Origin: Gemmobacter serpentinus
GTDB taxonomy: Bacteria; Pseudomonadota; Alphaproteobacteria; Rhodobacterales; Rhodobacteraceae
DNA: 64,000 bases
Assembly (NCBI RefSeq): GCF_008973825.1
Contig: NZ_WCHR01000017.1
Location: 124,001-188,000 of the forward strand
Direction: 5' to 3'
The notes beneath the pieces are model-generated. The model saw nothing but the letters and a program-made list of their open reading frames with translations, was not told the DNA's origin and ran no database searches. This document shows, piece after piece, positions 1 through 64,000 of this stretch (positions are counted from its first letter, which is position 1; each line of letters starts with the position of its first letter). A program made the position numbers and the translations under genes.

Positions 1-842
1 AAGCGCAGGGTTTCTTCCACCGCGGCCTCGATGGAATTGGGGCCAAGTGCCGCAAGCGGGGTCGCGGTTTCCAGCAGCGTTTTCACCCCGTTGCCGATGC
101 TGTGCACCGTGGCCTCATGCCCGGCATTCAGCAGCAGGATGCAGGTGGTGATCAACTCATCGGTCGACAGCTTCTCCCCCGCCTGTTCCGCCGCGATCAG
201 GGCGGAGATCAGATCGTCGCGCGGCGTGCCGCGGCGTTCCTCCACATAAGACCGCATGAAAGCCACGAAATCCTCGGTCGCCTGTACTGCCCGGTCTTCG
301 CGCGCGCGGTCGCGGCCCGCCATATACATGCCGACCATCGCATTGGACCAGCGCAGCAGGTCGTCGCCCATCTCCTCGGGCACGCCCAGCAGGCGGGCAA
401 TGACGGTGACCGGCAGGCGTTGCCCGAAATGCTGCAGCAGGTCAAATTCGCCTGTTGGCAGGGCATCGACCAGATCATGACACAGTTGGGTGATTTCCGG
501 TGCCAGTGCCGCGATCCGGCGCGAGGTGAAGGCGCGCAGCACAAGGCCGCGCAGCCTTGTATGGCGCGGCGGCTCCAGCTCCAGCATGGAATGCGCCTCG
601 ACCGCGTAGAAGGGTTTCAAGTGATCGGGGATCGGGCTTTGCCGATCTGCCGGCACCTCTCGGCCAAAGCGGCGGTCGCGGAAGATCGCGTTCACCGCCG
701 CCGCATTGCCGGTCGCGATATGGCCGTAATCCTGCCAGTAGAAGAACGGCCCCTGCGCCCTTGCGCGCTCATAAAACGGATAGGGGTTCTGCACGAAACC
801 CGGATCGGTCGGCGACTGGTGCAAGATGGCGAGGTCCGGCAT
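1..842 (-). CDS. Cytochrome P450 (3' part cut off by window edge)
   Basis: Haem-thiolate monooxygenase of the soluble bacterial P450 type; substrate unknown. About 280 codons are visible, from an ATG at 842 to the left edge, so the C-terminal part with the haem-binding cysteine loop lies outside. The translation starts MPDLAILHQSPTDPGFVQNP. It carries the I-helix oxygen-activation motif AGHEAT (LLNAGHEATVHS) around residue 243, preceded by the usual DDLISALIAAE segment, and ends near the K-helix start (EETLR). The family is usually about 400 residues, so about two thirds is present. No ferredoxin or reductase partner is visible nearby. Family call is strong; the physiological role is not inferable. 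Confidence 0.9.
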   Translation of the reverse strand, partial: MPDLAILHQSPTDPGFVQNPYPFYERARAQGPFFYWQDYGHIATGNAAAVNAIFRDRRFGREVPADRQSPIPDHLKPFYAVEAHSMLELEPPRHTRLRGLVLRAFTSRRIAALAPEITQLCHDLVDALPTGEFDLLQHFGQRLPVTVIARLLGVPEEMGDDLLRWSNAMVGMYMAGRDRAREDRAVQATEDFVAFMRSYVEERRGTPRDDLISALIAAEQAGEKLSTDELITTCILLLNAGHEATVHSIGNGVKTLLETATPLAALGPNSIEAAVEETLR

Positions 843-884
843 GGGGCAATCCTGTGGTCAGACGGTCTTTGGCTTGCTGCGCTA

Positions 885-1829
885 TCAGGCCGCAGCCGGG
901 CGGTAAAGGGCGGGGCGGCTTTGCGCGATCAGCACCCCAAGCCCCACGATCAACGCGCCGAAGGTCTGGGTCCAGCTCCACTCCGCGCCCAGCAGGAAGG
1001 TGAAGATCATCACATAGAAGGGGGCGGCATTCAGGTGAAGCGAGGCAAGCCCGATGCCCAAGGGGCCGACGCCCGCAATCCACAGCAGTTGCGTCAGGGC
1101 AAGGCCGATCACGCCGAAGACCAGGAGCGCGGCCCCTTGTGTCCAGCCAAGCGCCGGCCATTGCGGCGCGGGCAGGCCGAACCCGGCTCCGATCAGCGCC
1201 AGCATCACCATCACGCCCGCCGCCCCGGCAAGGGTGATGGTGCTGCGGCCCAGCGGGCTCATCCCCGGCAGGCTGGTGATCGTCAGGCGCGAGCCAAGCG
1301 TGTAGAAGAAGACCGAACCGAAGGCCGCCAGTGCCCCAAGTCCAAATTCGACCTGACCCAGCGTATCCGACAGCGCGAAGACCCCGCCCGCCAGTGTCAG
1401 GCCAAGGCCAATCACCAAGGCGGGTGTGATGCGGCGGCCGTCAAACAGCGTTTCCAGCGTGATGCCGATGATTGGCGAGGTGGCCGAGATCACCGCGACG
1501 GTCACCGCATCGGTGCGGGCCTGCGCGACGACGATCAGAAGGCCCGGCAGGCCGAGCATGACAAGTCCGATCAATGTGCCACGCCACCACGGCGCGCGGC
1601 CGAGTGTGGGCGCGCCTTCGACCATCAGCCAGAACGGCACCAGCATGATTGCGGCCACGCCAAGTCGCGCCGCAGCCAGGGGCAGGGGCGGAACAAGCCC
1701 GATCAGCAGATCGGCCGCGGGCAAGCCCATGGCCCAGGCGATCATCGACAGCAGGCAGAACAGGTTGGCCCGGAAAGCCGACATGGAAGCAGGCGCGGTG
1801 GAGGCAGGCGACATGGAAACAGGCGACAT
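885..1829 (-). CDS. DMT superfamily exporter (EamA domain)
   Basis: Inner-membrane drug/metabolite-transporter protein of about 314 residues. Ten hydrophobic segments fall in two EamA halves (first half ends around residue 155), the standard family size and layout. Substrate unknown. Start: GAGGG lies 7 nt before the ATG at 1829, but the first 15 residues (MSPVSMSPASTAPAS) come from a short imperfect duplication of ATGTCGCCTG units, and a second ATG at 1784 (MSAFRANLF) begins just before the first membrane helix, so it could be the true start. It reads away from tpiA on the same strand and ends 42 nt upstream of the P450 start, so the two may be co-transcribed. Confidence 0.88.
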   Translation of the reverse strand: MSPVSMSPASTAPASMSAFRANLFCLLSMIAWAMGLPAADLLIGLVPPLPLAAARLGVAAIMLVPFWLMVEGAPTLGRAPWWRGTLIGLVMLGLPGLLIVVAQARTDAVTVAVISATSPIIGITLETLFDGRRITPALVIGLGLTLAGGVFALSDTLGQVEFGLGALAAFGSVFFYTLGSRLTITSLPGMSPLGRSTITLAGAAGVMVMLALIGAGFGLPAPQWPALGWTQGAALLVFGVIGLALTQLLWIAGVGPLGIGLASLHLNAAPFYVMIFTFLLGAEWSWTQTFGALIVGLGVLIAQSRPALYRPAAA

Positions 1830-1950
1830 GGCAGACCCTCATCGCGCGACATATGCCGTGACGATGCTGGGCAATCTGGTCCGGGGCTTTGTCATCTGCG
1901 ACGGATTCTGTCGCGGTTGAGCTGCCGATTGCGGCGGGTCAACCCGCAGA

Positions 1951-2691
1951 TCAGGCCGAAAGCGCCGCGACGATGGCACCGAAATCGGCGGCCTTCAGGC
2001 TGGCCCCACCCACCAGCGCGCCGTCGACATTGGCCAGTGCAAAGATCTCTGCCGCATTCGAGGGTTTGACCGAGCCGCCGTAAAGCAGCCGCACGCCTGT
2101 GGCCTGATCGCCGATCCGCGCCGCCAGTTCGGCACGCAGAAAGGCATGAACTTCGGCAATCTCGTCCAGCGTGGGGGTGCGGCCGGTGCCGATGGCCCAG
2201 ACGGGTTCATAGGCGATGACCACGTTTTCGGCCGTGACCGCATCGGGAACCGATGCCTTCAACTGTGCGCCGACCACGGCCAGGGTCTGGCCGGCATCGC
2301 GCTGCAATTCGGTCTCACCGACGCAGACGATGGCGATCAGCCCCGCGTCCAAGGCGGCCTCGGCCTTGGTGCGCACCTCTTCGTCGCTTTCGCCGTGATC
2401 GGCGCGGCGCTCGCTATGGCCAAGGATGACATAGGTGGCACCGGCATCCTTCAGCATCGCGGCAGAAATGTCGCCGGTATGTGCGCCCGCGGCCTTGGCG
2501 TGGCAATCCTGCCCACCGATGCGCAGCGCAGAGTTGCGCGCGGCCCAGTTCATCTGCGCGATCAGCGTGGCGGGCGGGCAGAGCAGCATCTCGCAGGTCG
2601 GATCGGGATGCGCGGACAGCAGCGCCGTCACCTCGGACAGTGCGGCCGCATTGCCATTCATCTTCCAATTGCCTGCTGCCAGTTTGCGCAT
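1951..2691 (-). CDS. tpiA: Triosephosphate isomerase
   Basis: Cytosolic glycolytic/gluconeogenic enzyme interconverting dihydroxyacetone phosphate and glyceraldehyde 3-phosphate. 246 residues, normal for the family. The N-terminal substrate loop NWKMNG carries the catalytic-site Lys, ILGHSERR carries the electrophilic His, and [11 protein letters not shown] carries the catalytic Glu and the flexible loop 6. The C-terminal phosphate-binding stretch is [11 protein letters not shown]. It appears monocistronic, with about 170 nt of non-coding sequence upstream before the SufA-like gene. Confidence 0.98.
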
Positions 2692-2862
2692 CGCGATCCC
2701 CCGCTTGTCTGGTGTCGCGGCAGTTATGGCAGGCGCGGGCGGTAAGGAAAAGTCCCCAATCCCGCGTCACGCCGGATCGGGCGTGGGATCGGGGATAGGG
2801 CCCAACCCCGCATCAGGCGCGATCCCCCGCAAGCCCTCCGCGATGCGCAGCCCGATCCGGCC

Positions 2863-3222
2863 TCAGGCCGTCGGCTGGTCCTTGAACTTGATGGATTCCC
2901 CGCAGCCACAAGCCTCGGAGACATTGGGGTTGTTGAACTTGAACGCGGCTTCCAGCGCGGAAATCTGATAATCGATTTCGGTGCCGAACAGGAACATCTG
3001 CGCCATGGGCGCGATCATGACCCGCGCGCCATCCTGTTCAACCACTTCGTCCAGCGGATTCACTTCGGTCACATAATCCATGGTGTATTCCATGCCCGCG
3101 CACCCGCCCTTCTTGATGCCGATGCGCAGACCCTGCGAACCCTGCTTGGTCATCAGTCGCGCGATCTGCTTGGCGGCGGCGGGGGTGATGGTGACGGCCT
3201 GCTTGCCGGGGATGCCGAACAT
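2863..3222 (-). CDS. Fe-S cluster assembly A-type carrier (SufA/IscA/ErpA family)
   Basis: 119-residue A-type carrier protein that receives or delivers Fe-S clusters. The three family cysteines are visible: one in GGCAGMEY around residue 41 and two in the C-terminal CGCGES motif. The N-terminus MFGIPGKQAVTITPAAAKQI is typical of alphaproteobacterial SufA. About 200 nt upstream on the same strand is a SufT/MIP18-like gene, so this is a small Fe-S maturation locus, but no sufBCDS is visible here. The exact SufA versus ErpA identity cannot be settled from sequence alone. Confidence 0.93.
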   Translation of the reverse strand: MFGIPGKQAVTITPAAAKQIARLMTKQGSQGLRIGIKKGGCAGMEYTMDYVTEVNPLDEVVEQDGARVMIAPMAQMFLFGTEIDYQISALEAAFKFNNPNVSEACGCGESIKFKDQPTA

Positions 3223-3425
3223 GGGATGGTCCTTATGCTATGGCACAAAGATAGGATTTCGCGCAGGGGGCCTCAAGGGGGCGTCGCGCTTTGCCGGGGG
3301 ATTTGTGGCGAACACCCCTCGCGCATTCGCCCCTGCGTGCATTGCCCTTGGCGGCAACGCTTGCCCGTCTCATCGGATCGGCTGATCGGATTGCCCGATC
3401 AGGCCGGGCTTAGATCTGGCAGGGC

Positions 3426-3788
3426 TTACATGAAGCCAAGTTCCAGCCTGGCCTCATCCGACATCATCTCCATGCCCCAGGGTGGGTCAAAGGTCATGGC
3501 GACCTGAACCGATTTCACGCCGGGCACGGATTCGACCGCATCGCCGACCCAACCGGGCATTTCGCCCGCGACGGGGCAACCCGGGGCGGTCAGGGTCATC
3601 ACCACATTCACATCGCCTTCTTCGGCAATCTCGACGGTATAGACCAGGCCGAGGTCATAGATATTGACCGGAATTTCCGGGTCAAAGACCGTGCGGCAGG
3701 CTTCCACCACGCTGTCATACAGCGGATGTTCGGTGGTGGAGGGCTTGATGAGCGGGGCGCCTTCCAGCGGCAAGGTTTGCTCGGTCAT
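3426..3788 (-). CDS. SufT-like MIP18/DUF59 Fe-S assembly protein
   Basis: 120-residue MIP18-family (DUF59, PaaD-like) protein acting as an Fe-S maturation factor. The domain covers nearly the whole chain: VVEACRTVFDPEIPVNIYDL near residue 30, and the conserved cysteine loop MTLTAPGCPVAGEMP around residue 85. In alphaproteobacteria such genes usually accompany suf genes, and here the next gene downstream is a SufA-like carrier. Start ATG at 3788 with no competing upstream start. Function inferred from the family. Confidence 0.9.
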   Translation of the reverse strand: MTEQTLPLEGAPLIKPSTTEHPLYDSVVEACRTVFDPEIPVNIYDLGLVYTVEIAEEGDVNVVMTLTAPGCPVAGEMPGWVGDAVESVPGVKSVQVAMTFDPPWGMEMMSDEARLELGFM

Positions 3789-3881
3789 GTCGGGTCTCGC
3801 GCTTGGTTGAGCGTTTATATAGGGAATGGCGGGCCCAAGGTCCAGTGGGCGTGGTCGGGTTGGGCCAACTGTTCTGCCCGG

Positions 3882-4847
3882 TCACAACAGCCGCGCGGCA
3901 AGACCGCTGCGGCGCAAGGCCCAGACCCCAAGGCAGGACCCCAGGACGGCAATGGACCAGACCGCCGGGCGATAGGCCGGGTCGGTCAGGAAGGTATGGC
4001 GCAGCAGCAGCGCGACAAAGGCCACATGCAGGAAGTAGATCCCGCTGGCGTAATCGCCAATGGTGCGGCCCGTCATGCCGCCGGGCCATTGCAGCGCGGC
4101 GATCATCAGCGCGGGGGCGGCGAGTGTCAGGCTCAGCATCGTGTCATGCGCAATGCCGCGCGGGGCAATATAGCCCACAGCCAGGGATTCGACGGGGACC
4201 AGAAAAACTGCCAGCATGGCCACCATGAGCACCGGGCCCCGCGGCAGAGTTGCGGCCAGATCCAGCCGCCGGATCAGCATTCCGATCAGCATGTAAGGCA
4301 GGCACAGCGTCAGCGCATTGCGATGCGCGGGCAGCGGATCCTGCCACCAGGGGCTTTCGATACGGAACATATCGAAGGACTGGCCGTAAAACAGCGCCAG
4401 CCCGAGGCCGAGACACCCCGCCGCCAGCAGCGCCAGATGCCGGGGCGACCAGCGGGCGATCGGCAGGATCAGCGCGGTGGCCAGTGCCATGCCCGACAGA
4501 TACCAAAGATGCCAATAGCCGAAGACCAGCATCCTCAGGTTCTGCCACCAGTTTTGCGCCATCAGCGCGGTCCAGTAGATCGGCAGATAAAGTGCCATCC
4601 AGATGAGATAGAGCGTGACCGCGCGGCGCAAGGTGGCAAGGCCGCGCCCCTTGGTCAGCGCGGCCTGCAGGAAATAGCCGTTCAGCAGCAGGAAGATCGG
4701 CACCGCCAGCCGGTAAAGCCCCTCGCCGGTGATCAGCATCGCGGTGCGGCCCAGCTCGCGGAAGGGGTTGGCATGGATGCCCACCACCATCAGCGCGAGG
4801 AGCAGCTTCAGCAGATCAACGGCGCGGCTGCGCCCGGCGGCTGACAT
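3882..4847 (-). CDS. Acyltransferase-3 family membrane protein
   Basis: 321-residue polytopic membrane protein of the acyltransferase 3 (OafA/OpgC-like) family, which O-acetylates or O-acylates surface glycans and related acceptors. The N-terminal signature RAVDLLKLLLALMVVGIHAN contains the family's conserved H in the first helix. About ten hydrophobic helices follow, including FLLLNGYFL and YFLHVAFVALLL. The gene ends 93 nt from the sufT-like start region and lies just downstream of ssb on the same strand (11-nt gap), so it may be transcribed with ssb. The acceptor is unknown. Confidence 0.85.
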   Translation of the reverse strand: MSAAGRSRAVDLLKLLLALMVVGIHANPFRELGRTAMLITGEGLYRLAVPIFLLLNGYFLQAALTKGRGLATLRRAVTLYLIWMALYLPIYWTALMAQNWWQNLRMLVFGYWHLWYLSGMALATALILPIARWSPRHLALLAAGCLGLGLALFYGQSFDMFRIESPWWQDPLPAHRNALTLCLPYMLIGMLIRRLDLAATLPRGPVLMVAMLAVFLVPVESLAVGYIAPRGIAHDTMLSLTLAAPALMIAALQWPGGMTGRTIGDYASGIYFLHVAFVALLLRHTFLTDPAYRPAVWSIAVLGSCLGVWALRRSGLAARLL

Positions 4848-4858
4848 GGTCTTGCCGC

Positions 4859-5434
4859 TCAGAACGGGATTTCGTCATCCATGTCGCTGCGGCCACCGGA
4901 ATTGCCCCCCCCGGAATTGCCGCCGCCATAGCCGCCCGAATTGCCGCCGCCATAACCGCCACGGCCGCCACCCGAATTGCCGCCACCATAGCCGCCACGG
5001 CCACCGCCGGAACTTCCGCCCGAGCCGCCCTCGTAATCGCCGCCGCCCTGGTCGTCATAGCTCGGCCCGCCGCCGCCATCGCCGCGCCCGCCCAGCAGCG
5101 TCAGTTCGCCACGGAACTGGCGCAGCACGATTTCGGTCGTGTAGCGATCCTGCCCGGACTGATCCTGCCATTTGCGGGTTTCCAGCGCGCCCTCGATATA
5201 GACGGTGGAGCCTTTGCGCAGATATTGCATGGCGATCTTGCAGAGGTTTTCGTTGAAGATGGCGACCGAATGCCATTCGGTGCGCTCTTTCCGTTCTCCG
5301 CTGTTGCGGTCGCGCCAGGTTTCGCTGGTGGCGATGCGCAGGTTCACCACCTTGCCGCCGTTCTGGAAGCTCCGCTCCTCGGGGTCGCGCCCGAGATTGC
5401 CGACGATGATGACCTTGTTGACGCTGCCCGCCAT
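4859..5434 (-). CDS. ssb: Single-stranded DNA-binding protein
   Basis: 191-residue SSB that coats ssDNA in replication, repair and recombination. The N-terminal OB fold starts [19 protein letters not shown] and runs to about residue 112. A Gly/Ser/Asn/Tyr-rich linker with repeated GGGNSGG and GRGGYGGG units follows (about residues 118-182). The C-terminal acidic tip DDEIPF is the partner-interaction peptide. The linker repeats are encoded by near-identical DNA units, so its length may vary between strains. An imperfect palindrome (TTTACC/GGTAAA) lies about 35 nt upstream of the start. Confidence 0.98.
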
Positions 5435-5468
5435 GGCGACCCCCTGATTCCGCGTGTTGCGGGCCAGT

Positions 5469-5486
5469 TTTACCTGAACTGGTAAA
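5469..5486. promoter_or_regulatory. Inverted repeat in the ssb/slt divergent promoter region
   Basis: TTTACC and GGTAAA arms separated by TGAACT lie in the roughly 270-nt region between the divergent ssb and lytic transglycosylase genes, about 35 nt upstream of the ssb ATG. A role as an operator is inference; it does not match the GTTC-N7-GTTC SOS box known in Rhodobacter. Confidence 0.3.
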
Positions 5487-5704
5487 GCAAATCTTGACCC
5501 TTCAGGCCATTCCTAGACCTGTATGAAGGCTCCGTCTAGCAGGGGGTGCGGGGGCTGGCAACGACCCGAAGGCCGGTTCCCATGGTATGGCCGCTGCGGG
5601 CGGGAAGCTGCCGGGTCGGGCCGGCCTGGGCGGAAAAACGCTGGCAGGGCAGGGTGAAATCGGTATAGTTCCGCCCGAAGATCAAGAATTGCCTATGGTG
5701 ACGA

Positions 5705-6325
5705 ATGCGGCGGAAGACGATTGTGATGGCGGCTGCGGCAGCCTTGGCCCTGATCGGCCTGGGGGCGGCACCATCGGCAGCCGAGGGGCTGCGTCTGTCG
5801 GGATCGACGAAATCGCGGGCCGGTCTGTTCAGTTCGCAGACCGCGCTGCTCGACGGGCGACTGGCCAAGCAATATGCGGGTTCGAGCCGGTTGAAGCCGG
5901 GCAAGCCCAAGCTGGAAGAGGCGAGCGCGCAGGTTGTCGCGCCGGCCTATCGCGGGGCATACAAGGGGCAATATCTGGCAGTCGCCAAGGAAATGGCCCG
6001 CAAACATGGCGTGCCGGAAGATATGTTCCTGCGCCTCGTGCAGCAGGAAAGTGGCTGGAACCCCGGCGCTGTCTCGCCGAAAGGTGCGACCGGCCTTGCC
6101 CAGCTGATGCCCGATACCGCGCGCTATCTGAAGGTCGATATCAACGATCCGCATCAGAACCTTGAGGGCGGGGCGCGCTACCTGTCGATGATGTATGGAA
6201 AATTCGGCAACTGGCGCCATGCGCTGGCCGCCTATAATGCCGGGCCGCTGGCGGTGGAAAAGCATGGCGGCATCCCGCCTTACGCCGAAACCAAGAATTA
6301 TGTGAAAGTGATCCTGGGTGGCTGA
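5705..6325 (+). CDS. Lytic transglycosylase (SLT domain), periplasmic
   Basis: 206-residue exported murein lytic transglycosylase cleaving the MurNAc-GlcNAc bond of peptidoglycan. A Sec signal peptide occupies about residues 1-26 ([18 protein letters not shown], then AAPSAAEG). The SLT catalytic domain lies at about 95-206: catalytic Glu in [12 protein letters not shown], then the family motif [14 protein letters not shown], and the C-terminal ALAAYNAGP motif. No LysM or other anchoring domain is present. It is monocistronic, followed by a strong hairpin terminator at 6401. Confidence 0.95.
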
Positions 6326-6400
6326 TCTGGCACCGCAGATTTGACTGGGCCAGAGATCTGTGCACCAGCGATACGCGCGTGCCAAGGATCTGATCGAAAA

Positions 6401-6428
6401 CAAAAAGGGGGGCTGTCTGCCCCCCTTT
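6401..6428 (+). terminator. Rho-independent terminator of the lytic transglycosylase gene
   Basis: GGGGGGC / GCCCCCC stem with loop TGTCT, followed by TTTGCCTTTC, about 80 nt after the stop codon. Confidence 0.8.
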
Positions 6429-6467
6429 GCCTTTCAGGCAAACTTCCCCCAAGGGAAATTGTCGCGA

Positions 6468-6500
6468 AAAAGAATGATGCGGGGGCTTCGAGGCCCCCGC
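6468..6500 (-). terminator. Rho-independent terminator of serS
   Basis: GCGGGGGC / GCCCCCGC 8-bp stem (6479-6500). On the minus strand it is followed by a T-rich tract (ATCATTCTTTTT), 10 nt past the serS stop. Confidence 0.85.
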
Positions 6501-6510
6501 CTGTCGTCAA

Positions 6511-7800
6511 TTACTCCAGCGTGCCTTGCGCCGAGATGCGCGTCTTGCCGCCCAGATAGGGGTGCAGAACGGCCGGCAGTTCGACCGAGCCATCTGCCTG
6601 CTGGCCATTTTCCAGGACCGCAATCAGGCAGCGCCCGACAGCCAGGCCCGATCCGTTCAGCGTATGGACAAATTCGGGCTTGCCCTCGGCGCGGCGGAAG
6701 CGGGCATTCATGCGACGGGCCTGAAAATCCCCACAGACCGAGACCGAACTGATCTCGCGATAGGCGTTCTGGCCGGGCAGCCATACCTCCAGATCGTGGG
6801 TCTTGGTCGCGCCAAAGCCCATATCGCCGGTGCAAAGCACGATGGTGCGATAGGGCAGCCCCAACTTTTCAAGGATGTTCTGCGCGCATTCGGTCATGCG
6901 GGCATGTTCGGCAAGGCTGGTCTCGGGCGTGGTGATCGACACCATCTCGACCTTTTCGAACTGGTGCTGGCGCAGCATTCCGGTGGTGTCCTTGCCCGCC
7001 GACCCGGCCTCGGAGCGGAAGCATTGGGTATGGGCGGTCATGCGGATCGGCAGCGTCGCCTCGTCCAGCACATCGCCCGCCACGGTGTTGGTCAGCGTCA
7101 CCTCGGAGGTCGGCACCAGCCACCAGCCATTGGTGGTCTGATAGCTGTCCTCGGCGAATTTCGGCAGCTGGTTGGTGCCATACATCGCCTCTTCCTTGAC
7201 CAGAACCGGGGTCCAGGTCTCGGTCAGGCCATGATCATTCACATGGGTGTCGAGCATGAACTGCGCGAGCGCGCGGTGGACACGGATCACCGCGCCGCGC
7301 AGCACCACGAAGCGCGAGCCGGACAGTTTGGCCGCAGTCGCGAAATCCATGCCGGGCTTCACACCGGCAATGTCGAAATGCTCTTTGGGGGCGAAATCAA
7401 AGACGCGGGGGCTGCCCCAGCGATGGATTTCGACATTGTCCGCCTCATCCGTGCCCTCGGGCACTTCGGGAAGCGGGCTGTTCGGGATGGTCAGCAGCAT
7501 GTCGCGGAGTTCCGCATCCTTGGCGCTGGCCTCATTGGTCATCGCGGCGACCTCGGCCTTCTTTTCAGCGACAAGGGCGCGCAGACGCTCGAACTCGGCA
7601 TCATCGCCACGGGCCTTGGCAGCGCCCACCTCTTTGGAGGCGGCGTTTTGCGCGGCCTGCGCAGTTTCAGCGGCGCGGATCGCGTTGCGGCGCGCCTCAT
7701 CCAGCGCCAGCACGGACGACGACAGCGGCGACAGCCCGCGACGCACCAGAGCGGCGTCGAAGTGTTCGGGATTTTCGCGGATCGCGCGGATGTCGTGCAT
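6511..7800 (-). CDS. serS: Serine--tRNA ligase
   Basis: 429-residue class II aminoacyl-tRNA synthetase charging tRNA-Ser (and tRNA-Sec where present). The N-terminal coiled-coil tRNA-binding arm spans about residues 25-105 (Ala/Glu-rich, ending [14 protein letters not shown]). The catalytic core includes motif 2 ([20 protein letters not shown]) and motif 3 near the end ([20 protein letters not shown]). The length is standard. Transcribed alone and closed by a clear terminator. Confidence 0.98.
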
Positions 7801-7986
7801 GTTGTCACCATTGGCTTAATAGGTGCCCTTCTATGCATCATCGGGACAGGCGGGGCAACATCGCGGGCGCGGGTGGGCAATGCCGGGCAGGCGGGGGCAG
7901 GAAACCGCCACGATATGACGCCGATCTCGTGATCGGGGCGCGCCTTGCCATCAGCCCCTTGCATGGATAGGGTGCGCCACCAAATT

Positions 7987-8003
7987 GGGGCAGGGCTTGC
8001 CCC
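7987..8003 (+). promoter_or_regulatory. Hairpin in the yajC 5' region
   Basis: GGGGCA / TGCCCC stem with loop GGGCT, about 50 nt upstream of the yajC start. There is no U tract, so it is more likely a leader hairpin than a terminator. Function unknown. Confidence 0.25.
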
Positions 8004-8053
8004 GATCCGACATATCAGACCCCGGCCCGACCGGACGAAAACAAGGACGCTCC

Positions 8054-8380
8054 ATGTTCGTGACCCCCGCTTTCGCACAGGCCGCCGGTGGCGCCGGTGC
8101 TGCTTCGGCCTTCACCAGCTTCGTGCCGCTGATCCTGATCTTCGCGATCATGTATTTCCTGATGATCCGCCCGCAGCAGAAAAAGATGAAAAGCCATCGT
8201 GCGATGGTCGATGCGCTGCGCCGCGGCGATCAGGTGCTGACCCAGGGCGGCATCTTCGGCAAGGTGCAGAAAGTGCATGATGACGGCGTGCTTGACGTCG
8301 AGATCGCGCCGAATGTGGTCGTGAAGACCCCGCGTTCGACCATCGTTCAGGTCATGAACAAGACGGAACCGGCGGCCTAA
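8054..8380 (+). CDS. yajC: Sec translocon accessory protein YajC
   Basis: 108-residue single-span membrane protein that associates with SecDF and YidC. One hydrophobic helix (FVPLILIFAIMYFLMI, about residues 24-39) is followed by the family's RPQQKK motif and a basic cytoplasmic domain (RRGDQVLTQGGIFGKV). Start at 8054 chosen because AAGGACG precedes it at good spacing and it gives the normal family length; an in-frame start at 7985 adds a non-homologous extension. First gene of a yajC-secD-secF operon (27-nt gap to secD). Confidence 0.95.
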   Translation: MFVTPAFAQAAGGAGAASAFTSFVPLILIFAIMYFLMIRPQQKKMKSHRAMVDALRRGDQVLTQGGIFGKVQKVHDDGVLDVEIAPNVVVKTPRSTIVQVMNKTEPAA

Positions 8381-8407
8381 GGCCCGCCGACAGACGGGAC
8401 ATCCAGG

Positions 8408-10075
8408 ATGACCGATACGCCCCTGTGGAAAAGCATCGTGGTCTGGGGGCTTGTTGCCCTCAGCCTTCTTTATGCCTTGCCGAACGCCTTTTATGATCGG
8501 GTGGAGCGTCATAATGACGCTGTTGCCGCGATGGAAAAGGCCGATGGCAGCGCGACGCCGGAACAGGTGGCGGATCGGGCGCTCTGGCCCGACTGGCTGC
8601 CCTCGTCGATCGTGCCGCTTGGCCTCGATCTGCGCGGGGGGGCGCATCTTCTGGCCGAGGTGAAGGTGGCGGATGTCTATGCCGCCCGCATCGACGGCAT
8701 GTGGCCCGAAGTGCGCGACGCCCTGCGCGACGTGCGCGATCAGGTCGGCAATGTGCGCCGCCAGCCCTCGCCGGAAGGCGTGCTGCGGGTCGCCATTTCC
8801 AACCCAGAGGGCATTCAGGTCGCGCTGGAAAAGGTGCGCGCGCTGGCGACCCCTGTGGTCAGCCTGACCGGGATGGGATCGAGCGATATCGAGGTCTCGC
8901 TGGATAATGGTGAGATCGTCGTTCAGCTTTCGCCTGCCGAGCGCGTGGCGACCGATCAGCGCACCGTGCAACAGAGCCTGGAGATCATCCGCCGTCGCGT
9001 GGATGAGGTCGGCACCCGCGAACCCACCATCCAGCGCCAGGGCGAGGACCGGATTCTGATCCAGGTGCCGGGCATCGGATCGGCGGCCGAGCTGAAAAGC
9101 CTGATCGGCACCACCGCGAAACTGGGCTTCCACCCAGTGACCCGGGTGACCGGCGACGCCGGCACCAAGCCGGGCGCGCGCGAGGAACTTCTGCCCGCGA
9201 TGGACCAGCCCAACACCTATTACATCGTCGAGAAGACCCCGGTCGTCACCGGCGAGGAACTGACCAACGCACAGCCCGCCTTTGACCAGAACGGCCGCCC
9301 TGCGGTAGAGTTCCAGTTTGACGCGACCGGCGCGCGCAAGTTCGGCGATTACACCGCGAGCAATATCGGCAAGCCTTTCGCCATCGTGCTGGACCAGCAG
9401 GTGATTTCGGCCCCGACCATCCAGAGCCATATTCCGGGTGGGCGCGGCATCATCACCGGCCAGTTCACCGTCGAGGAAAGCACCGAGCTTGCGGTTCTGC
9501 TGCGCGCGGGTGCCTTGCCGGCTGAGATGACCTTCCTAGAAGAACGCACCATCGGCCCGGAACTTGGTGCCGACTCGATCCGCTCCGGCCAGATGGCGGC
9601 GGTTGTGGGCGCGGGCCTTGTCTCGGTCTACATGATCGCAAGCTACGGTCTGTTCGGCACCTTCACCATCATTGCGCTTGCGATCAACATCGCGATGATG
9701 TTCGCCATCCAGTCGGTGATCGGTGCCACGCTGACCCTGCCGGGGATCGCGGGGATCGTGCTGACCATGGGCATGGCGGTGGATGCCAATGTGCTGATCT
9801 ATGAGCGGATGCGCGAGGAGTTGCGCGACGGCAAATCCCCCTTGGTCGCGATCCATGAGGGCTATGACAAGGCGCTGTCGGCCATCACCGATTCCAACGT
9901 GACGGCGATGCTGACCGCGATCATCATGTTCTTCGTGGGTTCCGGCCCGGTGCGCGGCTTTGCCGTCACCACCACGATCGGCATCGTCACCTCAATGTTC
10001 ACCGCCGTTTATGTGACGCGGGCGATCATCTCGCTTTACATGGGCTTGCGTCGCCCCAAGACCATCATCGTGTGA
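8408..10075 (+). CDS. secD: Protein translocase subunit SecD
   Basis: 555-residue RND-type inner-membrane protein that with SecF uses the proton gradient to pull preproteins out of SecYEG. TM1 is at the N-terminus (SIVVWGLVALSLLYALP). A large periplasmic domain includes the GLDLRGGAHLLAEV motif and the head subdomain. Five C-terminal helices carry the RND motif MGMAVDANVLIYERMREE. It is 9 nt upstream of secF and clearly co-transcribed. Confidence 0.97.
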   Translation: MTDTPLWKSIVVWGLVALSLLYALPNAFYDRVERHNDAVAAMEKADGSATPEQVADRALWPDWLPSSIVPLGLDLRGGAHLLAEVKVADVYAARIDGMWPEVRDALRDVRDQVGNVRRQPSPEGVLRVAISNPEGIQVALEKVRALATPVVSLTGMGSSDIEVSLDNGEIVVQLSPAERVATDQRTVQQSLEIIRRRVDEVGTREPTIQRQGEDRILIQVPGIGSAAELKSLIGTTAKLGFHPVTRVTGDAGTKPGAREELLPAMDQPNTYYIVEKTPVVTGEELTNAQPAFDQNGRPAVEFQFDATGARKFGDYTASNIGKPFAIVLDQQVISAPTIQSHIPGGRGIITGQFTVEESTELAVLLRAGALPAEMTFLEERTIGPELGADSIRSGQMAAVVGAGLVSVYMIASYGLFGTFTIIALAINIAMMFAIQSVIGATLTLPGIAGIVLTMGMAVDANVLIYERMREELRDGKSPLVAIHEGYDKALSAITDSNVTAMLTAIIMFFVGSGPVRGFAVTTTIGIVTSMFTAVYVTRAIISLYMGLRRPKTIIV

Positions 10076-10084
10076 GGTCGCATC

Positions 10085-11065
10085 ATGGCATTTCGTCTGA
10101 AACTGGTTCCGACCCATACCAATATCGACTTCTTCAAGTGGCAATGGCTGACCTTCGGGGCATCGGTGGTGGCGGTGGTGGTCTCGCTGCTGGCGGTCGC
10201 CATCATGGGGCTGAACTTCGGCGTCGACTTCAAGGGCGGCACCACGATCCGGGTGGAAAGCACCCAGAACATCGACATCTCGGTCTACCGCGAGGCGACC
10301 GATGCGCTTGGTCTGGGCGAGGTCTCGATCACCGATGTGTTCGACCCCTCGTTCCGGCCTGACCAGCATGTGAAAATGCTGCGCGTGGCCCCGCAGGATG
10401 GCTATGAGGCGGTGACGCCCGAGGTCATCGAACAGATCGAGGCGGCGCTGCTGCAGGTCGACCCGGCCGTGACCTTCCCTTCGGTGGAATCGGTCGGCCC
10501 CAAGGTCTCCAACGAACTGATCTGGAAGGCGCTTGCCGCCGTGGCCATCGCCTCGACCGGGATCTGGATCTATGTCTGGCTGCGCTTTGAATGGCAGTTC
10601 GCTGTGGGCTGCGTCGCCGCCCTGATCCATGACGTGATCGTGACCGTGGGCTTTTTCGCGATCTTCCAACTGAAGTTCGACCTGACCATCGTGGCGGCGC
10701 TGCTGACCATCCTGGGATATTCGGTGAACGATACGGTGGTGATCTTCGACAGGCTTCGTGAGAACCTGCCGAAATACAAGCAGATGCCGCTGCGCGATCT
10801 GATGAACCTCACCACGAACGAGACGCTGTCGCGCACGGTGATGACGATGACCACCACGGCCCTGGCTTTGACGGCGCTGGTGATCTTTGGCGGCGACGTG
10901 ATCCGGGGCTTTGTCTCGGCCATGCTGTTCGGCGTGTTCATCGGCTGTTACTCGACACTTTATGTGGCGAAGAACATCGTTCTGATGCTTGGCCTTGACC
11001 GCACCGAAAAGGCCAAGAAAGAGCGCAAACCCGGCGATCACGAATTCGCCAATATCGACGCCTGA
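10085..11065 (+). CDS. secF: Protein translocase subunit SecF
   Basis: 326-residue partner of SecD. N-terminal TM (FGASVVAVVVSLLAVAIMGL), the conserved GLNFGVDFKGGTTIRV periplasmic start, and five C-terminal helices with the SecF motif LGYSVNDTVVIFDRLREN. The C-terminus is basic (KKERKPGDHEF). It follows secD by 9 nt and precedes the Mth938-like gene by 9 nt, so yajC-secD-secF-orf117 is one operon. Confidence 0.97.
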   Translation: MAFRLKLVPTHTNIDFFKWQWLTFGASVVAVVVSLLAVAIMGLNFGVDFKGGTTIRVESTQNIDISVYREATDALGLGEVSITDVFDPSFRPDQHVKMLRVAPQDGYEAVTPEVIEQIEAALLQVDPAVTFPSVESVGPKVSNELIWKALAAVAIASTGIWIYVWLRFEWQFAVGCVAALIHDVIVTVGFFAIFQLKFDLTIVAALLTILGYSVNDTVVIFDRLRENLPKYKQMPLRDLMNLTTNETLSRTVMTMTTTALALTALVIFGGDVIRGFVSAMLFGVFIGCYSTLYVAKNIVLMLGLDRTEKAKKERKPGDHEFANIDA

Positions 11066-11074
11066 GGGTGATCC

Positions 11075-11428
11075 ATGCGGCTGACCGAGATCGAATATGG
11101 CACGGCACAGCCGGTTGAAAGCTACGGCCCCGGATTCTTCCGGATCGGGGGCCGTATCCTGCAGGGCGCGGTGATCGTCACGCCCTGGGATGCCGGTCCC
11201 TGGGGGGGCTTGGATGACATCGCGGCGCTGACCGGGCTTGCAGGCGAGATCGACGTGCTGTTCCTTGGCATGGGGCCAGAGATTGCCCATGCCCCCAAGG
11301 CGCTGCGTGATGCGCTGGAAGAACAGGGGATCGGGGTGGAGGTCATGGCATCCCCCGCCGCCTGCCGCACCTATAATGTCTTGCTCAGCGAAGGCCGCCG
11401 CGTGGCTTTGGCGTTGCTGCCCGTCTGA
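11075..11428 (+). CDS. Mth938-like domain protein (DUF498/598)
   Basis: 117-residue protein made of a single Mth938-like fold, related to the NDUFAF3/AAMDC family. Recognisable elements are GPGFFRIGGRILQGAVIV near residue 25, the central LFLGMGPEIAH, and the C-terminal SPAACRTYNVLLSEGRRVALALLPV-type ending. No catalytic residues are known for the family. It is tightly coupled to secF (9-nt gap) and sits between secDF and the ccm genes, an arrangement recurrent in Rhodobacter relatives. Molecular role unknown; the mitochondrial relative acts in complex I assembly. Confidence 0.88.
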   Translation: MRLTEIEYGTAQPVESYGPGFFRIGGRILQGAVIVTPWDAGPWGGLDDIAALTGLAGEIDVLFLGMGPEIAHAPKALRDALEEQGIGVEVMASPAACRTYNVLLSEGRRVALALLPV

Positions 11429-11658
11429 TCGGACGTTTTCCGGCTGACCTGTTTTGACGATCAGGCTTCCATGCCCGGTTTTCCGCGCAGGGTTGCGGGA
11501 TTTGCGGCCATGCCTGATGCCGATCAGGTGCTTGCCTGAGCGGCCAAGGCAGGCAGCTTGATCCGGCGCACCGCCCCGTCCGAAAGCACAAGATTGCGTG
11601 GCACCCTGTCGCAGCGCCGGGCTTTGCCATGACGCTGCGGATCGGCTAGGGAGGGGGC

Positions 11659-12282
11659 ATGGAATTCGTCATCGAAGATCTGGCGGTGGCGCGCGGCGGC
11701 GTCTGCGTGCTGGAGGGGGTGCGCCTTGCGCTTTCCCCCGGTCAGGCCGTGATCCTGCGCGGCGCCAATGGCATCGGCAAGACGACACTTTTGCGCACCC
11801 TGGCGGGCCTGCAACCGGCGCTGCGCGGCACCATCACCGCGCCGCCCGAAAGCATCGCTTATGGCGCCCATGCCGACGGGCTGAAATCGGTGCTGACGGT
11901 GGAGGAAAATCTGGCCTTCTGGGCCGCGATCCATGGCACGAGCGGGATAGAGCCTGCCCTGGTGCGCATGAACCTTGCCGATCTGCGCGACCGGCGCGCG
12001 GCCAACCTGTCGGCCGGGCAGAAGCGGCGGCTGGGGCTTGCGCGGCTGCTGGTCTCGGGGCGGCCCTATTGGCTTTTGGATGAACCAACCGTCAGCCTTG
12101 ATACCGCCTCGGTCGCGCTGTTCGCTGACGTGCTGCGCGATCATCTGGCGGCGGGCGGTGCGGCGCTGATCGCCACCCATATCGATCTGGGCTTGCCCGA
12201 GGCGCGCGTGCTGGACCTCAGCCCCTTCAAGGCCCGCGGCGGCGTGATCGCCAGCCGCGGCTTTGACGAGGCCTTTCTGTGA
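11659..12282 (+). CDS. ccmA: Haem ABC exporter ATP-binding subunit CcmA
   Basis: 207-residue ABC ATPase of the CcmABCD complex, which releases holo-CcmE during cytochrome c maturation. Walker A is [10 protein letters not shown] (about residue 38), the ABC signature is [15 protein letters not shown], and Walker B is [12 protein letters not shown], followed by the switch His in IATHIDLG. Overlaps ccmB by 4 nt (ATGA-type). A 230-nt spacer separates it from the secDF operon, so it probably has its own promoter. Confidence 0.96.
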
Positions 12283-12935
12283 TCGCGCTGCTGATCCGCG
12301 ATCTGCGCCTCGCGCTGCGCGCTGGCGGCGGCTTTGGCCTTGGCCTTGCCTTCTTCCTGCTGGTCGCGGTGTTGGTGCCGCTTGGCGTCGGGCCCGAGGG
12401 CACCACGCTGGCGAAAATCGCCCCCGGCGTCTTGTGGGTCGGTGCGCTGCTGGCCTGCCTGCTCAGCCTGGATCGCATCTTCGCGCTGGATTTCGAGGAT
12501 GGCACGCTTGATCTTCTGGCCACCGCCCCCATCCCGCTGGAAGGGGTGGTGGCGATCAAGGCCTTTGCGCATTGGCTGGTGACAGGGCTGCCGCTGGTGC
12601 TGGCTGCGCCCGTTTTGGGGGTGCTGCTGCATCTGCCGCAGGCAGGCTATGGCTGGCTGGTGCTGTCGCTGCTTTTGGGCACTCCCGGCCTCAGCGCCAT
12701 CGGGGCCTTTGGTGCGGCGCTGACCGTGGGGTTGAAGCGCGGCGGCTTGCTGCTCAGCCTGCTGGTGCTGCCGCTTTATGTGCCGACCCTGATCTTCGGT
12801 GCCGAGGTGGTCAAGCGTGGTGCGGCCGGCATGGCGGTGGAGGTGCCGCTGCTGCTCTTGGCCGGGATCACGCTGGGGGCGCAAGCGGCGTTGCCCTTCG
12901 CATCCGCGCTTGCGTTGCGCATCAATCTGCGGTGA
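12279..12935 (+). CDS. ccmB: Haem exporter membrane subunit CcmB
   Basis: 218-residue integral membrane protein with about six hydrophobic helices, the permease-like subunit of the CcmAB ABC complex. Characteristic stretches are [20 protein letters not shown] and [16 protein letters not shown]. Start overlaps the ccmA stop by 4 nt, implying translational coupling. 43 nt separate it from ccmC. Confidence 0.95.
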
Positions 12936-12978
12936 GGCTGTCTTGCCGTTGCAACCTGACTGGATCTAGCGAGGCCCG

Positions 12979-13713
12979 ATGTCGATCTGGGAATATGCCA
13001 ATCCGAAGAAATTCATCGAGACCGCAGGCCGCATCCTGCCGGTGCTGCTGCCGTTGGCTATGGGCTTTCTGCTGATCGGGCTGGTCTGGGGCTTTTTCTT
13101 CACGCCCGAGGATTACAAGCAGGGCGCGACCGTCAAGATCATGTTCCTGCATGTGCCCGCCGCGATGATGGCGATCAATGCCTGGGGCATGATGCTGGTG
13201 GCGTCGCTGATCTGGATCATCCGCCGCCACCATGTCAGCGCCCTGGCCGCGCGGGCGGCGGCCCCCGTGGGCCTGACCTTCACCCTGATCGCGCTGGTGA
13301 CCGGCGCGCTCTGGGGCCAGCCGATGTGGGGCACCTGGTGGGAATGGGACCCGCGGCTGACCTCGTTCCTGATCCTGCTTCTGTTCTATCTGGGCTATAT
13401 CGCGCTCTGGCAGGCGGTCGAAAATCCCGATACCGCCGCCGATCTGACCGGGCTTTTATGCGTGGTCGGATCGGTCTTTGCGCTGCTCAGCCGTTATGCG
13501 GTGAAGTTCTGGAATCAGGGGCTGCATCAGGACAGCACGATCCTGAAGGTCGGCGAAAAGGACCCGCTCGACCCGGCCTATTACTGGCCGCTGATCTTTT
13601 GCCTGATCGGGATCGTGCTGCTGTTTCTGGCGCTGGTCCTGATCGGCACCGTCACCGAAATTCGCCTGCGCCGCCTTGCGGTGATCGAGGCGCGCGAACG
13701 TCAGGAGGCATGA
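12979..13713 (+). CDS. ccmC: Haem transporter CcmC (tryptophan-rich)
   Basis: 244-residue six-helix membrane protein that presents haem to CcmE. The haem-handling WWD motif is visible as WGTWWEWDPRLTS around residue 118. Conserved histidines lie in the periplasmic loops (FLHVPAAMMA and HQDSTILK). Its stop overlaps the ccmD start. Confidence 0.96.
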   Translation: MSIWEYANPKKFIETAGRILPVLLPLAMGFLLIGLVWGFFFTPEDYKQGATVKIMFLHVPAAMMAINAWGMMLVASLIWIIRRHHVSALAARAAAPVGLTFTLIALVTGALWGQPMWGTWWEWDPRLTSFLILLLFYLGYIALWQAVENPDTAADLTGLLCVVGSVFALLSRYAVKFWNQGLHQDSTILKVGEKDPLDPAYYWPLIFCLIGIVLLFLALVLIGTVTEIRLRRLAVIEARERQEA

Positions 13714-13907
13714 TGCCCGAACTTGGAAAATACGCCTTCGCGGTACTGGCCTCTTATGGCGCGGGGCTGGCTTTGCTGGGGGCTGTGGTCGCGCTTGTCG
13801 TCTGGCGCTTTCGGCGCGCGAAAGCCGCCTTGATCGCGGCCGAGGCGCGGCTTGCCGCGAGGGCGGCCCAAGGTCATCACGGCCAAGCCAATGGGGGGCG
13901 CGCATGA
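13710..13907 (+). CDS. ccmD: Haem exporter accessory protein CcmD
   Basis: Small (64-65 residue) single-span protein needed to free holo-CcmE from CcmABC. One hydrophobic helix follows the start (FAVLASYGAGLALLGAVVAL), then a basic Arg/Ala-rich cytoplasmic tail, the standard CcmD pattern. Two adjacent ATGs (13710 and 13713) are possible; both overlap the ccmC TGA, and GGAGG lies just upstream. The end overlaps ccmG by 4 nt. Identification rests on size, topology and position. Confidence 0.9.
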   Translation: MMPELGKYAFAVLASYGAGLALLGAVVALVVWRFRRAKAALIAAEARLAARAAQGHHGQANGGRA

Positions 13908-14458
13908 AAGGCCGGGTTCTGTTCTTCCTGCCGCTGGCGATCATTGCGGTCTTCATGGGGGCGATCGCGCTGCCCAAGCTGTTGAACCTTGCGGGCAATC
14001 CCGGTGCCAATGAAGACCTGCCTTCGGTCTTTATCGGGCGGCAGGCGCCGGTCCTGCCGGACACCACGCTGCCGGGCCAGACCCAGTTGCGGGCCGAGGA
14101 TCTGCGCAGCGGTCAGGTCACGGTGCTGAACTTCTGGGCCAGCTGGTGCCCGCCATGCCGGGCGGAGCATCCGGTTTTGAAGAAGATGGCGGCGGATGGC
14201 ATCCGTGTGGCGGGCATCAACATGATGGATCGCGACGCCGATGCCACCAAATATCTGACCGAAGATGGCAATCCCTTTTTCGCCCTGGCCACCGACCCGC
14301 GCGGGCGCAATCGGGTGGAATGGGGGGTGACCAACCCGCCAGAGACCTTCATCATCGGCGGTGATGGCACGGTGCTGTTCAAGTTCATCGGCCCGCTGGT
14401 CGGCACCGACTATGAACGCCGCTTTGTGCCAGCCTTGCAAGAGGCACTGAAGCGGTGA
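13904..14458 (+). CDS. ccmG: Thiol:disulfide oxidoreductase CcmG (DsbE/HelX)
   Basis: 184-residue membrane-anchored periplasmic thioredoxin that reduces apocytochrome c (or CcmH) cysteines before haem ligation. N-terminal anchor helix (VLFFLPLAIIAVFMGAIALP), thioredoxin fold with active site FWASWCPPC at about residues 83-91, and the conserved GVTNPPETFII cis-Pro region with the family's Glu. Overlaps ccmD by 4 nt. ccmE, ccmF and ccmH are not in this window. Confidence 0.96.
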   Translation: MKGRVLFFLPLAIIAVFMGAIALPKLLNLAGNPGANEDLPSVFIGRQAPVLPDTTLPGQTQLRAEDLRSGQVTVLNFWASWCPPCRAEHPVLKKMAADGIRVAGINMMDRDADATKYLTEDGNPFFALATDPRGRNRVEWGVTNPPETFIIGGDGTVLFKFIGPLVGTDYERRFVPALQEALKR

Positions 14459-14513
14459 GGGGGCAGCCGGTGTGCCCGGCCCGCTGCCCGCACGCAGGCC
14501 ATAGCCCGCACAC

Positions 14514-14960
14514 ATGCCGGTGCCTGGCTTTGCATGGATGTGCTTCCTGAAGCGGATACCTGCTCTGGTGCGGATATCGGCCCTTGCGCTGATCTGGCAC
14601 GGTCCGGCCGTGGCCGAGGATCAGGTGCCGCCCGCCGAGTATTTCACTGGCACCTATCAACGGGTGGGGCGCGATGGTGCGACGCCACCGGGCTTGGTCG
14701 ATGATCTGGTGCGCATTGATCCCGGGGCCGCGGGGCTGGAATTGCGGGGCTGCGCTGCGGGTGCTGACGCGCCGGCGCAAAGGCTGGCCTTCGACGGCTG
14801 GGGCGAGGTGCCCAATCTGCTCAGCGGCGGCGCGCAGGATCCGAGCCTTTGGTGCCTTTACCACAATGATGGCAACAACTACCCGCTGCTGAATTGCGCG
14901 GCCCCGGACGGGCGGCGCTTCACCCTGTGGCCTGTGCCGGATATGGCCTGCGCCCGCTAA
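14514..14960 (+). CDS. Hypothetical exported protein (about 140 aa)
   Basis: A predicted signal sequence (ALVRISALALIWHGPAVAED, cleavage likely after AVA) precedes a mature domain of about 110 residues with three or four cysteines (LRGCAAG, LWCLYH, LLNCAAP, DMACAR), suggesting disulfides. I do not recognise the family. The start is uncertain: ATG 14514 or ATG 14538 (MCFLKRIP), and neither has a good ribosome binding site. It lies 55 nt after ccmG on the same strand, so it may be read through from the ccm operon and mature in the same oxidising compartment, but no functional link can be shown. Confidence 0.6.
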   Translation: MPVPGFAWMCFLKRIPALVRISALALIWHGPAVAEDQVPPAEYFTGTYQRVGRDGATPPGLVDDLVRIDPGAAGLELRGCAAGADAPAQRLAFDGWGEVPNLLSGGAQDPSLWCLYHNDGNNYPLLNCAAPDGRRFTLWPVPDMACAR

Positions 14961-15091
14961 GCCCCTGCCAGCATGATCAGCAGCGGCAGGGCCAGCAGCC
15001 ATTCCTGCCATGGAAGCGTTGTGGCCCATGCCCGCATGGGCGGCGGCGGCCCCCGAGGGCGCGCGGCAATCGGATGGATTTGGGATCGCAT
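14957..15091 (-). CDS. Putative 44-residue single-span membrane peptide
   Basis: Short ORF with a near-perfect ribosome binding site (AGGAGG five nt before the ATG). It encodes a basic, Pro-rich N-terminus (MRSQIHPIAARPRG) and one C-terminal hydrophobic helix (WLLALPLLIMLAGA). Its stop overlaps the end of the convergent exported protein by 4 nt. No family recognised. The RBS and topology argue for a real small membrane protein; the short length leaves substantial doubt. Confidence 0.4.
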   Translation of the reverse strand: MRSQIHPIAARPRGPPPPMRAWATTLPWQEWLLALPLLIMLAGA

Positions 15092-15450
15092 GATGCCTCC
15101 TGCCGATGTGGTTGGGGCAAGCATGGCGGGGTCGGGTAAAGAGTGGCCTAACAGATAAAATTGGGGGCTTCTTTGGAGGGGCGGCCTGCTGGCGGCCCGG
15201 GCTGGAACGAGCCGGGCGGTCCTGCTCGCGGCGCTGCCTGCGGGGGCACGGGCAGGCCTCGCTTCAGGAGGACGGCAATAGCAGCCTGACCGGACCTGCG
15301 GGCCGCAAGGACATGCGGGCTTGGTCGAAAACGGTGCCCAATTCACCGGCCTGCCTATCACTGGCCTGCCTGTCACGGGCAAGCCTATTCCGGGCCAGCC
15401 TGGCACGGCTGGGTCTGGCAAGGGTGGTCTGGCCCGGATCTGCCCGATGG
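15092..15450. other. Non-coding, repeat-like GC-rich spacer upstream of the acnA terminator
   Basis: No credible gene on either strand. From about 15345 to 15420 the sequence consists of drifting copies of a 13-16-nt unit of the type GGCCTGCCTGTCACGGGC, a degenerate minisatellite look. Confidence 0.5.
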
Positions 15451-15474
15451 AAAAAAGGCCGGGTTTCCCCGGCC
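15451..15474 (-). terminator. Rho-independent terminator of acnA
   Basis: GGCCGGG / CCCGGCC stem around a 4-nt loop. On the minus strand it is followed by TTTTTT, 12 nt downstream of the acnA stop. Confidence 0.9.
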
Positions 15475-15485
15475 TTTTGTGCGGC

Positions 15486-18239
15486 TCAGTTCTGCGCCAG
15501 ATCGCGCAGAACGTAATGCAAGACGCCGCCATTCTCGACATATTCGATCTCGATGGCGGTATCGATCCGGCACTTGATTTGAATCGTGATCTCACGCCCA
15601 TCCGCATAGCGGATGGTGCAGGGCACAAGGCTGAGCGGTTTCAGATCACCTGCAAGGCCATGGATCGACACGGTTTCATCGCCGGTCAGACCAAGCGTCT
15701 TGCGGTTTTCGCCGGGCTGGAACTCGAACGGGATCACACCCATGCCGACAAGGTTGGAACGGTGGATGCGCTCGAAACTTTCGGCGATCACCGCCTTGAC
15801 GCCCAGTAGGGCGGTGCCCTTCGCGGCCCAGTCCCGCGACGATCCCGCGCCATATTCGACGCCGCCAAAGATCACCAGCGGGGTATCGCGCGCCTGCCAT
15901 TCCATCGAGGCATCAAAGATCGAGGTCTGCGCGCCATCGGGGCCCTTGGTATAACCGCCCTCGACGCCGTCGAGCATCTCGTTCTTGATGCGGATATTGG
16001 CGAAGGTGCCACGCATCATCACCTCGTGATTGCCGCGCCGCGAGCCGTAGGAGTTGAAATCGCGCACCGCCACCTGCCGCTCGGTCAGGTATTTCCCGGC
16101 CGGGGTCGTCGCCTTGAACGAGCCCGCGGGCGAGATATGGTCGGTGGTGATCATGTCGCCCAGGATCGCCAGCACCCGCGCCCCCTCGATATCCGAGATC
16201 ACGCCCTTGTCGCGCCCCATGCCCTGGAAATAGGGCGGGTTCTGGATGTAGGTCGAGGCGGGCGGCCAATCATAGGTCTCGGAATCGGTGATCTGCACCG
16301 CCTGCCACCTTTCGTCGCCCTTGAAGACATCGGCATATTTGGCCTGGAACATCTCGCGCGTCACCACGCGATCGACCATCTCGGCCACTTCCTGACTGCT
16401 GGGCCAGATATCCTTCAGGAAGACATCGCGCCCGTCGGGCGTCTGGCCGATCGGATCGCGGGTCAGGTTGACATTCAGATCGCCCGCAATGGCATAGGCC
16501 ACGACAAGCGGCGGCGAGGCCAGGAAGTTCGCCCGCACATCCGGGGAAATCCGGCCCTCGAAATTGCGGTTGCCCGACAGCACGGCGGTTGCCACCAGAT
16601 CATGGTCGTTGATCGCCTTGGAGATCGCAGGATCCCCCAGCGGCCCGGAATTGCCGATGCAGGTGGTGCAGCCATAGCCCACAAGGTTGAAGCCAAGCGC
16701 ATCAAGGTCTTCCTGCAGGCCAGAGGCCGCCAGATATTCGCCCACGACCTGGCTTCCTGGCGCGAGCGAGGTCTTGACCCAGGGCTTGGCGGTCAGACCA
16801 AGCGCGCGCGCCTTGCGGGCCACCAGCCCGGCCCCCATCATGACATAGGGGTTGGAGGTATTGGTGCAGGAGGTGATGGCGGCAATCACCACCGAGCCAT
16901 CGGTGAGGCTGTAATCCTTGCCATCGACCGCCACGACCTTGCGCACGTCGCGGGGCGGAGCGGTGACGGCGCCGCCCTCGTCACCCATGCTCAGCGCATC
17001 GGGGGATACATCGATGCCGCGATAATCGGCGACCACCTTGTAGAAGGTCCGCGCCGCATCGGTCAGCGGCAGATAATCCTGCGGGCGCTTGGGGCCAGAG
17101 ATCGCCGGGACGATCTCGCCCATGTCGAGCGCCAGTGTCGAGGTATAGATCGGGCTGTAATCGGCCCCGCGCCAGAAACCGTTTTCCTTGGCATAGGCCT
17201 CGACCAGCGCGATCCGCGCCTCATCGCGGCCGGTCGCGCGCATATAGCGCAGGGTCTCGGCATCGATCGGGAAGAAGCCGCAGGTCGCGCCATATTCGGG
17301 GGCCATATTGGCGATGGTGGCACGATCGGCCAGCGGCAGGTGGTCGAGTCCTTCGCCGTAGAATTCGACGAATTTGTTCACCACGCCATGCTTGCGCAGC
17401 ATCTGCACCACTTTCAGCACCAGATCGGTTGCCGTGGTGCCCTCGACCATCTTGCCGGTCAACTTGAAGCCCACAACCTCGGGAATCAGCATCGACACGG
17501 GCTGACCCAGCATCGCGGCCTCGGCCTCGATCCCGCCGACACCCCAACCCAGAACCGCCAGGCCGTTCACCATCGTGGTATGGCTGTCGGTGCCCACCAG
17601 CGTGTCGGGATAGGCCACCATCTCGCCATTCTGGTCGGTATCCGTCCAGACGGTCTGCGCCAGATATTCCAGATTGACCTGATGGCAGATGCCGGTGCCC
17701 GGCGGCACCACGCGGAAATTGTTGAAGGCCTTCTGGCCCCATTTCAGGAAGGTGTAACGCTCCAGATTGCGCTCATATTCCAGATCCACATTCATCTGGA
17801 AGGCGCGGGGCGTGCCAAATTCATCGATCATCACCGAATGGTCGATGACCAGATCGACCGGGTTCAGCGGGTTGATCTTTTGCGCATCGCCCCCAAGGCC
17901 AAGGATGCCATCGCGCATCGCGGCCAGGTCGACCACCGCAGGCACCCCGGTGAAATCCTGCATCAAGACACGGGCCGGACGATAGGCGATCTCGATCGGG
18001 TTCTGCCCGCCCTGCTTGCCCCAGTCGGAAAAGGCCCGGATGTCATCGACCGTGACGGTCTTGCCATCCTCGAAGCGGAGCATGTTTTCCAGCACCACCT
18101 TCAGCGAGGCGGGAAGCCGCGCGAACTCGCCCAAACCCGCGGCTTCTGCCGCCGGGATCGAATAATAGGCAACCGTCTGGCCACCTGCGGTCAATGTCTT
18201 GCGGGTTTTGCTGCTGTCGCGTCCGACGGTGACGGTCAT
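15486..18239 (-). CDS. acnA: Aconitate hydratase AcnA
   Basis: 917-residue [4Fe-4S] enzyme of the TCA cycle isomerising citrate and isocitrate, IRP1/AcnA type. Cluster ligands are visible in ITSCTNTSNP and GYGCTTCIGNSGPL. Other motifs are DSHTTMVNGLAVLGWGVGG and the C-terminal swivel-domain signature FGGVEYGAGSSRDWAAKG. Start set at 18239 (MTVTVGRDSSKTRK), preceded by AGGAGGCGACAG; a longer in-frame extension to 18320 is non-homologous. Single gene with its own terminator. Confidence 0.98.
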   Translation of the reverse strand: MTVTVGRDSSKTRKTLTAGGQTVAYYSIPAAEAAGLGEFARLPASLKVVLENMLRFEDGKTVTVDDIRAFSDWGKQGGQNPIEIAYRPARVLMQDFTGVPAVVDLAAMRDGILGLGGDAQKINPLNPVDLVIDHSVMIDEFGTPRAFQMNVDLEYERNLERYTFLKWGQKAFNNFRVVPPGTGICHQVNLEYLAQTVWTDTDQNGEMVAYPDTLVGTDSHTTMVNGLAVLGWGVGGIEAEAAMLGQPVSMLIPEVVGFKLTGKMVEGTTATDLVLKVVQMLRKHGVVNKFVEFYGEGLDHLPLADRATIANMAPEYGATCGFFPIDAETLRYMRATGRDEARIALVEAYAKENGFWRGADYSPIYTSTLALDMGEIVPAISGPKRPQDYLPLTDAARTFYKVVADYRGIDVSPDALSMGDEGGAVTAPPRDVRKVVAVDGKDYSLTDGSVVIAAITSCTNTSNPYVMMGAGLVARKARALGLTAKPWVKTSLAPGSQVVGEYLAASGLQEDLDALGFNLVGYGCTTCIGNSGPLGDPAISKAINDHDLVATAVLSGNRNFEGRISPDVRANFLASPPLVVAYAIAGDLNVNLTRDPIGQTPDGRDVFLKDIWPSSQEVAEMVDRVVTREMFQAKYADVFKGDERWQAVQITDSETYDWPPASTYIQNPPYFQGMGRDKGVISDIEGARVLAILGDMITTDHISPAGSFKATTPAGKYLTERQVAVRDFNSYGSRRGNHEVMMRGTFANIRIKNEMLDGVEGGYTKGPDGAQTSIFDASMEWQARDTPLVIFGGVEYGAGSSRDWAAKGTALLGVKAVIAESFERIHRSNLVGMGVIPFEFQPGENRKTLGLTGDETVSIHGLAGDLKPLSLVPCTIRYADGREITIQIKCRIDTAIEIEYVENGGVLHYVLRDLAQN

Positions 18240-18567
18240 CTGTCGCCTCCTGGCTTTGGCTCGGAAATTCTGACGTTGATGTCTGTGCTTGCGGGGATCC
18301 TTGAAGATTTGCCGCATCATGAGGCGCTGTGCAAGGAAATCCGCAGGGCTAATGTATGCAATAGTATGCCGAGTTTCCAGCCCCGTATTCGGCCTTTTGC
18401 GGGCATCTGGGCGGATGGGCGGTTTTGTGCGCCCCTGATCGCGGCACCTGGTGCAGTTCCTTGCCGCGACGGGTTGATCACGGGGGCGGGCTCGGGCTAT
18501 CGCAAAACCTTGATTGGTTCGGGATTGGGTGAACGGTTAGAACGGGTTTGCAAAAGAGGGATCCAGC

Positions 18568-19338
18568 ATGATGATGAAGCCTTTCGGCTTGGCCTGCCTT
18601 CTGTCTCTGTCTGGGGCTGCCATGGCCTCGGCGCAGACCGCAGCGGTCGAAAGCGCGCCTCAAGGTGGCGCAGCCCCGGCCGCCGAGACGGCAACGCCGC
18701 CGGTTCTTCTGGAACTTTACACCTCGCAGGGCTGTGTCTCTTGCCCCGCTGCTGATGCGCTTCTGGCGGAACTGGTCAAGGATCCGGCGCTGATCCCGCT
18801 CGCCCTGCATGTCGATTACTGGGATTACATCGGCTGGGCCGACAGCTTTGCCAGCCCGCAATTCACCGAACGCCAAAAGGCCTATGCCCGCGCGGCAGGT
18901 AGCCGGATGATCTATACGCCGCAAATGGTGGTGGCTGGTGGCGCAAGGGTGGAGGGCAACGACCCGCAAGCGGTGGCAGAGGCGATTGAGCAGGCAAAGG
19001 CCCTGCCGCAATCCGCCGGGCTGCAGCTGACGCGCGAGGGGGACGGGCTGCGCATCCAGGGCAAGCTGGCGCAGCCGGTCGCGCCGCTACGGGTGCAACT
19101 GGTGCGCTACAAACCCGAAGAAACGGTTGCGATTGCGCATGGCGAGAATGCCGGGCGCACCGTGACCTATCACAATATCGTCACCGATTGGCAGGTGCTG
19201 GCGGATTGGCCGGGCGAGCCGCCACTGGACATCCTGGTGCCGCAGGTGGGCGAGGGGCCGCTCGTCGTGCTGTTGCAGCGGGTGGCCGAGGGCAGCAGCG
19301 GCCCGGCCGAGATCGTGGCCGCAGCGCGGATCGACTGA
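18568..19338 (+). CDS. DUF1223 thioredoxin-fold exported protein
   Basis: 256-residue periplasmic protein. Signal peptide MMMKPFGLACLLSLSGAAMA, then the DUF1223 domain from about residue 44. Its hallmark start is LLELYTSQGCVSCPAADALL, with a CxxCP redox-like motif, followed by HVDYWDYIGWADSFASPQFT and YTPQMVVAGG. The family is abundant in alphaproteobacteria and often lies next to acnA; its redox function is inferred from the fold only. AGAGGG lies 7 nt before the first of three consecutive Met codons. Confidence 0.92.
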   Translation: MMMKPFGLACLLSLSGAAMASAQTAAVESAPQGGAAPAAETATPPVLLELYTSQGCVSCPAADALLAELVKDPALIPLALHVDYWDYIGWADSFASPQFTERQKAYARAAGSRMIYTPQMVVAGGARVEGNDPQAVAEAIEQAKALPQSAGLQLTREGDGLRIQGKLAQPVAPLRVQLVRYKPEETVAIAHGENAGRTVTYHNIVTDWQVLADWPGEPPLDILVPQVGEGPLVVLLQRVAEGSSGPAEIVAAARID

Positions 19339-19432
19339 TCGCGCGGGCCTGTTGAGCCGCTGATGGGGCCGCCCGTCTGTCTGTTCGATCGCCTGTTTCA
19401 CAGGTTTGTCGATCCGTCCACCTGTCCGGGCG

Positions 19433-20317
19433 TCAGATCTTCCAGCGTTTATGGATCCAGAACCACTGATCCATATGCTGGCGCACATGTGCCTCCAGAT
19501 GGTCATTCAATGCCTGGGTCATCGCTTCGGCATTGCTATGTGGCAGAGGCGCATCGACCCAGATATCGAAATTCAGCCGGTCGGGCAGGCGTGTCGCATA
19601 GGCCGGGATCAGCAGCGCATTGTATTTCAAGGCAAGTTCCGAGGCAGAGAGCGCCGTCATGGCATCGCGGCCAAAGAACTTCATCGGCACACCCAGCTTC
19701 ATATGCTGGTCCTGCACGATGCCCAACATGCCACCACTGCGCAGGAAACGGATCATCGCGCTCATGCCCTGACGCCCGCGCGGGAACAGCGGTTCACCGA
19801 AATAGGCCATGGCAGCGACGTAATGGGCGTTGAAATAGCGGTTCGACATTGGCCGATAAAGGCCACCGATGCGGAAGCCGCGTGCGGCCAGCGCCACGCG
19901 GCTGGCGTCGTAATTGCCGAAATGCCCGGTCACCAGCACGACGGGGCGACCCTCGGCCCGTGCCTGTTCCAAGGCCGCCAGACCTTCGCCCCGGATCGGG
20001 CTTGCGGCAACACGGGCACGAAATTCCTCGCCTGAATACATCTCGATGATGGTGCGGCCGACATTGTCGGGCACCGCACGGCACATGCGCGCGACCTCTG
20101 CCTGCGGCATATCGGGCATGACAAGCGCCAGATTGTTGCGGATGCGGCGGGTATATCCGGCCAGCGGCGCGATGACATAGGCGAAGACCTTGCCACAAAG
20201 CGGCACCCGCCAGCGATAGGGCAGCAGCAGCAGCGCGCCGATCAGCCCGCGCAATATGGCATTCTGAAGCCAATGGCCCAGCCGGAAAATCTGCTTGCTG
20301 TTCTCGGTCTCGGCCAT
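19433..20317 (-). CDS. LpxL/HtrB-family lysophospholipid acyltransferase
   Basis: 294-residue inner-membrane acyltransferase of the lipid A late-acylation family. An N-terminal hydrophobic anchor is followed by the catalytic HX4D motif (VTGHFGNYDASR, about residue 130) and the glycine-rich segment MSAMIRFLRSGGMLGIVQDQ. The C-terminus has the family's DQWFWIHKRWK. Most likely it transfers a secondary acyl chain to lipid A, but lipid specificity is not readable. The downstream end of a DMT gene lies 3 nt upstream, so the two are co-transcribed. Confidence 0.93.
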   Translation of the reverse strand: MAETENSKQIFRLGHWLQNAILRGLIGALLLLPYRWRVPLCGKVFAYVIAPLAGYTRRIRNNLALVMPDMPQAEVARMCRAVPDNVGRTIIEMYSGEEFRARVAASPIRGEGLAALEQARAEGRPVVLVTGHFGNYDASRVALAARGFRIGGLYRPMSNRYFNAHYVAAMAYFGEPLFPRGRQGMSAMIRFLRSGGMLGIVQDQHMKLGVPMKFFGRDAMTALSASELALKYNALLIPAYATRLPDRLNFDIWVDAPLPHSNAEAMTQALNDHLEAHVRQHMDQWFWIHKRWKI

Positions 20318-20320
20318 GTC

Positions 20321-21190
20321 TCAGCTGGTGCCCTGCACCCTTGTTTCGCGGTGCCAGACATAGAGGCCAGCCCCCGCGATCACAAGGGCACCGACCGCCG
20401 TCCAGAGATCGGGCCATTCGTCGAAGATCAGGATGCCCCAGATCGTGGCGAACAGGATGCCGACATAGCCAAAGGGCGCGATGACCGAGGCCTCGGCCAA
20501 GGTGAAGGCGCGGATCAGGAAGAATTGCGCCAGCGACCCTATCGCGCCGATCACCAGGAAACCCCAAAGATCGCCGCTGGCAATCGGCTGATAGACCACC
20601 GGCATTGCGGCGCTGCTGACCAGCGTGCCGAACAGCGCCGAATAGATCAACGAGGTGGCCGGCGATTCCGTGGCACCCGCCTTGCGGGTGGCCAGCGCAA
20701 AACCGGCATAGCAGATGGCGCAGCAGAGCGGCAGCAGCGCGGCGGGCTGGAACACACCGGCACCGGGGCGGATGATGATCAGCGCACCGACCAGTGCGGC
20801 CAGCACCCCGGCCATGCGGCGCGGCCCGAAGCGTTCCCCCAGGAATACCGCGGCCCCCAGGGTGATCAGCACCGGGTTGATATCGGTGATCGCGGTCGCC
20901 TCTGCCAGACCGATCTGGCCAAGGCTGAGAAAGAAGAACGCCGTCGCGCCGAACTGGAAGATCGAGCGCAGGATTTGCAACCATGGGCGGCCGGTGCGCA
21001 GCACCTGAAACAGCCGGGGAAGGAAGACCAGCGCCACGATCACCGTCTGGCCCAGATAGCGCGCCCAGATCACCTGAAAGGCGGGGTAACCGCTCAGGAT
21101 CAGGTATTTTGCCAGCGCGTCCATGCTGGTGAAGGTGGCGACGGCCGCAAGGATCATCAGGATGCCTTGCCCGGTCTGGTTCTGCGTCAT
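20321..21190 (-). CDS. DMT superfamily transporter (EamA domains)
   Basis: 289-residue polytopic protein with two EamA repeats and ten hydrophobic segments (first half closes around FLGERFGPRRMAGVLAALVG). Start MTQNQTGQGILMILAAVATF. Unusually close coupling (stop 3 nt from the next start) to an LpxL-like acyltransferase suggests one transcript; whether the transporter handles a lipid-related compound is unknown. Confidence 0.9.
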   Translation of the reverse strand: MTQNQTGQGILMILAAVATFTSMDALAKYLILSGYPAFQVIWARYLGQTVIVALVFLPRLFQVLRTGRPWLQILRSIFQFGATAFFFLSLGQIGLAEATAITDINPVLITLGAAVFLGERFGPRRMAGVLAALVGALIIIRPGAGVFQPAALLPLCCAICYAGFALATRKAGATESPATSLIYSALFGTLVSSAAMPVVYQPIASGDLWGFLVIGAIGSLAQFFLIRAFTLAEASVIAPFGYVGILFATIWGILIFDEWPDLWTAVGALVIAGAGLYVWHRETRVQGTS

Positions 21191-21454
21191 CTCTGGCTTG
21201 ATCTCCCGGCCTTGCGTGCCGGGCGGACCCTAGTGGGGGGCTTACGGAAGGGCAAGGCCAGGCTGAACCCCGGCAGAGAGGATCCGGGGCATCGCAGACA
21301 CCCGAGGATTGGGCTTCATGCGCGGGTCGTCAGGCGTGTTGGGCGGCTTCATCTGCGCCAAGGTGGTTGGCGATAGGATCGGACGATGACAGGATGCGCC
21401 TTGCGCGCCGCTGCGCAGACCTGCCTTGCACTGTATGATGTCTTGGAGCAGCCC

Positions 21455-21561
21455 AAGTCTAGGTCTAGGTCTAGGTCTAGGTCTAGGTCTAGGTCTAGGT
21501 CTAGGTCTAGGTCTAGGTCTGGGTCTGGGTCTGGGTTCAGGTTCAGGTTCAGGTTCAGGTC
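21455..21561. repeat. Hexanucleotide tandem repeat (AGGTCT/GGGTCT/AGGTTC) abutting the fliG stop
   Basis: Ten perfect AGGTCT copies (21461-21520), preceded by one AAGTCT and followed by two GGGTCT, one GGGTTC, three AGGTTC and a partial copy. In total about 17.5 six-bp units end exactly at the fliG stop codon. Unit length is a multiple of three, so copy-number change cannot shift frame. Confidence 0.97.
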
Positions 21562-22651
21562 ATTCCTCCTCCTCGTTGCGGATAAGTGTCAGTTCGCCCG
21601 CCGTCTCCATCGCGCGGATCGCCAGAACCAGGCTGGATTGCGCGGCCTCTGCCTCGCGTTCGCGCACGGTGCCGCGTTCGGCGATCTCGTCGCGCAGGGC
21701 CTGGGCCATGCGTTGCGACAGATTGGCCAGGATGAATTCTGCCGCAGCCTCACGCTCGGCCACGCCGCCGGTTCCGGCAAGGGCGGTGACCAGTGTCGGT
21801 TGATCGACCGCGCGGGTCAGTTTCGGCACGTCGCGCGGGCTGAGACGGGCGGGCAGATGCACGAAGGTGAAGATCGCCTTGCGCACCTGTTCGGCAAAGC
21901 CTGCATCGGTTTCGTCCAATCCGCGCAGCACATCCTCGCGCGTGAGTTCGGGCGAGACATTGAGGATCGCACCCACCCGTTCCACCGGGCCGGTGTCAAA
22001 GGCGCGGGCGGGCTGGCTGTCGAACTGGGTCAGCAGGGACACGCCGATCCGGCGCACGGTATCGGGGGCGACCTGGGCAGTGCGCGACATGGCAAAGGCC
22101 ACCCTTCGGGCCTTTTCGCCCGGCAATCCCCCCAGCAACGCGGCGGCCTTGCTGACCGGCAGTTTCGACAGAAGGATGGCCGCTACCTCGGTGCTTTCCT
22201 CCTCCAGCAGCGGGGCCAGCGCCTCGGCCGGTTGCGCGGTGATCCGGTCCCAGGGGTCGCGGTCAGGGCGGATGCCGACCAGCCGGCGCAGCCGTGAGGC
22301 GGTGCCATTGGAGATATGCCCATCCATCAGCGCCAGCGCGCCCTCCAGGCCACCGGGGAAGGACAGGCCGACCTGTTCCAATTCCGACAGGAATTCGGTC
22401 ACCACCCCCTCCACCGTACCGCGATCCACCAGCCGCATCTCGCCGATCTGCTGGGCCAGTTCGGCCTGCATGGCATCGGGCAGCGATGACAGCGGCAGGG
22501 GCGATCCCTCGGCCAGCATCAGCCGGACGATGATCGCGGCCTTTTGCCGTCGCGTCAGCGTAATTGCGCCGGGCGGGCGCGGACGGGGCACAGCCACGGG
22601 GCCAGAAGGCTTCTGGACGGGCTGGATCTGGGTGAGGGCCTGCTGTGCCAT
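21560..22651 (-). CDS. fliG: FliG-like flagellar motor switch protein (orphan)
   Basis: 363-residue protein with the FliG N-, middle and C-terminal domain organisation. The N-terminal domain starts TRRQKAAIIVRLMLAEGSPL, the middle domain contains EESTEVAAILLSKLP, and the C-terminal domain has AEFILANLSQRMAQALRDE. The highly charged C-terminal torque helix residues can be followed in part (RDEIAERGTVREREAEAA). No other flagellar gene is in the window, so it is isolated from any flagellar cluster visible here. A long hexamer microsatellite begins at its stop codon. Confidence 0.88.
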   Translation of the reverse strand: MAQQALTQIQPVQKPSGPVAVPRPRPPGAITLTRRQKAAIIVRLMLAEGSPLPLSSLPDAMQAELAQQIGEMRLVDRGTVEGVVTEFLSELEQVGLSFPGGLEGALALMDGHISNGTASRLRRLVGIRPDRDPWDRITAQPAEALAPLLEEESTEVAAILLSKLPVSKAAALLGGLPGEKARRVAFAMSRTAQVAPDTVRRIGVSLLTQFDSQPARAFDTGPVERVGAILNVSPELTREDVLRGLDETDAGFAEQVRKAIFTFVHLPARLSPRDVPKLTRAVDQPTLVTALAGTGGVAEREAAAEFILANLSQRMAQALRDEIAERGTVREREAEAAQSSLVLAIRAMETAGELTLIRNEEEE

Positions 22652-22707
22652 GGCGTCTCCTGATTCCGGGTCAGGATCAGCCTAGACGGGCACGGGTTAA
22701 CGCGGGC

Positions 22708-22869
22708 TTAGCTGCTGGCGGTTTCGCAGGCGCGCGTCTCGGGGTTCCATTGCAGCCCCTCGGCGCAGCTCAGCCGCGCTTCCTCATGGCCGGAACAGGC
22801 GGCGGCTGCGATGGAAGGGGCAAGCAGGGTCAGGGCGCAGAGGGCGAAGGCAGGGAAACGGCAGATCAT
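22708..22869 (-). CDS. Small cysteine-containing exported protein (53 aa)
   Basis: Signal peptide (MICRFPAFALCALTLLAPSI then AAAA) followed by a mature peptide of about 29 residues containing three cysteines in the pattern CSGHEEARLSCAEGLQWN then CETASS. This resembles a shortened chitin-binding-type/adhesive motif (C-x(n)-SCAxGxxWDxxxxxC). GAAAGGAAG lies 7-15 nt upstream of the ATG. It sits downstream of purB on the same strand; small proteins of this type are commonly found beside purB in Rhodobacteraceae. Function unknown. Confidence 0.7.
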   Translation of the reverse strand: MICRFPAFALCALTLLAPSIAAAACSGHEEARLSCAEGLQWNPETRACETASS

Positions 22870-22934
22870 GGCGGTCTTCCTTTCTTGCGATGCAGATTCT
22901 GATGCTACCCCGAATCATCCGGCATCCGCGCATG

Positions 22935-22960
22935 AAAAATGGGCGGCGCGCAGGCCGCCC
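22935..22960 (-). terminator. Rho-independent terminator of purB
   Basis: GGGCGGC / GCCGCCC stem with loop GCGCAG. On the minus strand it is followed by ATTTTTCAT, about 50 nt after the purB stop. Confidence 0.75.
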
Positions 22961-23011
22961 TTGCAGGAATGTGCGGGGGGATGAGGTGCCCGCAAATCAG
23001 GCACCCCAAAC

Positions 23012-24316
23012 TCAGGCGCCAAAGACGCGCTTGAAGATCGTATCCACATGTTTGGTGTGATAGCCGAGGTCGAATTTCTCTTCGATCTCGGCGGGGCTGA
23101 GGGCGGCGGTCACTTCCGCATCGGCCAAGAGCTCGGTCTTGAAATCGGCACCCTTTTCCCAGACCTTCATCGCATTGCGCTGCACAAGGCGATAGCTGTC
23201 TTCGCGCGAGACACCGGCTTGCGTCAGCGCCAGCAGCACGCGCTGCGACATGACCAGGCCTTTGAACTTGTTCATGTTGCGCAGCATGTTTTCCGGGTAG
23301 ATCACCAGTTTCTCAATCACACCAGCCAGACGGTGCAGCGCGAAATCAAGGGTGATCGTGGTGTCGGGTCCAATCGCGCGCTCCACCGAGGAATGCGAGA
23401 TGTCACGCTCGTGCCAGAGCGCCACATTCTCCAGCGCGGGCACCACCGACATGCGCACCAGACGGGCAAGGCCGGTCAGGTTCTCGGTCAGCACCGGGTT
23501 GCGCTTATGCGGCATCGCAGACGAGCCCTTCTGGCCGGGGCTGAAGAATTCTTCGGCCTCCAGCACCTCGGTGCGCTGCATGTGGCGGATCTCGATCGCG
23601 ATGTTTTCAATGCTGGAGGCGATGACGCCAAGGGTGGCAAAGAACATGGCGTGGCGGTCGCGCGGGATGACTTGCGTCGAGACCGGCTCGGGTTCCAGCC
23701 CCAGTTTCTCGCAGACATATTCTTCCACGAAGGGGTCGATATTGGCGAAGGTGCCGACCGCGCCGGAAATCGCGCCAGTGCGGATTTCCTCGCGTGCGGC
23801 GACTAGACGGCGGCGGCCGCGATCCATCTCGGCGTAGAAGCGGGCGAAGGTCAGGCCCATCGTGGTCGGTTCGGCATGAATGCCATGGCTGCGGCCGATG
23901 CGGACGGTGTCCTTGTGTTCCAGCGCGCGGGTCTTCAGCGCGGCCAGAACCCGGTCCATGCCGACCAGCAGCAGGTCGGCAGCGCGCACGAGCTGAATGT
24001 TCAGCGTGGTGTCCAGCACATCCGAAGAGGTCATGCCCTGATGGACGAAGCGCGCCTCGTCATTGCCGATGATCTCGGCCAGATGGGTCAGGAAGGCGAT
24101 GACGTCATGCTTGGTGACGGCCTCGATCTCGTCGATGCGGGCGACATCGAAAGTCACGTCGCGGGCCTTCCAGACGGCTTCGGCATTGGCCTTGGGGATC
24201 ACGCCAAGCTGGGCCTGGGCGTCGCAGGCATGGGCCTCGATCTCGTACCAGATGCGGAAGCGGGTCTGCGGGTCCCAGATGGCAACCATGTCGGGGCGGG
24301 AATAGCGCGGGATCAT
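23012..24316 (-). CDS. purB: Adenylosuccinate lyase
   Basis: 434-residue fumarase/aspartase-superfamily enzyme catalysing two steps of purine synthesis (SAICAR to AICAR, and adenylosuccinate to AMP). The superfamily signature loop is GSSAMPHKRNPV, the catalytic His region is IGRSHGIHAEPTTMG, and the N-terminus is MIPRYSRPDMVAIWDP. Start placed at 24316; the extra 22 in-frame residues up to 24382 are non-homologous. Closed by a hairpin terminator. Confidence 0.98.
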   Translation of the reverse strand: MIPRYSRPDMVAIWDPQTRFRIWYEIEAHACDAQAQLGVIPKANAEAVWKARDVTFDVARIDEIEAVTKHDVIAFLTHLAEIIGNDEARFVHQGMTSSDVLDTTLNIQLVRAADLLLVGMDRVLAALKTRALEHKDTVRIGRSHGIHAEPTTMGLTFARFYAEMDRGRRRLVAAREEIRTGAISGAVGTFANIDPFVEEYVCEKLGLEPEPVSTQVIPRDRHAMFFATLGVIASSIENIAIEIRHMQRTEVLEAEEFFSPGQKGSSAMPHKRNPVLTENLTGLARLVRMSVVPALENVALWHERDISHSSVERAIGPDTTITLDFALHRLAGVIEKLVIYPENMLRNMNKFKGLVMSQRVLLALTQAGVSREDSYRLVQRNAMKVWEKGADFKTELLADAEVTAALSPAEIEEKFDLGYHTKHVDTIFKRVFGA

Positions 24317-24502
24317 CGGCGGGCCTTTCGCTGCGGCAAGGGAACTTGCCTGCCGCATAGACCCAAGCGCGCGCCGGTTCAAGGCGCGCAGGGCGGAAAG
24401 GCAGCTATGGCCGCGCAGAAAGGTCCAGGCGCGCAGGGCAGGGCGGTGCAGAACCGGGGAGGCGCAGGAGCGGGCGGCAGCGCCGCCCGCAGGTCCGCGC
24501 CC

Positions 24503-24751
24503 TTAAAGGCTGTTCTTGCCGCGGAACAATTGCCACTCCTCGACGGTAGAACCATCGGGCAGGTGGCAATAGCCTGCCTCGCCCGCCTGTTCCTTGCGGA
24601 TTTCCAGCCGCCCGCCCAGTTCCGCGCAGTATTTCGAAGCCGGGTTCGACATGGAGGCCCATTGCCCGGGGGCCTGTTTCGCCGTGCCGCCACCACCACC
24701 ACCACAGGCCGAAAGCATCAGGATCAGGGCAGGGATGGCAATGCGATACAT
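24503..24751 (-). CDS. DUF333 lipoprotein
   Basis: 82-residue lipoprotein. Signal sequence MYRIAIPALILMLSACGGG has a lipobox (LSAC) with Cys at position 16 as the lipidation site, followed by a Gly run. The C-terminal DUF333 domain reads NPASKYCAELGGRLEIRKE then GYCHLPDGSTVEEWQLFRG, with two cysteines likely paired. The family's role is unknown ('putative haemolysin' annotations are not supported). Confidence 0.88.
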   Translation of the reverse strand: MYRIAIPALILMLSACGGGGGGTAKQAPGQWASMSNPASKYCAELGGRLEIRKEQAGEAGYCHLPDGSTVEEWQLFRGKNSL

Positions 24752-24868
24752 CGGGAACTCCGGCTGATGAGCGGTTGATTGTTCCAAGATCGCCACGGTT
24801 TGGCAAGGGCATCTGGCATCTGTCGCGTCCTCTTGCCGCCCCCGGTCTGGCTCGGCTAGGCTGCCGGC

Positions 24869-25651
24869 ATGAGCCAGCCAATCCTGCAAGCCCGCCTGCC
24901 GTTCTACCCATGGATGGATCCGCGCACCGCCCGCCTGCCCGGTATCTTGCCGGTGGAGGGCGATGACTGGCTGCGCGTCGATGAGGCCTATGCCGGGCAG
25001 ATGGCAGAGCGCGACATGCGGATCGCGACACAAGAGGCTGCGGTGCACGCCCTGCTGCCAGAGGCCGGGGCCGCCGCGCAGGAATTGCTGGATGCGGTTC
25101 TGGTCAAGATCGCGGGTCTTGGCGGCTTTCAGATCAGCCCCGACCGGGTCATCCGCCCCGATGGTGTCGGCGTGGCGCTGGATCGCACCCATCCCTTGCG
25201 CACGGCGGGCCTGCTGGTGCAGGAGGATCTGTGTCTGTTGCAGCATGACGGGCTTGAGCATTGCCTGACCGGCGCGATCCTGTGCTTTCCAGCCAGTTGG
25301 ACCTTGGCGCAAAAAATCGGGCGGCCGATGACCACGATCCATGTGCCGGTCACACCCTATACCGAGGATGTGGCCAAGCGGGTGCAGCGCCTGTTCGACG
25401 CGATCCGCCCGGAACAGGCGCTGTGGCGGATGAACTGGCTGCTTTATGATGAATTTGCGCTGTTCCAGCCAAGGCTGGAAGGGGTGGCGCGGCCCCGTCC
25501 GGTGGAAAACCTGTTCATCCGCTGCGAGCGCCAATGCCTGCTGCGCCTGCCGGTCAGCCGGGCGGTGGTGTTCTCGATCCATACCTATCTGGTGCGGGTC
25601 GCCGATCTTCCGCTTGAGGCACGCGACAGCCTGATGGCCGCCGCGCATTGA
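24869..25651 (+). CDS. DUF3445 haem-dependent oxidative N-demethylase-like protein
   Basis: 260-residue single-domain protein of the DUF3445 family, some members of which are haem-dependent oxidative N-demethylases of methylated amines. Family features are LPFYPWMDPRTARLPGILPV at the start, the central QEDLCLLQHD, the CFPASWTLAQKIGRPMTTIH segment, and the late FIRCERQCLLRLPVSRAVVF segment. Substrate not inferable. Divergently transcribed from the DUF333 lipoprotein and convergent with the next gene, 6 nt between stops. Confidence 0.85.
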   Translation: MSQPILQARLPFYPWMDPRTARLPGILPVEGDDWLRVDEAYAGQMAERDMRIATQEAAVHALLPEAGAAAQELLDAVLVKIAGLGGFQISPDRVIRPDGVGVALDRTHPLRTAGLLVQEDLCLLQHDGLEHCLTGAILCFPASWTLAQKIGRPMTTIHVPVTPYTEDVAKRVQRLFDAIRPEQALWRMNWLLYDEFALFQPRLEGVARPRPVENLFIRCERQCLLRLPVSRAVVFSIHTYLVRVADLPLEARDSLMAAAH

Positions 25652-25657
25652 CGGGCC

Positions 25658-26281
25658 TCAGGCCAGATCTGCCGGGGCATCCACCCTCTGGGCCGAGATC
25701 AGCAGCGCGCCGTGAAAGCTGCGCGCCGACAGCCGCAGCGGCAGGGCCGGGCGGTCGAGCAAGGCCGCATCGGGCTGCCATTCGCCGGCCGGGAACAATC
25801 GTCCGAATTGCAGGCGGCGCATGGCCTTCGGGCCCGCCTCGGTCTGGGCGGCCTCAAGGGCGGCGCGGCTCGGAAGGCGGGCAAATTCATGCTCGGGCAG
25901 ATCAAGGTCGAGCGGATGGTCACCATGGCGCCAAAGCGCCGCCGCATCCGGTGCGCGGGCCAGCAGGCGCGCCGCCAGATCGGCACAGATCCGGCGCAGC
26001 TGCGCCAGCCGGGCCGGCAACGCGGGCTTCGCCGCCTCTGGGTCGCTGCCGACCGCGAGCAGCAGCGCGCCCGCATGGCCATGCTGCGGGCGTTCGCTGA
26101 CCGCGACCATCAGCCTTGCATGGCCGATCTCGAACACGGCAATCTCGTCACTGTCCCAACGCAGGCGGAAGCCGTCAGGCCAGCTTTGCGTCAGCCGCGC
26201 CTCGGCTTCGGCCAGCAGATGGGCAAGGCTCAACTCTGGCTGATCGGGGAACAGCAGGACGGCGATTGTGGTATCGGTCAT
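25658..26281 (-). CDS. Hypothetical protein (about 207 aa), unknown family
   Basis: Acidic, Ala/Leu-rich soluble protein starting MTDTTIAVLLFPDQPELSLA. Upstream in-frame ATGs at 26323 (MPDKLPP) and 26368 (MRVPPDSPP) are possible; the chosen start begins where the sequence becomes well folded and non-repetitive. The N-terminal half resembles an alpha/beta domain with a histidine-containing strand (AVFEIGHARLMVAVSE), and the C-terminal half ends FHGALLISAQRVDAPADLA. No motif I recognise. Convergent with the DUF3445 gene. Confidence 0.7.
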   Translation of the reverse strand: MTDTTIAVLLFPDQPELSLAHLLAEAEARLTQSWPDGFRLRWDSDEIAVFEIGHARLMVAVSERPQHGHAGALLLAVGSDPEAAKPALPARLAQLRRICADLAARLLARAPDAAALWRHGDHPLDLDLPEHEFARLPSRAALEAAQTEAGPKAMRRLQFGRLFPAGEWQPDAALLDRPALPLRLSARSFHGALLISAQRVDAPADLA

Positions 26282-26510
26282 CGGGTCAGGATCGGTTCCT
26301 GCTGGCGGCAATTTGTCGGGCATGGCATTGAGTGTGGCATCTGGCGGGCTGTCGGGTGGCACGCGCATGGCGGGAGCTTTCGTCGGAGTTGAAAACAACC
26401 TGACGGCGAATTGTGTCCGAAATTCGGCCAATGCTGAAAATCGACGCAACCGCGCAGCGGGCTGCAGGCCTTTGCGCGACATCCTGCCAGGTTTCAGGCG
26501 CAGTCTATGC

Positions 26511-26533
26511 AAAAGGGCGCCACAGGGGCGCCC
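26511..26533 (-). terminator. Rho-independent terminator of the glyoxalase-related gene
   Basis: GGGCGCC / GGCGCCC stem with a 5-nt loop. On the minus strand it is followed by TTTTGC, about 25 nt after the stop at 26558. Confidence 0.85.
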
Positions 26534-26557
26534 TTTCCGTCCTCAAACCAGCTTGGC

Positions 26558-26995
26558 TCAGGCCAGAACCAGATGCGGCACCCCGTCAGAGGTGGCGCTG
26601 ACCGAACGGCCATCTGCCGCGATGGTGCTGCGGATCCGCCGACGGGGCGCCTCGAACAGCGCCGAGCGCGAGACGTTGATCGGTTGATCCAGCTGGATCT
26701 CGATCTCGGTCAGCGTCGCGCCCTTGCGGCGCAGGCCATGAATGCGGCCCTCGAAGGGCTGGCCCAGATAGCGCCCGCGCACATGACCGCCAAGCTGCCA
26801 AGCGGCGGGGCCATCCTCGGCCCGCGGCTTTTGCAACTGCGCCGACATGGTGTTCCAATCGGCAAAGCCCGCGCTTTGCGCCAGCATCTCATAGGCCCGG
26901 GCCAGCGGCACGGACTGGCCGTTTTCGCCCATAAGGGTGCTCAGCCGTTTGGCCTGTGCCTTGGCCTGGGTCAATTGGGTGGTATGCGTCGTCAT
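26558..26995 (-). CDS. Glyoxalase-related protein (N-terminal helical domain) with C-terminal beta domain
   Basis: 145-residue protein. The N-terminal segment (QAKAQAKRLSTLMGENGQSV then YEMLAQSAGFADWNTMSAQL) matches the helical domain found in 'glyoxalase superfamily/glyoxalase-related' proteins, where it precedes other modules. The C-terminal part is beta-rich (GRYLGQPFEGRIHGLRRKGA). No metal-binding glyoxalase active-site residues are evident, so enzymatic activity is doubtful. Start at 26995 (MTTHTTQLTQAKAQ) preferred over the TTG/ATG extension. It ends in a strong terminator. Confidence 0.65.
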   Translation of the reverse strand: MTTHTTQLTQAKAQAKRLSTLMGENGQSVPLARAYEMLAQSAGFADWNTMSAQLQKPRAEDGPAAWQLGGHVRGRYLGQPFEGRIHGLRRKGATLTEIEIQLDQPINVSRSALFEAPRRRIRSTIAADGRSVSATSDGVPHLVLA

Positions 26996-27073
26996 GATGA
27001 AGTCTCCACGGGGGAAGATCCCGCCGCTCCGGTGCCTGCATTGCCGAAGTGTCACCCCCGAAAGATGTGACAT

Positions 27074-27678
27074 GGTCCCGGAACTTCACCAAAGGTTTTC
27101 ACCCGCAGGCGGCTGGCGTCCGGCGCCGATGCGTCAGATGGGGTCTGCAGGGCCGGCTGTCAAGGGGACTGCGGCGGGGCTGCGGCGGGGCTGCGCCGCC
27201 CCCAGAGGGCCGCGCAGCATATGGGCAGGCACCGCGAGTGGCCCCGAGGCGGCGAAAGACGGATTGGCCAAAGACGGATTGCCCGGGGAAACAGCCTGCC
27301 ACAGAGCGGGGAGAAAGATCGGGCGAACGGCACGCAAAGAACCCTGGGCCGGATGAAAGACCAGACTGAAAGCAGACCGGGCCGAACGGAGACTGGGCCG
27401 AACGGCGAGTGAGCCGAATGCAGAAAGGTCCGGTCGAGAAATGAAGCCAGATGAAGACGGGGCCAGATGATGAGGAAGCAAGACGAAAGATCTGGCCCGA
27501 TGATAGACCGGGCTCAGCGACAGGCCAGGCTTTAGAAAGGCCGGGCTCGGCGAGAGACCGCATTCTGCGAAAGGGCGGAAGCAGAGGCGCGATCGGAGCA
27601 AACCTGCCACCACCCGCCGTCGGATTGTGGCCGTCCGATCGCCAAAGCCCATCTTTCCCCAGCCATCCTCCCCCCAAA
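27074..27678. other. 600-bp non-coding spacer with degenerate short repeats
   Basis: Open frames exist but the protein-level composition is aberrant and no family is recognised. The sequence is built of drifting units. Examples are GACGGATTG-GCC repeated at 27259-27284, GGGCCGAACGG repeated near 27383-27405, and two imperfect copies of a roughly 40-nt GGCCGGGCTC unit at 27505-27560. It probably also holds the promoter of the minus-strand gene to its left. Confidence 0.55.
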
Positions 27679-27703
27679 AGGAAAAGGGCGCCCGAAGGCG
27701 CCC
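27679..27703 (-). terminator. Rho-independent terminator of glnA
   Basis: GGGCGCC / GGCGCCC stem closed by a TTCG tetraloop (minus strand), followed by TTTTCCTTTT, 26 nt after the glnA stop. Confidence 0.92.
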
Positions 27704-27728
27704 TTTGGCTGTTGATCGAAAGATCCGA

Positions 27729-29138
27729 TCAGCAGGAATAATACATCGCATATTCGACCGGGTGGGGCGTATGCTCATAGGCATAAACCTCTTCCCATTT
27801 CAGGCCGATATAGGCTTCCAGCTGTTCCTTGGTGAACACGTCACCGGCCAGCAGGAAGTCCATGTCTTTTTCCAGCTCTTCCAGCGCCTCGCGGAGCGAC
27901 CCGCAAACCGTCGGGATCGCGGCCAGTTCCTCGGGGGGCAGATCATAGAGATCCTTGTCGGAGGCCGGGCCCGGATCGATCTTGTGCTTGATGCCGTCAA
28001 GGCCGGCCATCATCAGGGCGGCGAAAGCCAGATAGGGGTTCGCCGACGGATCGGGGAAACGGGCTTCGACACGCTTGGCTTTCGGCGATTCGGTCCACGG
28101 AATACGGACACAACCCGAGCGGTTGCGGGCCGAATAGGCGCGCAGAACCGGGGCCTCGAAGCCGGGGATCAGGCGCTTATAGCTGTTGGTCGACGGGTTG
28201 GTCAGCGCGTTCAGCGCCTTGGCGTGCTTCAGGATGCCGCCGATGAACCACAGGGCTTCCTGCGACAGATCCGCGTATTTGTCGCCTGCAAACAACGGCT
28301 TGCCGTCTTTCCAGATCGACATGTTGACATGCATACCGCTGCCGTTGTCGCCCTTCATGGGCTTGGGCATGAAGGTCACGGTCTTGCCATAGGCATGCGC
28401 CACATTGTGGATCACATATTTGTATTTCTGGATGTTGTCGGCCTGTTCGACCAGACCACCGAAGATCATGCCCAGCTCGTGCTGGCAGGTCGCGACCTCG
28501 TGGTGGTGCTTGTCGACCTTGATGCCCATGCGCTTCATGGTCGAGAGCATCTCGCCGCGCAGATCCTGCGCCTCGTCGATCGGGTTGACCGGGAAGTAGC
28601 CCCCCTTGTAACCCGCGCGATGCGCCAGGTTGCCGCCGCCGATTTCGGCATCGGTGTTCCAGGCAGCCGCTTCGGCGTCAAGCTGGAACGACACTTTGTT
28701 CGGGGCAACCGAATAGCGCACGTCGTCAAAGATGAAGAATTCGGCCTCCGGGCCAAAATAGGCGGCATCGCCCACGCCGGAGGACTTCAGATAAGCCTCG
28801 GCCTTTTTGGCGATCTGGCGCGGGCAGCGGTCATAGGCTTCGCCGGTATCCGGCTCGACCACGTCGCAATGCACGCAAAGGGTTTTCTCGGCATAGAAGG
28901 GGTCGATATAGACCGAGGTCGCATCGGGGATCAGCTTCATGTCCGACTGGTCGATCGACTTCCAGCCCGCGATGGAGGATCCGTCGAACATGAAGCCTTC
29001 TTCGAAGAAGTCTTCGTCGATCAGGTCCACCACGATGGTGACGTGCTGGAGCTTGCCTTTCGGATCGGTGAAGCGAACGTCGACATATTCGACTTCCTCG
29101 TCCTTGATCAGTTTCAGAGCATTCGCAATCGCGCTCAT
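27729..29138 (-). CDS. glnA: Type I glutamine synthetase
   Basis: 469-residue GSI-beta enzyme forming glutamine from glutamate, ammonia and ATP. Start at 29138 ([20 protein letters not shown]). Motifs: [40 protein letters not shown], and NRSGCVRIP. The adenylylation site Tyr is in DLYDLPPEE near residue 396, so activity is expected to be controlled by GlnE adenylylation in response to PII. glnB lies 113 nt upstream on the same strand, the usual glnBA arrangement. A 21-bp palindrome sits between them. Confidence 0.98.
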
Positions 29139-29214
29139 CATGCTGCCTTTCGGTTGGGGTTTTGCGGGTCTGGCCATTGCGGGCCGGTGTGAGCTGTGAT
29201 GTCAGGGCAGGGCG

Positions 29215-29235
29215 CGGATTTTCGTCGAAAATCCG
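29215..29235. repeat. 21-bp perfect palindrome between glnB and glnA
   Basis: Arms CGGATTTTCG and CGAAAATCCG around a central T. An identical copy lies at 39049-39069. Being in the glnB-glnA intergenic region, it could act as an mRNA hairpin that sets the glnB:glnA ratio. Confidence 0.9.
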
Positions 29236-29251
29236 TGACCCCGCGGCCGGA

Positions 29252-30550
<1,299 letters not shown>

Positions 30551-30558
<8 letters not shown>

Positions 30559-31426
30559 ACCTGCGCGTCTCGGTCCCGAGGGGATCCGGCTTGACCTTTT
30601 GGCGAAGCCACAAGGGCACAAGTTCACTCACGGCCATGCCCTGATCCTTTCGGGTTCCATGGGCCGTGGCGGGGCGGCGCGGCTGGCGGCGCGCGGCGCG
30701 CTGCGGATCGGGGCGGGGCTGGTGACCATTGCGGCCCCGCCGGATGCCATGGCCGAACATGCAGCGCAGCTCAATGCCATCATGTTGCGTGAGGTGGCCG
30801 GGCCAGAGGCGCTGACCGAAGCCCTTTCCGACAAGCGCATCAATGCGCTCTGCCTTGGACCGGGGCTGGGGGTGGCGCGGGCGGCGGCGCTGCTGCCCGT
30901 GGCCTTGCGGGCGGAACACGGAGCCTGTGTCGTGCTGGATGCCGATGCGCTGACGGCCCTGGCAGGTATGGGCGACCTTGCGGCATGGCTTTCCCCCCGC
31001 TGCATCCTGACACCCCATGCGGGAGAATTTGCCCGGCTGTTCCCCGATCTTGCCGCCAAACTGGCCGAACCCGCGACCACCGGACCCGCCTATTCCAAAC
31101 TGGATGCCACACGCGCGGCCGCTGCGCGGGCGGGCTGCGTGGTACTGTTCAAGGGGGCCGATACCGTCATTGCCGCCCCCAATGGCGATGCGGCCATCAA
31201 CGCCGCCGTTTATGACCGCGCGGCACCCTGGCTTGCCACCGCAGGTTCGGGCGATGTGCTGGCGGGGTTCATCGCCGGCTTGCTGGCGCGCGGCTTTGAT
31301 CCCTTTGCTGCCGCCTGCACCGCCGCCTGGCTGCATGTGGAGGCTGCGCGCTGCTTTGGCCCGGGATTGATTGCCGAGGATCTGCCGGAAGAACTGCCGA
31401 AGGTGTTTCGCGCGCTTGGGATCTAA
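30551..31426 (+). CDS. nnr: ADP-dependent NAD(P)H-hydrate dehydratase (YjeF C-terminal domain)
   Basis: 291-residue ribokinase-like dehydratase half of NAD(P)HX repair. Start at ATG 30551 (MAEPARLGPEGIRL). Motifs: GHKFTHGHALILSGSMGRGG at the start of the domain, LGPGLG, ILTPHAGEFARLF, and the catalytic TAGSGDVLAGFIAGLLARG. It overlaps the epimerase ORF by 8 nt, consistent with translational coupling or with a frameshift that split a fused ancestor. Domain content is complete, so both activities should survive. Confidence 0.9.
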
Positions 31427-31457
31427 GCTGGCCCCGAACGTGACGGTCCCTGAATGG

Positions 31458-31482
31458 CAAAGGCCGCCCGGTCGGGGCGGCC
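31458..31482 (-). terminator. Hairpin terminator of the Hint-domain gene
   Basis: GGCCGCCC / GGGCGGCC stem (31462-31482). On the minus strand it is followed by TTTGCCATT, 27 nt past the stop; the nnr stop lies 32 nt to its left, so it may serve both convergent genes. Confidence 0.6.
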
Positions 31483-31508
31483 CTGCAAATCAATGATCGG
31501 GAGCCGGA

Positions 31509-31973
31509 TCAGACCAGCTCGACCGCCGGAGCGATGGCCAGTTCCAGACCACCGGCATAGATCACGACATGGCTGTCGAAATCGAGCGCATAGAAGGCGG
31601 CGGGGCTGGTCTCTTCAAAGCGGATATATTCGCCATCGACCAGACGAGAGGCCTCGATCACCGCCTGATCGCAGCCTTTCAGTGCCTTCGCGCGCCAGTC
31701 GCGCACCAGAATGCGGGTATCGGCCGAGATCACCATATCTTCTTCGGGCTGTTCGATCCCGATGGCCGAGGCCGAGACACGCACCATTTTCGGGGCCGCC
31801 ACCTCGCGCAGACCCAACAGCACACGGGCACCGTCGCGGGTCACGATCCGGTCGCCGGCGCGCAGCGCCTCGACCGGCAGGGCACCTTTCAGCGTGAGCA
31901 CGGTGGTGCCGGCAGTCAGGGCGGTCAGGCAGGCGGTATCATGCGCAAGGGCGCCGAGGCTCTCGGGGATCAT
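31509..31973 (-). CDS. Hint-domain protein (Hom_end_hint type)
   Basis: 154-residue protein consisting essentially of one Hint (hedgehog/intein-like) domain of the type widespread in Rhodobacteraceae. The block-A cysteine follows a short N-terminus: CLTALTAGTTVLTLKGALPV, then EALRAGDRIVTRDGARVLLG, and the late block VRDWRAKALKGCDQAVIEAS. The usual partner domains (RTX repeats, calcium-binding repeats) are absent. Start at 31973 gives a compact domain. Whether it self-processes is unknown; a canonical C-terminal His-Asn/Cys is not evident. Confidence 0.85.
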   Translation of the reverse strand: MIPESLGALAHDTACLTALTAGTTVLTLKGALPVEALRAGDRIVTRDGARVLLGLREVAAPKMVRVSASAIGIEQPEEDMVISADTRILVRDWRAKALKGCDQAVIEASRLVDGEYIRFEETSPAAFYALDFDSHVVIYAGGLELAIAPAVELV

Positions 31974-32364
31974 GGTGTGACCTGTGTGTTTTTGCTTCTG
32001 CTCTTTTCGGGGCAGAATATGGCAGGAATGGGCCGGGGGCGAGGTCTTTTTCCGCGCAGGCCCGCCACATTCCGGCCACAGGTGCCGCAATTGCCGGGGC
32101 GCCGCCAGCAGGGATTAGGGCCGGAAACCGGAAATGCGGCTGCGCATGCGCCATTTGCCCTGCGGATTTGTGCCATAAATGCGGCCAGAACCGACCCGAC
32201 GCGCGGCATGATCCATTCCCCGAAATGGGCCCCGATTTGGGCCATGTGACAGCAAGGTCACGGGACAAGATTTTTCCCTCGCTTCCCGCGCGGGGCTTTG
32301 CTAGAAGGGCGCGGATTTTCAGGGCGCGACAGGCCTCTCAGGGGGCGTGCCGCGTGTTGGAGAA
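31974..32364. other. Intergenic region between the Hint gene and tRNA-Leu
   Basis: About 390 nt without a credible gene. It must contain the Hint-gene promoter (minus strand) and the tRNA-Leu promoter (plus). A GTGAC-AGCAAG-GTCAC inverted repeat lies near 32246. Confidence 0.4.
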
Positions 32365-32449
32365 GCGGGTGTGGCGAAATTGGCAGACGCACCAGATTTA
32401 GGTTCTGGCGCCGCAAGGCGTGGGGGTTCAAGTCCCTCCACCCGCACCA
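32365..32449 (+). tRNA. tRNA-Leu (UAG anticodon)
   Basis: Class II tRNA of 85 nt with encoded CCA. The acceptor stem GCGGGTG pairs with CACCCGC. The anticodon loop is TTTAGGT within a CCAGA/TCTGG stem, giving anticodon UAG. It has a long variable arm (GCGCCGCAAGGCGT) and T-arm GGGGGTTCAAGTCCCTCC. It lies 25 nt upstream of tig, a linkage common in alphaproteobacteria. Confidence 0.97.
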
Positions 32450-32474
32450 GAGATGTGAAAAGGACGGAACACGC

Positions 32475-33809
32475 ATGCAGGTCACCGAGACCCTGAACGA
32501 AGGTCTGAAGCGCGGCTACACCATCACGGTGACCGCCGCCGAGCTGGACGCAAAGGTCCAGGCCAAACTGGTCGAGGCGCAGCCCGAGATCGAGATGAAG
32601 GGCTTCCGCAAGGGCAAGGTGCCGATGGCCATACTGCGCAAGCAATTCGGTCCGCGCCTGATCGGCGAAGCGATGCAGGAAGCCATTGACGGTGCGATGC
32701 AATCGCATTTCGAGGCCTCCGGCGATCGTCCGGCGCTGCAGCCCGAAGTGAAGATGGTGGGCGGCGAGGACTGGAAAGAAGGCCAGGACGTCGTGGTCGA
32801 GATGTCCTATGAGGCGCTGCCGCCGATCCCGGATCTGGATGCCTCCAACGTGACGCTGGAGCGTCTGGTGGTGAAGGCCGATCCGGCCGCCGTTGATGAG
32901 GCGCTGGCCAATCTGGCCGATAATGCCAAATCGTTCGAAGACCGCAAGAAGGGCTCCAAGGCCAAGGATGGCGATCAGGTGACGATCGATTTCGAGGGCT
33001 TCATCGATGGTGAGGCTTTCGAGGGCGGCAAGGGCGAATCCTATCCGCTGGTTCTGGGGTCGGGTTCCTTCATCCCCGGCTTTGAAGAGCAACTGGTCGG
33101 CGCCAAGGCCGAGGATGAGGTCGAGGTCAAGGTTTCCTTCCCTGAAAACTATGGCGCCGCGCATCTGGCAGGCAAAGAAGCCCTGTTCAAATGCAAGGTC
33201 CATGCGGTGAAGGCCCCGAAAGCGGCTGAGCTGGACGACGAACTGGCCACCAAATTCGGTGCCGAGTCGCTGGAGGCTCTGAAAGGTCAGATCGCCGAGC
33301 GTCTGGAAGCAGAATACAAAGGTGCGGCCCGCGCCGTGCTGAAGCGTTCGCTGCTGGATCAGCTGGACGGCCTGGTGAAGTTCGACCTGCCTTCGAAGCT
33401 GGTGGAAGCCGAAGCCGCGCAGATCGCGCATCAGCTGTGGCACGAAGAAAACCCGGACGTGCATGACCATAATCATGGTCATGTCGAAGCGACCGACGAG
33501 CACAAGAAGCTGGCCGAGCGCCGCGTCCGTCTGGGCCTGCTGCTGGCCGAAGTGGGCCGCAAGGCCGACGTGACCGTGTCGGATCAGGAAATGACCCAGG
33601 CCGTGCTGAACGCCGCCCGTCAATATCCGGGCCAGGAACGCGCCTTCTTCGAATTCGTGCAGAAGAATGCCCAGATGCAACAGCAACTGCGCGCGCCGAT
33701 CTTTGAAGACAAGGTTGTCGACCTGATCGTGTCGGGTGCCAAGGTCAGCGACAAGGAAATCTCGAAAGAGGATCTGCAGAAGGCCGTCGAGGCGCTGGAC
33801 GAGATCTGA
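32475..33809 (+). CDS. tig: Trigger factor
   Basis: 444-residue ribosome-associated chaperone and peptidyl-prolyl isomerase. The N-terminal ribosome-binding domain carries the loop signature GFRKGKVPM (about residues 43-51). The FKBP-type PPIase domain lies at about 160-245 ([20 protein letters not shown]). The C-terminal helical arms include a His-rich stretch ([14 protein letters not shown]). Start at 32475 ([20 protein letters not shown]) rather than the in-frame extension that runs back through the tRNA. Confidence 0.98.
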
Positions 33810-33833
33810 TCGGAATTTTCGATCTGAAGAACG

Positions 33834-33866
33834 GGGCCGCGCCGAAAGGTGCGGCCCTTTGCTTTC
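33834..33866 (+). terminator. Rho-independent terminator of tig
   Basis: Ten-bp stem GGGCCGCGCC / GGTGCGGCCC with a GAAA loop, followed by TTTGCTTT, 25 nt after the stop. Confidence 0.9.
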
Positions 33867-34216
33867 CGGGCGGGGCGACATGCGTTCCGGCCCGTCGCAG
33901 GGCGTGGGGTCAGGCCCGGCCGCGGCGATTCATTCGGGCGATGCAGCTTGGCTGAGCGGATCGGCGATATCGGGATATGATCCCGGGGATAGGGCGAAAA
34001 GGTTTCGGGGGGCCGGCCATCGGATTGTCACCCGCATGACTGTCAGGCCAGGCCAGGCCGGGTCGCACCGGGGCGCAGGTGCAGATGAGGGCGGCGCGCC
34101 CGCGCCCGCACCGGTCGCCGCCCTGATGTCGCAGGGGCCTGTTCCGCCGTGCTGAACCATCAATCAATACAGGGCCTGGCGCGGCAGCCGGGGCAGAGGT
34201 CGGTCGCCGCCGCTGG
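33867..34216. other. Non-coding spacer between tig and a convergent transporter gene
   Basis: About 350 nt of GC-rich sequence with no supported gene and no strong structure seen. Confidence 0.4.
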
Positions 34217-35170
34217 TCAGGCCAATGCGGGGCTGCGGCTTTCCACCCGGCGTTCCTGCGCCTCGCGCCACAGCACGACCAGGCCCGATCCGACAATGAT
34301 GACGATCCCGATCCAGGTGCTGCCATCCGGCCAATCGCCCCAGAATGTCCAGCCCCAGACCAGCCCCCATAGAAGCGCGGTATATTCAAACGGGGCCAGC
34401 ACCGGCGCAGGCGCGATGCGGTAAGCCTGATTGAGCAGCGTCAGGCCAAGCGCGGCGATCACCCCACAAGAGGCCATCAGCCCCATATCGACCCAAGACG
34501 GCATCACCCAGCCGCGCGCCAGAAAGCCGATGCTCGGATGCAGGTCGGCACTGTTCCAGGTGCCACGCCCGAAGATCAGCGACAGCAGCAGGGCCAGCGT
34601 CAGAAAGACCAGATTGCCATGGAAGGCCAGGGCCGCCGCACTGTGCTTGGCCCCCTGCATCCGCGCCAGGATCATCGAAAAGGCATAGGCGACGCCCGCC
34701 AGCACCGCAAGGATCGCGGCCAGATCAACCGGCGCCGCGTCGGGGCGCAGGATGAACAGCATCCCCAGAAAGCCGAAGCCAATGGCAAGCCAGCGCGGCA
34801 GGCTGACCCGGTCTCCCAGCATGAAGACGGCAAAGACCACGATCATCAGGGGAGCCGAGAAATAAAGCGCGATGGTGGTGGCGATCGGCATGGCAGGCAG
34901 CGCCAGATAATAGCAGGTATAGGCGGCAAAGCTGACAAAGCCGCGCATCACCATCTGGGTCCAGCCCGGTGCGAACAGGCTGCGCGCGCCGCCCGCAGCG
35001 ACCGCCAGCGCAAACAGCAGGGGGGCTGCTGCAAGGCTGCGCAGCACCATGGCCTGATGCAGCGGATAATCCCCTGACAGCCGTTTCAGGATCACATCCT
35101 GAAGCGAAAACACTGCAATCCCCGCAACAAGGCAGAAGACACCCAGCAGGGCGGAGTTGCGGCTTGGCAT
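34217..35170 (-). CDS. DMT superfamily transporter (EamA domains)
   Basis: 317-residue membrane protein with ten hydrophobic helices in two EamA repeats (first half ends VFMLGDRVSLPRWLAIGFGF). Start at 35170 (MPSRNSALLGVFCLVAGIAV), which begins directly at TM1; the longer frame to 35320 is not membrane-like. It lies 130 nt downstream of dctP on the same strand, where dctQ and dctM would normally be expected, but is unrelated to TRAP permeases. The ligand is unknown. Confidence 0.9.
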   Translation of the reverse strand: MPSRNSALLGVFCLVAGIAVFSLQDVILKRLSGDYPLHQAMVLRSLAAAPLLFALAVAAGGARSLFAPGWTQMVMRGFVSFAAYTCYYLALPAMPIATTIALYFSAPLMIVVFAVFMLGDRVSLPRWLAIGFGFLGMLFILRPDAAPVDLAAILAVLAGVAYAFSMILARMQGAKHSAAALAFHGNLVFLTLALLLSLIFGRGTWNSADLHPSIGFLARGWVMPSWVDMGLMASCGVIAALGLTLLNQAYRIAPAPVLAPFEYTALLWGLVWGWTFWGDWPDGSTWIGIVIIVGSGLVVLWREAQERRVESRSPALA

Positions 35171-35300
35171 GGACGGAATCCTTGGGCGGAAGGGCGCGAT
35201 GCGGGCGAAACTATGCGCCCTGTTGCCGAATGCTGATCCGGCTGCGACATATCTTGCCGTATTCAGGATGTCAGCGGCAGGCAAGCACCTGTGGCACAGG

Positions 35301-36335
35301 TCAAAGGCCAAGCACCGCATAGCATTGGCGCAGCAGATCCGGCCCGATGCGATCCGCCATGGCGGCGTGAACGGGGTGCAGCACTGAGACGAAGGCTGCG
35401 CGTTCGGAAGGCGTCATCTGATGAAACTGTGTGGTGCCTGCCGCCTGCATCGCAATCAGCGCCTGGGCGTTCTCGTCGCGCGCGATCGAATTGCCATGCA
35501 ACGTGGCCTCGGCCACCGCCTGTTCCAGCTGGTCGCGCATCCGCCGGTCGAGCCGGTCCCAGAAGCCGCGATGGACGATCAGCGCATAGCCCAGATAGCC
35601 GTGATCGGTCAGCACCGCATGGCTTTGCACCTGATGCATGTTCTGGGTGAACATGTTGGAGGGCGGATTTTCCGTGCCATCCACCAGCCCGGCTTGCAGC
35701 GCCTGAAAAACCTCGGAGAACGCCATGACCTGCGGCAGCGCACCAAGGGCTGTCATCTGCGCCTCCAGCGTGCGTGAGGCCTGAATGCGCAGGATCAGCC
35801 CTTTGAAATCTGCGGGCGTGACCAAGGGACGGTTGGCCGAGAACAGCTTGAACCCGTTATCCCAATAGGCAAGCCCGGTGATGTCGCGCGTGGCAAGCTG
35901 GCCCAGCAGATCGCGGCCGATCGGGCCATCGGTCAGGCGGCGCAGCGCCGCATGGCCATCGATCAGGAAGGGCAGATCGAATAGCTCGAATTGCGGCAGG
36001 CCCAGCAGACTGAACTTGGCAAGCGAGGGGGCGAGCATCTGCACCGCGCCAAGCTGCAGCGCCTCCATCTCGTCCTTGTCCTTGTAAAGCTGGCTGTTGG
36101 GATAAACTTCGACGACCGCCGCACCCTCGGTATAGGCAGCGGCGAGGTCCGCAAATTTCTGTGCGGCCTTGCCCTTGGGCGTATCGGGGGCCACGACATG
36201 GCTGAATTTGATGGTGACGGGTGCTGCCCGCAGCGGCAGGGGGGCCGCCAGCCCAAGCGCCGCAGATCCCGCGACCAGACCAAGGCGGCGGCGGGTGATC
36301 GTCTTGCGGATTGTGGCGGGGGCGTCTGGCATCAT
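35301..36335 (-). CDS. dctP: TRAP transporter substrate-binding protein DctP
   Basis: 344-residue periplasmic solute receptor of the DctP family (C4-dicarboxylate and related acids). The N-terminal signal contains TRRRLGLVAG, a twin-arginine-like motif, and is cleaved near LRAAP. The mature protein begins VTIKFSHVVAPDTPKGKAAQ. The carboxylate-binding Arg is expected in GLILRIQASRTLEAQM, and the family motif QAGLVDGTENPPSNM is clear. It is divergent from the dctS/dctR two-component genes, as in R. capsulatus, but no dctQ or dctM follows it. Confidence 0.92.
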   Translation of the reverse strand: MMPDAPATIRKTITRRRLGLVAGSAALGLAAPLPLRAAPVTIKFSHVVAPDTPKGKAAQKFADLAAAYTEGAAVVEVYPNSQLYKDKDEMEALQLGAVQMLAPSLAKFSLLGLPQFELFDLPFLIDGHAALRRLTDGPIGRDLLGQLATRDITGLAYWDNGFKLFSANRPLVTPADFKGLILRIQASRTLEAQMTALGALPQVMAFSEVFQALQAGLVDGTENPPSNMFTQNMHQVQSHAVLTDHGYLGYALIVHRGFWDRLDRRMRDQLEQAVAEATLHGNSIARDENAQALIAMQAAGTTQFHQMTPSERAAFVSVLHPVHAAMADRIGPDLLRQCYAVLGL

Positions 36336-36427
36336 CTCTCCGGCTATGGGGGGATCTTAGGGGGGCGATCTCATCCCGGCTCATCTTGCCACCGCCGGGC
36401 GCGGATCGCTATGGTGCAAACGCAATC

Positions 36428-38428
36428 TTGAACCGGCGGGAGGGGCCGAGGCTGGCACGCAAGCGCATCGATAGGCCGGTTTCCGGGCATGACGCCTGGA
36501 ATGCGGCGGGGGATCTGCCGCGCCGCCGCGACCTGCTGTCGCTGGTGCCGCTGGCGGCGATTGTGGCGCTGGTCGCGGTGGTGGGGCTGCTGGTCTGGCT
36601 GGTGACGCGCAACGAGGCCGAGCAGCTGCGCATGAAGCTGGCGACGGACGCGCTTTGGGTCGAACAGACCCTGCGCTTTCAGCTGTCGGTGGATGAGGAT
36701 ATGCTGACCCGTCTGGCGCTGGACGCGGCGAATGGCACGGAACAGGACCTGCTGGATGCACGGGCGCGGTTGCACATCGCCTCGAACCCCGAGGTGCTGT
36801 CGATCAACTGGTATGACGCCGCGGGCCGCCTGATCCGGGTCTTGCCCGGGGGCGGTGTAGGGGATGGCGATCTGATCCGCCGGGTCGGACGGGCGTCGGG
36901 CTTGTCGCGCCCGGTCTATGGCGCGGTCGATGCCGCGGGCCGGGTCAGCATGGCGATGCCGCTGGAACAGGGGGCGGGCCATGTCGCGGTCACCCTGTCG
37001 CTGCCTTTGATCCTGGAACGCCATGTGCCGTGGTGGATCGCCGAACAATATGGCGTGCAGTTGCGCGACAGCGGCGACCGTCTGCTGGCGGAACGGCAGC
37101 GGCTGGCACCGCCGCAGGGCAACCCAAGCCACGCGATCAGCTTTGACCCGCCGCTACCCGGCACCATGCTGCGCATCACCGCCTATGATCCGCCGACCGC
37201 CGGGCGCACGGCGCTGTTGTTTGGTGCCATTGCGGCGCTGGCGGGCTTTGCGCTGCTGGCGCTTTTGGTGCTGGCGCGCAGCGCACAGCGCCGCCGAAGC
37301 GCCGAGATGCGGCTGCGCGGCGAGACCGCTTTCCGCCGCTCCATGGAGGAAAGCCTGACTGTCGGTCTGCGGGCCAAGGATCATTCCGGACGCATCCTTT
37401 ATGTCAACCGCGCCTTTTGCCAACTGGTCGGATTCGAGCCGGAGGAACTGGTCAGCCGGGACCCGCCGATGCCCTATTGGGATCCGGCGCATCTGGCCGA
37501 AACCGAGGCGCGCCACCGCCAGTTGCGCGAAGGTGCTCTGACCAGCCAGAGCTTCGAGACCCGCTTTCGTCACCGCGACGGCCATGAGATCGAGGTGCAG
37601 GTCTATGAGGCGCCGCTGATCGATGCATCGGGGGTGCATCGGGGCTGGATGGGATCGGTCATCGACATCACCGAGACCAAACGCGCGGCGCGCCTTGCCC
37701 GCGCGCAGGATGAGACCATGGCCCGCACGGGGCGGCTGGTCACCCTGGGCGAGATGGCCTCGACCCTTGCGCATGAGCTGAACCAGCCGCTATCGGCGAT
37801 CGCGTCCTACAGCGCGGGCATGTTGAACCTGCTGGAGCGCGGCAATCCCGATCCAGGGATGCTGCAAGCGGCAACGGGCAAATTGGCGCAGCAGGCCAGC
37901 CGCGCGGGCCATATCATTCGCCGCATTCAGGATCTGGTGAAGAAACGCGAGCCGAAACTGTCAGAGGTCGTGCTGCGCGAGGTGATCGCTGAAACCGTGG
38001 GCTTTCTGGCCGCTGACGCGCGCGAGCACCGGGTGCGGCTCGTGACCGATATGGGCACGCAGCCGGTGCCGCCGGTCGCGGCGGACCGCATCTTGCTGGA
38101 ACAGGTGCTGATCAATCTGATCCGCAACGGGATGGAGGCCATGGCCGAGACCCGCCATGGCGATGCGGTGACCATCCGCCTGGCGCGGGACGAAGATCAG
38201 GCGGTGATCGAGATATCCGATCAGGGTGCCGGCATTGCGCCGGAGCTGGAGGCGCGGCTATATGATGCCTTTGCCTCGACCAAGGCGCAGGGCATGGGGA
38301 TGGGGCTGAAAATCTGCCGCTCCATCATCGAACTGCATCGCGGGCAATTGGCGCATCACGCGCAAGCGGGGGGCGGCACGCTGTTCCGCGTCACGCTGCC
38401 GCTGATGCCGGAGGAGGAGGCACAATGA
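36428..38428 (+). CDS. dctS: C4-dicarboxylate sensor histidine kinase DctS-like
   Basis: About 666-residue membrane sensor kinase. TM1 at about residues 37-60 (LLSLVPLAAIVALVAVVGLL), a periplasmic sensor region of about 230 residues, TM2 (LLFGAIAALAGFALLALLVL), then a PAS domain (LYVNRAFCQLVGFEPEELVS). The HisKA phospho-acceptor is in LGEMASTLAHELNQPLSAIA, and the HATPase boxes are NLIRNGMEAMAE, EISDQGAGI and GMGMGLKICRSI. The start is uncertain: no ATG fits; TTG at 36428 or CTG at 36449 (GGGAGG 8 nt upstream) are candidates. Overlaps dctR by 4 nt and is divergent from dctP. Confidence 0.88.
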   Translation: MNRREGPRLARKRIDRPVSGHDAWNAAGDLPRRRDLLSLVPLAAIVALVAVVGLLVWLVTRNEAEQLRMKLATDALWVEQTLRFQLSVDEDMLTRLALDAANGTEQDLLDARARLHIASNPEVLSINWYDAAGRLIRVLPGGGVGDGDLIRRVGRASGLSRPVYGAVDAAGRVSMAMPLEQGAGHVAVTLSLPLILERHVPWWIAEQYGVQLRDSGDRLLAERQRLAPPQGNPSHAISFDPPLPGTMLRITAYDPPTAGRTALLFGAIAALAGFALLALLVLARSAQRRRSAEMRLRGETAFRRSMEESLTVGLRAKDHSGRILYVNRAFCQLVGFEPEELVSRDPPMPYWDPAHLAETEARHRQLREGALTSQSFETRFRHRDGHEIEVQVYEAPLIDASGVHRGWMGSVIDITETKRAARLARAQDETMARTGRLVTLGEMASTLAHELNQPLSAIASYSAGMLNLLERGNPDPGMLQAATGKLAQQASRAGHIIRRIQDLVKKREPKLSEVVLREVIAETVGFLAADAREHRVRLVTDMGTQPVPPVAADRILLEQVLINLIRNGMEAMAETRHGDAVTIRLARDEDQAVIEISDQGAGIAPELEARLYDAFASTKAQGMGMGLKICRSIIELHRGQLAHHAQAGGGTLFRVTLPLMPEEEAQ

Positions 38429-39042
38429 GGGATCCGGGCACCGATGGGGTGATGATCGACATCGTCGATGACGAGGAGACGATCCGCGATGCGCTGTCCT
38501 TTCTGCTGGCTTCACGCGGGCTTGGGGCGCGGGGCTGGGCCTCTGGCGAGGAGTTTCTGGCGGCCCAACCGCTGGAGGATGGTGCCTGTGTCATTCTGGA
38601 TGTGCGGATGGGTGGGCTGTCTGGCCCCGAAGTGTTCGAACGGCTGCGCGCGATGGGCAGGCTTGTGCCGGTGATCTTTCTGACCGGCCATGCCGATGTG
38701 CCGGTCGCGGTGCAGACGCTTAAGGCAGGCGCCTTTGATTTCGTGGAAAAGCCCTTCAACGACAACCAGATCGTCGATCTGGCGCTGCGCGCCATCGAGG
38801 CGCATCGGCTGGCCGAGGCATCAGCCGCGGTGCGGCGCGATCTGGCGGCGCGGCGGGCAACCCTGTCCGCACGTGAGGATGAGGTGATGCGCGCCATGCT
38901 GAGCGGGGCCCTGAACAAGCAGATCGCCGATCAGCTGGGCATTGCCATACGCACGGTCGAGGTGCATCGCGGCCGGGTGCTGGCCAAGATGGGTGTGCGC
39001 AACGCGATCGAACTGGCCGCCATGCTGGGCGGCGAAAGCTAA
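38425..39042 (+). CDS. dctR: FixJ/DctR-type response regulator
   Basis: 205-residue two-domain regulator. The receiver domain has acidic pocket IVDDEET and phospho-acceptor Asp in VILDVRMGG (about residue 60), with Thr in FLTGHADVPV and Lys in FVEKPFN. The C-terminal LuxR-type HTH reads LNKQIADQLGIAIRTVEVHR. This FixJ-like architecture matches R. capsulatus DctR rather than the NtrC-like DctD of rhizobia. Its ATG overlaps the dctS stop (ATGA). The expected target is the divergent dctP promoter. Confidence 0.92.
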   Translation: MRDPGTDGVMIDIVDDEETIRDALSFLLASRGLGARGWASGEEFLAAQPLEDGACVILDVRMGGLSGPEVFERLRAMGRLVPVIFLTGHADVPVAVQTLKAGAFDFVEKPFNDNQIVDLALRAIEAHRLAEASAAVRRDLAARRATLSAREDEVMRAMLSGALNKQIADQLGIAIRTVEVHRGRVLAKMGVRNAIELAAMLGGES

Positions 39043-39048
39043 GTGCCA

Positions 39049-39069
39049 CGGATTTTCGTCGAAAATCCG
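39049..39069. repeat. 21-bp perfect palindrome (copy 2)
   Basis: Arms CGGATTTTCG and CGAAAATCCG around T, identical over all 21 bp to the copy at 29215-29235. It begins 7 nt after the dctR stop, so it may function as a transcript end. Confidence 0.9.
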
Positions 39070-39076
39070 CAAGTCA

Positions 39077-39097
39077 CGAAAATTCGACGAATTTTCG
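39077..39097. repeat. 21-bp palindrome, variant sequence
   Basis: Arms CGAAAATTCG and CGAATTTTCG around a central A. It has the same 10+1+10 geometry as the copy 8 nt to its left and shares the TTCG/CGAA core. Confidence 0.85.
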
Positions 39098-39123
39098 GCC
39101 TTCAAGGCTGTGGTCATTCAAGC

Positions 39124-39149
39124 AAAAGGCCCGGGGCTTCCCCCGGGCC
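39124..39149 (-). terminator. Rho-independent terminator of efp
   Basis: GGCCCGGGG / CCCCGGGCC 9-bp stem with loop CTTC. On the minus strand it is followed by TTTTGCTT, 25 nt after the efp stop. Confidence 0.92.
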
Positions 39150-39173
39150 TATGTCGCAAGACGTGATCAAGGA

Positions 39174-39743
39174 TCATTCCTTGAAGCGTTCCACATAGGA
39201 ATTGTCTTCGGTGTTGATCACGATCTTGGTGCCCGATCCGATATGCGGCGGCACCATGACGCGCAGACCGCTATCGGTCATCGCGGGCTTGTAGGACGAG
39301 GAGGCGGTCTGCCCCTTCACCACCGGCTCGGTCTCGGTGATCTCCACCACGATCTTTTGCGGGAATTCGATGGCAATGGCATTGCCCTCAAAGGTTTTCA
39401 CCCAGCAGCGCATACCTTCCTGCAGATAGACCTTGTTGTCGCCAACGACATCGGCACCCACCACGATCTGCTCATAGGTCTGCGGCTCCATGAAGTGATA
39501 GCCTTCGCCATCTTCATAGAGGAAATCATATTCATATTCGTCGACATGGGCGCGTTCGACCTGCTCGGTCGTGCGCCAGCGCTCCGACACCTTCACCCCG
39601 TCCGAAATGCGGCGCATATCGACCTGGGTCACCGGGGTGCCTTTGCCGGGATGGACGTTTTCGACGATGAGAATGGCATAGAGGCGGCCGTCGATATCGA
39701 CGACATTGCCTTTGCGCAGGCTGGAGGCGATGACTTTGACCAC
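39174..39743 (-). CDS. efp: Elongation factor P
   Basis: 189-residue EF-P that relieves ribosome stalling at polyproline. GTG start at 39743 gives the family start [20 protein letters not shown]. The KOW-like domain I carries the modifiable Lys in the [11 protein letters not shown] loop. Domains II and III follow and end [19 protein letters not shown]. The divergent neighbour is epmA, whose product would attach beta-lysine or lysine to that residue. Confidence 0.97.
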
Positions 39744-39858
39744 GGAACAATCCTTGTTTATGTCGTGTCGCATCGGGTGAGGGCTTGGCCTGAACCCATG
39801 CGCGATTGCGCCGCTCTTAGCGGGAAGCGCGTATGATTTCCAGCCAAAAGAGGCGCAA

Positions 39859-40902
39859 ATGACCGGATCGACAGTGGAGTGGTGGAGACCCGAGATCCAT
39901 GAGGGCAGGCGGCCCGCGCTTCTGGCCCGCAACCGCATCCAGGGCGCGATCCGGCTTTGGCTGGCACAGAACGATTTTCTGGAGGTCGATCCAGCCGCCC
40001 TTCAGGTCAGTCCCGGCAATGAGGCGCATCTGCATGGCTTTGCGACCGAAATGATCGGCCATGACGGGCAGGTGCGGCGGATGTATCTGCACACTTCGCC
40101 GGAATTTGCGATGAAGAAGCTGCTGGCGGCGGGCGAGACGCGGATCGCGAGCTTTGCGCACGTCTGGCGCAACCGCGAGCGCGGGCAGCGCCACAGCCCC
40201 GAATTCACCATGATGGAATGGTATCGCGTCGGCGAGGATTACACGGTGCTGATGCGCGATTGCGCCGACCTCATGCGCCTTGCGGCCGAACAGGCGGGCA
40301 CGAAACAGCTGCGCTACCGCGATGCGGTTTGTGATCCGTTTGCCGAACCTGAGCGCCTGTCGGTGGCCGAGGCCTTCAGCCGCTTTGCCGGGATCGACCT
40401 GCTGGCCACGATGGACGGGCAGGGCGAACCTGACGCGGTTTTGCTCGCCGCGCAAATGGATCAGGTGGGCATCCGTCGCGCGGCGGATGATACATGGTCC
40501 GACATGCTGAGCCGCGTTCTGGTCGAAAAGGTCGAACCCCATCTGGGCCATGGCGTGCCGACCATTCTGGATCTTTACCCTTCGGCCGAGGCCGCCCTTG
40601 CGCGGCGCGCGCCGGATGATCCTCGGGTGGCCGAACGGTTCGAGCTTTACGCCTGCGGGGTGGAACTGGCCAACGGCTTTGGCGAATTGACCAACCCGCA
40701 GGAACAACGTCGCCGCTTCGCTCTGGAAATGGATGAAAAGCAGCGCGTCTATGGGGAACGCTATCCGCTGGACGAGGATTTTCTGGCAGCCCTTGCCCTG
40801 ATGCCTGCGGCCAGCGGCATCGCGCTCGGATTTGACCGGCTGGTGATGCTGGCGACCCATGCGCCGGGGCTTGACCATGTGATCTGGACTCCGGTTGCGT
40901 AA
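39859..40902 (+). CDS. epmA: EF-P--lysine ligase EpmA (PoxA/GenX)
   Basis: 347-residue truncated class II lysyl-tRNA synthetase paralogue that ligates lysine (beta-lysine) to EF-P. It lacks the anticodon-binding domain, as the family does. Class II motif 2 is [20 protein letters not shown], and motif 3 is [16 protein letters not shown]. The substrate pocket segment [17 protein letters not shown] matches LysRS-like enzymes. Divergent from efp across 115 nt. The aminomutase epmB is not adjacent, so whether beta-lysine or alpha-lysine is attached cannot be told here. Confidence 0.95.
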
Positions 40903-40993
40903 ATATATGCGCAACCTCTGGTATTGGCCGCGCATTGCCCCTATCTTCGCCTGATCCTGCCGGCCCGGCCCGGTGCTTCCCCCTGAAAGTCAG

Positions 40994-42274
40994 ATGTATC
41001 TTGAAATCGCGATTGTCGTCCTGCTCACCCTGGTGAACGGAGGCTTGGCGATGTCCGAACTTGCCATTGTCTCGGCGCGCACGGCGCGCCTCAAGGTTAT
41101 GGCGGACAAGGGATCGAGTGGCGCACGCATCGCCATGGGGCTTGCCGAAAACCCGGGCCGCTTCCTGTCTTCGGTGCAGATCGGCATCACGCTGGTCGGC
41201 GTCTTGTCGGGGGCCTTTTCGGGGGCCACGCTTGGTGCGCGTCTGGTGGATACGCTGATGGCCTCGGGCGTCTCGCCTGCCCTGGCGCAGCCTCTCGGCG
41301 TGGGTTCGGTCGTTGTTGCCATCACCTATCTGTCGCTGATCGTCGGGGAACTGGTGCCCAAGCAGATCGCGCTGCGTGCGCCAGAGGCGACGGCGGCCCG
41401 CGTGGCCCCGGTCATGCTGTGGATCGCGCGCCTGGCCGCGCCGCTGGTCTGGCTGCTGGATGTGTCGGGCAAGACGGTGCTGCGGATCCTGGGCCAGTCG
41501 GGTGACAGTGGCAATGCGATGTCCGACGAAGAGGTCAAGCTGGTCATTGCCGAGGCTGAAAGCGCCGGGGTGATGGAACGGGGAGAGACCGCGATGATCG
41601 CAGGCGTCATGCGCATCGCCGACCGTTCGGCGCGCGGCTTGATGACGCCGCGCCACGAGGTGGAATCGGTCGATGTATCCGATACCGCCGCCGCCGTGAT
41701 CCGCCTGTTCCGCGACAGCCGCCATTCGCGCCTGACACTGACCGATGGCGGACCGGATATGGTGATCGGGGTGCTGCACGCCCGCGACTTCCTGGGGCTT
41801 GGGGCCTCGCCGCGCGGCACGGTGGATCTGCGGGCGCTGATGATCGAGGCGCCGGTGGTTCATGAGGGCCTTGGGGCGCTAGAGGTGATCGAGGCGCTGC
41901 GCCGCTCGCCCGCGCATATGCTGCTGGTCTTTGATGAATACGGCCATTTCGAGGGTGTCATCACCCCCATGGATGTGCTTGAGGCGATCACCGGAACCTT
42001 CGATGACGTGGCCGATGATGAGCCCAAGGTCGTGGAGCGCGAGGATGGATCCTTCCTGATCGCGGGATGGATGCCGGTCGATGAATTTGCCGATCATCTG
42101 GGGCTGACGCTGCGTGCGGATGCCGATTTCGAAACCGTCGCGGGCTTCGTGCTGGATGTGGCGGGCGAGTTGCCGCAGGTCGGCCAGTCGGTCACCGAAC
42201 AGGGCTGGCGCATCGAGGTGGTCGATCTGGACGGGCGTCGCATCGACAAGGTGCTGGTCTCGCGCGTCAGCTGA
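40994..42274 (+). CDS. CNNM/CorC/HlyC-family membrane protein (DUF21-CBS-CorC_HlyC)
   Basis: 426-residue protein. The N-terminal DUF21 membrane domain has about four helices (YLEIAIVVLLTLVNGGLAMS onwards, to about residue 180). A CBS pair follows (GLMTPRHEVESVDVSDTAAA and APVVHEGLGALEVIEAL), then a C-terminal CorC_HlyC domain (LRADADFETVAGFVLDVAGE). Family members are linked to Mg2+/Co2+ efflux; the haemolysin label is historical. Start at 40994 (MYLEIAI). Closed by a strong terminator at 42318. Confidence 0.92.
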   Translation: MYLEIAIVVLLTLVNGGLAMSELAIVSARTARLKVMADKGSSGARIAMGLAENPGRFLSSVQIGITLVGVLSGAFSGATLGARLVDTLMASGVSPALAQPLGVGSVVVAITYLSLIVGELVPKQIALRAPEATAARVAPVMLWIARLAAPLVWLLDVSGKTVLRILGQSGDSGNAMSDEEVKLVIAEAESAGVMERGETAMIAGVMRIADRSARGLMTPRHEVESVDVSDTAAAVIRLFRDSRHSRLTLTDGGPDMVIGVLHARDFLGLGASPRGTVDLRALMIEAPVVHEGLGALEVIEALRRSPAHMLLVFDEYGHFEGVITPMDVLEAITGTFDDVADDEPKVVEREDGSFLIAGWMPVDEFADHLGLTLRADADFETVAGFVLDVAGELPQVGQSVTEQGWRIEVVDLDGRRIDKVLVSRVS

Positions 42275-43657
<1,383 letters not shown>

Positions 43658-43684
43658 GCCCCCCTGATCTGTCTGAAACGCCTG

Positions 43685-43716
43685 AACCCCGGCCGCAAGG
43701 CCGGGGTTCTTCTTTT
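43685..43716 (+). terminator. Rho-independent terminator of takP
   Basis: AACCCCGGCC / GGCCGGGGTT 10-bp stem with loop GCAA, then CTTCTTTT, about 28 nt after the stop. Confidence 0.93.
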
Positions 43717-43796
43717 ATCGCTGCCGCAAGCGGGCGTGGTTTGGCACCCGGTTCCCAAGAGGGGGGTGCGGCAGCCCTTGCCCCCGGGGCGCAAGG

Positions 43797-43826
43797 AAAA
43801 GGCCCCTCCGACTGGAGGGGCCTTTT
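43797..43826 (-). terminator. Rho-independent terminator of takQM
   Basis: GGCCCCTCC / GGAGGGGCC 9-bp stem with loop GACT, flanked by A4 and T4. It can act on either strand and lies 20 nt after the takM stop. Confidence 0.92.
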
Positions 43827-43845
43827 GGCTTCATACCGTACCGGC

Positions 43846-45669
43846 TCAGTTCGCCGGTTGCCCGAGGTTGGGTTGACCAAGGTTCGGCTGGCCAAGGCTG
43901 GGCTGGCCAAGGTTCGGTTGACCGGGTTCAGGGGCCGGGGCACCACCAAGATTTGGCTGACCCAGACCACCGCCCAGATTGCCGGGCTGACCCAAGCCGC
44001 CGGGCTGGCCGAGCCCGCCACCCAAGCCGCCGCCACCCAATCCGCCGCCGCCAAGTGACGGCATCTGGGGCAGGGTGATCGTCACATTCGATGTGTCGAC
44101 CGGCGGCCCCTTGTAATGCATCACCATGGATGGGAAGGCGATCACCACCACGACCATGATGAGCTGGATCACCACGAAGGGCACGGCCCCCCAATAGATC
44201 TGGCCCGTGGTCACCGGCTCGGTCCTGCGGCCGGTCACTTTGTCGATGAAGGCCGATTTCGGCGCAACCGATCGCAGGAAGAACAGCGCAAAGCCGAAGG
44301 GCGGGTGCATGAAAGAGGTCTGCATGTTCACGCCCAGAATGACCCCCAGCCAGATCAGATCGATGCCAAGCGCCTCGGCAGGGGCCACCAGCAAGGGCAC
44401 GATGATGAAGGCCAGCTCGAAGAAGTCGAGGAAGAAGGCCAGCAGGAAGACGAGGATCGAGACCACGATCAGGAAGCCGGTCTCGCCGCCGGGCAAGGAT
44501 GTCAGCAGATGTTCGACCCAGAGATGGCCGTTCACCCCGTAGAAGGTCAGCGAGAAGACCCGCGCGCCCAGCAGGATGAACATCACAAAGGCCGAAAGCC
44601 GGGTGGTGGCGGTCAGCGCCTGGCTGATGACGCCATAGTTCAACCGGCCCTTCATGCCCGCCAGGAACAATGACCCGACTGCCCCCATCGCGCCGCCCTC
44701 GGTGGGGGTGGCGATGCCGAGGAAGATCGTGCCCAACACAAGGAAGATCAGCGCCAGCGGCGGGATCAGCACGATGATGACCTGCTGTGCCAGCCGCGAC
44801 ATCACGCCGGTTTTCAATCCGCGATCTAGCAATGCCAGCACATAGATCACCAGCACCCCGACCGTGAAGCCAAGGATATCGGCATTGCTGCCCTGCGTCG
44901 GATAGAGCCAGACATGTGCGCCATAGGAAATGGCACCGCACAGCACCAGCGCCACCAGAAGCGAGGTGACGCCAGAGCCGAGCGTGCGTGCCTCGGGCGG
45001 CAGGGCCGGCATGGAATTCGGACGCAGGATCGACATGATCAGGACGTAGGCCATGTAGAAGCCCGTCAGGACGAGGCCGGGGATCATCGCGCCTGCATAC
45101 ATATCGCCCACCGACCGGCCAAGCTGGTCTGCCAGCACGATCAGCACGAGACTGGGCGGGATAATCTGGGCCAAGGTGCCAGAGGCGGCAATCACCCCCG
45201 ACGCTAAGCTGCGGTCATAGCCATAACGCAGCATGATCGGCAAGGAGATCAGGCCCATGGCGATGACGCTTGCGGCAACGACACCCGTGGTGGCCGCAAG
45301 CAGCGCGCCCACGATGATCACGGCGTAGGCCAGGCCACCCCGGATCGGCCCGAACAGCTGACCGATCGTGTCCAGCAGATCCTCCGCCATGCCGGAGCGT
45401 TCCAGCACGATGCCCATGAAGGTGAAGAAGGGTATGGCCAGCAATGTCTCATTCGACAATACCCCCCATAGCCTGTTGGGCATTGTATTGAGCAAGGGCC
45501 AGCTGAGGTTGATCGCCCCATCTGAAGCCGGTGCAAGCCAGACCCCGATGACGAAGAACAACAACCCGTTTGCCGCCAGTGAGAAGGCCACCGGATAACC
45601 CATAAGCAGGAACACGATCAGCGACAGGAACATGATCGGCGCGAGATTGAGCGCAATGAATTCGATCAT
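43846..45669 (-). CDS. takM: TRAP transporter large permease TakM/DctM, with repetitive C-terminal tail
   Basis: 607-residue, about 12-14-helix permease of the TRAP family, unusually long. Core motifs: FTFMGIVLERSGMAEDLLDT, then GVVAASVIAMGLISLPIML, and the late LGVILGVNMQTSFMHPPFGF. A central extra segment with two helices is typical of the long 2-oxoacid subfamily. After the last helix (about residue 535), a tail of about 70 residues is low complexity: Gly-rich, then repeated GQPNL/GQPSL pentapeptides. Overlaps takQ (upstream gene) by 4 nt. The likely receptor is TakP, convergent at 42560. Confidence 0.93.
   Translation of the reverse strand: MIEFIALNLAPIMFLSLIVFLLMGYPVAFSLAANGLLFFVIGVWLAPASDGAINLSWPLLNTMPNRLWGVLSNETLLAIPFFTFMGIVLERSGMAEDLLDTIGQLFGPIRGGLAYAVIIVGALLAATTGVVAASVIAMGLISLPIMLRYGYDRSLASGVIAASGTLAQIIPPSLVLIVLADQLGRSVGDMYAGAMIPGLVLTGFYMAYVLIMSILRPNSMPALPPEARTLGSGVTSLLVALVLCGAISYGAHVWLYPTQGSNADILGFTVGVLVIYVLALLDRGLKTGVMSRLAQQVIIVLIPPLALIFLVLGTIFLGIATPTEGGAMGAVGSLFLAGMKGRLNYGVISQALTATTRLSAFVMFILLGARVFSLTFYGVNGHLWVEHLLTSLPGGETGFLIVVSILVFLLAFFLDFFELAFIIVPLLVAPAEALGIDLIWLGVILGVNMQTSFMHPPFGFALFFLRSVAPKSAFIDKVTGRRTEPVTTGQIYWGAVPFVVIQLIMVVVVIAFPSMVMHYKGPPVDTSNVTITLPQMPSLGGGGLGGGGLGGGLGQPGGLGQPGNLGGGLGQPNLGGAPAPEPGQPNLGQPSLGQPNLGQPNLGQPAN
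43849..44055 (-). repeat. Pentapeptide-encoding 15-bp repeats in the takM 3' end
   Basis: Near-identical 15-18-bp units (type TTGGCCAGCCGAACC on the minus strand) encode LGQPN/LGQPS repeats, preceded by GGGLGGG-type units, up to the takM stop. Confidence 0.85.
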
Positions 45670-46250
45670 TTCGAAAGCTCCTCCTTCAGCGCCTCACCCT
45701 CGGCCTCGGCCGCGGCATGGGCAGAAACGAAGGGGTTGGGATCCTCGATCACGCCGCGCATCACGGCGACTTTCTTGATGATCTCTGACACGCCCTGCAG
45801 CCAGAGCAGCGAAAAGCCGATCAGCAGCAGCGCCTTGGCGGGCCAGATCGTCAGGCCACCCGCATTGGTCGACACCTCGCCCGAGGTATAGGACCGCCAG
45901 ACCCATGGCACGAAATACCAGATCATCAGCGTGACGAAGGGCATCAGGAACAGCAGGTGTCCCAACAGGTCGATCCAGTGCTGTTTCGGGCGCGACCACA
46001 ATCCGTAGACGATGTCGATGCGCACATGTTCGTTCTGTTTCAGCGTATAGGCCGCCGCAAGCAGAAAGGCCGCGCCGAACAGATACCATTGCAGCTCAAG
46101 CCAGGAATTTGATGAGGTGTGGAATATCTTTCTGATTATGGCATTGCCCGCACTGACCAGCACCGCGATGAAGATAAGCCAGGCGACCGCCTTGCCGATG
46201 ATCTCATTCATGCGATCGATCCCGGAGGAGACCGCAAGCAGTGGTTTCAT
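45666..46250 (-). CDS. takQ: TRAP transporter small permease TakQ/DctQ
   Basis: 194-residue four-helix membrane protein. TM1 VAWLIFIAVLVSAGNAII, then LQWYLFGAAFLLAAAYTLKQNEH, the family's NEHVRIDIVYG motif, and two further helices. Hydrophilic acidic C-terminus (AAAEAEGEALKEELSK). ATGA overlap with takM gives the standard QM pair. The promoter should be in the roughly 270-nt region shared divergently with cysK. Confidence 0.93.
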   Translation of the reverse strand: MKPLLAVSSGIDRMNEIIGKAVAWLIFIAVLVSAGNAIIRKIFHTSSNSWLELQWYLFGAAFLLAAAYTLKQNEHVRIDIVYGLWSRPKQHWIDLLGHLLFLMPFVTLMIWYFVPWVWRSYTSGEVSTNAGGLTIWPAKALLLIGFSLLWLQGVSEIIKKVAVMRGVIEDPNPFVSAHAAAEAEGEALKEELSK

Positions 46251-46523
46251 GTATGTAACCCCCGTAATTGGCGCTTTGTTTGCGCGCTTCGTGGTTTTGG
46301 CAAGGACGCGACACGCAGTTCTGCCCGGTTTCCCGAGATGCCGTTCCTCCCCAGAATCTTTTCAAGGATTTTTTACCGGAAACCAAGTGGAACCTGAGGG
46401 AATGCGTCTTGTTCGGCATGGGCCGCGTCGGAACGGGGGGCTGTGCCTTGAGTTCCGTCCCGGCTGGTCCTAGAACTTGCACAAGTGCCAAGCCCGCGGC
46501 GAAGTGACAGAAGGATGCCTCCC

Positions 46524-47558
46524 ATGCCCGTCTATAGCGATCTTGCCAGCTCCATCGGTCATACGCCGCTGATCCGCCTGCGCAAAGCCAGCGAGATCAC
46601 GGGGTGCGAGATTCTGGGCAAGGCCGAGTTTCTGAATCCCGGCCAGTCGATCAAGGATCGCGCGGCGCTTTACATCATCAAGGATGCGGTGGCGAAGGGC
46701 CTGCTGAAACCCGGCGGCACGATTGTCGAAGGCACGGCGGGCAATACCGGCATCGGTCTGGCGCTGGTTGGTGCCTCGATGGGATTCCGCACGGTGATCG
46801 TGATCCCGGAAACCCAGAGCCAGGAAAAGAAGGACATGCTGCGCCTTGCGGGCGCAGAGCTGGTTCAGGTGCCGGCGGCCCCTTACAAGAACCCCAACAA
46901 TTATGTGCGCTATTCCGGTCGTCTGGCCGCAGAGCTGGCGAAGACCGAGCCCAATGGCGCGATCTGGGCCAATCAGTTCGACAATACGGCCAACCGTCAG
47001 GCCCATATCGAGACCACCGGCCCCGAGATCTGGGAACAGACCGGCGGCAAGGTCGATGGCTTCATCTGCGCCGTGGGCTCGGGCGGCACGCTGGCGGGTG
47101 TCGGCATGGCGTTGCAGCCCAAGGGCGTGAAGGTCGGTCTGGCCGACCCGGAAGGGGCGGCGCTGCACAGCTTCTATACCGAAGGCAAGTTTGACGCGCC
47201 GGGCTCCTCGATCACCGAGGGCATCGGTCAGGGCCGCATCACCGCGAACCTTGAAGGCTTTACCCCCGATTTCAGCTATCGCATCACCGATGCCGAGGCG
47301 CTGCCGATCGTCTTTGATCTGCTGTCGGAAGAGGGCCTGTGCCTTGGTGGATCTTCGGGCGTGAATGTGGCGGGCGCGATCCGCATGGCGCGCGAGATGG
47401 GGCCGGGCCATACCATTGTCACGGTGCTTTGCGATTACGGCACGCGCTATCAGTCCAAATTGTTCAACCCGGAGTTTCTGCGCGACAAGGGGCTGCCGGT
47501 CCCGGAATGGCTGGCCCGCGGGGCGCGCGCGATCCCCGAGGCCTATGCCGACGCATGA
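46524..47558 (+). CDS. cysK: Cysteine synthase A (O-acetylserine sulfhydrylase)
   Basis: 344-residue PLP enzyme converting O-acetylserine and sulfide to cysteine. PLP-Lys in NPGQSIKDRAALYII, substrate loop EGTAGNTGIGLALVG (TSGNT-type), PLP phosphate loop GSGGTLAGVG, and C-terminal LGGSSGVNVAGAIRMA. Start at 46524 (MPVYSDLASSIGHTPLIRLR), because AGAAGG lies 9 nt upstream; the earlier ATG at 46515 abuts that SD. Its stop overlaps the start of the mscS-like gene (ATGA). The C-terminus is slightly longer than in enteric CysK. Confidence 0.95.
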   Translation: MPVYSDLASSIGHTPLIRLRKASEITGCEILGKAEFLNPGQSIKDRAALYIIKDAVAKGLLKPGGTIVEGTAGNTGIGLALVGASMGFRTVIVIPETQSQEKKDMLRLAGAELVQVPAAPYKNPNNYVRYSGRLAAELAKTEPNGAIWANQFDNTANRQAHIETTGPEIWEQTGGKVDGFICAVGSGGTLAGVGMALQPKGVKVGLADPEGAALHSFYTEGKFDAPGSSITEGIGQGRITANLEGFTPDFSYRITDAEALPIVFDLLSEEGLCLGGSSGVNVAGAIRMAREMGPGHTIVTVLCDYGTRYQSKLFNPEFLRDKGLPVPEWLARGARAIPEAYADA

Positions 47559-50311
47559 GCCGCAACATGGCCGCGTTCCTGCCCGCCGCCCGCGCGCTTT
47601 GGCGTCCGCTTTGCCTTGTGCTTGCCCTTGGCCTGTCCTTGGGCGGGCAGGGCGCGGGGCCTGCGCTGGCGCAGGCGACATCACCCGTCGAGGCACCCGC
47701 CCAGCCTCAGGCTGACAAGCCGCCCGCTGACAGGCCTCCAGTTGCCGATGCGCCCCTTGGCGGAGCCACCATCACCCCGAACGGGGCGACGGCGCGGCCC
47801 GGAACCGGCGATACTGGGGGTGTGGCGGCGACTGGGGCGGGCGCAACGGGGGGCGGGCTGACAAAAAGCCATACCACCCCCTCGCGCAGCACCACCAAAT
47901 CCATCTCGGTCACACCGGCGAGCGGGGATGGGCCCGATTACGCGGCCTGGGAAGCATTGGCCACGCGGGCCGAACGCACGATCACCGAAGGCCAGGCCTC
48001 CAATAGCGGGCTGGAACTGCTGCGTGGCCAGCTGGTCGACTGGCGATCGAAGCTGCAGGCGGCGCAAAGCACCAATGCCAGCCGGATTCAAAGCCTGCGG
48101 GATCAGATCACCGCACTTGGTGCCGCGCCGACCGACGGCACCGAAGAAGCACCCGAGATTGCCGATCGCCGCAAGCAGTTGAACGACCAGCTGCAAAAGG
48201 CCGAGGCACCGGGCAAGGCGGCTGATGAGGGCTATCGCCGCGCGGCGGGCCTGATTTCCGAGATCGACAAGGAAATGCGCGAACGTCAGACCGCGCAATT
48301 GCTGAAACTCTGGCCGACACCTGCCAACCCCGCCAACTGGGGCGAGGCCGCAACGGCGGTCGGCAACAGCTCGCGTGCGCTTTGGGTCGAGGTTGCGACC
48401 AATTGGCGCTCCGAGGCGCGGCGGACAAAATTCTTCGACGTTCTGCCCGGCGCGATCATCATGGTGCTGATCGCGCTGGTGCTGATCTTTCGGGGACGGC
48501 GCTGGATCGAGACCTTTTCCAACTGGCTGAACCGGGGCGCAGATGCGGCGCGCTGGCGCAGGGTCTGGTCCTTTGTCGCGTCCCTTGGCCAGATCGTGGT
48601 GCCGACGGCGGGGGTGCTGCTGATTTCGGTCGCGCTGCGTATCACCGAACTGCCGGGCTGGCTTGGCATTCAGGTGCTGACATCGCTTTTCCCGGCCGGA
48701 TTCGCGCTGTTCATGGCCTATTGGCTGGGCGGGCGCATCTTCCCCAAGGGTGACGAGAATGCCGGGCCATTGGGGCTGCCTGAGCAGGTGCGCAGCGAGG
48801 CGCGCTTTCTGGTTACCTTGATCGGGTTGACCCAAGGCGCGGAGGTGGTGCGCGAGGCGTTGTTCCCGGTGCGTCTGGTGGCCGAAGCCGCGGTGCCGGT
48901 GCTGGCGCTGATCAATATCCTGATCATGGCGCTGCTGCTCTGGCGGTTTGGCCACTTGATCAACCGCGCCTTCGCCCCCGGTGAGCCGCGCGGCGAGGCG
49001 GCGGGCTTTCGCGACGGGGTGATCCGCATCATCGGCAAGCTGCTGATCGCCATTGCGGTGGTCGGTCCGCTTTTGGGGGCGGTCGGCTATACCACCGCCG
49101 CGCAGGCGCTGATCTTCCCGGCCGGATCGTCGTTGATGCTGGTGGGCCTGCTGCTGGTATTGGTGCAGCTGATCAGCGACATCTGGCGCGCCGTGCTGGG
49201 CGAGGGGGCCGAGGAAGAGGGGCAGGGCCTTTTGCCGGTCCTGGCGGGGTTCCTGCTGACGCTGGCCTCGCTGCCCCTGTTCGCGTTGCTCTGGGGCGCG
49301 CGGGTCGAGGATCTGGGCGAGCTGTGGAACCGATTTACCGAAGGGTTCATGCTGGGGGAAACCCGCATCTCGCCCTCCAACTTTCTGTATTTCCTGATCC
49401 TGTTCATTCTGGGCTATGGGGCGACACGGCTGTTCCAGGGGGCGCTGCGCAGCTCCATCCTGCCCAAAACCCGGCTGGATCAGGGCGGGCGCAATGCCAT
49501 CGTCTCCGGCACCGGCTATGTCGGGATCTTCCTGGCGGTCATCGTCGCGGTCTCGGCGGCAGGGATCAACCTTTCGGGCCTTGCCATCGTCGCCTCGGCG
49601 CTGACGGTCGGCATCGGTTTCGGTCTGCAGAACATCGTGCAGAACTTTGTCTCGGGTATCATCCTGCTGATCGAGCGCCCGGTGTCCGAGGGCGACTGGA
49701 TCGAGGTCGGCAATGTCTCGGGCATCGTGCAGTCGATCTCGGTGCGCTCCACCCGGATCCAGACCTTTGACCGCTCTGACATCATCGTGCCCAATGGCGA
49801 TCTGGTCAGCCAGCGCGTCACCAACTGGACGCGGTTCAGCCTGACTGGGCGGGTCGTGGTGCCGATCTCGGTGAAATTCGGGCAGGATACCCGCAAGGTG
49901 ACCGAGATCCTGCGCGAGATTGCCGAGGCGCAGCCGCTGGCGCTGCTCAACCCGATGCCAAGCGTCTACCTGGTCGGCATGGCGGCGGATTCGCTCAATT
50001 TCGAGATCCGCATGTTGATCCGCGATGTGAATTTCGCGGCGCAGGTGCGCAGCGAGGTCAATCACCGCGTGGTGGAACGCTTCATCGCCGAGGGGATCTT
50101 GTTGAGCGGCACGCCCAGTTCCTCGCCCAGCCGGGTCGAGGATGTGGCAACCGTGCTGGAGGCGATGCGCCTGGCCTCGCCCGATGAGCTGGCGCGGATG
50201 GCCCCTGCACGCGAAAGCAAATCCAGCGATCCCGCCGAGCCCACCGACAGCCCAGCCCCGAGCCGCCCCACCGAACCCGGTGACCCTCTGGATGATGAGA
50301 CCGAACGATGA
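47555..50311 (+). CDS. Large MscS-family mechanosensitive channel (DUF3772-MscS)
   Basis: 918-residue inner-membrane channel. Signal/anchor (PLCLVLALGLSLGGQGAGPA), a Thr/Pro/Ala-rich low-complexity linker to about residue 130, a periplasmic coiled-coil region typical of DUF3772 (AAWEALATRAERTITEGQAS), about ten helices, then the MscS pore and beta domain: ALTVGIGFGLQNIVQNFVSG (pore helix 3) and RPVSEGDWIEVGNVSGIVQS. The C-terminus is Pro/Ser/Asp rich. It starts inside the cysK stop and overlaps alaX by 4 nt, so cysK-mscS-alaX looks like one operon. Confidence 0.92.
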   Translation: MSRNMAAFLPAARALWRPLCLVLALGLSLGGQGAGPALAQATSPVEAPAQPQADKPPADRPPVADAPLGGATITPNGATARPGTGDTGGVAATGAGATGGGLTKSHTTPSRSTTKSISVTPASGDGPDYAAWEALATRAERTITEGQASNSGLELLRGQLVDWRSKLQAAQSTNASRIQSLRDQITALGAAPTDGTEEAPEIADRRKQLNDQLQKAEAPGKAADEGYRRAAGLISEIDKEMRERQTAQLLKLWPTPANPANWGEAATAVGNSSRALWVEVATNWRSEARRTKFFDVLPGAIIMVLIALVLIFRGRRWIETFSNWLNRGADAARWRRVWSFVASLGQIVVPTAGVLLISVALRITELPGWLGIQVLTSLFPAGFALFMAYWLGGRIFPKGDENAGPLGLPEQVRSEARFLVTLIGLTQGAEVVREALFPVRLVAEAAVPVLALINILIMALLLWRFGHLINRAFAPGEPRGEAAGFRDGVIRIIGKLLIAIAVVGPLLGAVGYTTAAQALIFPAGSSLMLVGLLLVLVQLISDIWRAVLGEGAEEEGQGLLPVLAGFLLTLASLPLFALLWGARVEDLGELWNRFTEGFMLGETRISPSNFLYFLILFILGYGATRLFQGALRSSILPKTRLDQGGRNAIVSGTGYVGIFLAVIVAVSAAGINLSGLAIVASALTVGIGFGLQNIVQNFVSGIILLIERPVSEGDWIEVGNVSGIVQSISVRSTRIQTFDRSDIIVPNGDLVSQRVTNWTRFSLTGRVVVPISVKFGQDTRKVTEILREIAEAQPLALLNPMPSVYLVGMAADSLNFEIRMLIRDVNFAAQVRSEVNHRVVERFIAEGILLSGTPSSSPSRVEDVATVLEAMRLASPDELARMAPARESKSSDPAEPTDSPAPSRPTEPGDPLDDETER

Positions 50312-51039
50312 CCGATGCACCTTTGCGCCAGCTGTTCCGCGAGGATGCCTATACGCGCAGCGCCCCGGCGCAAGTGCTGGGCCATACGCCCGAGGGGGGG
50401 CTGTTGCTGGATGCTACTCTGTTCTACGCGACGGCGGGTGGCCAGCCTGGTGACAGCGGCCGCCTGGAATGGGCGGGCGGGGTGATCGACATTGCCACCG
50501 CCGTGAAGGCCGATGGGGGCCATATCGCCCTGGTGCCCTCGGAGCCGAAGGCGCTGCCGCCCATCGGCGCGCAGGTCACCCAGCATCTGGATTGGGAACG
50601 CCGTCACCGCCATATGCGGATGCACACCGCGCTGCATCTTCTGTCGGTGGTGATCCCGCTGCCGGTGACCGGCGGCCAGATCGGGGCGGAGCGTGGACGG
50701 CTTGATTTCGACATGCCGGAACCGCCCGGTGATATCGCCGCCTTGAATGCCGCCTTGCACAGTCTGATCGATCGCGATCTCGCGGTAAGCGATCTGTGGA
50801 TTTCCGAGGATGAACTGGCAGCCAATCCCGGCTTGGTGAAAACGCTGTCGGTGGCTCCGCCTGCGGGGCAAGGCCGCATCCGGCTGGTGCGGATTGGCGA
50901 TCCGGCGCATCCAATCGACCTGCAACCCTGCGGCGGCACGCATGTCGCCCGCACCGGCGAGATCGGTCATGTCGAGATCAGCAAGATCGAGAAGAAGGGC
51001 CGACAGAATCGTCGTGTCGTGCTCTCGCTCGTGGAGTGA
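50308..51039 (+). CDS. Alanyl-tRNA editing protein (AlaX family)
   Basis: 243-residue stand-alone editing domain that deacylates mischarged Ser/Gly-tRNA-Ala. Zinc-binding residues are visible: HxxxH in RMHTALHLLS and CxxxH in LQPCGGTHVARTGEIGHVEI. The N-terminal beta domain (DATLFYATAGGQPGDSGRLE) makes it the AlaX-M/L type. ATG overlaps the stop of the MscS-like gene. It is convergent with the XRE regulator, with palindromic sequence in between. Confidence 0.95.
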   Translation: MTDAPLRQLFREDAYTRSAPAQVLGHTPEGGLLLDATLFYATAGGQPGDSGRLEWAGGVIDIATAVKADGGHIALVPSEPKALPPIGAQVTQHLDWERRHRHMRMHTALHLLSVVIPLPVTGGQIGAERGRLDFDMPEPPGDIAALNAALHSLIDRDLAVSDLWISEDELAANPGLVKTLSVAPPAGQGRIRLVRIGDPAHPIDLQPCGGTHVARTGEIGHVEISKIEKKGRQNRRVVLSLVE

Positions 51040-51043
51040 TGAA

Positions 51044-51064
51044 TTTGCCTAAAATTTAGGCAAA
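51044..51064. repeat. AT-rich perfect inverted repeat between convergent genes
   Basis: Arms TTTGCCTAAA and TTTAGGCAAA around a single A, 4 nt after the alaX stop. Candidate transcript end for alaX, but no T tract follows. Confidence 0.75.
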
Positions 51065-51091
51065 ATGCGATGTGCAACCGTTTTCAAACGG

Positions 51092-51111
51092 GTGACGCGC
51101 TTTCGCGTCAC
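51092..51111. promoter_or_regulatory. TGACGC/GCGTCA inverted repeat, site 1
   Basis: GTGACGCG - CTTT - CGCGTCAC, a perfect inverted repeat 40 nt beyond the 3' end of the XRE regulator gene. It shares half-site TGACGC with sites at 51122 and 52058. Confidence 0.5.
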
Positions 51112-51121
51112 ATAGGGCAGA

Positions 51122-51139
51122 TGACGCGCATTGGCGTCA
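51122..51139. promoter_or_regulatory. TGACGC/GCGTCA inverted repeat, site 2
   Basis: TGACGC - GCATTG - GCGTCA, 11 nt from the XRE stop codon and 10 nt from site 1. Confidence 0.5.
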
Positions 51140-51150
51140 GCCCGAAAAGC

Positions 51151-51951
51151 TCACAGCCCGTCCGGGATCCGCGCGAGTGCCCGCTGCACCAATGGCGGTG
51201 CGGCGGACATATCGCGCAGGGTTTCCTCGCGCACGACGCTGCGCCAATGGGCCGGGTCGTTGGGCAGCCGCTCCAGCACCGCCGCCGTCATGCGGTTCAT
51301 CCCATCCATCCGCCGCCGCACCAGCAGCGAGAATCCCGGATAGAATCGCATATTTCCCTCCAGCCCGAATTCAAAAAAGTTGATATTCGACTGGTTCTGC
51401 CGATCCTGACAATAAATTGACACCCCGTCGACATGCTGGCGCACCAGGCCGAAATAGGGCAGGCGCGGAAAGCGCCGCGCATTGGGGTTTTCCTGCTTGG
51501 CCAGCAGGTTTTCCTCAAAGCCCTTGAACAGCGTGACCTCGCCCTGTGTGCGGATCAGCGCAAGGTTCGTGACTATTTTTCCCTGAAACATGAATGACTT
51601 GCGCCAGAATCGATACATGGCGTCCGGCAGGATATCCGCATCGACCGGCCGGGTGCGCCCAATCAAGAGCTTGTCCCGCAATTCCATCAGGACCGGGTCG
51701 GGCAGGGTGCGGTTCAACTCGTCCAGCGGCTCCAGCAGGATTCGGGCATCGACCCCGAAATGGCTGCAGATTTTTGCAAGGATGTCTGGACGCGGGAAGG
51801 ATTCTCCCGCCAGATAGCGATTGAACTGGGTGCGGTTGATGCCGATCTCGCGGCAGATCGTGGTCACCGAATGCCCCTGCTCGCAAAGCTGGCGCAGGTT
51901 CTGCCCGAAGATTGCCCGAATTTCGGTCGGGGACATGGCGGGGCGGTTCAT
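51151..51951 (-). CDS. XRE-family transcriptional regulator
   Basis: 266-residue DNA-binding protein. The N-terminal HTH_3 domain occupies about residues 10-65 (FGQNLRQLCEQGHSVTTICR, then GINRTQFNRYLAGESFPRPD). A C-terminal region of about 200 residues is of unknown fold (VTLFKGFEENLLAKQENPNA, then GLVRQHVDGVSIYCQDRQNQ) and may be a sensor domain. ATG candidates are 51951 (MNRPAMSPTEIR) and 51936 (MSPTEIR); no clear SD precedes either. Three TGACGC/GCGTCA inverted repeats flank the gene, one about 110 nt upstream of the start, suggesting autoregulation. Confidence 0.88.
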   Translation of the reverse strand: MNRPAMSPTEIRAIFGQNLRQLCEQGHSVTTICREIGINRTQFNRYLAGESFPRPDILAKICSHFGVDARILLEPLDELNRTLPDPVLMELRDKLLIGRTRPVDADILPDAMYRFWRKSFMFQGKIVTNLALIRTQGEVTLFKGFEENLLAKQENPNARRFPRLPYFGLVRQHVDGVSIYCQDRQNQSNINFFEFGLEGNMRFYPGFSLLVRRRMDGMNRMTAAVLERLPNDPAHWRSVVREETLRDMSAAPPLVQRALARIPDGL

Positions 51952-52057
51952 GGGCGGGTCCGGCGTTTGTGGCAATGTCTGTCGGATGTCGGCATTGTGG
52001 ACGCGGCCCCAAATCCGGTCGTTGAGACCTTGAAATGAGGTCGCCGCGACAAAGGGG

Positions 52058-52075
52058 TGACGCTAGTTAGCGTCA
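52058..52075. promoter_or_regulatory. TGACGC/GCGTCA inverted repeat, site 3 (XRE promoter region)
   Basis: TGACGCTA - GT - TAGCGTCA, an 18-bp perfect palindrome lying between the divergent XRE gene and the small ORF at 52229. It shares half-sites with sites 1 and 2. Most plausible as the autoregulatory operator; inference. Confidence 0.55.
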
Positions 52076-52228
52076 TGCTTGCTACAAAATCGTAGCCTTG
52101 TCCATTCCCTCTGATGCGGAAAAGCACATGCGATGTCGTTCGGCCTGTGCATAAATCGGAATTGGGCGCTGCTGACGCAGGAAAACAGGCTTGTTCAGGC
52201 AAGTGCCGCGAATGACAGGAGTAGTGAG

Positions 52229-52492
52229 ATGTTGGGCGTCGTGATCTGGAGCTGCCGTGAGACGGGGCGTGCGATCGTTTGGTGCGCCGATCATCGGGAT
52301 CTTGCGCATTATGACGGTGCCCCACGCGGGCTGACGCGGGTTTGCGTCGAAGCCGGCGATCTGGTGGAAGTGGCTTTGATGAGTGACAGCGCAATTCGCC
52401 GGTGTCGGAGCCTGAAAATGGTCGAACCCGGCTATTTTCCCGAGATTGCCAATGAACTGAAAGGCCGCACCCGCGCCATCGCCGCCGCGTGA
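52229..52492 (+). CDS. Small hypothetical protein (87 aa)
   Basis: 87-residue protein starting [20 protein letters not shown] with AGGAG 8 nt upstream; an in-frame extension to 52133 is less likely. The beta-rich pattern ([20 protein letters not shown], then [10 protein letters not shown]) resembles a small OB/SH3-like fold. I do not recognise the family with certainty. Divergent from the XRE gene and immediately upstream of tRNA-Ser. Confidence 0.7.
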
Positions 52493-52570
52493 GGCAAGGT
52501 CCGAAATCCGTCCCTGGCGCGATCAACAAGCCCTTGCACCGGCTGACAGATCGCGCTAAACGGCGGGCAC

Positions 52571-52660
52571 GGACAGGTGGCCGAGTGGTCGAAGGCGCAC
52601 GCCTGGAAAGTGTGTAGGCGGGGAACCGTCTCGAGGGTTCGAATCCCTCTCTGTCCGCCA
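52571..52660 (+). tRNA. tRNA-Ser (GGA anticodon), attachment site of the downstream element
   Basis: Class II tRNA of 90 nt with encoded CCA. Acceptor GGACAGG pairs with TCTGTCC. The anticodon loop CTGGAAA within the CACGC/GTGTG stem gives anticodon GGA. It has a long variable arm and T-arm GAGGGTTCGAATCCCTC. An integrase gene begins 80 nt beyond its 3' end and points towards it, so the 3' half is the expected attachment core. Confidence 0.97.
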
Positions 52661-52706
52661 TTACCTTAAAATTTCTGTTGTCTGTCAGTCGCTTGCGAGG
52701 CGGTTT

Positions 52707-52731
52707 GTCAAACTATCTTAGAAGGTTTGAC
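52707..52731. promoter_or_regulatory. Inverted repeat between attachment site and integrase stop
   Basis: GTCAAAC and GTTTGAC arms (52707-52713, 52725-52731) separated by an AT-rich 11-nt spacer, just downstream of the integrase stop. Could be an integrase arm-type site or an int terminator; undecided. Confidence 0.35.
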
Positions 52732-52740
52732 AGTTGATAG

Positions 52741-53766
52741 TCACCCTTCTTTACGTTCGAGCGCAAGCATTCCCTGCGCAGCGAGTTCTTTCCGGCCTGC
52801 CGCAACCGTGTAACGGGTCACTTCGGCAAGCGACTTATGGCCCGAGATAGCCATAATCTGGTGCGGGGTGCATCCGGCTTCTGCCAGTCGGCGGCAGGTG
52901 GCCTTGCGCAGCCCATGCGGCGAAAGCCCATCGGGCAAGCCCGCTTCGCGCACCATATCCCTAAACCAGTTCGTAAAGCCTGCCGGGGAAAACGGCCTGC
53001 CCTGAGCGGTCATCAGGAAGCTGAGATTGTCGAGCGGCAGCGCGTCAAGGATCGCCCGCAACTCGCTATGCAACGGAATATGCACGTCCTGCTTGGTCTT
53101 CTGTTGCGTGATGGAAAGGATTCCGCTGCGGACGTGCTGCCGCCCCATCCGCACCACGTCACTGCGGCGCTGGCCCGTGTAGAGCAAAAGCGCCAGTGCG
53201 AGGTGCGCACGGCTGCCGGGTTTGTGATGCGCTTCGAAGGCCGCGATGTGGTCCTCTTCCCAAGTCAGGAAGCCTTCGGATTTGTTGCGCACCTTGCGGA
53301 CGCCTTGGGTCGGATCATCGCGCCGCCAGCCACTTTCGACAGCATGGCGCATCAAGAGATGGATCATCCGCAGCATGTTGTTCGCGGCTGCGGGCGTGTC
53401 TGACTTCTTAGCGACGATCTTCTGGACGTGTTCGCGCTGCATCTCTTTCACAAGGCGGTGCCCGTGATCGGCCCGGAAGCGTTCGATGATGCCCCGGTAT
53501 GTCGCCTTTGTGGAATCGCTCAGCCCCTTGAAGTCGCTGGTCTTGTAGAAGCTGACGACAAGCGCAGAGATGCTGCCCTGCACTGTCAGAGTCTTTCCGA
53601 CTTCGACCTTCTCGCCATTCGCGGCCTTCTCATAGGCAGCCATGAATTCGGGGGTCCAAGGCAGGCCCGGCAGCGCCAGGCGGGGGAAACCCGGTCGGCG
53701 GTAATACCAGCGCGCATTTCCGTATCTGTCTTCGAATCCTTGGCAGTATTTGGGTGGTTTATTCAT
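52741..53766 (-). CDS. int: Tyrosine-type site-specific integrase
   Basis: 341-residue phage-type integrase. N-terminal SAM-like/arm-binding domain (about residues 60-150; FYKTSDFKGLSDSTKATYRG), then the catalytic domain with the full set of residues: Arg in LLLYTGQRRSDVV, Lys in TQQKTKQDVHI, HxxR in LSPHGLRKATCRR, His in ISGHKSLAEV and nucleophile Tyr in VTRYTVAAGR. ATG at 53766 (MNKPPKYCQGFEDRYG) lies 5 nt after the excisionase stop. It catalyses recombination at the tRNA-Ser 3' end. Confidence 0.95.
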   Translation of the reverse strand: MNKPPKYCQGFEDRYGNARWYYRRPGFPRLALPGLPWTPEFMAAYEKAANGEKVEVGKTLTVQGSISALVVSFYKTSDFKGLSDSTKATYRGIIERFRADHGHRLVKEMQREHVQKIVAKKSDTPAAANNMLRMIHLLMRHAVESGWRRDDPTQGVRKVRNKSEGFLTWEEDHIAAFEAHHKPGSRAHLALALLLYTGQRRSDVVRMGRQHVRSGILSITQQKTKQDVHIPLHSELRAILDALPLDNLSFLMTAQGRPFSPAGFTNWFRDMVREAGLPDGLSPHGLRKATCRRLAEAGCTPHQIMAISGHKSLAEVTRYTVAAGRKELAAQGMLALERKEG

Positions 53767-53771
53767 GAGTT

Positions 53772-54029
53772 TCACATGTCGCTCCAACTGTCTGTTGCAC
53801 TGTCAGAGCCGGAATCGTCACCCGGAAGCCTATCGAATGCCAAGTCCAAAGCGCGCACGTCCCAGATTTTACGGGTCCCAACGCGCTTGGGGCTGGGCAT
53901 CTCGCCAGCGATCACCATCTTGTCAAAGGTCGTGGGGCTGATGCCGATGTAGTCCGCCGCCTCCACACGCGACAGCCCCCGCCGAGTCGGCGGTGCAATC
54001 GGTGTGAAGGGGCGAACTTGCGTTTGCAT
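53772..54029 (-). CDS. AlpA-like/HTH_17 excisionase or regulator
   Basis: 85-residue protein with a MerR-superfamily winged helix of the AlpA/excisionase type (RRGLSRVEAADYIGISPTTF, then DKMVIAGEMPSPKRVGTRKI and WDVRALDLAFD). The C-terminus is Ser/Asp-rich. Start at 54029 (MQTQVRPFTPIAPPT). It is directly upstream of int with a 5-nt gap. AlpA-type proteins act as excision directionality factors and int activators; in PICIs they are a hallmark regulator. Confidence 0.85.
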   Translation of the reverse strand: MQTQVRPFTPIAPPTRRGLSRVEAADYIGISPTTFDKMVIAGEMPSPKRVGTRKIWDVRALDLAFDRLPGDDSGSDSATDSWSDM

Positions 54030-54033
54030 CGGT

Positions 54034-54222
54034 TCAGATAACGCCGTTCTTTGCGGCTTCAGCAGCTTCCGCCGCCTTGACCTCGGCAGCAGTGGCGGGC
54101 CGGGCTGCGCCCAGCTTGTCGAACTGCTTGGCCTGCACCGGGGTGGCGTCAAACACCGCTTTAGCCGGAACAATCACGTCCTCGGGCATGAGGATCTGAT
54201 GCTTTGCGTAGAGTTTTGTCAT
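54034..54222 (-). CDS. Small head-region protein A (62 aa)
   Basis: 62-residue protein starting MTKLYAKHQILMPEDVIVPA and ending in an Ala/Glu-rich tail. It aligns with the N-terminal 45 residues of the next gene upstream (54219-54551): both show L-x-A-x-H-x-IL-x-P-x-DV and a later F-(D/E)-AT-x2-QA-x-Q...AAR. It lacks that protein's C-terminal domain. ATGA overlap with its neighbour shows it belongs to the head operon. Function unknown; probably a minor capsid or connector accessory. Confidence 0.75.
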   Translation of the reverse strand: MTKLYAKHQILMPEDVIVPAKAVFDATPVQAKQFDKLGAARPATAAEVKAAEAAEAAKNGVI

Positions 54223-54551
54223 CTCTGTGAATCCTTGAAGAGTCCGACTTGGACCTTGTGTGTTGAGGTTGGCGCAGTTGCCGCCACGATCCCGATGGAA
54301 GGCGTAGCGGTCGCTTCCGCGACCACGCCCCCGGCGCGAACATTCCAGAAAGCTGGCGTTCCCGCGTCGAGGGCGATTTCAAGTGCCTTCGGCAGCTTGG
54401 CAATCTTTAGATCCGACAGCTTCACCTCACGGGCAGCCTTCAGCCCGATAAGCTGAGCCGCTTGCTGTGCCGTGGCTTCGAAGGACTGGCCGCGCGTGAT
54501 AACAACATCGCCCGGCAGCAGGATCGTATGGAAGGCAAGCAGCCTGGGCAT
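54219..54551 (-). CDS. Head-region protein B (110 aa), apparent chimera
   Basis: 110 residues. The N-terminal half (MPRLLAFHTILLPGDVVITR) matches the 62-aa protein encoded just downstream. The C-terminal half (IAKLPKALEIALDAGTPAFW, then ATPSIGIVAATAPTSTHKVQ) follows the pattern of the DUF2190 capsid-decoration protein encoded just upstream (FDLPKVSANTFALGAAVYWD, then NTKLGVAVAAAAASTATVTV). It thus looks like a fusion of its two neighbours. Probably capsid-associated. 3 nt separate it from the DUF2190 gene. Confidence 0.75.
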   Translation of the reverse strand: MPRLLAFHTILLPGDVVITRGQSFEATAQQAAQLIGLKAAREVKLSDLKIAKLPKALEIALDAGTPAFWNVRAGGVVAEATATPSIGIVAATAPTSTHKVQVGLFKDSQR

Positions 54552-54554
54552 GGG

Positions 54555-54881
54555 TCAGAAGCCCGACAGGCGGACGGTTACGGTTGCGGTCGAGGCGGCA
54601 GCCGCAGCAACGGCCACGCCCAGTTTGGTGTTGCTGGTGGCGGTGCTGGTCGCCAGTTCGGCGGTAGCATCCCAGTAGACGGCGGCACCAAGGGCGAAGG
54701 TATTGGCAGAGACCTTGGGCAGATCGAACACGCCCACGGTTGCCACATCGACGGCGGCACCACTGGCAGCATCACCGGACGCGATGCCGACGATTGCACC
54801 AGCGATCACAGGAAAGCCGGAAGCGACAGCAGCCGGGGCCGGAATGGTGATCGTGTCACCGCGTTGAGCAAATTTCTTCAT
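54555..54881 (-). CDS. DUF2190 capsid cement/decoration protein
   Basis: 108-residue DUF2190 protein, a family of capsid decoration (cement) proteins located next to major capsid genes. Start MKKFAQRGDTITIPAPAAVA; core PVIAGAIVGIASGDAASGAA and GVFDLPKVSANTFALGAAVY; C-terminal beta strand VTVRLSGF. It sits 3 nt after the head-tail joining gene. Expected to trimerise on the capsid exterior. Confidence 0.88.
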   Translation of the reverse strand: MKKFAQRGDTITIPAPAAVASGFPVIAGAIVGIASGDAASGAAVDVATVGVFDLPKVSANTFALGAAVYWDATAELATSTATSNTKLGVAVAAAAASTATVTVRLSGF

Positions 54882-54884
54882 GAT

Positions 54885-55100
54885 TTACAGTCCCTTGCTG
54901 GATTGCAGGCGGATCAGCGCATTGCGCCCCCGCTGAAGGTTGAAGATTTCGGAGTCGATCGCGGCAATTGCCCGCTCGATCTCGGATTGGCTGCGATAGG
55001 TCACAGACTCGCCGTTGCTATCGGTGAAGGTGCGGACGCCCGAGAACCGGGCATCCTGTAGCTTTTCGCGGTGTTCCCGCAGGCTTTGCACGCTGGACAT
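54885..55100 (-). CDS. Phage head-tail joining protein (gpW-like)
   Basis: 71-residue helical/beta protein: LREHREKLQDARFSGVRTFT, then GESVTYRSQSEIERAIAAID and the coiled tail SEIFNLQRGRNALIRLQSSK. This is the gpW-like head-completion pattern. ATG at 55100 overlaps the capsid stop (TAATG). It would plug the portal and offer the docking surface for a tail, which matters here because the element itself shows no tail genes. Confidence 0.8.
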   Translation of the reverse strand: MSSVQSLREHREKLQDARFSGVRTFTDSNGESVTYRSQSEIERAIAAIDSEIFNLQRGRNALIRLQSSKGL

Positions 55101-56947
55101 TACGCCCCCGCAGCCCGGTATGCGCCGCGCCAGTCGAGCCAGCCGCAGCCGAAGTCGAGCCATGCGCGGTATTTCAGCCCCAGCGTGTCCCAGGCCTCCT
55201 GGCGTTGGATCTGGACGCCCTGAGCGGCAGAGAGGTAGCCGTATTGCAGCGAGGCCACGCGGGCCGGATCAGCCAGCAGATACCATGCGTTGCCGGTCAG
55301 ACGCGGCTCCACGACAAGCGACAGCTTGCCCGAGAACACCGCCACGTCATCCGACTTGGTGGCATAGATCGAGGCCAGCAGCTTTTCGGCTGCCGTTTCC
55401 AGATCGGGCGAGACGATCAGGAATTTCGGCTGGGCGTCGATGATCGTTTTGCCGTCGAGGCCCTTCACCGTGCGCATGTGCTTGCGCGCTGCCGACAGGG
55501 AGGTTTCCGACAAGACAGAGCCAGCGCCCGTGGCGAGGTTGCCGCGACCAGCCGCGAAAACTGCCGTGCCGTCCGACAGATTGGGATTGCTGGTCAGCAG
55601 CGCCACCATTTCTTCGGCTTCGGTCTGAGCCGCTGCCTGACCCATTGCGGCGGTCATGTCGCCCAACAGGCCCAGATCGTCGTCGATCAGCAGCTTGCGG
55701 CTGACATTGATCGCGCGGCCAAAGGTTTTCAGCGACATGCTTTCGCCTGCCTCGGCCCGGCTGGTGTGCTTGAACTCGCCATGTTCGGTCATCTCTTGAA
55801 GACGGCCCATCTCGCCCAGACGGATCGAAGTGGACTCCTTGAAGTTCGGCAAGGTGCGCTGACGGGCCAGAGCCTTCAGGGGCGATTCCGCTGCCTGATA
55901 GGCTTGGGCGGCAACCTTGCCCATCGCGTTGCTGACCAGAAGCGGGAAGTCACTGGTGCCATGCGCGCGGGCAAATACCTCATCCCCAGACATGCCGCGC
56001 ACCGAAACGCCCGCACGGGTCAGGCAATCGGCAGCAAGATCGCGCATCGACATGTTGACGAATTCGCGGCTGGCCTCGGGCAGATCACCGCCAGCCATGC
56101 GGAAGGCCAGAGCATCGGCAGCGCGAGTCTGGATCTGGGCCGGGTCGGTATGATCGCGGCGGATGCTGACTTTCGGGGCCTGACGGGTCAGCATGGCTTC
56201 CCGTGCAGCCTCGCGCACCTCATCTTCCGTCACAGCCTCTTCGGCCAGGTTCTCGCCCCAGGTATCGGGCAGATTGCAGGCAGAGCGCAGCGTTTCAATC
56301 AGCGCAGCGCGAGTCTCAAGATCAAAGGGCATTTCTGCACTCCGTTGAATGATTGCGTTTCGGTCGGCAGGCACTGGCACAAGGCTGACCTCCAAAAGCC
56401 GCCATCTGGTGGCGGTCTTGGTCCTTGTGCCGTCAGGGTTTCGGCTCTCGCGCCATGCGAGAACTTGGTATCCGGCGCTGACGTGGCGAATGACGCCATC
56501 CTTCACGCGCTGGAAAATCGGTTCGATGTCATCCGCTTGCCCAAGGCGTAGCGTTGCGCTGACGCTGGGGCCGTCGATCACAAGGCCAGATGCCCGCCCG
56601 ACAGTTTCGCGGGCGGCTTGGCGGTGATCAGTCAACAGCGGGAAGTCGTCGCTATCGCTGAATTCCAGCCCGGCGGGATCGAGGATTTCGAGGAATGGCC
56701 CCTTAGCGTCACGCCTCTGCACCGGAGTCGCCGTGGCGACGACAGCACGGAATTCGCGGCTGGCCTCATCCAGATCACCAACGCGCGGCATGGAACGGAA
56801 AAGCCGGTCGCCCGATGTGGTATCGAGCGGGCCTCTGCCGGTTTCGCGCGTGTATTGGGCCTTGTCCGGGTTCGCGGTCAGCTTGGGCGCGGTGATGATC
56901 GCGGCTTTCGCCGGATTGCCAGTCAGACGGTGAAGCGGTTTGTTCAT
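55100..56947 (-). CDS. Prohead protease-major capsid protein fusion
   Basis: 615-residue fusion. N-terminal caudoviral prohead protease (about residues 60-205), with catalytic His in FPLLTDHRQAARETVG and Ser in VIRHVSAGYQVLAW. A Glu/Arg-rich scaffold-like linker follows (about 210-290, EEAVTEDEVREAAREAMLTR). The major capsid protein is about 300-615 (FVNMSMRDLAADCLTRAGVS, then SLKTFGRAINVSRKLLIDDD and VEPRLTGNAWYLLADPARVA). Fusions of this kind are known in alphaproteobacterial prophage-like elements; self-cleavage would release protease and scaffold. ATGA overlap with portal, TAATG with gpW. Confidence 0.92.
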   Translation of the reverse strand: MNKPLHRLTGNPAKAAIITAPKLTANPDKAQYTRETGRGPLDTTSGDRLFRSMPRVGDLDEASREFRAVVATATPVQRRDAKGPFLEILDPAGLEFSDSDDFPLLTDHRQAARETVGRASGLVIDGPSVSATLRLGQADDIEPIFQRVKDGVIRHVSAGYQVLAWRESRNPDGTRTKTATRWRLLEVSLVPVPADRNAIIQRSAEMPFDLETRAALIETLRSACNLPDTWGENLAEEAVTEDEVREAAREAMLTRQAPKVSIRRDHTDPAQIQTRAADALAFRMAGGDLPEASREFVNMSMRDLAADCLTRAGVSVRGMSGDEVFARAHGTSDFPLLVSNAMGKVAAQAYQAAESPLKALARQRTLPNFKESTSIRLGEMGRLQEMTEHGEFKHTSRAEAGESMSLKTFGRAINVSRKLLIDDDLGLLGDMTAAMGQAAAQTEAEEMVALLTSNPNLSDGTAVFAAGRGNLATGAGSVLSETSLSAARKHMRTVKGLDGKTIIDAQPKFLIVSPDLETAAEKLLASIYATKSDDVAVFSGKLSLVVEPRLTGNAWYLLADPARVASLQYGYLSAAQGVQIQRQEAWDTLGLKYRAWLDFGCGWLDWRGAYRAAGA

Positions 56948-58311
56948 GCTTTACTGCCCTTTTGTTCAACTGAATGTTGATTAGCTGGGAGACCAAGGCC
57001 GGACTCGCGGCTGCGATCTGCGGCAATCTCGGCATCAACCTGGGCCACGTCATAGCCAAGCTGAGCCACGGCCATACGGCGACTGATCAGGCCCATATCG
57101 AGCATTTCGCGGGTAGCCTTGGCATCGGATTCCGGGTCAACCCATTGCGGTTTCGGGAAATGCCATTCGGCCTTGGCCGCAGGATCGGCGGTGTTCGAGC
57201 CGCGCAAGGATTCCAAAAGTTGCCACCGTGCCCAGATGCGATTGAGTGCAGGCACCAGCAACGTGTGCTGGATCGCCTCAATATGCGCGCGGAACTGCAC
57301 CAGAGCCGTGCGGGCGCTGGAATAGTTCACGCCCCGCATATCGCCCGACAGCAGGAACTCGGGGATCTGCAAGCCCGCAGCGATCTGGCGCAGGCTGACG
57401 GCCACCAGATCAACCGCCTGGCTCATCTGTTGCGGGGTGCTGAAACGCACGTCCCAGCCCTGCGGCAGAACGCGCATGACGCCCGGCTCAAGGCTCAGAT
57501 CCAACGGATTGCCGCCTTCGCCCTGATCGAAAGGATTGGGGCCAGTGCCGTTCTGGTCGATCACGAAACCGGCCATCATGGATTGGATCTTTGCGTTGAC
57601 TTGCAGCGCGTCGAGAAGATGGCTCAGTTCGTTCAAAGGCAGAATGGTAGAGGCAAACCACGACAGGCCTCGAGTCTGGGCAGCGCCAAGGCGGCGGAAG
57701 AGGTGGATCACGTCCGCAGCTTCAACGCGCACCGGGGCGCGGAAGGTCTGGAATTGATCAGTCGGACGCGCGGGGCGGAAGTGATAAGCAACGGGCAGAT
57801 CGTCGCTATCGTATTCGATGCCCGCCGCGATGTAGCGGCCTTCGCCCAGTTCGAGGGTATAGGCTTCGTCCAGTTGCTCGGCAGGGACATGCTGCAACCG
57901 CAACGCCCCTTCCGCATCGGTGCGCAGGATGAGAAGGCTTTCGCCATCCGTCACCAGTGCGTCAGCCACTTCTGCGAGCAGAGCGCCGAATTGATTGGCC
58001 TCTGCCCACTCGCTGAAAGCAGCGTCTTGCTCTTCGCGCGTGTCATCATCGCCCAAGGTGGCGGCGGTTGGTCCATAGCCGACAAGGGCGGTTTTCAGGA
58101 TCTCAGCAGCATTGCCCGCCGTGGGATCATTATGCCGCAAATGCCGTGCCCGCCCGCGCACCTGAGACGCGCCTGCCAGCACTTCGGCACCAGTTGCGCC
58201 GAAAGCCGGGGTGGCGGACCAGCGCTTGCCGCTAGCGCCTTCCAGCATACGGACGGCGGCAGTACGCGGTGCAGGCGTGTCGCGGGTGAAGAGGCGAGAC
58301 AGTAGGCCCAT
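56944..58311 (-). CDS. Phage portal protein (lambda gpB family)
   Basis: 455-residue lambda-type portal. Start at 58311 (MGLLSRLFTRDTPAPRTAAV). Core: GRARHLRHNDPTAGNAAEIL, then EEQDAAFSEWAEANQFGALL, the conserved VADALVTDGESLLIL, and PEFLLSGDMRGVNYSSARTA. Forms the dodecameric vertex channel for DNA packaging. Overlaps the protease-capsid gene by 4 nt, and follows the MerR-like gene by 5 nt. Confidence 0.95.
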   Translation of the reverse strand: MGLLSRLFTRDTPAPRTAAVRMLEGASGKRWSATPAFGATGAEVLAGASQVRGRARHLRHNDPTAGNAAEILKTALVGYGPTAATLGDDDTREEQDAAFSEWAEANQFGALLAEVADALVTDGESLLILRTDAEGALRLQHVPAEQLDEAYTLELGEGRYIAAGIEYDSDDLPVAYHFRPARPTDQFQTFRAPVRVEAADVIHLFRRLGAAQTRGLSWFASTILPLNELSHLLDALQVNAKIQSMMAGFVIDQNGTGPNPFDQGEGGNPLDLSLEPGVMRVLPQGWDVRFSTPQQMSQAVDLVAVSLRQIAAGLQIPEFLLSGDMRGVNYSSARTALVQFRAHIEAIQHTLLVPALNRIWARWQLLESLRGSNTADPAAKAEWHFPKPQWVDPESDAKATREMLDMGLISRRMAVAQLGYDVAQVDAEIAADRSRESGLGLPANQHSVEQKGSKA

Positions 58312-58316
58312 GAAGG

Positions 58317-58862
58317 TCAGCCTTCCGAACGCCGAATTGCGCCCATAATAGGTGCGAGAAGATTGGTGAACGGGAAGGTCGTGACCCCTTCGAAGCCGTG
58401 GCGCAACTCCGTCCAATCGGGATCAACAGCGCGGCGGCGATTGTTCACAATCCAGTGGCCACTAAAACCAAGGACTCCGTCGATGCGAACATAGCCAACT
58501 TCGAAAACCCACGTTCTAGCCTTTTCCGGGCTTTCATACGCGGCAAGCAGATCGGAGGCGGCAGCATCAAAGCTGTAGATAGCGGCAACGTCTTGCGCTT
58601 CGAACCTCATCTGTGCATCGAACTTCGCGAGTTCGCCAGAGGCAAGATTTCGGTCGAGCGCGGCAAGCAACATGCGCGCGCGGTAAACCTCTTTCTCTGG
58701 AAAAAGCAGGGCACCCTTTTTCCCGTAGTGGTCTGGGATGGGTTGCAAGATGCCGCGACCTGCCAAGCCCTTCAGTTGGTTGAAGATGGGTTCCTCAGGG
58801 CGTTTTTCGACGGTGGCGATCAGGTCCGAAATGTCGCGCAGGGTATAGCGTGTCTGGGGCAT
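58317..58862 (-). CDS. MerR-like DNA-binding protein of the element (181 aa)
   Basis: Start at 58862 (MPQTRYTLRDISDLIATVEK), because AAGGAG lies 6 nt upstream; a second ATG at 58868 abuts it. The first 75 residues look like a MerR-type winged helix (TLRDISDLI, then FNQLKGLAGRGILQPI and LFPEKEVYRARMLLAALDRN). The C-terminal 100 residues are of unknown fold (FEVGYVRIDGVLGFSGHWIV). It lies 5 nt upstream of the portal gene, so it is transcribed with the head genes. A GAATTG/CAATTC palindrome is 34 nt upstream. Regulator is the best guess; a packaging or head role is possible. Confidence 0.65.
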   Translation of the reverse strand: MPQTRYTLRDISDLIATVEKRPEEPIFNQLKGLAGRGILQPIPDHYGKKGALLFPEKEVYRARMLLAALDRNLASGELAKFDAQMRFEAQDVAAIYSFDAAASDLLAAYESPEKARTWVFEVGYVRIDGVLGFSGHWIVNNRRRAVDPDWTELRHGFEGVTTFPFTNLLAPIMGAIRRSEG

Positions 58863-58895
58863 GGGCATCTCCTTCCCCCGCAATCTATCAGATCG

Positions 58896-58908
58896 GAATT
58901 GACAATTC
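58896..58908. promoter_or_regulatory. Palindrome upstream of the MerR-like gene
   Basis: GAATTG - A - CAATTC; another GAATTG half-site lies near 58928. It sits in the start of an AT-rich stretch that probably contains the promoter of the head operon. Confidence 0.4.
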
Positions 58909-59042
58909 AACACTGAAGATTCCTGTAGAATTGTTAAATCCGCTATGCTATGAAGGCCTCATCCCAGAAGTGGGTTCCATAGTTCCTCCTTGCGACACAG
59001 GGCGGGGCGGCTCCGGTCGCCCCCTCCACCAAGAATTCAAAT

Positions 59043-59164
59043 CCCGCGCGTCTGATAGTTAATGCTCATCAGTCGGTTGAGCGCGGGTAAGCTGGCAGCG
59101 GTTCGTCCTCCCGTGTTGCGGCCAGCAGGAACGCCCCCGGTTTGGGTTAGCCGGGGGCGTTTCC
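59043..59164 (+). ncRNA. Candidate structured small RNA with intrinsic terminator (opposite strand of the element)
   Basis: Three consecutive hairpins. (1) CCCGCGC (59043-59049) pairs with GCGCGGG (59081-59087), with inner CTGAT/ATCAG. (2) GCTGGC (59091-59096) pairs with GCCAGC (59121-59126), continued by GCGG/TTGC. (3) An 11-bp AACGCCCCCGG / CCGGGGGCGTT terminator-type stem (59130-59161), followed by only a short T run. No ORF explains the region. The alternative is that only the last hairpin matters, as a bidirectional terminator. Confidence 0.35.
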
Positions 59165-59263
59165 GTGTGTGCAGATCCAAAGTGCGCCCCTTCCAGCAAA
59201 CTTTAGTGAACTGGACTAGATCTTGGGAGTTGGTATAGTGGGCGAACTAGAGGAGTGATGAAG

Positions 59264-59443
59264 ATGAAGTCCGGGAAGATATTTTTTCGCGTGCAGTCTA
59301 GTGCTCGGCATGCTGGAACCGGGAATTTCGAGGTTCGCAACTCTCCGTCCGGTGTGAAAGTCGTAACCATCAAACGTGATACGTATATGTCCGCGAAGAA
59401 GGCTGCTGCGAAGGCCCTCACTCAGAACAAGAAGCCTGCATAG
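59264..59443 (+). CDS. Small hypothetical cargo protein (59 aa)
   Basis: 59-residue basic protein starting MKSGKIFFRVQSSARHAGTG; AGGAG lies 8 nt upstream of ATG 59264 (GTG 59255 and ATG 59258 are in frame but too close to the SD). The beta-rich N-terminus and Lys/Ala-rich C-terminal helix (YMSAKKAAAKALTQNKKPA) recall small DUF2188-type proteins, but I cannot confirm that. It is opposite in strand to the head operon and AT-richer than its surroundings, as expected of a moron gene. Confidence 0.6.
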   Translation: MKSGKIFFRVQSSARHAGTGNFEVRNSPSGVKVVTIKRDTYMSAKKAAAKALTQNKKPA

Positions 59444-59458
59444 AAATAGGGATTTAAA

Positions 59459-59953
59459 TTGGCTGGTAGAGGAAATCCAATTTTTGACCGCCTTTGCGCG
59501 GACAGTGATGATATTGAATCCCTAGTCGCATACGCTCTGTATAAAAAGCACAAGCGTGACTGGGCGGAGAATTACCGCAAAACACATGGTAGTGATCCAA
59601 AAACTGCGGATGATGATGCTTTTGCCAGTGCTGTTTCCACTGACGGCCAACTTCAACTATATCGGCAAAATGCTCAGAACCTGATTATCGCTTTCGCAGA
59701 CCAGATGGTTGAAGAAGTAAAACCAGATATTGAAAAAGAAGCTATCACTGCGAGAATTGAAGCAGCTACCGCTAAGATTTCGGGTGCTGGCTCCTTTGCA
59801 AAACAGATGCTTTCTGGTCTGACTGCATCTCTTATTACCACATTTGTACTGATAATTCTAACGATTGCATCCGCACTGTTTGGGGTGGACCCGATAGATG
59901 GTCTAAATGAACTAGTCGGAAATAGCTCATCGAAAGACATTTCGGCGGATTGA
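59459..59953 (+). CDS. Membrane-anchored hypothetical cargo protein (164 aa)
   Basis: Soluble, charged N-terminal region of about 115 residues (FDRLCADSDDIESLVAYALY, then YKKHKRDWAENYRKTHG and AFADQMVEEVKPDIEKE). One strong membrane helix lies near residues 125-147 (ASLITTFVLIILTIASALFG), with a short acidic C-terminal tail. TTG start at 59459 with a weak SD. 15 nt after the 59-aa gene, so a two-gene transcript. AT-rich relative to neighbours. Family not recognised; the topology resembles small membrane effectors of phage-encoded exclusion or defence systems, but that is conjecture. Confidence 0.65.
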   Translation: MAGRGNPIFDRLCADSDDIESLVAYALYKKHKRDWAENYRKTHGSDPKTADDDAFASAVSTDGQLQLYRQNAQNLIIAFADQMVEEVKPDIEKEAITARIEAATAKISGAGSFAKQMLSGLTASLITTFVLIILTIASALFGVDPIDGLNELVGNSSSKDISAD

Positions 59954-60027
59954 TTATTCCGGCTATTGAAGGCAGGTCTAGACTTAATGCTTGCCTACTA
60001 GGCTTGCGGGGGCGGAAACAAAATGTG

Positions 60028-60213
60028 CTACACCCATACATTCATCGGCCCAAGAGGTGGGACTTGCTCTAAATTCTCGACTGGAATTCCTTTCCCAGTT
60101 TTCTGTCCCGGCAGAACACAAGCAGCTTCACCGTTCAAGACAGACGCAACACAGTAAACTGGGCTAGTAGTTCCCTTTACTCTTACTTGGTTCCCTCGTG
60201 CTATGTCGCTCAC
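60028..60213 (-). CDS. Small hypothetical protein (61 aa), SH3-like
   Basis: 61-residue protein with GTG start at 60213 and AGGAGGG 4-5 nt upstream, the SD lying across the terL stop region (1-nt gap). It starts MSDIARGNQVRVKGTTSPVY and continues CVASVLNGEAACVLPGQKTG. The pattern of short beta strands resembles DUF2158/YodC-like small barrels, without certainty. It is in the packaging operon, but the head operon restarts about 1.1 kb downstream. Confidence 0.65.
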   Translation of the reverse strand: MSDIARGNQVRVKGTTSPVYCVASVLNGEAACVLPGQKTGKGIPVENLEQVPPLGPMNVWV

Positions 60214-60214
60214 C

Positions 60215-61972
60215 TCACCCTCCTAGCCATTTGCTTTTAATCACGACAGGCGGTCGCTTCGGTGCCGCCTGACTCGCAAGTTCTTCGGCCCGCCTGTCAA
60301 CACTCTGCCCGATCAGGTTACGCACGGCCAGCGCATACACGCTGGCGTCAAGCGTTTCTGCCCGTTTGCCTTTGATCCGCTCGAACCGGGCTTCCGGCTT
60401 GCCGCGCACATAGCGCACCACACGCCGCTCAGAGGCCAGTTGTTCAAAGAAGATCGGCTGCAAGGCTTCACCGAAACGGATGCCCTGATTGCGCCCGACA
60501 CGGGCAAACAGCGCGGATTTCGCGGCATCGACGCCCACAATCCAAAGGTGCTGGCCCTTGGTGCCGGATCTCTGGAAGATCGGACGCGAGAATCCTGCAA
60601 CGCCCTTGATTGGCACGACACGCCGCCCGAACCGGGGGCGACAGAAACCCATGACGGTTTCAAGGTGCCCGCCGTCAGACGAGTCCACCGCGCAGGCGTC
60701 AATCCTGATCGTGCCGCCGTTCGGGTGCTGCCACGTCTCTTTCAGCAGGGAGTCGAGTTCCTGCCAGATCGTCTCGCCGTCGATTGGCCCCCAGAAAACG
60801 CGATGATCGAGCACAAGCCAATCCGTTTCCGTGTGGCCCATCAGCACGATTTCCAGGCGGTCATCCTGACAGTCGGCTCCTGCCGTGATCCAAAGGATCT
60901 CATGCGGCAGGTTGTCCAGACTGAAGGCTTCGCGCCGTGCGAACAATTCGTGTTCGTCAAAATCCTCGCCTTCCGTCTTCCAAGGCTGGCCCAGAATGGT
61001 GTTTGTGAACACTTGCAGCGTCTCGGGCGCGCGCTTAGCCAACAGGAATTCCGCCGCTAGCTCGCCCCATCGGGCATTATGGTGTGGGCTGATCAGGCAA
61101 TTCACGGCAAAGCCAGCATGGCCCTTCACCTCGGGCGCAGTGGCCCGCCAACGGCCTTGCGCGACCATCTGCGGCTTGAACCGCTCTTCCACGACACAGC
61201 CCGCGATAGGGCAAACCCAATGTGCCGAATCCGGGTCGTTTTCTTTCCATTGGATCGAGGCCCAAGTGATTTCGCTGTATTCACCGCATGAGGGGCAGAG
61301 GCATTCGAAGATCCGGCGATCTGACTCTGAATAAAGGCGGCTGATCGGCCCGAAATCGAATACAGGAGTCGAGCCTGCCAAAATTTTGCGGTCGCGGAAC
61401 GTAAGAGTCCGCATCTCGGCCAGCTTAATCGGGTCGCCCTCTTGGGTGGTTTCGTAGCCGTCGATCTCATCCATTGCCAGAAAGCGCGTGGTGTGACGGC
61501 GCAGGTTACGGGGTGATTTCGCAGCAAGGAATTTCAGACTGCCGCCAGGAAATCGCCGCGCTAGCATTGTGCTGCGCCCGGACTCGTCGGCATCATCTGA
61601 CAGCAGGCCGCGCAGGGCGGGCGATGCGTCGAACAAGGATTCCAGTTCAACGCTGAAATCCCGCGCATCGTCGGCAGTGGGCTGCAAGGCGATGATCGGC
61701 GCGGGCGCATTGGCGACGAAATGGGCCAGCGTGGCGCTGAGCCATTGCGTGTAGCCAATCCGTGCCCCCTTCAAAATCGTAATACGCTCGATCTCGGGAT
61801 CTTCGATTGCCTCGCACCAGCCACGCTGGAAAGGCCAAAGCTGCATTCTGCCCGGCAGGGCTGACGCGCTGGCGGGAATGTAGACGCTGGACTCGATCCA
61901 GTCAGCAAGCGGCACGTTCGGCGGCGGCAGCAATGCTTGCAGGGCTTTGTTGCGGACGATTTCAATTCCCAT
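60215..61972 (-). CDS. terL: Terminase large subunit (gpA family)
   Basis: 585-residue packaging motor. ATPase half: Walker A-like ITILKGARIGYTQWLSATLA (about residue 68), then PTADDARDFSVELESLFD and Walker B-like TRFLAMDEIDGYE. A zinc-binding segment lies in CLCPSCGEYSEITWA. Nuclease half: ITAGADCQDDRLEIVLMGH and ACAVDSSDGGHLETV, whose Asp residues fit the RNase H-like active site. Start at 61972 (MGIEIVRNKALQALL). Overlaps terS by 11 nt. This is the lambda gpA-type, matching the lambda-type portal. Confidence 0.95.
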   Translation of the reverse strand: MGIEIVRNKALQALLPPPNVPLADWIESSVYIPASASALPGRMQLWPFQRGWCEAIEDPEIERITILKGARIGYTQWLSATLAHFVANAPAPIIALQPTADDARDFSVELESLFDASPALRGLLSDDADESGRSTMLARRFPGGSLKFLAAKSPRNLRRHTTRFLAMDEIDGYETTQEGDPIKLAEMRTLTFRDRKILAGSTPVFDFGPISRLYSESDRRIFECLCPSCGEYSEITWASIQWKENDPDSAHWVCPIAGCVVEERFKPQMVAQGRWRATAPEVKGHAGFAVNCLISPHHNARWGELAAEFLLAKRAPETLQVFTNTILGQPWKTEGEDFDEHELFARREAFSLDNLPHEILWITAGADCQDDRLEIVLMGHTETDWLVLDHRVFWGPIDGETIWQELDSLLKETWQHPNGGTIRIDACAVDSSDGGHLETVMGFCRPRFGRRVVPIKGVAGFSRPIFQRSGTKGQHLWIVGVDAAKSALFARVGRNQGIRFGEALQPIFFEQLASERRVVRYVRGKPEARFERIKGKRAETLDASVYALAVRNLIGQSVDRRAEELASQAAPKRPPVVIKSKWLGG

Positions 61973-62489
61973 GTGCCACGCCCTCCAAAGCGGTGCGGAT
62001 TTCCCGGTCGAGGGTCGCAATGTCGGTGCTGGTCAGATGCGGCAGGCCCGCCCCGCAACGGGATGGAACCGCAAGTAAGGCGTTGCGCAGATCACGCAGG
62101 ATGCCCGCCCATTCACGGCTGACGGCATCGGCAGGCACCAACTCGCCACGCTCACGGGCAACGCGCGCCTCTTCTTTGTCGGCTTGGGCGCGTGTGAGCC
62201 GCAGCTTTTCGGCCCTAAGATCATCGGTATCACCGCCAGCAGCAGGACGCCCGCCAGAGCGAGAAGCGACAGAGCGCAGTTGCTCGATATAGCGCCCGAT
62301 GCTTTCGGCCACGTCATAGCGCCCGCGTCCGCTGCGAACGAACAAGCCTTCCCGCGCTTTGGTGCGAACCTGCGGCAGGGAAAGCCGGGTGAGCGCGGCC
62401 ATGCCTCTTTCGTCCAGTTCGAGGGGAAGGGCGGAATCCGGCTTTTGTGGCCCACTGCCGCCCAGAAGATCGTCAAGATCATCATACAT
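61962..62489 (-). CDS. terS: Terminase small subunit (Nu1-like)
   Basis: 175-residue DNA-recognition subunit. N-terminal winged-helix segment LDERGMAALTRLSLPQVRTK, then KAREGLFVRSGRGRYDVAES. A central Arg/Glu-rich coiled coil (LRAEKLRLTRAQADKEEARV) includes the typical RLTRAQADKEE signature of phage DNA-packaging Nu1 proteins. The C-terminal part contacts TerL. Start at 62489 (MYDDLDDLLGGSGPQKPD). Overlaps terL by 11 nt and the 56-aa ORF by 8 nt. It would define the pac/cos specificity of the element. Confidence 0.88.
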   Translation of the reverse strand: MYDDLDDLLGGSGPQKPDSALPLELDERGMAALTRLSLPQVRTKAREGLFVRSGRGRYDVAESIGRYIEQLRSVASRSGGRPAAGGDTDDLRAEKLRLTRAQADKEEARVARERGELVPADAVSREWAGILRDLRNALLAVPSRCGAGLPHLTSTDIATLDREIRTALEGVAHGN

Positions 62490-62652
62490 GCGCGGAATCC
62501 CAATTCGAAAAAATCGTGTGAAGAGGAACAAGCTGCGGCTCAGCGTGCCCCGCACGGCGGTGGCGGGGGGAAGGACCCGAAGTTGCGATAGGATCGAACG
62601 TTTTCACGTCAGCCCAATCCTTTGCGATACAGCGCATCTTTCTGCCTTTCAT
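62482..62652 (-). CDS. Small bridging ORF (56 aa) between primase and terS
   Basis: ATG at 62652 overlaps the primase stop (TAATG), with AAGGAG 8 nt upstream inside the primase 3' end. It ends by overlapping the terS start by 8 nt. It encodes MKGRKMRCIAKDWADVKTFD and then a Pro/His-rich C-terminus ending IFSNWDSAHV. No family recognised. The precise stop-start overlaps at both ends and the SD argue that it is translated. Confidence 0.55.
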   Translation of the reverse strand: MKGRKMRCIAKDWADVKTFDPIATSGPSPRHRRAGHAEPQLVPLHTIFSNWDSAHV

Positions 62653-64000
62653 TACAGGACTCCTTCATCCGCATCGTCCGGACAACCGGACACTCCTAAA
62701 GGAGTGTGTCCGTGTCCGTCCGGATTTCGACGCTTTGCCATCTTGGACATTCCGGGATTTGTCCGGACATTGTCCGAATTGTCCGGGCCAAGATCATCGA
62801 AATCGTCGCAGCTATCGTCGAAGATGCGATACAGAGCATTTTCGAAGATCACCGCGCCTTTCTGGACGAGACCTTTCAATGCTCTGTCCGTCGCCTTCCT
62901 GCGGCTGTCCGGATTGTCCGAAGGGGAAATCTTGCGCCCGTCGATACACAGCTTGCGCAGATCCGCTTCGGATACTTCGCCGCCTGAAGTGTGGATCAGA
63001 TCGAGCACCGCGCGCTCGGAGGGCGTTACCCTCACTGCCTCGGGCGCTAGGGCTGAATTCAATTCCTCGCAACGCGGCAAGGTGATCTGATCGCCATCTT
63101 CATCAGCGCCGCCATCTTCAATTGCGATGCGGAAAGCAATGTCACGATCACAAGTGCCGTTGCGGTTTTTGGTCAGCTTGCCTCGGATCACGCCGGACTC
63201 GTCTTTCTTCACATGCAACGCCACATCCAGCGCACCGTTCAGTAGAGAGTGCCCGCGCGGTGTGCCGCCTTCTGCCTTCGTGTCGTGGTGAACCAGAATG
63301 ACAGCCGCGCCCCATTTCGTCAGAGCACGGGCCACGGCAACAACGCGCCCCATCGCATCGGCGCTGTTTTCTTCCAGGCCAGGGAACGCCATTGCGAGGG
63401 TGTCAATGACGATCAACTTGGGGCGTTGTGCCTTCACTGCCCGCGCAAGGTCTTTCAGGTCTGGGGAGTCGGCTGCCAGCAGGTTCGACACGCCACCGAC
63501 AAGAAAGAACTGGTCCGCCTCGCCGTGGGCTTGCTGTAAGGCGCGAACACGCCCGCGCATCCCGTGTTCATCCTCGGCAGCGACATAGAACACCGCGCCC
63601 GGCTTCGTCCGCATTCCGAATGCTTCCCGCCCTTGCGCCACAGCATAGCCCAAGAAGGGCGTCAGCAGCGACTTGCCCGCACCGGGGGCACCGAACACGC
63701 AAGCAACGTCACGCTCTGCCAGCATCCCCTTTATAAGATAGCTGCGAGTTTGAACGGTTGCGCATTGTGCGGGTGACAGGAAGGTCAGGCGGGACGCGGG
63801 CTTGTCGTCTTTGGCCTCTGGTGCCGCTTCCTCTTCGCCAAGGTCATCAAAACCCAGCGTGTGATCCGGTTCAGATGGATCAAGCCAGCCGTGCTTCTTG
63901 GCTTCGGTAATGATCGTGCCGCCGCCGATATTGCCAGCTTCACCGGGGCGGAAGCTTTTCCATCTGTCCCAGCATTCCTTGCGATCATAGGAGGGATGTT
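62652..64000 (-). CDS. Primase/RepA-like AAA ATPase of the element (5' end outside window)
   Basis: The visible 448 codons continue past the right edge. At the edge is a PriCT-2-like segment (HPSYDRKECWDRWKSFRPGE), so the missing N-terminus is probably a primase-polymerase domain. Then a RepA-like AAA_25 ATPase: Walker A CVFGAPGAGKSLL, the segment FYVAAEDEHGMRGRVRALQ, Walker B LIVIDTLAMAFPG, and sensor VILVHHDTKAEGGTPRGHS. The C-terminal winged-helix-like region (PSERAVLDLIHTSGGEVSEA) ends in an acidic tail. An internal ATG at 63725 is not the true start. Replication initiator/helicase of the element. Confidence 0.85.
   Translation of the reverse strand, partial: HPSYDRKECWDRWKSFRPGEAGNIGGGTIITEAKKHGWLDPSEPDHTLGFDDLGEEEAAPEAKDDKPASRLTFLSPAQCATVQTRSYLIKGMLAERDVACVFGAPGAGKSLLTPFLGYAVAQGREAFGMRTKPGAVFYVAAEDEHGMRGRVRALQQAHGEADQFFLVGGVSNLLAADSPDLKDLARAVKAQRPKLIVIDTLAMAFPGLEENSADAMGRVVAVARALTKWGAAVILVHHDTKAEGGTPRGHSLLNGALDVALHVKKDESGVIRGKLTKNRNGTCDRDIAFRIAIEDGGADEDGDQITLPRCEELNSALAPEAVRVTPSERAVLDLIHTSGGEVSEADLRKLCIDGRKISPSDNPDSRRKATDRALKGLVQKGAVIFENALYRIFDDSCDDFDDLGPDNSDNVRTNPGMSKMAKRRNPDGHGHTPLGVSGCPDDADEGVL

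What the first reader, a model, noticed from the sequence alone, without database searches (positions are those of the whole stretch)
54034..54881. Three adjacent small capsid-region genes related by domain shuffling (A, A+B, B)
The 110-aa protein at 54219 aligns in its first half with the 62-aa protein next to it, and in its second half with the DUF2190 decoration protein on its other side (shared LPK, (A/F)-x-W-(N/D), ...(I/L)G(I/V)..A... pattern). Tandem genes encoding domain A, a chimera A+B and domain B suggest duplication and fusion within the decoration layer. This could yield a heteromeric capsid surface or an adaptor that recruits helper tails.
Basis: partly seen in the sequence, partly recalled or inferred. 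Interest (0 to 1): 0.6.

Follow-up and report, generated by a model that had tools for sequence, protein, structure and literature searches.

The report
Satellite capsid gene from swapped halves
In a small virus-like element of a bacterium, a gene between two capsid-region genes is a hybrid of its neighbours: the front of one joined to the back half of the other, which is the core of a known kind of capsid-cementing protein; it looks like an old recombination product that was kept, found so far in a single genome.

Summary
The similarity is real. The 110-aa protein (54219-54551, minus strand) matches the neighbouring 62-aa protein A over residues 1-52 and the DUF2190 protein B over residues 39-104. 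Both matches beat all 5000 shuffles, and it alone of 5151 ORFs matches both profiles. "A, A+B, B" needs correcting: only the second half of B is present, by prediction the five-stranded beta-tulip core. A is probably not a decoration domain: its predicted fold resembles DUF7210 proteins and the C-terminal domain of lambda's packaging chaperone gpFI, a small common fold without sequence support.

The element is a 12.5-kb island at tRNA-Ser with packaging and capsid genes and no tail gene found, like capsid-forming PICIs. In nine related elements A directly follows B and there is no chimera. An A-B fusion between genes ordered B-A is what a tandem duplication or unequal crossover between mid-B and mid-A would leave. 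The chimera is far more diverged than its sampled relatives, so it is old, fast-evolving or imported. Best reading: an accessory head protein. Heteromeric capsids are untested; tail recruitment has no support.

The parts
54219..54551 (-). Chimera gene, 110 aa: residues 1-52 A-like, 39-104 B-like (C-terminal half of DUF2190)
54420..54551 (-). Chimera N module (residues 1-44), predicted small beta-beta-beta-beta-alpha-beta domain similar to DUF7210 proteins and the gpFI C-terminal domain
   Evidence: AlphaFold; VIA-align 2lsm Z 6.0, rmsd 1.8, 43 aligned; BFVD DUF7210 matches
54240..54407 (-). Chimera C module (residues 49-104), five predicted strands in register with the second half of B (beta-tulip core)
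54034..54222 (-). A: 62-aa protein, intact relative of the chimera N module; its ATG overlaps the chimera stop (ATGA)
54555..54881 (-). B: 108-aa DUF2190 / Phage_cement_2 capsid cement protein
   Evidence: Pfam PF09956 95.5 bits, cut-off 24; phrog_122 E 9.3e-31; fold match to phiCD508 gp48, Z 13.5
54885..55163 (-). Head-tail adaptor Ad1-like protein (longest ORF 92 aa; true start uncertain)
   Evidence: phrog_2545 E 3.1e-10
55100..56947 (-). Prohead protease-major capsid protein fusion, 615 aa
   Evidence: PF25209, PF04586; phrog_4523
56944..58416 (-). Portal protein (longest ORF)
   Evidence: PF05136
58317..58913 (-). 198-aa protein of unknown function, in the place of a 178-aa protein in L035
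   Evidence: no Pfam (E 1) or PHROG match
59459..59953 (+). 164-aa ORF on the other strand, PHROG of unknown function
   Evidence: phrog_25194 E 1.5e-10; no Pfam match
60215..62020 (-). Terminase large subunit (GpA-type)
   Evidence: phrog_15
61962..62555 (-). Terminase small subunit
   Evidence: phrog_57
62652..64000 (-). Part of an 831-aa primase/helicase that runs past the window end (L130 10653-13148)
53772..54029 (-). Excisionase / HTH regulator (longest ORF to 54173; probable start 54029)
   Evidence: phrog_25900, phrog_66; start inferred from relatives
52741..53787 (-). Tyrosine integrase
   Evidence: PF00589
52645..52660 (.). Attachment-site core: 3' end of tRNA-Ser (52571-52660), 16-bp direct repeat whose other copy is L130 13163-13178 (would be window 65162-65177)

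Best explanation
The 110-aa gene is an in-frame recombinant of the adjacent gene pair B (DUF2190 cement) and A (gpFI/DUF7210-like small head-region protein) of a satellite that encodes its own capsid. Genes in the order B then A, joined by a tandem duplication or unequal crossover with breakpoints in mid-B and mid-A, give exactly B, A(N)-B(C), A. Shown: both homologies, their register, the gene order in relatives, the ORF's integrity. Inferred: the route of origin and the function. The most likely function is an accessory head protein, in which the five-stranded tulip core of the cement protein has lost its own N-terminal part and has instead a small domain of the kind found in the head-bound lambda chaperone gpFI. 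It would be translated after B (3-nt gap) and before A (ATGA overlap), and bind the element's own capsid as a minor cement or packaging-aid protein beside B.
For: Profile matches of both halves, above all 5000 shuffles; hhalign. In nine relatives B is followed by A with 11-14 nt between and no chimera, so an A-before-B fusion cannot come from simple read-through of adjacent genes. Codon positions: identity chimera/B 0.48, 0.56, 0.31 (62 codons) and chimera/A 0.52, 0.63, 0.31 (52 codons) for positions 1, 2, 3, the pattern of protein-level constraint. Best AlphaFold model mean pLDDT 85.8: residues 49-104 carry the same five strands as B 50-105. Four of six lambda gpD / P21 SHP rows align to B from residue 46-50 on (1c5e, 5mfd, 8xqb, 1td3), the half kept in the chimera; 1td0 and the NMR model 1vd0 align more loosely from residues 7 and 11. 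The N module matches two DUF7210 proteins (rmsd 1.3 over 42 columns each) and the gpFI C-terminal domain. [quoted passage not shown]
Against: Found in one genome only, so neither conservation nor selection could be tested across orthologues. The chimera is 18-36% identical to the B genes compared (at most 42) and 37-46% to five A genes, with by far the longest tip in both trees (1.28 vs next 0.24; 1.84 vs next 0.75), so it is not a recent copy of its neighbours. No Shine-Dalgarno-like sequence is seen before its ATG (read by eye). Only two of the five AlphaFold models are confident (85.8, 84.7, then 71.4, 69.3, 68.8), on an alignment built partly from half proteins. Ribosomal L9 and GINS domains match the N module about as well as gpFI, and no row for the chimera reaches Z 8. 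Among the 50 rows shown of 193 PDB matches and of 552 viral matches, those that span both modules have rmsd of about 9 to 12.
Confidence: 0.5

Rival explanations
1. The chimera arose long ago in another, unsampled phage or satellite and was brought in whole, together with or between B and A, by recombination.
For: Both halves lie far outside the sampled diversity; third codon positions are saturated against the resident B and A (0.31) although B itself is 83% identical to that of its relative L035, with third positions 0.69.
Against: No such source found: no match at E 1 in 50,697 phage records or 72,556 plasmid records, none in the viral and genome contig scans (these reach only close relatives), and in the whole genomes searched the only full-length match is the window's own.
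Confidence: 0.3
2. The chimera is a leftover of a duplication that has lost its function and is decaying.
For: Single genome, very long branch, no clear ribosome-binding site before its start, missing the N-terminal half of B.
Against: Intact 110-codon frame with short junctions on both sides, identity highest at second codon positions, LPK, G, W and IG residues of B kept, confident fold in two of five models. In a 12.5-kb element idle DNA might be expected to be lost (inference).
Confidence: 0.15
3. One reading: a heteromeric decoration layer, or an adaptor that recruits helper tails.
For: A mixed oligomer of homologous tulip proteins is on record (SHP with gpD; PMC7602432, passages).
Against: Nothing found links A or the chimera to tails; a head-tail adaptor homologue is encoded separately.
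Confidence: 0.12
4. Chance similarity of small, alanine-rich proteins.
For: B-half identity is only 27%, and one shuffle of 5000 reached 18.5 bits and one of another 5000 reached 18.9.
Against: 26.0 bits in register over 66 residues, hhalign E 4.4e-7, and position between the very two genes it matches.
Confidence: 0.02

Closest known systems
DUF2190 / Phage_cement_2 (PF09956); solved relative phiCD508 gp48 (9gay)
   Same: B is a clear member; the chimera C module has the same five predicted strands and shares motifs
   Different: The chimera lacks the N-terminal ~40 residues (four of nine predicted strands) and is below the Pfam cut-off
Lambda gpD / P21 SHP beta-tulip decoration proteins
   Same: In four of six rows they align to B from residue 46-50 on, the half kept in the chimera; chimera C module to 1c5e Z 6.3
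   Different: No sequence match found; middling Z values
Lambda gpFI C-terminal domain, YqbF, DUF7210 proteins
   Same: Predicted fold of the N module / A; both are small genes of the head region (gpFI's place in lambda is recalled)
   Different: No Pfam, PHROG or PDB sequence match; the fold is small and common
Capsid-forming PICIs
   Same: Integrase, excisionase, terminases, portal, protease-capsid, connector, no tail gene found, 12.5 kb
   Different: Helper dependence untested; HNH endonuclease not seen

Membership tests
DUF2190 / Phage_cement_2 (chimera) | Pfam PF09956 gathering score of 24 bits | tested here: not met
   14.3 bits, profile positions 49-102 of 103
DUF2190 / Phage_cement_2 (gene B) | Pfam PF09956 gathering score of 24 bits | tested here: met
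   95.5 bits, positions 2-103 of 103
Beta-tulip fold (chimera C module) | Five-stranded antiparallel barrel like gpD or DUF2190 cement | tested here: inconclusive
   Five strands predicted; Z 7.9 to 9gb0 and 6.3 to 1c5e, both under 8; no helix between strands 3 and 4 as in the review's definition
gpFI / DUF7210 (A and chimera N module) | Sequence-profile match to a curated family | tested here: not met
   Five A proteins: no gpFI or DUF7210 model in Pfam at E 10; PHROGs only phrog_19269 at E 0.065 for one of five. Chimera: phrog_2616, unknown function, E 0.034
gpFI / DUF7210 (A and chimera N module) | Fold of the gpFI C-terminal domain | tested here: inconclusive
   2lsm Z 6.0, rmsd 1.8 over 43; L9 and GINS domains score alike
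gpFI / DUF7210 (A and chimera N module) | Binds the capsid lattice and aids packaging | not testable with these tools
   needs biochemistry
Capsid-forming PICI | Own terminases, portal, protease, capsid protein, connector | tested here: met
Capsid-forming PICI | No tail genes between the attachment sites | tested here: met
   no tail family among the window and L035 ORFs scanned; the smallest ORFs and those beyond the window other than the primase were not scanned
Capsid-forming PICI | HNH endonuclease in the packaging module | tested here: inconclusive
   not seen among the ORFs scanned; no dedicated search
Capsid-forming PICI | Transfer depends on helper-phage tails | not testable with these tools
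   needs induction experiments

The most novel reading that the evidence does not exclude
The chimera is a two-state head protein: its gpFI-like domain sits on the unexpanded prohead lattice during packaging while its tulip core can only dock, possibly in mixed trimers with B, once the shell expands, so that one protein links packaging to cementing. It would show that a half-domain swap, replacing the N-terminal part of a beta-tulip cement protein, can make a new capsid protein in one recombination step.
Probability: 0.1. Interest if true: 0.7.

Novelty: new variant of a known kind. Interest (0 to 1): 0.4.

Why it matters
If the protein is made, it is a natural example of how head proteins are remodelled: a single mid-gene duplication joint yields a third gene that joins the core of a cement protein to a small domain of a packaging-chaperone type. 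It gives a natural test of which part of DUF2190 binds the capsid and which trimerises, and a lead for the function of small orphan genes beside capsid genes.

Tried and rejected
Chance similarity: rejected by shuffles and profiles. A recent duplication of the resident genes: rejected, as both halves are too diverged. The equal spacing of the two half-repeats (327 and 329 nt) was first taken as evidence for tandem duplication, but it follows from any A-B chimera of this length lying between B and A, so it is not used. A as a truncated relative of the N half of B: no similarity. Orthologues of the chimera: none found. In whole genomes at E 1e-3, 3 of 295 family genomes had a match (own; G286, a B gene at 21%; G015, 28% with three stops inside), 2 of 11 genus genomes (own; G296, the L035-type A gene), 1 of 390 order and 1 of 385 class genomes (own in both); these sets overlap. 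Contig scans found none (close relatives only). A search for A in the family gave 22 weak matches besides the own genome at E 0.1 or less; eight of them lie in frames of 928-944 aa; all were read as chance and not followed up. Two literature searches found no paper (DUF2190 with decoration protein and capsid; DUF7210), and one on duplication and fusion of decoration proteins listed two papers that I did not open. Passages of PMC11445458, PMC11868608, PMC3224144 and PMC4493119 were seen and are not needed for the argument. Families absent from the structure lists are not excluded by that.

Rows dropped: in the B set, L043, L046, L047, L052 and L054 as copies of other loci, the window itself, and L083 (E above 1e-15); L053 and L092 had no capsid match. 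Ten of the 58 capsid-bearing sources had no B match at E 0.01. One search failed (thread setting) and was rerun.

Full report
WHAT IS THERE. The window lies in genome G000, contig C11. G296 is of the same genus, and its contig C22 has the length of the Gemmobacter aquatilis contig of L035 (233,985 bases), so the host is probably a Gemmobacter (inference). The finding sits in a compact island, mostly on the minus strand: integrase, excisionase, A, chimera, B, a head-tail adaptor homologue, a protease-capsid fusion, portal, a 198-aa protein, terminase large and small subunits and an 831-aa primase/helicase that runs past the window, with a 164-aa ORF on the other strand. A 16-bp direct repeat at the 3' end of tRNA-Ser (window 52645-52660) recurs at L130 13163-13178, giving an element of about 12.5 kb; L035 has a like repeat at its own tRNA-Ser gene and is about 12.2 kb. 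No tail gene was found among the ORFs scanned. This fits the description of capsid-forming PICIs, which depend on a helper phage only for tails (PMC10690885, passages read); helper dependence itself was not tested.

BLASTP gives A vs chimera 40% over 52 residues and B vs chimera 27% over 62 residues without gaps. Profiles are clearer: hhalign probability 97.5 for A and 92.7 for B, and none to speak of between A and B. Profiles built without window sequences score the chimera 42.2 bits (nine A genes) and 26.0 bits (41 B genes), against best shuffles of 11.6 and 18.9 in 5000. It is the only one of 5151 unique ORFs to match both. The A match ends near residue 52 and the B match starts near residue 39-43.

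WHAT NEEDS CORRECTING. B is a 108-residue DUF2190 cement protein (Pfam 95.5 bits, cut-off 24). The chimera carries only its second half. AlphaFold gives B nine strands (mean pLDDT 85.8), and chimera residues 49-104 carry the last five. Structure comparison puts B next to phiCD508 gp48 (9gay, Z 13.5, rmsd 2.0, 99 aligned), a capsid decoration protein whose trimers each touch nine capsid proteins (PMC11948020, passages). Of six gpD or SHP rows, four align to B from residue 46-50 to 108; 1td0 and the NMR model 1vd0 align more loosely from residues 7 and 11. A review (PMC7602432, passages) describes the beta-tulip as a five-stranded barrel with a helix between strands 3 and 4, joined to a separate subdomain; the helix is not predicted in the chimera. 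So the break lies about where the tulip core begins, and the chimera is best described as a tulip-like core with a new N-terminal module.

WHAT A IS. A has no family match of note and no solved relative by sequence. In the chimera model its part (residues 1-44) is a small beta-beta-beta-beta-alpha-beta domain. In BFVD it matches many small phage proteins, among them two DUF7210 proteins at rmsd 1.3 over 42 columns. In the PDB it matches the lambda gpFI C-terminal domain (2lsm, Z 6.0, rmsd 1.8, 43 aligned) and YqbF (2hjq, Z 5.0), but ribosomal L9 and GINS domains at similar scores. gpFI, bound to the prohead's capsid lattice, helps the terminase-DNA complex to associate with the prohead (PMC4856287, passages). 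That its C-terminal domain does the head binding, and that YqbF was likened to it, is recalled from Popovic et al. 2012, which is not held. The gpFI link is therefore a structural lead, not membership.

DISTRIBUTION AND ORIGIN. Ten distinct elements with an A gene were found: the window, L035, L036, L038, L044, L132, L134, L135, L137 and L138 (L043, L052, L131, L133 and L136 are copies). In the other nine A follows B with 11-14 nt between and no chimera; in L132 the B gene is itself a fusion. Of 58 capsid-bearing sources (window and copies included), 48 have a B match and 7 an A match. No orthologue of the chimera was found. Because the genes stand B then A while the chimera reads A then B, read-through of neighbours cannot make it; a tandem duplication or unequal crossover with joints in mid-B and mid-A does so in one step and also explains why it lies between them. 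L132 shows that a joint in mid-B can form: a portal N-terminus is fused in frame to the B C-half. Against a recent event, the chimera is 18-36% identical to the B genes compared (the own B ranks 25th of at most 42) and 37-46% to five A genes, with the longest tip in both trees (support within the A tree is weak, that of the B tree was not printed). Third codon positions are saturated (0.31) while second positions are most alike (0.56 and 0.63), as in a gene kept for its protein. So the event is old, or the chimera evolved fast, or it came from an unsampled element.

HOW IT MAY WORK. Translation is probably coupled: the chimera starts 3 nt after the B stop without a visible Shine-Dalgarno sequence, and A starts within the chimera stop (ATGA). 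With a tulip-like core from a capsid cement protein and a domain of a kind found in a head-bound chaperone, the simplest reading is an accessory head protein of this element's own capsid, either a minor cement protein or a packaging aid. Mixed trimers with B are possible, since SHP and gpD can mix on lambda capsids (PMC7602432, passages), but were not testable. Nothing found points to tail recruitment.

LIMITS. One genome; no orthologues to test selection; two of five AlphaFold models confident for the chimera, on an alignment partly of half proteins; no match spanning both modules at a good rmsd among the rows shown; no complex prediction.

Noticed in passing
L132 1622-2002 (viral contig of 42.8 kb): A 126-aa ORF joins a portal N-terminus in frame to the C half of the DUF2190 protein, as if portal, capsid and adaptor genes had been deleted from this element; A and excisionase/integrase-like ORFs follow.
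   Followed up: partly
window 52571-52660 and L035 12912-13001: Two related elements sit at different tRNA-Ser genes (anticodons GGA and GCT) with different 16-bp repeats, so the integrase or its site has switched.
   Followed up: partly
window 58317-58913; L035 7122-7658: A protein of 178-198 aa before the portal gene has no PHROG match, and in Pfam none (window) or only a sub-threshold HTH match (L035).
   Followed up: partly
window 59459-59953: A 164-aa ORF on the plus strand inside the otherwise minus-strand island matches PHROGs of unknown function (phrog_25194, E 1.5e-10).
   Followed up: no
L054-L091: Capsid relatives of this satellite are common in the family: 68 of 295 genomes, own included, have a capsid match at E 1e-30; many have a DUF2190 gene and an integrase-like ORF soon after it, suggesting a large group of such satellites.
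   Followed up: partly
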